DNA of 11,425 nucleotides. Origin: a bacterium. GTDB taxonomy: Bacteria > UBP15 > UBA6099 > JAJRTR01. The stretch spans positions 1 to 11,425 of the forward strand of contig JAJRTR010000179.1 of NCBI GenBank assembly GCA_024278215.1. Direction: 5' to 3'. The notes below the pieces were generated by a model. That model had not been told where the DNA came from. It saw only the letters and a program-made list of their open reading frames with translations, and made no database searches. A program made the translations under genes and the position numbers. Within the stretch, counting starts at the first letter, position 1. Every line of letters begins with the position of its first letter. This document shows, piece after piece, positions 1 to 11,425 of this stretch.

Positions 1-8
1 CGGCTGCT

Positions 9-157
9 ATTGTCCATAGCTGCGTTGTCGGCATAAAATCGTCCTCGACGTACTCTACAAGTACGTCTGCGAGGATTTTACACCTCCGCCTTGCTCTGAA
101 CAATTTCGCTCGACCTCGCTACGAACATAATTTTGCAGTTGGTTCTATTGTTCAGAG
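9..157. repeat. Inverted-repeat-rich element at the hypA 3' end
   Basis: The left part is a long imperfect palindrome centred near base 57. Arms ACGTACT (48-54) and AGTACGT (60-66) flank a 5-base loop. Arms TAAAATC (34-40) and GATTTTA (74-80) sit symmetrically outside them, and the outer parts (about 9-27 and 86-104) match more weakly. A second, perfect 11-bp inverted repeat pairs CTCTGAACAAT (94-104) with ATTGTTCAGAG (147-157). Its right arm lies over the last codons and stop of hypA. I infer a small palindromic repeat element of REP or MITE type, which could also end transcription of hypA. Only one copy is visible here, so dispersal in the genome is untested. Confidence 0.55.
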
Positions 158-513
158 ACGCCGATCTCCTCGACTTCGATAGAGTCGATAAGCAGTTCGC
201 GTCCCGAGATGAGATTTCCTTTTGCATCGCCACATTCAGGACATTCGTTAACGCCGTCCGGTGATTCGTATTCATTGCCGCAGGCGCCGCACCGCATAAC
301 TATCGGCTGTATCTCGATGTTAACTTCCGCGCCCGCCAGCCCGGGTTTATCTTCGGTAAGCATTTCATAGTAGAACCTGATATATTCAGGAATCACGCCT
401 GTCAGCCGCCCGAGTATGATCCTGATCGACTTCACGCGCAGCCCCCGCCCGGCGTTGTCGACTGCCTGCTCGACAGTTTTGACAATCTCCTGTGTGACTG
501 ACAACTCGTGCAT
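145..513 (-). CDS. hypA: Hydrogenase/urease nickel incorporation protein HypA
   Basis: The 122-residue product matches HypA in length and layout. HypA is a cytoplasmic nickel metallochaperone that works with the GTPase HypB to deliver Ni(II) to [NiFe]-hydrogenase, and in some bacteria to urease. The N-terminus begins Met-His-Glu-Leu-Ser, where the amino group and His2 bind nickel in this family. The zinc site is two CxxC motifs, Cys75/Cys78 and Cys91/Cys94. The frame stays open to an ATG at 588, but the ATG at 513 is chosen because His2 must follow the initiator Met; a GGAAAA stretch upstream is a weak ribosome-binding site. The glycerophosphodiesterase gene ends 46 bases upstream on the same strand, so co-transcription is possible. 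No other hyp or hydrogenase gene is in view; partners could lie left of the window. The stop codon overlaps an arm of the 94-157 inverted repeat. Confidence 0.95.
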   Translation of the reverse strand: MHELSVTQEIVKTVEQAVDNAGRGLRVKSIRIILGRLTGVIPEYIRFYYEMLTEDKPGLAGAEVNIEIQPIVMRCGACGNEYESPDGVNECPECGDAKGNLISGRELLIDSIEVEEIGVSEQ

Positions 514-539
514 CGATATCTTTTTTCCACATGAGATCA

Positions 540-554
540 TCCCGCCTTCCGGGA
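540..554 (-). other. Small hairpin between phosphodiesterase gene and hypA
   Basis: TCCCG (540-544) and CGGGA (550-554) form a perfect 5-bp GC-rich stem with a 5-base loop in the 46-base gap between the two minus-strand genes. No T-run follows on the minus strand, so it is not a canonical terminator. It could attenuate transcription or protect the upstream message, or be chance. Confidence 0.25.
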
Positions 555-559
555 ATCCA

Positions 560-1399
560 TCATTTCTTTTTCTGTTGCTTTTCGGCATACTTTTTCAGGA
601 TGCCGTCGAGCACGTCGGGGTAGTTGGTTATGATGCCGTCCACGCCGTATTTTATCAGGCGCTTCATCGTCACCGGATCGTCGACGGTGTAGACATTGAC
701 AGCGAGGCCGCGTTTGTGTGCCGCTTTGACAATTGTTCTTGTCACGGCGATATATCTCGGGTTGACGGCATCGGGGCGGCAGGCTTCGATGATCTTGTCG
801 AGGTCGGCTTTCGAGTTGATGTCGCCGACGAGCGCGCCTGTGTGGATTTCCGGGTTCAGCTCTTTGATCTTCAACAGGTATTCGTGGTGGAAGCTGGAGA
901 CGATAACCTGGTCGGTCATGTCGAGTTTCTCGACCATCTTCACAACTTTCTTTTCGCAGCCGTCGGATTTGATCTCGATGTTGACCTGGATTTTGTCTTT
1001 CGCCCATTTCAGGACTTCATATAATGTGGGGATGCGTTCGTCTTTAAACTTTTCAGACATCCAAGAACCGGCGTCGAGCTTGCGTATGTCGCTCAATTTC
1101 ATAAACCGGATTTTGTTCACGACCCCCGTTGTCCTGTCGGTGTCCGGGTCGTGTATGACGACGATGTGGCCGTCGAGAGTGCGGTGGATGTCGAGTTCGA
1201 TCATGTCCGCGCCGAGTTCGCGGGCTTTTTCAAATGAAGCCATAGTATTTTCAGGCGCGTAGGCGCTTGCGCCTCTGTGGGCGATGATCCTTGTTTTATA
1301 TTCGGGAGCGGGCAGCGCCCCGGCCGCCACGCAGTAAAGCAATGCCGCAGCCTGAAAACACATAATAGCCACAAGTAATTTCGAGGAATACTTTATCAT
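560..1399 (-). CDS. Secreted glycerophosphodiester phosphodiesterase (GDPD family)
   Basis: The 279-residue product is a GDPD-family TIM-barrel enzyme. The family hydrolyses glycerophosphodiesters such as glycerophosphocholine to glycerol-3-phosphate and an alcohol, for phosphate and carbon salvage. Signature residues are present: HRG (41-43), Glu50-Asn51, Glu68 and Asp70, His83-Asp84, the I-E-I-K strand with Glu142 and Lys144, and a C-terminal DGIITNYP-type segment (255-261). These cover the two catalytic histidines (41, 83) and the metal ligands. Residues 1-30 form a hydrophobic signal peptide. A Cys at 23 follows Leu-Leu-Tyr, a poor lipobox, so I favour a periplasmic form over a lipoprotein. 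The ATG at 1399 has a GGAGG site about 8 bases upstream. The aminotransferase gene ends 80 bases upstream on the same strand. UgpQ-type (cytoplasmic) is less likely because of the signal peptide; GlpQ-type is closer in location, but I assign no symbol. Confidence 0.93.
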   Translation of the reverse strand: MIKYSSKLLVAIMCFQAAALLYCVAAGALPAPEYKTRIIAHRGASAYAPENTMASFEKARELGADMIELDIHRTLDGHIVVIHDPDTDRTTGVVNKIRFMKLSDIRKLDAGSWMSEKFKDERIPTLYEVLKWAKDKIQVNIEIKSDGCEKKVVKMVEKLDMTDQVIVSSFHHEYLLKIKELNPEIHTGALVGDINSKADLDKIIEACRPDAVNPRYIAVTRTIVKAAHKRGLAVNVYTVDDPVTMKRLIKYGVDGIITNYPDVLDGILKKYAEKQQKKK

Positions 1400-1479
1400 T
1401 TAAAAGCCTCCGTATAAGGACATTCACAGGACCGTGCCGGGTATGCGCGTCAATACACCGCGAGCGGGAAATGGGGGCG

Positions 1480-2694
1480 TCACAGCCGCCTGTGTTTCGA
1501 GTAGTAGCCGACGATTTTGCGAACCGCCTCGATTACGTCTTCGACGTCGCTGTCTGTGATTCCGGCGGACATCGGGATGGAGATAGTGCGCTCTGAAATA
1601 AACTCCGCTTCAGGAAAATCACCGATGGAATAGCCGAAGGTTTTACTGTAATAGCTGTGCAGGTGCAGAGAAATGAAATGGATGCCTACGCCGATGTTTT
1701 CCGCCTGGAGCGCAGCCGCGAAAGTGTCGCGGTTGATACCGGCGGCATCGGGGTTTATCAATAATGTGTAAAGGTGCCGGGCGTGGCGGATGTTGTCCTG
1801 TTCGAGAGGCACGGTGATGAATTCCGAAGCCAGCGCGTCCGAATACCGCCGCCAGTGCCTGTCGCGCACGTCGAGCAGTTTGCCGATTCGCTCGAACTGG
1901 TGGATGCCCAGCGCCGCCTGTATATCCATCATGTTATATTTGAAACCGGGCATAAGTGTGTCGTATAGCTGGAATCCCTTATCGGTGTAACGCTTCCATG
2001 CGTTTTTGCTCATTCCGTGCAGACTGCGAATGCGCATCTGTTCGCATAGTTCCTTGCTGCCTGTTGTGACGATGCCGCCCTCACCCATAGCGAGATTCTT
2101 GGTCACATAAAAAGAAAAAGATGTTATGTCGCCGATAGAACCGATCTTCCGGCCTTTATAAACAGCCTCGATAGCGTGTGCGGCGTCTTCGATTATAAAG
2201 AGATTGTGCTCGTGCGCGAGTTCGAGAATTGGGTCCATATCGCAGGGCCGGCCTGCGAAATGAACAGGCATTATCGCCTTTGTTTTCGGTGTGATCTTTC
2301 GGGCGACGGCCTCGGGGTCGATGTTCATCGTGCGGCGGTCGATGTCGGCGAATACAGGGGTCGCGCCTGTATGCACGATAACATTTGCCGTGGCGGTGAA
2401 TGTCATGGGCGAAGTAATCACTTCGTCGCCCGGCCCTATGCCGAGCACTATGAGCGCGAGGTGCAGGCCGGCAGTACACGAGTTGAGAGCCAGCGCATAT
2501 TTCGCATTCGCGTAATCGGCGAACATATCTTCGAAACGCTGGGTCTTGGGACCGGTGCTCAGCCAGCCCGACCTGAGCGTATCCACTACTTCGTTTATAT
2601 CTTCATCGTCGATAAGAGGACTGCCGAAAACCAGGAAATCGTCCCTGACCGGCACACCGCCCTCGAGTGCAGGAATGTCACTAATGTTTGTCAT
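1480..2694 (-). CDS. DegT/DnrJ/EryC1/StrS family aminotransferase
   Basis: This is a 404-residue PLP-dependent aminotransferase of the DegT/DnrJ/EryC1/StrS family, which usually transaminates keto groups on nucleotide-linked sugars for O-antigen, lipid A or glycoprotein synthesis. Numbering from Met at 2694: SGWLSTGPK (42-50), the cofactor-pocket segment NSCTAGLH (71-78), EDAAHA (169-174) with Asp170 expected to contact the pyridine nitrogen, and SFYVTKNL (194-201) with Lys199 as the Schiff-base lysine, followed by GEGG. It resembles ArnB/PglE/PseC-type enzymes, but the substrate cannot be read from sequence. The frame opens 13 codons earlier (2733); I chose the ATG at 2694 because family proteins begin just before the ALEGG segment and the extension looks uncoded. 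Its best Shine-Dalgarno, AAAGGA, is rather far at about 14 bases. No sugar dehydratase or nucleotidyltransferase lies nearby. Confidence 0.93.
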   Translation of the reverse strand: MTNISDIPALEGGVPVRDDFLVFGSPLIDDEDINEVVDTLRSGWLSTGPKTQRFEDMFADYANAKYALALNSCTAGLHLALIVLGIGPGDEVITSPMTFTATANVIVHTGATPVFADIDRRTMNIDPEAVARKITPKTKAIMPVHFAGRPCDMDPILELAHEHNLFIIEDAAHAIEAVYKGRKIGSIGDITSFSFYVTKNLAMGEGGIVTTGSKELCEQMRIRSLHGMSKNAWKRYTDKGFQLYDTLMPGFKYNMMDIQAALGIHQFERIGKLLDVRDRHWRRYSDALASEFITVPLEQDNIRHARHLYTLLINPDAAGINRDTFAAALQAENIGVGIHFISLHLHSYYSKTFGYSIGDFPEAEFISERTISIPMSAGITDSDVEDVIEAVRKIVGYYSKHRRL

Positions 2695-2898
2695 AAAATA
2701 TGCCGCGTTCCTTTCATCATTACAGACACGCATACAGCAACGGCACTATACGAATACTTTCCGGATATTAATCTTATCATTGCGTGTGCCGGAAAACAAT
2801 TCCAGTGCATGATAATGGAGCTCCAGGCGGAATTATTTGAAATAAACCCCGTGTCGATTTGATACGCCGGAACAAATATTTAATAATGTCTTGAGTAC

Positions 2899-2927
2899 TT
2901 GATAAGGTGTTTAACGATCGGAATAAT
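2899..2927 (+). promoter_or_regulatory. Predicted sigma70-type promoter for the 3030 gene
   Basis: A -35 TTGATA (2899-2904, 5 of 6 to consensus) is separated by exactly 17 bases from a -10 AATAAT (2922-2927, 5 of 6). Transcription would begin near 2934, inside the left arm of the inverted repeat 2927-2940, and would leave a leader of roughly 95 bases before the 3030 start. The rest of the 335-base gap (2695-3029) should also hold the minus-strand aminotransferase promoter; a TATAGT hexamer on that strand near 2745 is only a weak candidate. I see no small gene in the gap. Confidence 0.5.
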
Positions 2928-2988
2928 CGTAACACTTTAGACATCTGAAGCAAAGTCGGGAATTCTTCACTTGGCTAAAGTGTTACGA
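2927..2988. repeat. Perfect 14-bp inverted repeat over the promoter start site
   Basis: TCGTAACACTTTAG (2927-2940) is matched without error by CTAAAGTGTTACGA (2975-2988), with 34 bases between the arms. The left arm begins on the last base of the predicted -10 element, and the right arm ends about 29 bases before the ribosome-binding site of the 3030 gene. It could be a pair of operator half-sites, a leader-RNA stem-loop, or the ends of a small mobile remnant. Position favours regulation of the downstream gene. Confidence 0.6.
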
Positions 2989-3016
2989 ATAATCAGTATT
3001 GCGGGGCGGAAATTGT

Positions 3017-3022
3017 GGAGGA
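3017..3022 (+). promoter_or_regulatory. Ribosome-binding site deciding the GTG start at 3030
   Basis: GGAGGA lies 7 bases before a GTG at 3030. The frame is open to an earlier GTG at 3015, but that one has no comparable site, and 3015-3029 contains this Shine-Dalgarno itself. Confidence 0.7.
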
Positions 3023-3029
3023 ATACATT

Positions 3030-3500
3030 GTGAAGCCGGAACCGGTAGACATACGGATAGACAGGGAAGGCCGCTGGTTTGCAAACGGTCGTGAGGTGAT
3101 AAACGAAAAGATTTACAAACTTTTCTGCGACTCGCTTGTTTGTGAAGACGGCAAGTACAAGATCAAAATAGATTACATGGAAAACCCGGTCGAAGTGGAA
3201 GACGCGCCGTTTTCCGTCAGGACAGTATTCGTGGAAAACACATCTGAAAACGAAGATATTATCTGGCTTGTCCTGAACGATCAGCGCCGTGTCCGGCTCG
3301 ACCCGGAAACACTTCGCGCACCGGAACCGGACGCGCTTTATTGCACGATCGACAACGAAAAAAGGCTCGATGCCCGCTTTTCAGCCGGAGCACTGACGCA
3401 GATCGGCTCTATGATGGAGTTCGACGAAAACAGGGGAATATTTATATTGCTGCTCAACGGAAACGAATATTCCTTCCAGGTGGGCCGGTCGGGTGAATGA
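3030..3500 (+). CDS. DUF1285-like conserved protein
   Basis: This is a 156-residue cytoplasmic protein with no signal peptide or membrane segment. The N-terminal half resembles DUF1285: a short beta segment IRIDREGRWFANG (8-20), a helix around IYKLFCDSL (28-36), and the segment VEVEDAPF (54-61), followed by a second beta-rich half that ends near LLNGNEYSF (141-149). DUF1285 proteins have no established biochemical role. The start is GTG, chosen over GTG at 3015 because of the GGAGGA site at 3017-3022. The gene stands alone: the next plus-strand gene begins 144 bases after its stop. Its leader carries the 14-bp inverted repeat at 2927-2988, so it may be individually regulated. The family call rests on recalled motif similarity and is moderate. 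Confidence 0.75.
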   Translation: MKPEPVDIRIDREGRWFANGREVINEKIYKLFCDSLVCEDGKYKIKIDYMENPVEVEDAPFSVRTVFVENTSENEDIIWLVLNDQRRVRLDPETLRAPEPDALYCTIDNEKRLDARFSAGALTQIGSMMEFDENRGIFILLLNGNEYSFQVGRSGE

Positions 3501-3531
3501 ATCGGGCTATTATCGTAATGCTTTTAACCCA

Positions 3532-3561
3532 TTGCACCGGGAAGAGTCTACAATATATAAT
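3532..3561 (+). promoter_or_regulatory. Possible promoter for the FecR-domain gene
   Basis: A perfect TATAAT (3556-3561) stands 84 bases before the 3645 start. The best -35 at 18-base spacing is TTGCAC (3532-3537), which keeps only the TTG of the consensus. The -10 is convincing and the -35 weak, so an activator may be needed, or the match may be chance in an AT-rich patch. Confidence 0.35.
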
Positions 3562-3644
3562 TGGCCCTGGTTATGTGTGCGCGGCCCACGCTATACTGCA
3601 CTGAACAAGAAAACTACAATGACATAAAATACTCAAGGTGAAAT

Positions 3645-5027
3645 ATGAATAAACAAAAGACATACTGTTTCAGGCCATACCTGTTTGTTCTCGCAGTGCT
3701 GACGGCGGTCCTTTTTAATTGGACGACGACGGAAGCAGTCCGGGCCGAAGACACGCCGCTGGCGACTGTCACAGTCATAGATGGCGATGGCGCGCAGATG
3801 CAGCGCAACGGCGCGGCGGACTGGGAGCCGGCAAGCGAAGAGATGGATATATATCAGGGCGACAAAATAAAAACAGACAAAGTCACAAAAGTCGAAGCAC
3901 AGCTTCCCGACAACAGCATAGTGCGAATCAGTGAACTATCGAGTATTACCTTCGGTGTGCCGGAGATTTCCGGAACGAAACTTGATATGGAACAGGGCCG
4001 CATGTGGTGCAAGCTGAAAAAACTGAAGACGGGCGTAACGTTCGAGGTCGTCACACCAACGGTAACAGCCGGAGTGCGCGGCACAACTTTCTGGGTGGAT
4101 GCGCAGAACCCGGAGGAAAACATCATCGGTGTCGAGGACGGCCAGGTCGAGGCGGTACGCGGCCGCAAACGCATTATGCTCAATCGTCTGATGCGCATAT
4201 CCGCGCTCCGGGACCGGCTCGAAGAAGCAGACTACTTCGACCCGGAGAAAAGACAGCGATGGGAGCAGTTCACCACCAGGATCATCAAAAAACGTATGGA
4301 GCGTTTCAGGGAAGTGGTCGGCGAATACCGCGACAACTCCGTCGAAGCTGCTGAAAAGGGGGCCGAACTTGTAAGGAATATCACCGAACTGGACAAAAAA
4401 ACACGCGAACTTGTCGCAGGCCTCGAGGTGACGATGAAAAAACAGGAACGACTTACGCAAGAGACCGATAAGCTGGTGGGAAAAGCGAAACAGGTGAAAA
4501 AAAACAGACAGACAAGACTTAAGAAATATCAACTCCGCCGGTTGAAATCGAAAGTTGACAGGCTGATAAAAACTTCCGCCGAAGTTGCCGACGATTTTAA
4601 AACTTCCAAAGAAGCATTCACAAAACATTTCCTGTCAGTGCAGGAATATCTCCAGCAGACGCGGGAACTCGACACGAAAATCTCCGCATTGAAAAAACAG
4701 CAGAATGAACTGAAAAGGAAAACCGAGCGGAAAAAGAAGCGTCGCGAGTTCGACCCGGACTGGCCGCAACTCCAGAAGATACATGCTGTAATCGAAAAGA
4801 GAGTCGCCGAAGTCATCGAGAACACGGAACGCAGCGATAAGATTCTATCCCGCTTCGGCGAAGCAACGCAGGAAAAGGCTGTTACACTGTTCGAGCATAC
4901 GGAAAAACTCAAAACCTATATTGATGAAAACAAAACGAGAATCAGGGAGTCGGTCAAATCACTCGGGAAAACCCATGCGAAACTCGTAGTGCTGCAACAG
5001 GCTATCGACAAAGAGTTGGAGAAATAG
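3645..5027 (+). CDS. Secreted FecR-domain protein with long coiled-coil tail
   Basis: The 460-residue product has a signal peptide (hydrophobic 11-25, likely cleavage after Val-Arg-Ala at 34), then a FecR-type beta domain (about 39-175) with a clear AGVRGTTFWV signature (142-151) and a following IGVEDGQVEAV strand (161-171). Residues about 185-460 are highly charged, Lys/Glu/Arg-rich and helical, with heptad-like stretches typical of coiled coils. Classical FecR is a membrane-spanning anti-sigma regulator with a cytoplasmic N-terminus; here the domain follows a signal peptide, so it should be periplasmic or surface-exposed, and no sigma factor or TonB receptor lies nearby. Such free-standing FecR proteins are usually uncharacterised and may have an envelope-structural or ligand-binding role. 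The ATG has an AAGGTG site 5 bases upstream. The stop is followed by 231 bases before the next gene. Confidence 0.85.
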   Translation: MNKQKTYCFRPYLFVLAVLTAVLFNWTTTEAVRAEDTPLATVTVIDGDGAQMQRNGAADWEPASEEMDIYQGDKIKTDKVTKVEAQLPDNSIVRISELSSITFGVPEISGTKLDMEQGRMWCKLKKLKTGVTFEVVTPTVTAGVRGTTFWVDAQNPEENIIGVEDGQVEAVRGRKRIMLNRLMRISALRDRLEEADYFDPEKRQRWEQFTTRIIKKRMERFREVVGEYRDNSVEAAEKGAELVRNITELDKKTRELVAGLEVTMKKQERLTQETDKLVGKAKQVKKNRQTRLKKYQLRRLKSKVDRLIKTSAEVADDFKTSKEAFTKHFLSVQEYLQQTRELDTKISALKKQQNELKRKTERKKKRREFDPDWPQLQKIHAVIEKRVAEVIENTERSDKILSRFGEATQEKAVTLFEHTEKLKTYIDENKTRIRESVKSLGKTHAKLVVLQQAIDKELEK

Positions 5028-5102
5028 TAGTGCCGGTCATTATCTTTACTGAACGATATTGAGCTATAGCGCAGTTTTCTTTGTACCTGCAATATTCATC
5101 GC

Positions 5103-5122
5103 TTCCACCGCCCCCGGTGGGA
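5103..5122. terminator. Possible terminator hairpin after the FecR-domain gene
   Basis: CCACCG (5105-5110) and CGGTGG (5115-5120) form a perfect 6-bp stem around a CCCC loop. It extends to 8 pairs (5103-5122) when a G-U wobble is allowed on the plus-strand RNA. A second small stem, GTCGG/CCGAC, follows at 5127-5145. No T-run follows directly, so an intrinsic terminator is uncertain, but the position between two plus-strand genes fits. Apart from these stems and a GATAAT (5205-5210) without a good -35, the 5028-5258 gap shows nothing I recognise. Confidence 0.35.
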
Positions 5123-5258
5123 ATGCGTCGGTTGATAGCGCCGACATTCACAAAATACTGTTTTTCAGCGACAACTATTTTTCGCGAATGCGATTTAAGA
5201 AGCTGATAATATGCTAATATATTGCAACAATAAATCTCGAAAGGAATTTCATTTATCT

Positions 5259-6278
5259 ATGAGAAAACTGATTATTACTATGTTTGTTATAACAATCGGA
5301 CTCTCCGTCGCCGCCGGACCGGCGCGAGCCGAGGACGAGGAAATGGGCGATGTCATGTTGTCGGTCATGCAGATTGACCTCAACAATAAGTGCAGCCTGA
5401 TATGGTGGACGGAAGATGTATGGGCATACATGACAAACGAGGACACCAGTACCGATGCGCTCTACGGTTATTTCATGATGAAAAGCCTGCTCAAAGACTA
5501 TATTTTCTTCTCGGCGATGAACCCGCAGACGCAAAGCGCGTGCACAAACATCTTCGGCACTCCGCTTATCAGGAATGAGGATGGAGTCGGTGCCGCCGCT
5601 GTGCCCACTCACCAATCGTTACAGACTATTATGCCCGGTCTGATCGCTTTTCCCAACAAAGACCTGATGGACCGGCAGGTGATCTCGGATTCGACAAAAG
5701 AATTTTCTGTCGAGATCAAATATGAAGACAGGAAAACCGCGGTCGATTATTCTTTCGATGTACCCCCCGACTATCCTGATGCTGTCTACGATGCTGTCGA
5801 AGCGATGAAGCAGGTAGACATGGCGGACATCGGTTCGATGGACGAAGATGCGTTCTTATTCAAGCAGCTTGCGCCGCGCATGAAGACAGACATCCGCACA
5901 GGTATTATCGCCGCACCGATTTCAAATGAATTCTTCGACAGTTATTTCAAACAGGATGAAGAGCTGATGAATGATCCGGAAGCCATGGCACAGGCACAGA
6001 ATCTTGTGCGCGATTACAGCTTTTTCGTGCTGATACCTGCCGACGACAACCGCACCCGGATCGAAGAAGCGGCAAAAAGCGCTGTCGCTATAGATACAGC
6101 GGGGAATGTCGTAACGGTCAACACAGATGCGAAAAAACTCTTTATGAGTGCCATTGGCACAGGCGGTGATGTTTTTGAAATACTCGTTTTTCCGAAGCTC
6201 GGACGCTACGGCACGGTAAATCTTGTGCTACGCGACCCCGAGTCGAAAAACCTTGCGTCCTTTACTTGGACTGACTGA
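5259..6278 (+). CDS. Secreted protein of unknown family
   Basis: I do not recognise this 339-residue protein. It starts with a clear signal peptide: Met-Arg-Lys-Leu, hydrophobic 5-18, and an Ala-Arg-Ala cleavage site at 22-24 followed by acidic residues, so it should be periplasmic or exported. The mature part has no further membrane segment, is acidic, and contains two cysteines (Cys45, Cys95) that could form a disulfide. A Trp-rich patch sits near 49-56. The frame is open from an ATG at 5211, but the ATG at 5259 is chosen because it gives a proper signal peptide and has AAGGA upstream (5241-5245, a long 13-base spacing). It lies between the secreted FecR-domain gene and the MBL hydrolase, with 122 bases following, so it may be transcribed alone. 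Confidence 0.7.
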   Translation: MRKLIITMFVITIGLSVAAGPARAEDEEMGDVMLSVMQIDLNNKCSLIWWTEDVWAYMTNEDTSTDALYGYFMMKSLLKDYIFFSAMNPQTQSACTNIFGTPLIRNEDGVGAAAVPTHQSLQTIMPGLIAFPNKDLMDRQVISDSTKEFSVEIKYEDRKTAVDYSFDVPPDYPDAVYDAVEAMKQVDMADIGSMDEDAFLFKQLAPRMKTDIRTGIIAAPISNEFFDSYFKQDEELMNDPEAMAQAQNLVRDYSFFVLIPADDNRTRIEEAAKSAVAIDTAGNVVTVNTDAKKLFMSAIGTGGDVFEILVFPKLGRYGTVNLVLRDPESKNLASFTWTD

Positions 6279-6292
6279 TCGACTGACTGATT
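6269..6292. repeat. 12-bp tandem repeat across a stop codon
   Basis: GACTGACTGATC (6269-6280) is followed directly by GACTGACTGATT (6281-6292), then by further GATT tetramers. The unit is itself built of CTGA tetramers. The TGA stop of the upstream gene (6276-6278) lies in the first copy. This is a slippage-prone simple repeat that could vary the C-terminus between strains. Confidence 0.6.
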
Positions 6293-6400
6293 GATTGCTT
6301 CCTTTTTATAGAACCGGCACGACATAATGAGCGCTTTCGCCGACAACATTTTTTGACTTTCGCGGGATCAGTAACTATATTTGTCCCTGTAGTTTTGTAA

Positions 6401-7330
6401 ATGTTCAGCAGGGGACATACTGTTTTGGTCGAAGAAATACCTCTCGAGTTCAAGCCCGGAAAAGCGCCTGCCGCTCCCCCGACCTCCGCTCTCTCTATGT
6501 CATGGGCAGGCACGGCGGCCTTCACTTTAAAATACAAAACAACTACTCTTCTTGTCGATCCTTTTGTAACACGTCCACAGCTGCCCGGCATTTTGTTTCT
6601 CCGGCAGCGCGTTAACGAAGAACTATGCGCGGAGGTTTTTCCACGCGCGGATCACATCCTTGTCGGACACAGCCACTACGACCACCTGCTGGACGTACCC
6701 TGCATCGCACTGAAGACCGGCGCAGTTGTGCATGGTTCCACGTCCACCGCGCGAGTGTGCCGCGCCGCAGGCATGAACTGCGGCCGGGTCCACGAAATAA
6801 CCCCCTGGCAACCTGTCGTTTGCGGCGAGTTCATAGCAACTTTCATTCCCGGAAAACACGGCAAAGCGCTTCGTGGCAGGATACCTTTCCCCGGCGACAT
6901 TGTTGACAAACCGAATCTCCCGATGCACGCCGCCGCCTATAAACTCGGCGGCATGTTCGGGCTGCTGATCGAGGCGGGCGGACTCAGGATATACCATTGC
7001 GGCAGCGGCGACCTCATCGACGATGAAGTAGCAAAAATCGGCAAAGTAGACGTGCTGATCGCCTGCCTCGCGGGACGCCAGAAGTCTCCCGATTACCTGA
7101 AACGCCTTGTTGCCCCCCTCCATCCGTCCTATTTGATTCCCACTCATTACGACGACTTTTTCCGTCCGCTCAGGCATGTCTTCCGTTTCATCCGCGGCCT
7201 CGGACTCGAAGACTTTCTCGATGAGCGAAAACAGGTTTGTCCGGATGTGAAACTTATCATGCCCGACTTCTTCGATACTCTCGTTTTCGATACAGAAAAA
7301 AACAGGCTGCTCGAAGAACAGCCGGGTTGA
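6401..7330 (+). CDS. MBL-fold metallo-hydrolase
   Basis: The 309-residue product is a metallo-beta-lactamase-fold hydrolase. Visible landmarks: the entry strand SWAGTAAFTL (34-43), LLVDPF (50-55), the binuclear metal motif HSHYDH (90-95), a further His at 153 (Gly-Lys-His-Gly), a YHCGSGD segment with Asp204 (198-204), and the closing His in PTHYDD (247-252). The arrangement is closest to UlaG-like and NAPE-PLD-like hydrolases, which act on lactones or phosphodiesters; the substrate is unknown. There is no signal peptide, so it should be cytoplasmic. The start is uncertain: the ATG at 6401 has no Shine-Dalgarno, whereas a TTG at 6425 has AGGGGA 9 bases before it; the domain is complete in either case. 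The next gene starts 11 bases after the stop, so the two are probably co-transcribed. Confidence 0.88.
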   Translation: MFSRGHTVLVEEIPLEFKPGKAPAAPPTSALSMSWAGTAAFTLKYKTTTLLVDPFVTRPQLPGILFLRQRVNEELCAEVFPRADHILVGHSHYDHLLDVPCIALKTGAVVHGSTSTARVCRAAGMNCGRVHEITPWQPVVCGEFIATFIPGKHGKALRGRIPFPGDIVDKPNLPMHAAAYKLGGMFGLLIEAGGLRIYHCGSGDLIDDEVAKIGKVDVLIACLAGRQKSPDYLKRLVAPLHPSYLIPTHYDDFFRPLRHVFRFIRGLGLEDFLDERKQVCPDVKLIMPDFFDTLVFDTEKNRLLEEQPG

Positions 7331-7341
7331 TCAAAATATAT

Positions 7342-7977
7342 ATGATTTTCATACCACCGACATCACTTATCCGGGCCGAACTGAAAGGTGCCGGGATAAC
7401 GCTGAAACGTCTGTTGCGCAGATTCGGCCCGGGCCGCACAATTGTCGTGCTGGCAGGCATCGCCGCGGCACAGGCGATCGGCGAACCATGGCGCGAACTC
7501 GGCCCTCCAGCAGACCGCAAAGAAGCGCTCTCGCGCCGACAGCTCGGTGCCGCCGTTCTCCTCGAACGCGAACTCCGCAAGCACACTTCGCACCGGGTCG
7601 CTCGAAAAATAACCTCCGAAATTGTGCGAAAATCATCTGTCTTTTTCCTCTCACTGTACGTACCCATCCTGAAAAAGGACAAACTGCTCTCAATGCCGGA
7701 TGAAAAAAGAAAGAAATACCTGCGAAGAATTCAGGAGAAGTTTTTCAACGCCGACGCCGATCTGAAAATAGTTCGCGAAGAACAATTATTGATGCCTGTG
7801 AGTCGATGCCGTTTTGTAGAATTACTAGAAGCAATCGGCGAACGGGACATGGCCCCGATGTTCTGCGCCGGTGACAGGATTTTCTTCGATACACACCAGC
7901 CGGACATTACACTCGAACGCACCGCAACTCTCTCCGAAGGCGGCGCGCTCTGCGATTTCCGGTTTCGCTGGAAATAA
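7342..7977 (+). CDS. L-2-amino-thiazoline-4-carboxylic acid hydrolase-like protein
   Basis: The 211-residue product resembles the L-2-amino-thiazoline-4-carboxylate (ATC) hydrolase family. The founding enzyme opens the ATC ring to N-carbamoyl-L-cysteine during bacterial L-cysteine production from thiazolines, but most members are uncharacterised. The diagnostic part is the C-terminus: Cys156 before a helix, MFCAGD (173-178), and the ending SEGGALCDFRF (198-208) with Cys204. The N-terminal 100 residues are basic and helical. The frame is open from 7237 inside the upstream gene; the ATG at 7342 is chosen because it avoids that 94-base overlap, although its Shine-Dalgarno is weak. It sits 11 bases after the MBL hydrolase, and two adjacent hydrolases suggest a shared catabolic or detoxification route. 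Its 3' end converges on the minus-strand aminotransferase 117 bases away; no clear terminator is seen between them. Confidence 0.8.
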   Translation: MIFIPPTSLIRAELKGAGITLKRLLRRFGPGRTIVVLAGIAAAQAIGEPWRELGPPADRKEALSRRQLGAAVLLERELRKHTSHRVARKITSEIVRKSSVFFLSLYVPILKKDKLLSMPDEKRKKYLRRIQEKFFNADADLKIVREEQLLMPVSRCRFVELLEAIGERDMAPMFCAGDRIFFDTHQPDITLERTATLSEGGALCDFRFRWK

Positions 7978-8094
7978 TTGGCTCACCAGCATATTTCATC
8001 AATGCGAGTAGAAAGACAGTTGTCGTTTCCAAAATTGTCAGTTTAACCGCCGGCGCACTATAATATTTCCACCCACAACAGATTAGTGAAGTGG

Positions 8095-9348
8095 CTATCT
8101 TTTCATATAAAAATCCTTCAGCGTCCCGACTACGTGCGCGATCATGTCTACGGTGAGATCGGGGTACTGCGGCAGTGCGAGTATACTGTCACAGATCGTT
8201 TCAGAAACGGGTAAGGAGCCAGGACCGTAGCCAAGGTAGTCGAAGATTATCTGCCTGTGCAGCGATAGCGGATAATAAATCATGCAACCGATGCCGTTGT
8301 CTCGCAGGTGCTGCATAGTTCTGTCGCGGTTGGGCAGCCTGATATCGAATGTGTTGTAGGTATGATAAATACCCTCGGGTTCCGCCGGAAGAGCGATGGT
8401 GTTTTCGGGCAGTGCACCGTCCGCGGGCACCTCATCCGTGCCGATCACGTCGATTCCCGCTTCAGGCATCATCTCCCTGAATGTCTTTATGTATTCTAAC
8501 CCGTTTTTACGCCGTTTTTCAAGCCATTCGTCCAAGTGTTTGAATTTTACGGCAAGAATGGCAGCCTGCATGGAGTCGAGCCTGCTGTTGTAGCCGAACA
8601 TATCATGAAAATACTTCTTTTTGCTCGCTCCGTGAACATGCAGCGATTTCGCCACCTGGTAAATGTCTTCGTCGCTGGTGACGATCATGCCGCCGTCACC
8701 TGCGCCGCCGAGATTTTTACTCGGGTAGAACGAAAAACATCCAACATCACCTGCCGCTCCCGCCTGTATCATTTCTGACCCGTCTTCCGACCCGTTTATT
8801 CTGATCCTTGATCCCTGCGCTTGAGCCGCATCTTCTATTATCTTTAGGCCATACTCTTCTTTCAATTCAAGAAATCCGTTCATATCGGCCATGAGGCCGT
8901 ATAAATGCACGGGCATGATACCCTTGACTCTTCCGCCGGTTTTTTTGTTTATGAGACCGTTCTCGCCCGTTTCACACTCGTTTTCAATAAATTTTCTTAC
9001 CGCATCGGGATCAAGGTTGTATGTGACGGGAGAAATATCGCAGAAAACGGGTCGGCCCCCCGCCGCCCACACCGATTCGGGAGTTGCAATAAAAGTATAG
9101 GGCGTCGTGATGACTTCGTCGCCCGCACCTATGCCCGCCGCGCGCAACGCTATTATCAGCGCGTCTGTGCCGCTGGCGACGCCCAGCGCGTATTCTGTCC
9201 CGGTGTATTTCCTGACAGATTCCTCGAAATCCTTAACCGGTTGGCCGAGTACGAAATTGCATTGTTCGACAACTCCTCCGATTGCATCCATAATTTCTTC
9301 TTTTAGTGGTTGATAACAAGCCTTCAGGTCAAGAAACGGGACATTCAA
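8095..9348 (-). CDS. DegT/DnrJ/EryC1/StrS family aminotransferase (second copy)
   Basis: This 417-residue enzyme is a nucleotide-sugar aminotransferase of the same family as the 1480-2694 product but clearly diverged. Numbering from 9348: the opening NVPFLDLKA (2-10), the pocket segment ASGTDAL (58-64), IEDAAQAQG (171-179) with Asp173, SFYPSKNLG (206-214) with Lys211 as the PLP lysine, and a YYPLSLHRQ segment (358-366) typical of WbpE/FdtB/QdtB-like members. I choose a TTG start at 9348: it gives the exact family N-terminus and has AGAGGT 7 bases upstream. The frame is open to a GTG at 9399 (434 residues), but that extension is encoded largely by a 19-bp tandem repeat and lacks a good Shine-Dalgarno. 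The gene is transcribed alone, converging with the ATC hydrolase-like gene. Likely role: amino-sugar synthesis for a surface glycan. Confidence 0.93.
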   Translation of the reverse strand: MNVPFLDLKACYQPLKEEIMDAIGGVVEQCNFVLGQPVKDFEESVRKYTGTEYALGVASGTDALIIALRAAGIGAGDEVITTPYTFIATPESVWAAGGRPVFCDISPVTYNLDPDAVRKFIENECETGENGLINKKTGGRVKGIMPVHLYGLMADMNGFLELKEEYGLKIIEDAAQAQGSRIRINGSEDGSEMIQAGAAGDVGCFSFYPSKNLGGAGDGGMIVTSDEDIYQVAKSLHVHGASKKKYFHDMFGYNSRLDSMQAAILAVKFKHLDEWLEKRRKNGLEYIKTFREMMPEAGIDVIGTDEVPADGALPENTIALPAEPEGIYHTYNTFDIRLPNRDRTMQHLRDNGIGCMIYYPLSLHRQIIFDYLGYGPGSLPVSETICDSILALPQYPDLTVDMIAHVVGTLKDFYMKR

Positions 9349-9355
9349 TATTGTT

Positions 9356-9361
9356 ACCTCT
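9356..9361 (-). promoter_or_regulatory. Ribosome-binding site deciding the TTG start at 9348
   Basis: On the minus strand AGAGGT lies 7 bases before the TTG at 9348. With the family-typical N-terminus that follows, this favours TTG over the upstream GTG (9399) and ATG (9393), neither of which has a comparable site. Confidence 0.6.
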
Positions 9362-9398
9362 TTTCCGAGTACATCTTCATTTTCCGAACACATCTTCA
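9361..9398. repeat. 19-bp tandem duplication upstream of the aminotransferase
   Basis: TTTTCCGAGTACATCTTCA (9361-9379) and TTTTCCGAACACATCTTCA (9380-9398) are adjacent direct copies with two differences. They lie in the 5' leader of the minus-strand aminotransferase, right behind its ribosome-binding site. The unit is not a multiple of three, which argues that this stretch is leader rather than coding sequence. Confidence 0.8.
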
Positions 9399-9487
9399 CT
9401 GACAGTTAAATATAAGATACATCCAGAATATTTTACAACAAAAGGGAGTACAATATCACTGATTGGACAAACTTTATCCTGATTATG

Positions 9488-9621
9488 ATGTCCGAAATGC
9501 GATAAATTCACCTTTGTCTTTCACCAACACAATTCAGCAAAGAGCCAGAAAAACAAGATGACATGGCGTGTTATAAATTCAGTTATCGACATATACTGAT
9601 ATGTCCTTTAATGCGATAATT
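9488..9621 (+). promoter_or_regulatory. Repeated motif and palindrome before the nuclease-like gene
   Basis: An approximately 21-base motif, ATGTCC, 2-4 variable bases, then ATGCGATAA, occurs at 9488-9508 and again at 9601-9621 in the same orientation, 113 bases apart. The second copy overlaps a perfect palindrome, GACATAT (9588-9594), a 4-base spacer, and ATATGTC (9599-9605). These sites lie 36-169 bases before the start at 9657 in an AT-rich 308-base gap (9349-9656). They are plausible operator sites for this gene, although the binding protein is not identified. The rest of the gap shows no small gene or clear promoter hexamers. Confidence 0.4.
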
Positions 9622-9646
9622 GTATCATGAAATATTACCTTCGACT

Positions 9647-9650
9647 GGAG
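9647..9650 (+). promoter_or_regulatory. Ribosome-binding site deciding the ATG start at 9657
   Basis: GGAG ends 6 bases before the ATG at 9657. The upstream in-frame ATG at 9627 has no Shine-Dalgarno, so 9657 is preferred; a leaderless start at 9627 cannot be excluded. Confidence 0.55.
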
Positions 9651-9656
9651 AACTAT

Positions 9657-10859
9657 ATGATAAATTGCAGATGCTGCCGGCCCATTCCGAAATACGATGA
9701 TTTCGAGTCTCTCGAATCTTATAATAAGGCATTAAGAAGTGAGTTCATGGAATTGATGAAGAACTGTCCCGCAATGAAAATTTATCTTCCTGATGAGCTT
9801 GTTGAAAAGGGTTATCCATTCGGAAAATCTAAAGAAACGGAATCTCCAATAATCGACGCTGCCGGTCACTTATCAACTATATTTAATTTGTATTGTTTCG
9901 GAACACTGCCTAACTACACTTTACCGGTTCATCGGTTTTTGCTTGATGATAATGGTGAGATCAAACCTGAGGTCACTAAACAATATAGAAAAGACTACAG
10001 GGAAACATGGATAAACAACAAGAATTCAAAAGGTGAATTTAAAAAAGATTATAAAAGATGCCAAGATTTAGTCGAAAAGCTGTCTCAAAAGTACAATTAT
10101 AAACACAAGAAGGATGAATTTGTAGAAATGTGCGCTCACCACCACTATTTCCAAATATACTATGGGAAGATAGTAGAAATATTGCTTGCATATATGCTCG
10201 AAAATAATGGATACCATATAGATGGACTTGCGGCCCTGGCAAGTTGTCCGGCAGGTGATATTCTTGCGAACAAGGATAATAAGACATATCATATCGAAGT
10301 AAAGTATATTGGAATACAAAATGAAGAATTTCTCACAATGCAACACTGCTCTTTAGACAAACGTGGGTTCTCCATTGGTCCATACAAATATCTGAGATAT
10401 TTTGTAGGGAAAATAAGAGAAGCGGCTGAACAATTGAAGAAATTTACGAAATCCGATACGGACATAGTAAAAATTGCGGCAATTGTATTTCATCCGGATG
10501 TATGGGACGGTATGAAAATAGCTCTGTCTGAGAAAAGTAAAATTTATTCGGCATGTTTTCTTCAAGAACTATACATAAAAGAAATAAAAAACAACATGAA
10601 GTATTTCTGTAATGCAACAGATAGAACCTGTAAGATTGCATATGTTAATGAGATTGAGGAATATTGTAGCACATTAAATGATTTGTTGTTTTCAAGTAGA
10701 GTATTAGATGCCGTGTGGGCATTCAAAGTCGATGCAAGGGCGTTTGAATTCCAGGCTTCTTTTGGTAATGTGAAATTCATATATTCAGGACTCCTGACCT
10801 GGGAGAAGGGTAAAAAAGAGGGCATGGCGAGAGAGGCACACAAAAAAGCGTATGAATAA
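9657..10859 (+). CDS. Unclassified protein with PD-(D/E)XK nuclease-like signature
   Basis: I do not recognise this 400-residue protein. It contains a stretch fitting a PD-(D/E)XK nuclease core: Glu174 in a helix, a Pro-Ala-Gly-Asp turn with Asp201, and Glu214-Val-Lys216 in a predicted strand. This spacing (D-x12-E-x-K) is the usual restriction-endonuclease-like metal site. The N-terminal ~150 residues are Lys-rich with clustered cysteines (4, 6, 7) and may bind DNA; a His triplet sits at 161-163. The C-terminal ~150 residues have no motif I can name. No signal peptide or membrane span is evident. The gene is markedly AT-rich, with many AAA, AAT and ATA codons, unlike the neighbours, and is followed 111 bases later by a transposase-like gene, which suggests transfer. 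No methyltransferase is within the window, so an orphan or solitary restriction enzyme, or an unrelated defence or mobile-element nuclease, is possible. The nuclease call is inference. Confidence 0.65.
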   Translation: MINCRCCRPIPKYDDFESLESYNKALRSEFMELMKNCPAMKIYLPDELVEKGYPFGKSKETESPIIDAAGHLSTIFNLYCFGTLPNYTLPVHRFLLDDNGEIKPEVTKQYRKDYRETWINNKNSKGEFKKDYKRCQDLVEKLSQKYNYKHKKDEFVEMCAHHHYFQIYYGKIVEILLAYMLENNGYHIDGLAALASCPAGDILANKDNKTYHIEVKYIGIQNEEFLTMQHCSLDKRGFSIGPYKYLRYFVGKIREAAEQLKKFTKSDTDIVKIAAIVFHPDVWDGMKIALSEKSKIYSACFLQELYIKEIKNNMKYFCNATDRTCKIAYVNEIEEYCSTLNDLLFSSRVLDAVWAFKVDARAFEFQASFGNVKFIYSGLLTWEKGKKEGMAREAHKKAYE

Positions 10860-10970
10860 AGGGAAAAAGTTGAGTGGAGAGAAAGATAACAAAATATGAC
10901 GGGACGCTACAAAGGGAAAAAAGAAATGATACAATATAGGGAACACATACAGCAGTGAGTGGGGGAAGAT

Positions 10971-11425
10971 ATGCCACAGATGATATTGCCGTTGTTTCCG
11001 GCGGAGGCCACCGCGATTAATGAACATCTGGCGTTCTGTAAAAAAGACGGCCAGGTATACTATCTGCAAGGCAGTATGCCGGTGTTTTGCCATGCGGAGA
11101 ATGACATTGCATCGTTCCGGTTGTTTACCAGCCAGTTGTACATCAACGGGAATTGCAAGCAGAGGCAGATCGTGGACGCATTCGGGGTGACGCCGATCAG
11201 CGTTAAAAGAAGTGTGAAAAAATTGCAGGAAGAAGGGCCGGAAGCGTTTTTCAAGGAGCGCCGCAAGGGCACCGGCTCTGTGAAGCCGCGGGTGATGACG
11301 CCGGAGGTGGTGAGAAGAGCCGAGGCGTTGCTGGCAGAGGGAGAGAGTGTGCGTGATGTAGCGCAGGCGCTGGGGATCAGGGCGGACACGCTGAAAAAGG
11401 CCATCACGTCGGGCCGCGTGAAAAC
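10971..11425 (+). CDS. Transposase-like protein, N-terminal part (runs off window)
   Basis: An open frame begins at the ATG at 10971, with GGGGG 5-9 bases upstream, and continues 151 codons to the window end without a stop. The visible part resembles the N-terminus of a DDE-type transposase family: a short beta-rich lead, then a first helix-turn-helix near residues 66-88 (RQIVDAFGVTPISVKRSVKK region), a basic linker, and a second helix-turn-helix near 125-148 (VRDVAQALGIRADTLKKAI region). Two DNA-binding helix-turn-helix units before the catalytic domain fit end-recognition by a transposase. The catalytic residues lie outside the window. Base composition is much more GC-rich than in the nuclease-like gene just upstream. 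No terminal inverted repeat can be identified in 10860-10970, which is strongly purine-rich. The family assignment is from recalled similarity. Confidence 0.7.
   Translation, partial: MPQMILPLFPAEATAINEHLAFCKKDGQVYYLQGSMPVFCHAENDIASFRLFTSQLYINGNCKQRQIVDAFGVTPISVKRSVKKLQEEGPEAFFKERRKGTGSVKPRVMTPEVVRRAEALLAEGESVRDVAQALGIRADTLKKAITSGRVK

What the first reader, a model, noticed from the sequence alone, without database searches (positions are those of the whole stretch)
9657..10859. AT-rich orphan gene with a PD-(D/E)XK-like core of no recognised family
The sequence shows Glu174, Asp201 and Glu214-x-Lys216 with the spacing of a restriction-type nuclease site, inside a 400-residue protein whose N- and C-terminal thirds match nothing I know. 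Base composition differs sharply from both flanks and a transposase-like gene follows. It may be a solitary restriction or defence nuclease. The lack of a methyltransferase in view is unusual for a restriction enzyme.
Basis: partly seen in the sequence, partly recalled or inferred. Interest (0 to 1): 0.6.

Follow-up and report, generated by a model that had tools for sequence, protein, structure and literature searches.

The report
Unnamed solitary PD-(D/E)XK nuclease family
A foreign-looking, AT-rich bacterial gene encodes a member of a rare, unnamed protein family that carries a complete DNA-cutting (PD-(D/E)XK) active site conserved in relatives from other phyla; a jumping element has inserted at the very end of the gene, and what the enzyme cuts and why is unknown.

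Summary
The ORF at 9657-10859 (+) is AT-rich (35.5% GC against 50.7% for window 1-9399) and carries E174, D201 and E214-x-K216. Two full-length relatives were found in sampled whole genomes of two other phyla (308 and 322 aa; BLASTP 8e-20 and 3e-23 to this protein, 8e-62 to each other). Both keep G170-K171, E174, D201-I202, E214-V215-K216 and a following EAAxQL helix. The best weak matches outside the family (archaeal-virus Hjc, PHROG Holliday-junction resolvase, YraN, an Mrr-like protein) fall on this same stretch.

Corrections: (1) it is not a strict orphan but a small, sporadic family absent from Pfam, NCBIfam, PADLOC and PHROGs. (2) The 'transposase-like gene' belongs to an IS-like element that inserted into the 3' end of this gene; residues 376-400 are read from the element, after the last family-conserved position (G370). 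(3) Defence is a guess: no methyltransferase or recognised defence system lies beside any member. A possible N-terminal metal site (C4, C6, C37, H71) is new. The fold is unconfirmed (single-sequence AlphaFold, pLDDT 37-39). Verdict: new family in a known superfamily, moderate interest.

The parts
9657..10783 (+). Native part of the gene (residues 1-375 and two bases of codon 376) of the unnamed PD-(D/E)XK-like family
   Evidence: ORF and RBS; full-length homologs
9657..9872 (+). N-terminal module with C4-x-C6, C37-P38 and H71, invariant in all four known members: possible metal site (inferred)
10011..10139 (+). Lys/Asn-rich insertion, about residues 119-161, absent from both full-length relatives
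10155..10208 (+). Predicted first core helix with motif I, G170-K171-x2-E174
10254..10304 (+). Motif II (D201-I202) and motif III (E214-V215-K216) on two predicted strands
10419..10436 (+). EAAEQL (residues 255-260), conserved as EAAxQL on the next predicted helix; candidate motif IV
10784..10859 (+). IS-derived tail of the ORF (residues 376-400 and stop), not native to the family
10785..11425 (+). Left part of an IS-like element (terminal repeat TCAGGACTCCTGACCTGG; transposase ORF from 10971 with two HTH motifs), cut off by the contig end
9400..9656 (+). AT-rich upstream gap sharing the foreign composition; palindrome GACATAT-4-ATATGTC at 9588-9605 of unknown role

Best explanation
The gene encodes a metal-dependent phosphodiesterase (nuclease) of the PD-(D/E)XK superfamily. 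It belongs to a small uncatalogued family of about 300-375 residues: an N-terminal module with an invariant C-x-C, C-P and His (possible metal site), an Hjc/Mrr-like catalytic core (motif I E174, motif II D201, motif III E214-x-K216, likely motif IV EAAxQL) and a C-terminal extension. By analogy with the superfamily, E174, D201 and E214 would bind Mg2+ and K216 would position the attacking water to cut a DNA (or RNA) backbone. The family is patchy across phyla and this copy has foreign composition, so it most likely arrived by horizontal transfer as a single gene. An IS-like element later inserted within the last few codons and replaced the extreme C-terminus, downstream of every conserved position. 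Shown: the motif, its conservation, family membership, the IS junction, composition. Inferred: fold, catalysis, metal binding, transfer, residual activity. Unknown: substrate and biological role; a solitary defence nuclease is the leading guess (rival A).
For: Full-length homologs in two other phyla with all four residues invariant. Weak matches from different libraries all land on residues 167-223 and on PD-(D/E)XK proteins: PHROG Holliday-junction resolvase E=0.016, YraN E=0.18, SIRV4 Hjc 41% over 49 aa, an Mrr-like protein E=0.004. D-to-E spacing is 13-14 residues against 13 in Hjc 1gef (D33, E46, K48; PMC1913061). The motif is rare by chance. Helix and strand order around the motifs in the low-confidence model is compatible with the fold. 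Composition. IS junction.
Against: No significant match to any curated nuclease family or solved structure. Profile-profile comparison with phage resolvases was weak. Both AlphaFold models are of low confidence, so clustering of the residues in space is untested. Only three full-length sequences underlie the conservation claim. The IS insertion may have impaired this copy.
Confidence: 0.82

Rival explanations
1. Role rival A: it is a solitary defence nuclease, for example a modification-dependent restriction enzyme that cuts invading DNA and needs no methyltransferase.
For: Foreign composition; sporadic spread; single-gene context without methyltransferase; Mrr-like local similarity; in one genome an N-terminal remnant sits just downstream of an HNH nuclease gene, in another a weak WYL-like gene precedes it.
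Against: No member lies in a recognised defence island; no PADLOC match above chance; the neighbours differ between genomes; not found on the held plasmids or phages.
Confidence: 0.4
2. Role rival B: it is a structure-specific or repair nuclease (junction or flap cutting), as the similarity to Hjc and Holliday-junction resolvases suggests.
For: The strongest local similarities are to Hjc-type resolvases.
Against: Similarity covers only the shared catalytic motif stretch, which Hjc has in common with the whole superfamily; the large N- and C-terminal regions are unlike small resolvases; patchy distribution is unusual for housekeeping repair.
Confidence: 0.2
3. Copy-level rival: the window copy is a decaying pseudogene whose product lost function when the IS inserted.
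For: The IS replaces the natural C-terminus; a relative in another genome survives only as an N-terminal fragment, so loss does occur.
Against: The reading frame is open through all 375 native codons, the active site is intact, and the junction lies after the last aligned family position.
Confidence: 0.3
4. The motif is coincidental and the protein is not a nuclease.
For: No curated family or structure match; weak scores throughout.
Against: Shuffles give the motif 0.76% of the time and real open frames 0.5%; in addition all four residues are invariant among members only 26-36% identical.
Confidence: 0.07

Closest known systems
Hjc-type Holliday junction resolvases (SIRV4 ORF33; archaeal Hjc 1gef)
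   Same: Order and spacing of E (motif I), D (motif II), E-V-K (motif III); 41% identity over 49 residues to SIRV4 Hjc; D-to-E spacing 13 as in 1gef
   Different: Resemblance ends at the motif stretch; this family is 300-375 aa with N- and C-terminal regions that Hjc (about 120 aa) lacks
Mrr-like restriction endonuclease domain
   Same: A weak match of residues 170-218 (40% identity, E=0.004) to an Mrr-like catalytic segment
   Different: That segment has E-C-K where this family has E-V-K, and no Mrr Pfam match was found here; the label 'Mrr-like' for that hit rests on my reading of its sequence
YraN / UPF0102 (PF02021)
   Same: Weak alignment over residues 167-216
   Different: Far below cut-off; YraN is a small single-domain protein and the genome has its own separate YraN
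PHROG 6591 (phage Holliday junction resolvase)
   Same: Residues 170-217 aligned to profile 7-56
   Different: E=0.016 only; neither of the other family members matches it

Membership tests
PD-(D/E)XK nuclease superfamily | Motif II Asp and motif III (D/E)-x-K, preceded by a motif I acidic residue | tested here: met
   E174, D201, E214-x-K216 present and invariant in three full-length members
[quoted passage not shown]
   Two AlphaFold runs gave pLDDT 37.5 and 38.8; secondary-structure order is compatible only in part. No fold search was run on such models.
PD-(D/E)XK nuclease superfamily | Significant profile match to a known member family (needed to file it under a named family; the superfamily itself often escapes sequence methods, PMC1913061) | tested here: not met
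   Nothing above cut-off in Pfam, NCBIfam, PHROGs, PADLOC or PDB
PD-(D/E)XK nuclease superfamily | Divalent-metal-dependent nucleic acid cleavage | not testable with these tools
   Needs a bench assay
Type II restriction-modification system | Cognate DNA methyltransferase gene adjacent | tested here: not met
   None in the window nor within the fetched 10.9, 19.9 and 19.0 kb around the relatives by reading their ORFs; contig ends limit the view on one side in three of four loci
Holliday junction resolvase (Hjc) | Small (about 120-140 aa) protein with a match to the Hjc family | tested here: not met
   300-375 aa, no Pfam Hjc match
Mrr restriction endonuclease | Match to the Mrr catalytic Pfam model | tested here: not met
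   No match at E up to 5
Known anti-phage defence protein | Match to a PADLOC model and defence neighbourhood | tested here: not met
   Only DpdA at E=0.0055 over residues 125-183 of one member, matched by no other member

The most novel reading that the evidence does not exclude
A previously undescribed, horizontally spread single-gene defence nuclease family with a Cys/His metal-binding N-terminal recognition module coupled to a PD-(D/E)XK core, acting without a methyltransferase.
Probability: 0.25. Interest if true: 0.6.

Novelty: new member of a known kind. Interest (0 to 1): 0.38.

Why it matters
It adds a family to the PD-(D/E)XK superfamily that current libraries miss, with a concrete set of invariant residues (C4, C6, C37, H71, E174, D201, E214, K216) and two intact relatives that can be expressed directly. 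If it proves to be a methyltransferase-free defence nuclease, it would be a new single-gene system; if it cuts branched DNA, it would extend resolvase-like cores to a larger architecture.

Tried and rejected
Pattern-based scans of viral contigs (8) and genome contigs (2) found no relatives. Searches used alignments padded with made-up variant rows (A2, A3), only to steer which peptide patterns were scanned; they carry no evidence. The GDI-x10-IEVK pattern scan of viral contigs returned many phage resolvase-like genes and chance frames but no relative. tblastn of plasmids and phages with three family members found none; one Spirosoma plasmid hit (E=0.009) lies in a gene annotated as a serine hydrolase and was discarded. 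DpdA (E=0.006), UDP-glucose dehydrogenase and NuoE matches were dismissed: each is weak and not shared by the other family members. Finding the other flank of the IS insertion: right ends exist at C13, C114 and C16, but no target duplication or reading frame assigns one to this locus.

Full report
What is there. The ORF at 9657-10859 (+) is open and starts with a well-placed ribosome-binding site. Its native part has 35.5% GC and the 257-bp gap before it 33.1%, against 50.7% for the rest of the window upstream and 52.1% for what follows (profile). The window is the whole of contig C157 of a 207-contig assembly, so the neighbourhood ends where the mobile element begins.

The IS junction. The C-terminal residues (about 370-400) recur at six other places in the same genome. 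Aligned at DNA level, the shared sequence begins at TTCAGGACTCCTGACC, window 10784/10785, and an internally deleted copy on C14 shows the matching inverted right end. The downstream ORF from 10971 has helix-turn-helix domains and weak IS630/IS481 transposase matches. The element therefore inserted into this gene, and residues 376-400 plus the stop codon are the element's. Several contigs in this assembly end inside copies of this element. The two intact relatives end at or soon after the aligned position F369-G370, so the insertion probably removed only a few native residues.

A family, not an orphan. No library gave a confident match. Relatives came from six-frame searches of evenly drawn whole genomes: 0 of 395 in the phylum of a Bacteroidales genome, 1 of 398 in that of a Clostridia genome, 0 of 387 in that of a Verrucomicrobia genome, and 2 of 395 in that of a Geobacteraceae genome using the two-sequence profile; within the window's own phylum only the window's genome, of 7. 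Sensitivity differs between these searches (single sequence in the first three, profile in the last), and an empty result is not proof of absence. The full-length relatives are L244:8706-9632 (308 aa) and L250:8580-9548 (322 aa); a fourth, L251:64-384, keeps only the N-terminal part, about 95 residues aligned. Pairwise BLASTP: 8e-20, 3e-23 and 8e-62.

The active site. Across the three full-length members the invariant columns include G170, K171, E174, D201, I202, E214, V215, K216, I218, G219 and E255-A256-A257-x-Q259-L260. These map to motifs I-III, and probably IV, of PD-(D/E)XK enzymes as described in PMC1913061, where Hjc (1gef) uses E9, D33, E46, K48 and D61. D-to-E spacing is 13, 14 and 14 here and 13 in Hjc. 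About 55 of 375 positions are invariant, so four named positions being all invariant by luck has a probability near 5e-4 if columns were independent, on top of the 0.8% chance of the motif itself. Weak outside matches (PHROG resolvase, YraN, SIRV4 Hjc, an Mrr-like protein) overlap the same residues. Each is insignificant or marginal alone; their agreement on one superfamily and one stretch is the argument.

Other anatomy. C4-x-C6, C37-P38 and H71 are invariant in all four members, including the fragment; of 13 cysteines in the native protein only these three are kept. A metal-binding module is a reasonable inference but untested. The window protein has an extra Lys/Asn-rich stretch of about 40 residues (119-161) before the core.

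Context. The relatives sit in different surroundings: after a 115-aa WYL-like gene and a SEC-C gene at a contig end (L244), between hemL and a TPR gene (L250; hemL is my reading of the sequence), and, for the fragment, just downstream of an HNH nuclease gene (L251). No DNA methyltransferase was seen by reading the ORFs listed. The intact relatives' genes differ little from their surroundings in GC (45.0 vs 45.9%; 41.1 vs 44.2%), so foreign composition is a feature of the window copy (and of the fragment, 35.5 vs 45.7%) rather than of all members.

Verdict. The protein is best described as a member of a new, sparse family in a very well-populated superfamily. Catalysis is likely, the fold is unconfirmed, and the biological role is open, with solitary defence nuclease the leading guess on circumstantial grounds only.

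Noticed in passing
window 10785-11425; own genome C13, C14, C16, C114, C138, C150, C160, C166, C205: IS-like element with terminal repeat TCAGGACTCCTGACCTGG; several contigs end inside it, and C14 holds an internally deleted (MITE-like) copy of about 300 bp with both ends, apparently without a target duplication.
   Followed up: partly
L251:64-384 and 398-823 (-): N-terminal fragment of the family ending at a stop, directly downstream of an HNH endonuclease gene; a possible decayed two-nuclease unit.
   Followed up: partly
L244:9778-10125 (-): 115-aa WYL-like protein (weak match) without a recognised HTH, just upstream of the intact relative.
   Followed up: partly
window 9588-9605: Palindrome GACATAT-ACTG-ATATGTC in the AT-rich gap upstream of the gene; could be an operator or chance.
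   Followed up: no
L250:15724-16293 (+): Protein with two treble-clef-like repeats (W-x-C-x-x-G-H-E-W ... C-x-Y-C), about 6 kb from the relative; no match in PADLOC and no convincing NCBIfam match.
   Followed up: no
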